Positions 1 through 5,123 of a DNA stretch of 5,123 nucleotides are shown piece after piece. The translations under genes and the position numbers were made by a program. Each line of letters opens with the position of its first letter. The first letter of the stretch is position 1. Below the pieces are notes generated by a model that was not told where the DNA came from, did not search any database, and was given only the letters and a program-made list of their open reading frames with translations. Origin of the DNA: Propionibacteriaceae bacterium (lineage in GTDB: Bacteria; Actinomycetota; Actinomycetes; Propionibacteriales; Propionibacteriaceae). Location: contig JAUMYR010000171.1 in the NCBI GenBank assembly GCA_030528545.1, positions 1-5,123 on the forward strand, written 5' to 3'.

Positions 1-25
1 GCGCCCAGCAGGAGGCGGCCTCGAA

Positions 26-223
26 TCAATCGTTCAGCCCGTCGCGACCTTTGTCGTAAGCGGTGAAGCCGGAACCAAGCCACCGACCCGGCGGAGTGCC
101 CACCTCGGCGTAGTAGCGAGTCAACGGAATCGACAGCGACCGGTCACCATTACCAGCTGTCACGGTGCGCAGCAGATACTTGCAACCATCACCAACCGAC
201 ATCACACGCATCGACCCCGTCAC
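26..223 (-). pseudogene. MobF/TraA-type conjugative relaxase, N-terminal fragment
   Basis: This frame encodes 65 residues resembling the start of actinobacterial TraA/MobF relaxases, which nick one strand at oriT and start conjugative transfer. The readable signature is KYLLRTV, then GDRSLSIPLTRYY, then GTPPGRWLGSG. The paired tyrosines in LTRYY, followed by the G-x-W-x-G-x-G stretch, correspond to the tyrosine-rich start of the TrwC relaxase domain. The GTG start at 223 is chosen because AGGGG (232-236) lies 8 nt upstream; ATG at 211 is an alternative. Full-length family members run to many hundreds of residues, but a TGA at 26-28 ends this one after residue 65, and the few codons beyond it do not obviously resume the family. 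I therefore call it truncated or frameshifted, although the rest of the gene would lie outside the window. The family assignment is from recognised motifs only. Confidence 0.72.
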
Positions 224-521
224 CCAAACCGCCCCTCACTCGTTCGTTACACAGGTGAGTCGGCACCCCTCCAGCCTCAATCTGTAAGACGCGTGGTCAT
301 TGATGAGTAGCAGTTGAAGGCTCGAGGGGAGGGCTGGCACTTCGAATCGTGTAGTTTAGGTCCACCGCACTGATCGCCGAGTCGGAGGGCCGGGCGCCTC
401 GGAGCTGCGAACACCCCCGAGTCTGTCGATAACTCGCCCGGAATGTCAGAGTTCTGCGGCACCATGTCTTGATCCACCACGATCACCAGGACGCACCATG
501 GGCACTATGACACACACGTTA
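224..521. other. Unassigned stretch between relaxase fragment and restriction-modification locus
   Basis: No recognisable gene lies in these roughly 300 bases. An open frame on the minus strand (277-486, 69 codons, GTG start) has no motif I recognise, and I do not support it as a gene. Short GC-rich partial dyads occur around 377-400 (CCGAG...CTCGG). Upstream flanks of relaxase genes often hold oriT, so this is a reasonable place to look for one, but no oriT family is recognisable here. Confidence 0.4.
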
Positions 522-553
522 AAAAGATCCAATATCGATCGATTGGATCTTTT
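522..553. promoter_or_regulatory. Perfect 12-bp inverted repeat, candidate operator of the methyltransferase gene
   Basis: The left arm AAAAGATCCAAT (522-533) and right arm ATTGGATCTTTT (542-553) are exact reverse complements separated by the 8-nt spacer ATCGATCG. Each arm holds an RGATCY-type site (AGATCC 525-530 and GGATCT 545-550), and CGATCG lies in the middle, giving three GATC in 32 bp. The repeat ends 16 nt before the methyltransferase ATG and 4 nt before a TAGGAT box, so a bound protein would block polymerase. The helix-turn-helix of the downstream methyltransferase is the obvious candidate ligand; this is inference. If transcription began upstream, it could instead act as an RNA hairpin with a short U tract. 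Confidence 0.65.
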
Positions 554-557
554 CAGC

Positions 558-563
558 TAGGAT
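558..563 (+). promoter_or_regulatory. Candidate -10 box TAGGAT for a leaderless methyltransferase transcript
   Basis: TAGGAT fits the actinobacterial TANNNT -10 pattern and ends exactly 6 nt before the ATG at 570, placing the expected transcription start at or within a base of the start codon. No convincing -35 hexamer is visible 17-18 nt upstream, where the inverted repeat lies. The same bases contain AGGA (559-562), 7 nt before the ATG, which could serve as a Shine-Dalgarno on a longer mRNA. The two readings exclude each other functionally and cannot be separated from sequence alone. Confidence 0.5.
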
Positions 564-569
564 GTTTCC

Positions 570-1421
570 ATGCCTGCAACCATCGACATGCCGCCGTCGC
601 TCGCCGAGATCCCTCCCCTCCCCGCAGTCGATGGCGGCTTCAGAACAGTGCTTGCCGATCCGCCGTGGAGGTTCACTAACCGGACCGGCAAGGTCGCCCC
701 GGAGCACCGCCGCCTCGACCGTTACGGCACCATGGACCTCGAAGAGATCAAGGCGCTCCCTGTCTGTGAGACCACCGCGAAGGATGCCCACTTGTACCTC
801 TGGGTTCCCAACGCACTGCTTCTCGAAGGCATTGAGGTACTCCAAGCATGGGGCTTCCGCTATGTGAGCAATATCATCTGGGCGAAGCGTCGGAAGGACG
901 GGGGCCCAGACGGTCGCGGTGTCGGGTTCTACTTCCGGAATGTAACGGAACCCATCCTTTTCGGAGTCAAAGGCTCCATGCGGACACTCGCCCCGGCTCG
1001 CTCCACTGTGAACATGATCGAGACCCGAAAGCGTGAGCACAGCCGGAAGCCTGATGAGCAGTACGACCTTATTGAATCCTGCTCACCCGGCCCCTACCTT
1101 GAGATGTTTGCTCGCTACAGCCGACCGGGTTGGAGCTCTTGGGGCAACGAGTCCGCTGAAGACGTGGAGCCGAAAGGTAAGACGCATCGTGGCTACGCGG
1201 GCGGCAAGATCGAGGAGTTCCCGACCCTTGAGCCCAATGAGCGGATGAGTGGCTGGCTTTCGGAGCGCGTCGCTCGCATCCTGGTTGAGGAGTACGAAGC
1301 GGGTGCTTCTGTTCAGCAGCTAGCAGATTCTTCCGGCTACTCGATCACCCGGGTGCGGGCGCTCCTTGCCAAGGGCGGCGCAGAATTCCGGAGTCGTGGC
1401 CGTCCTCGGAAAGCGTTGTAG
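570..1421 (+). CDS. MT-A70-family DNA adenine methyltransferase with C-terminal helix-turn-helix
   Basis: This 283-residue protein should transfer a methyl group from S-adenosylmethionine to adenine N6 in DNA, protecting sites cut by the neighbouring endonuclease. The catalytic DPPW motif is at residues 30-33. Further family signatures are LYLWVPN (75-81), WGFRYVSNIIWAKR (94-107), FYFRNVTEPILFG (120-132), HSRKPDEQYDLIE (157-169) and WSSWGNE (188-194). MT-A70 proteins include the MunI-type bacterial methyltransferases. After the catalytic domain, residues about 228-275 form a separate helix-turn-helix (EEYEAGASVQQLADSSGYS, then ITRVRALLAKGG), ending in a basic RSRGRPRK tail. Such a domain is not needed for catalysis and suggests sequence-specific binding, perhaps to the inverted repeat just upstream. 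ATG 570 is chosen because it follows TAGGAT/AGGA; the ATG at codon 7 is less well placed. The frame is intact and ends 14 bp before the convergent endonuclease gene. The target sequence is inferred from that partner. Confidence 0.9.
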   Translation: MPATIDMPPSLAEIPPLPAVDGGFRTVLADPPWRFTNRTGKVAPEHRRLDRYGTMDLEEIKALPVCETTAKDAHLYLWVPNALLLEGIEVLQAWGFRYVSNIIWAKRRKDGGPDGRGVGFYFRNVTEPILFGVKGSMRTLAPARSTVNMIETRKREHSRKPDEQYDLIESCSPGPYLEMFARYSRPGWSSWGNESAEDVEPKGKTHRGYAGGKIEEFPTLEPNERMSGWLSERVARILVEEYEAGASVQQLADSSGYSITRVRALLAKGGAEFRSRGRPRKAL

Positions 1422-1435
1422 ACAGTGAACGGTTA

Positions 1436-2314
1436 CTAGCTCACGTCATCTTCGTCGGGATCTTCACTAGTCGCCTCATCGAGTTCCCCAATGGGTGTTG
1501 CGGGGAACAAGCGCTCCGCGAGCCGTTCAACGTGTCCGCTCGCTGTGTGATTGTCGGCGACGCGTTGGATCTCGGCATCCAGATCAGCAGGAGCCTCGTA
1601 GCACCGCGTCGTGATAGCGATGGCGAGGATTGGACACCCTCCACCGTCGCCGCGCCTAACTCGGGTGACAAGCTTCTCAAAGTTGGAAGTGGTGGATGTC
1701 CCCAGGGGATCTGCCGGGGTCTTCTGCAGCCGCTCGTCCCACTCAGCGGAGGTGAAGGCCGCGGTGTTGAGCTGTTTCGCTCGGGCGATTGTTTCGCTCC
1801 AAAGCGTCCTCATTCCGGCTTCCCGGCGTACAATGAGGATGCCGAGGTCAAGCACACCAGCGTCGTAGAGGTTGCGAAAGTTCGAAAAGTCCCGATCCAG
1901 GTTCCCGTCCTTGGGGTTCCACTCGACGTCAAGTCCGACACGGTCCTTCACGTTGTCGATCTGGTGACCCTCATACTCGCTCTCACTCGTGCGGACGACC
2001 TTAGCTTTCTCGCCCGCTGGCCCATAAGGGTTCAGCAGAAGGTCAGTGATCAGCTTCTGCCTAAACTTGGCCTCGCGCCAGCCGGCCACCCGGAACGCCT
2101 CATCGAGTTCTGCCGAGATGAAGTGTTTGCTGCCACCACCCCGGACGATCCGTTCCACATCGAAGCGGAAACAGTCCAGCACCCTGACCATTTCTGCAAG
2201 AAGCTCAGGGTTTGATGCCCTGAACATCGCCGCGGCGTTGCGAGTCTCGATGATGTCGTAGCGCTCGACGACGGAGCGAGGCAGCTCGGTCCGCCACGAT
2301 TCGGTGAGTTCCAT
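1436..2314 (-). CDS. BglII/BstYI-family Type II restriction endonuclease
   Basis: This intact 292-residue protein resembles the BglII/BstYI family (Pfam Endonuc-BglII), homodimeric magnesium-dependent enzymes that cut GATC-centred sites: AGATCT for BglII and RGATCY for BstYI. The best signature is residues 118-163: HQIDNVKDRVGLDVEWN, then the DRDF and FRNLYDAGV segments, then LDLGILIVRR. In this family the acidic residues of the central block bind metal; Asp120 (or Asp124/Asp129) and Glu131 in the DVEWN stretch are the candidates here. The start YDIIETRNAAA and the KHFISAELDEAF segment also suit the family. The C-terminal tail is acidic (EDPDEDD). The gene converges on the methyltransferase gene with 14 bp between the stops, so its product and the methyltransferase form a Type II R-M pair on separate promoters. 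The ATG at 2314 lacks a clear Shine-Dalgarno but is preceded by TAGCCT at the leaderless spacing. The exact cut site cannot be read from the sequence. Confidence 0.85.
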   Translation of the reverse strand: MELTESWRTELPRSVVERYDIIETRNAAAMFRASNPELLAEMVRVLDCFRFDVERIVRGGGSKHFISAELDEAFRVAGWREAKFRQKLITDLLLNPYGPAGEKAKVVRTSESEYEGHQIDNVKDRVGLDVEWNPKDGNLDRDFSNFRNLYDAGVLDLGILIVRREAGMRTLWSETIARAKQLNTAAFTSAEWDERLQKTPADPLGTSTTSNFEKLVTRVRRGDGGGCPILAIAITTRCYEAPADLDAEIQRVADNHTASGHVERLAERLFPATPIGELDEATSEDPDEDDVS

Positions 2315-2320
2315 GACAAG

Positions 2321-2326
2321 AGGCTA
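2321..2326 (-). promoter_or_regulatory. Candidate -10 box TAGCCT for a leaderless endonuclease transcript
   Basis: On the minus strand TAGCCT (TANNNT type) is followed by 6 nt (CTTGTC) and then the endonuclease ATG. This is the same spacing as TAGGAT-GTTTCC-ATG at the methyltransferase gene. There is no purine-rich ribosome binding site in the gap, which favours a leaderless message. No good -35 hexamer was seen. Confidence 0.42.
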
Positions 2327-2570
2327 TCTGAAAGTCTGCGGCTAGGGCTCGGGAGTTGGAGTTGCGCACCGCGCCACGCTTCGAGCAACGTGCGCAAAGT
2401 CTCCACCTTCGGGACACTTGCAGCAGTCACAAACCTCACAAAGCGGCCTCGGGTTGCCTTGCCGATGGTTCGCTGACCATGTCGTCATACCGTGCACGAT
2501 CAAGACCAAACCTTCGGTGAGCACGGCGACGCAGGCTATCAAAGTCGGTGGCGCCAACTAGGGTCTAGAT
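2327..2570. other. Intergenic stretch with no recognised gene
   Basis: This lies between the endonuclease promoter and the ATPase remnant. A minus-strand frame (2342-2557) has a cysteine-rich patch (CEVCDCCKC), and another minus frame running into the endonuclease gene (from 2439) looks helical near its start (VPKVETLRTLLEAW). Neither belongs to a family I recognise, and both could be chance or remnants. I see no repeats, RNA gene or terminator. Confidence 0.3.
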
Positions 2571-3386
2571 GTGCTTCACCGACTCGATCTCAAAGCTCCC
2601 TGGCGGTCGCTGGACCAGGGCTCCTGACCGGATGGCTTTCCGCTCGGCTGTCGCACGGTGATTTACGGACCCAACAGCAGCGGCAAGTCGACCCTGTGGG
2701 AGCTCCTACTCGGGCTAGCCGAGGGAGCGTCGTCGGCCGCTGTGGTGTGGGAACGTGACGACAAGCAGTGGATCGCAGTCAGCGCGGACGAGGCGAGCCC
2801 AACGCCATTGATGTCTGTGTTCGCGCGCAAGTCGGCGGAGGCCAACCTGTCAGTGTTCCTGGACGGCGCGAGCGTTTCGACCATCGCGACGCTGGGGCGT
2901 GAAGCGACTCTTCGTGAAGTAGTTGTAGTCGAACTCCTTGAGCTTGGAGAGGATTCGGTCCTGAACTTCGCGCGAGAGCTTGTCGACCTTGCCGTTCGCG
3001 ATCTTCCGCTGATTCTCCGCTTCGTTAACCTGCGCCACGCAGCGTCTTGATTTCGGCGACAAGCCGAGCCTCTTCCTCCTTGAAATCGATTGCTTCTCAA
3101 GCATCAAGGTCCAAGGCGACCTTCGTAGCTACAAGGGTGAGTTCCCTGACAGCGACGCGCACGCTGAGGCCTTGAGGCGGTTGGACGGAGGTGCGACCGA
3201 TCCCATTGCTGCGATGTTGTCGCGCCACCTGTAGGGGTTGTCGCCCAGCTGGAAGCTTTGGTGAACCTCCTCCAAGACACGCCGACCCGGGTCGTCATCG
3301 CGGCGCTGGAGGGAAACCCAATGGCTCAGACATGGGTCGAGCGGGGCCTCGAATTTCATGAGGGCCTCGATCGCTGTCTATTCTGA
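2571..3386 (+). pseudogene. AAA_13-type (RloC/PrrC-like) ATPase remnant with internal inversion
   Basis: The start (GTG 2571) reads VLHRLDLKAPWRSLDQGS and then TGA (2625-2627). The same frame resumes with the P-loop VIYGPNSSGKSTLWELL (Walker A GPNSSGKST, 2667-2693) and continues to VFARKSAEANLSVFLDG and IATLGREA. This pattern fits AAA_13 ATPases, the type found in the RloC and PrrC anticodon nucleases that back up restriction systems. Homology then switches to the minus strand for 2906-3091 (coiled-coil-like EEEARLVAEIKTLR and EVQDRILSKLKEFDYNYF) and returns to the plus strand from 3097 (FPDSDAHAEALRRLDGG). A frame change follows TAG 3232-3234, and the fragment ends with WVERGLEFHEGLDRCLF and TGA at 3384-3386, where the second cysteine of a zinc CxxC would be expected. 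A further one-base frame change sits near 3030. Nothing beyond 3386 is recognisable, so the C-terminal part, including any nuclease domain, is missing. The gene is certainly non-functional; whether the ancestor was an RloC-like nuclease or another AAA_13 ATPase is open. Confidence 0.75.
2906..3091 (-). other. 186-bp segment inverted in place inside the ATPase pseudogene
   Basis: The segment is bounded by the 5-bp inverted repeat GAAGC (2901-2905) and GCTTC (3092-3096). Reversing it joins IATLGREA directly to IDFKEEEARLVAEI at the left end and DYNYFTKSRF to SSIKVQGDLRSYKG at the right end. This gives one protein on the plus strand, interrupted only by the one-base frame change near 3030 (GGCGCA-G-GTTAAC in the restored orientation). 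As it stands, the segment appears as part of an 85-codon minus-strand frame (2850-3107). Confidence 0.7.
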
Positions 3387-3462
3387 GCCGGGGCGGTAAC
3401 GTGGGTTATCCGCAAGTTGTGGACATGTCCCGCTTATGCGGCTTGATTCTGTGGTTGATGGT
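3387..3462. other. Junction between ATPase remnant and IS3-type remnant, with two small palindromes
   Basis: Two adjacent dyads occur here: the perfect palindrome GGACATGTCC (3421-3430) and the short hairpin CCGC-TTAT-GCGG (3430-3441). They lie just beyond the 3' end of the IS3-type transposase fragment, where an element terminus would be expected, but I cannot match them to a known IS end. Confidence 0.3.
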
Positions 3463-3576
3463 TCAATTTTTTTGTGGTGGTGCTCCGTGCTCGACCGGTG
3501 AGTGGTATCCCAGTACGGGGTGGATTCGGCGGCGATTGTAGACCATCGGGTCCAGTCCGCGACCTCGCGGCGGGAC
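3463..3576 (-). pseudogene. IS3-family transposase (integrase core), C-terminal remnant
   Basis: On the minus strand the last codons read YNRRRIHPVLGYHSPVEHGAPPQKN and stop at 3463-3465. The YNRRR-x-H-x-x-LGY-x-SP-x-E pattern is typical of the C-terminus of IS3-family (rve-type) transposases. Just upstream, SRREVADWTRW, the segment that should run straight into WYNRRR, lies in a different frame, so the junction near 3540-3545 carries a frameshift. Further upstream a TGA and unrelated sequence follow, so only about 37 codons of the catalytic ORF survive. It is a dead fragment, not a mobile element. Confidence 0.68.
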
Positions 3577-3751
3577 TGTCAGAGCAGCGGTGTGTGGGCG
3601 TCTGGTCTGATCCGGGAAGGGGTGGTAGCGGTGTCTGATACGACCGAATTGTTGGAGGACTTGATGGTTGATCCCTGTGACCGGGTGGGGATTCATTGGT
3701 CAGAAAAGGGCTTCGCTGGGTGGGGGCTGGTGTAGGCCAAGGGAGTAGGGC
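3577..3751. other. Stretch between the two transposase remnants, nothing recognised
   Basis: No frame here resembles a known protein. The plus frame SDTTELLEDLMVDPCDR and the matching minus frames have no recognisable motif. Lost parts of either transposon, including the IS256-type left end, could lie here, but no matching terminal repeat was found. Confidence 0.25.
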
Positions 3752-4940
3752 GTGAGCCTGGTTGGTCCGGGAGGGATGTTGAGCCAGCTCACGAAGAACG
3801 TGTTTGAGAGACAGTGTTGAACACCGAGCTGACCGGGCACCTCGGTCACGACCCCGGTGGTACCCCGATCGCTGAGAGCATGCGTAACCGGACCCGGGTG
3901 AAGACCGTGCTCACCGAGACCGGCCCCGTTGAGATCGGTCTGGTCGAGGATTGAGGTGCCACCGGGGATCGTGACGGGATTGGTCGAACTAGTGATCGTC
4001 CCCAAACGCAAGCGCCGCCTGGATGGGATCGACCAGATCGTGTTGTCGCTGACGGCCCAAGGGCTGACGACCGGAGAAGAATTACCGCGCACGTCTACGA
4101 GGTCTATATGGCGAAGATCGTGCAAGGACACCATCAGCCAGATCACCGGGGAAAGTCACCAGCGAGCTGGCCGCATGGTCCTCCCGGCCGTTGGATGCGG
4201 CCTACTCCGGTGATCGTCGTCGACGCGATCGTGGTCAATACTCCGGGACGGGCAGGTCCGCAACACCCCGTATCTGCGTCGTCATCGGCGTCACGACGAA
4301 CAGGGGAACGCGACATCCTGGGCATCCTGGGTCGGTGACGGCGCGCAAGGGGGGCGAGGTTCTGGCCGGGAGGTGTTCACCGGGTCGGGAGAGCCGCGGG
4401 GTCGAGGACGTGTTCATCGGTGTCTGCGACGGGCTCAACGGGGGCTGCCGGAGGCGACCCGACACCACCTGGGAGTACCCGGTCGTGCAGCAGTGCATCG
4501 TCCACCTCATCGGCAACAGCTTCCGGTACGCCGCCAGGCCAGCACCGAGACGCGATCGTGAAATCGCTGCGCCCGGACCGACACCGCCTGGTCCGAGCAC
4601 GCAGCCAAGGAACCGGTTTGAGGAGTTCGCCACCGACCGAGCGGGGCGAGCGGTATCCGGCGATCGTGCAGCTGTGGCGCAACTCTTGGGCGCAGTATCG
4701 TGCCGTTCCTGGACTACGATGCCCGTGATCCGCCGGGTGATCTGTACGACCAACCCGACTGGTGCCGATGAACGCCCGCTACCGCAAGGGCCGTCCGAGC
4801 GCGCGGGCACTTCCCGAAGGAAGCCGCAGCGCTGAAGTGCCTGTATCTCGTGACCAGGTCGCTTGACCCCACCAGCGCAGGCCGGGCACGCTAGATCACC
4901 AGATGCAAAGCCCGCACTGAACGCGTATCCGAACCCACCT
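3752..4940 (+). pseudogene. IS256-family (mutator-type) transposase, heavily frameshifted remnant
   Basis: Pieces of an actinobacterial IS256-type transposase appear in the right order but in all three frames: SLVGPGGMLSQLTKNVFE (from 3752), TELTGHLGHDPGGTP, RVKTVLTETGPVEI, IVPKRKRRLDGIDQIVLSL, LTTGEE, SKDTIS-like CKDTISQIT (about 4115), KVTSELAAWSSRPLD, TPVIVVDAIVV, ERDILGI, RGVEDVFIGVCDGLNG, VVQQCIVHLIGNSFRYAAR, RFEEFA, GERYPAIVQLWRNSWAQ, VPFLDYD, IRRVICTTN, MNARYRK, ARGHFPKEAAALKCLYLV and TRSLDPTSAGRAR, ending near KPALNAY (about 4908-4928). Two of the DDE-type acidic positions are visible: the aspartate in VIVVDAI and the one in VCDGL. About 40 N-terminal residues are missing. I count roughly fifteen or more frame changes in 1.2 kb, plus nonsense codons at 3818 and 3952. 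The family is clear and the protein cannot be made. Confidence 0.85.
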
Positions 4941-5057
4941 TCACCAGACAGCTCGAGAGAACCACCCACCGAGAACCACCGGACCCCACACACCACTCAC
5001 CGGACAGACCCCGATTTTGGGCTGGCGGAAAGAAAACAGCGGGGGCGGGAGCATACG

Positions 5058-5123
5058 TTGCGGCTCCTAGTCGACCGCATCGAAGCCATCGGTGTCCTCG
5101 TGATGATTAGCGGCATCGTGGGA
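5058..5123 (+). CDS. Probable membrane protein, N-terminal part (runs off the window)
   Basis: The TTG at 5058 is preceded by GGGAG (5047-5051) at 6 nt, a good ribosome binding site. The 22 visible residues read MRLLVDRIEAIG, then VLVMISGIVG: a short charged start leading into a hydrophobic segment that looks like the first transmembrane helix. The EAIGV-hydrophobic pattern recalls the small DUF1622 membrane proteins, but the piece is too short for a firm call. The opposite strand is also open for 18 codons here before a TAG (5067-5069), so a minus-strand C-terminus is the alternative. The hydrophobic pattern and the ribosome binding site favour the plus strand. Confidence 0.45.
   Translation, partial: MRLLVDRIEAIGVLVMISGIVG

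Follow-up and report, generated by a model that had tools for sequence, protein, structure and literature searches.

A pair of RGATCY sites as a putative autoregulatory operator of MT-A70 methyltransferase genes with a fused helix-turn-helix domain

The window, that is, the whole stretch of 5,123 nucleotides that was analyzed, harbors a methyltransferase gene whose product combines an MT-A70 catalytic domain with a C-terminal helix-turn-helix (HTH), a BglII-family restriction endonuclease gene that is convergent with it at a distance of 14 nt, and an inverted repeat upstream of the methyltransferase gene (Table 1). Comparison of the nuclease with PDB sequences returned no match for the single sequence and one weak match (E 0.64) when a profile was used, and in the window no RGATCY site was detected in the 200 nt that precede the nuclease domain. 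Three small open reading frames (ORFs) of the window were checked, of which two have no Pfam domain and one has a weak relaxase match. The latter kind of signal is seen at positions 26-223 on the minus strand as a weak match to the TrwC relaxase, below the Pfam cut-off, a hint that the DNA may belong to a plasmid or conjugative element. Positions 2571-3390, adjoining the nuclease gene, contain an AAA_13 gene in broken pieces, of which an intact 762-aa copy matching PADLOC PDC-S06 is found in locus L001, and positions 3800-4900 contain a decayed mutator/IS256-type transposase, with a match for one piece.

Table 1. Coordinates of the repeat, the putative promoter elements, the genes and their domains (window positions).
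Feature	Position	Strand	Description
Left arm of operator-like repeat	522..533	+	AAAAGATCCAAT
Distal RGATCY site, AGATCC	525..530		In left arm
Spacer between arms	534..541		8 nt, ATCGATCG; not conserved
Right arm of operator-like repeat	542..553	+	ATTGGATCTTTT
Proximal RGATCY site, GGATCT	545..550		7 nt before -10-like box
TAGGAT, -10-like TANNNT box	558..563	+	6 nt before methyltransferase ATG
Methyltransferase gene	570..1421	+	283 aa, MT-A70 plus HTH_58
MT-A70 catalytic domain	639..1151	+	Residues 24-194, PF05063, E=2.6e-31
C-terminal helix-turn-helix (HTH)	1239..1409	+	Residues 224-280, PF19575 (HTH_58), E=2.4e-9
BglII-family restriction endonuclease gene	1436..2314	-	292 aa, PF09195, E=4.5e-25
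TAGCCT, -10-like box	2321..2326	-	6 nt before endonuclease ATG

The structure of the methyltransferase was predicted with AlphaFold. The model used here was obtained from 89 sequences and has a pLDDT of 78.7, an earlier one from 21 close sequences having been poor (45.8). Three helices are predicted in the HTH (residues 228-243, 248-255 and 259-268), and the block means of pLDDT over the HTH region of the model (residues 221-270) range from 81 to 94. The 50 best of 712 Foldseek matches to the model are MT-A70-type methyltransferases, with METTL3 providing the best among the matches listed, and nothing informative on the HTH was found in these 50. The catalytic domain is 67% identical, across residues 21-207, to NrS3_07 of phage NrS-3 (BCD83123.1), which is M.Nph3I, a proven m6A methyltransferase converting RGATCY to RG(m6A)TCY (PMC10734518). 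Given this identity, RGATCY is the likely target of the window's enzyme, a specificity transferred by homology to a characterized relative and hence a firmer assignment than that of the first-pass annotation. M.Nph3I (locus L127) has no HTH and methylates RGATCY without it; the domain is therefore not required for target recognition there and, judged from the sequence, it is an additional part of the window's methyltransferase.

The first-pass annotation had reported a perfect inverted repeat with 12-bp arms and an 8-nt spacer located 16 nt before the methyltransferase start, and every one of these values is exact: the arms are perfect reverse complements of each other, and positions 554-569 separate the repeat from the methyltransferase ATG at position 570. 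The three GATC-containing hexamers that it had listed are also present, with AGATCC and GGATCT in the arms and CGATCG between them, at positions 536-541. Its proposal that these are likely targets of the system itself stands for the hexamers in the arms, which fit RGATCY, and not for the middle one, which does not; a role for the central CGATCG is not supported, since the other operators compared lack this hexamer between their two sites and it has no part in the comparison presented below. Among 300 dinucleotide-preserving shuffles of the window, two contained any exact pair of 12-bp arms with a spacer of at most 20 nt. The window contains six RGATCY sites in its 5,123 bases (positions 525, 545, 607, 1458, 1567 and 1707). 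The presence of two of them in the arms amounts to one coincidence, because one arm implies the other, and it is therefore the comparison across the family that carries the weight of the argument. Exact copies of the whole repeat were searched for in viral contigs and none was found, and the window has no match in Rfam.

The placement of the TAGGAT box suggests that the methyltransferase transcript is leaderless and that its predicted promoter is overlapped by the repeat. In Mycobacterium tuberculosis, a TANNNT box centered 7-12 bp upstream is found at 73% of primary start sites, and leaderless genes are many (PMC3898074); in bacteria, a TANNNT box that precedes the start codon by about 12 bp is interpreted as a mark of leaderless genes (PMC3160421). 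The corresponding arrangement, with TANNNT located 6-8 nt past the proximal RGATCY site and the start codon a further 4-8 nt on, was observed in 14 of 33 HTH-bearing (HTH+) loci, versus 1.71 loci expected from mononucleotide shuffles. A scan of the window with the sigma-70 consensus yielded no site. If a promoter spacer of 17 nt is assumed, the segment between the arms would hold part of the -35 region. The predicted methyltransferase promoter hence includes the presumed target of the enzyme that it serves, in the form of two RGATCY sites upstream of the -10-like box.

The family comparison draws on homologous loci in genomes, in viral contigs, in plasmids and in a single phage. Loci were sorted into HTH+ and HTH-less (HTH-) using alignment-built profiles, and RGATCY sites were counted upstream of the MT-A70 core. 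An initial count over 200 nt identified at least two RGATCY sites in 32 of 33 HTH+ and 2 of 73 HTH- loci. Because the sites of locus L007 lie just beyond 200 nt, the rule was widened for all rows, a post hoc change made after L007, and a pair was defined as two RGATCY sites 11-25 nt apart within the 300 nt upstream of the MT-A70 core. With this rule, the pair was present in all 32 HTH+ loci of the first set, including the window, and in none of its 70 HTH- loci, against a background of 4 occurrences in 1,847 other 300-nt intervals of the same loci. The rule was kept unchanged for 13 loci found later, among which the pair was identified in 6 of 6 HTH+ and 4 of 7 HTH- loci, bringing the two sets together to 38/38 HTH+ (window included) versus 4/77 HTH-, counts that are not independent because the loci are related and some are near-identical (L106/L107, L009/L010). 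As the Fisher test on the first set takes no account of this relatedness, more weight is given here to the pattern than to its value. Fourteen loci identical to others were counted once, and many of the HTH- rows come from a capped sample, the top 80 among 386 relatives in the viral collection. The 300-nt count leaves out L108 and L063, with less than 300 nt upstream (L108 does have the pair), L021 and L080, in which the C-terminus is cut by the locus end, and L028, L036, L040, L052, L069, L072 and L088, with too short an upstream region. One stop codon lies inside the match in L098, L109, L132, L134 and L139. In L019, HTH coding sequence is found downstream of the MT-A70 core in a frame other than that of the methyltransferase; this locus, which has no RGATCY pair upstream, was scored as HTH-. 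The presence of the pair tracks that of the HTH in Coriobacteriia, in Actinomycetes and on plasmids of Roseobacteraceae.

When all hexamers were compared, with no prior choice of RGATCY, AGATCT ranked first in enrichment in the upstream regions of 39 HTH+ genes (34/39, versus 0.56 expected), and hexamers that overlap it, such as TAGATC and AAGATC, came next. The GATC tetramers upstream of HTH+ genes occur in 81 RGATCY, 13 YGATCR and 14 other contexts, as compared with 125, 366 and 595, respectively, elsewhere in the same loci. The 64 half-sites of the first set comprise 48 AGATCT, 13 AGATCC and 3 GGATCT, with no instance of GGATCC, versus 31 GGATCC among the 107 RGATCY sites elsewhere in these loci. 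M.Nph3I is reported to have a strong preference for GGATCC (PMC10734518), and the relevance of this preference to the operators analyzed here is speculation; if it were shared, the operators would consist of slowly methylated sites and would constitute a late-filling gauge.

The orientation of the half-sites was assessed with a position matrix for which seven loci from the group that includes the window served as training set; its consensus is AAAAAGATCTAATA. Loci with a spacing of 16-20 nt are converging according to this matrix in 12 of 13 cases, seven of the 13 being the training set and five of the other six converging. Loci in the 22-24 nt class are all direct (7/7), and the 12-14 nt class is mixed, with nine direct, three diverging and one reversed direct arrangement and margins that are often small. 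Since the orientation may be converging, direct or diverging, the conserved feature is the pair of target sites and not the dyad. The first-pass annotation had asked whether the repeat and its GATC sites recur upstream of homologous genes, and the answer is split: the RGATCY pair recurs in every HTH+ locus counted, and the dyad gives way to direct repeats in the 22-24 nt class.

A PF09195-like ORF was identified in the fetched locus for 23 of the 33 HTH+ loci, and may be downstream, upstream, convergent or divergent with respect to the methyltransferase gene. Eight of these 23 nuclease genes are divergent, with the pair in the shared upstream region; the other 15 do not share the methyltransferase upstream region and present no pair (0/15) and one single site (1/15) in the 200 nt before the nuclease domain. 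In four plasmid loci (L118-L121) a McrB-like AAA_5 gene takes the place of the BglII-type nuclease as neighbor, and two of the four were confirmed to have a McrC-like PF10117 gene next to it. The pair is present in L118, L119 and L120, and the upstream region of L121 is identical to that of L111, where the pair is found. The lack of a pair before separate nuclease genes, taken together with its presence at McrB loci, indicates that the operator is associated with the methyltransferase rather than with the nuclease. HTH-bearing MT-A70 genes accompanied by McrB-like genes (L118-L121, L130 and L131) are located on plasmids of Mycobacteroides, Arthrobacter, Kocuria and Herbiconiux, where McrBC-type restriction is possibly coupled to adenine methylation.

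A set of HTH- loci (L138-L144), for which mostly no nuclease gene was found in the locus, forms a series that runs from an intact pair to a single site and to none. L138, L139 and L141 keep an operator-like pair, 19 nt apart, and count against a strict coupling of HTH and pair. The pair of L142 is remote, has GGATCC as one of its sites and appears to be due to chance; L143 has one proximal site left, and L140 and L144 have none. Two trees were inferred, both with many forks lacking resolution. L138 and L139 group with the HTH+ loci L133 and L136 (98/85); L141 groups with the HTH- locus L143 (99/91), and both do so weakly with the HTH+ loci L016 and L137; L020 and L129 are nested among HTH+ loci (98/93) in one tree, the fork being unsettled in the other. 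Part of the linker that precedes the HTH seems to be kept in L138. Based on the grouping of L138 and L139 and on this linker remnant, the simplest reading for these two loci would be a recent loss of the HTH with slow decay of the operator, the alternative for HTH-less pairs being control by methylation without an HTH.

Type II systems must produce their methyltransferase early and later keep its level down, because an excess can protect foreign DNA as well. The initial view of the repeat as an operator-like element carrying likely targets of the system itself has held up, in that the element lies over the predicted promoter and is tied to the fused HTH throughout the family. We consider it probable that the repeat is an autoregulatory operator, at which the methyltransferase represses its own gene by means of the HTH bound to its own target sites. 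The operator would cover the -35 region of the predicted leaderless promoter, just upstream of its -10 box; the two AAGATCYAA half-sites would be occupied by two methyltransferase molecules via their C-terminal HTH, the bound HTH domains would exclude RNA polymerase, and methyltransferase output would drop as the protein builds up. Because the half-sites are presumed substrates of the enzyme, methylation may act on the same switch. Each half-site is an RGATCY sequence and most likely a methylation target, which would be unmethylated after entry into a new cell and methylated later, and its methylation state would raise or lower repression; we give an effect in one direction or the other about an even chance. 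It is conceivable, if somewhat doubtful, that writing and reading of the mark are united in one protein, with the methyltransferase modifying RGATCY genome-wide and the HTH sensing the methylation of the two promoter RGATCY sites and thus both the amount of the enzyme and the completeness of methylation.

Regulation might instead proceed through promoter methylation alone, with m6A changing the binding of RNA polymerase and the HTH, which could have a role in target search rather than in repression, contributing only to that search or to DNA affinity. The location of the sites inside the predicted promoter, the three HTH- loci that keep the pair and the description of this mode for CfrBI, AhdI and LlaDII (PMC12707154) are all in line with this explanation. 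It is nonetheless unlikely, as the pair is missing from all 70 HTH- homologs of the first set, and the A/T-rich flanks and the spacing-orientation classes of the sites point to protein binding. The sites could also serve another DNA-binding protein, encoded by the host or by the mobile element, with the HTH of the methyltransferase unrelated to them, and the persistence of the pair in L138, L139 and L141 would be compatible with it; that the pair follows the HTH across the three taxonomic groups named above, and at nuclease-linked and McrB-linked loci alike, makes this explanation a poor candidate, below promoter methylation alone.

A coding origin of the arms was suggested by protein databases, where 23 of the 120 homologs listed (8,000 scored) have a long N-terminus and 17 of these 23 by eye, or 13 by regular expression, display RS(N/S/C/D)...LDLF, so that the arms could be translated as an N-terminal methyltransferase extension, KRSNxxxLDLF. 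The corresponding frame is closed in the window by the TAG at 558-560, the interval separating the proximal site and the ATG in L105, L014 and L003 differs from that of the window modulo 3, and other loci have other spacings and orientations, leaving very little room for this possibility. The extension is best read as the operator plus the -10 box included in the gene by gene callers. Database methyltransferases of about 310 aa (P0001, P0002, P0014 and others) have N-termini that resemble the operator and the -10 box in translation, and these entries probably start too early; as far as protein sequences can tell, the RS...LDLF extensions suggest that this operator is shared by the closest relatives in metagenomes. 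Least credible of all is an RNA hairpin, terminator or attenuator. In its favor, the window's repeat folds as RNA at -15.7 kcal/mol (z -4.5); against it, the repeat is upstream of the predicted start site, the homologous sites spaced 22-24 nt apart form direct repeats, and the predicted energies across 33 operators spread from -3.8 to -15.7 kcal/mol.

The proposed autorepression by a fused HTH at presumed methylation sites can be compared with several known systems, as they are portrayed in the sources cited. The fused repressors EcoRII, SsoII and Ecl18kI are set apart from the promoter methylation of CfrBI, AhdI and LlaDII (PMC12707154), and both are named as modes of control (PMC3874152); in the fused type, which is typical of cytosine-5 enzymes, the regulatory site differs from the methylation site (PMC3695355). 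Like EcoRII, SsoII and Ecl18kI, the window presents a methyltransferase-HTH fusion and a putative operator in its own, here predicted, promoter. Its HTH is C-terminal, unlike that of the three fused repressors, which is N-terminal (PMC12707154), and it differs from the cytosine-5 enzymes Ecl18kI and SsoII in belonging to the MT-A70 family and in having an operator built of presumed methylation sites, RGATCY being the target by homology. As in CfrBI, AhdI and LlaDII, presumed methylation sites of the enzyme itself are located in the methyltransferase promoter region (PMC12707154); unlike in these systems, for which the section on them in the same source describes no fused HTH, there are here two sites, spacing classes, conserved flanks and a fused HTH. 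The family resembles the fused-repressor and the promoter-methylation modes and corresponds to the full definition of neither. HTH-based control of R-M genes, putative in the window, is also the mode of C-protein systems (PMC12707154); no separate C gene was recognized beside the window's genes among the three small ORFs checked.

A BglII-family nuclease, as in the window, and RGATCY m6A methylation, which is presumed there, are found in Nph3I of phage NrS-3 (PMC10734518) and in Acinetobacter A118 (PMC10287943). The window's methyltransferase differs from M.Nph3I in bearing an HTH, and from A118, where the HTH repressor is the product of a separate gene (PMC10287943), in having it fused. Loss of this separate repressor in A118 raises the methyltransferase transcript about 50-fold, new GATC-core modifications appear and non-self plasmid DNA transforms the cells (PMC10287943); by analogy, the A118 protein may do through a separate gene the same job as the fused HTH. 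Among the open-licence papers listed, none had a title or abstract start that concerned an MT-A70 methyltransferase fused to an HTH and governed by an operator made of its target sites.

The finding also points to start codons that are probably misassigned in database entries for homologs. The putative single-protein control occurs on contigs of genomes and of the viral collection as well as on plasmids, and its nuclease partners are of both the BglII and the McrB type. The family also offers a natural series for the evolution of control, from loci in which the HTH is present to loci in which it is lost and the operator is intact, half or missing. The reviews cited describe either a fused repressor or promoter methylation, and in the HTH+ family a single pair of sites seems to serve both.
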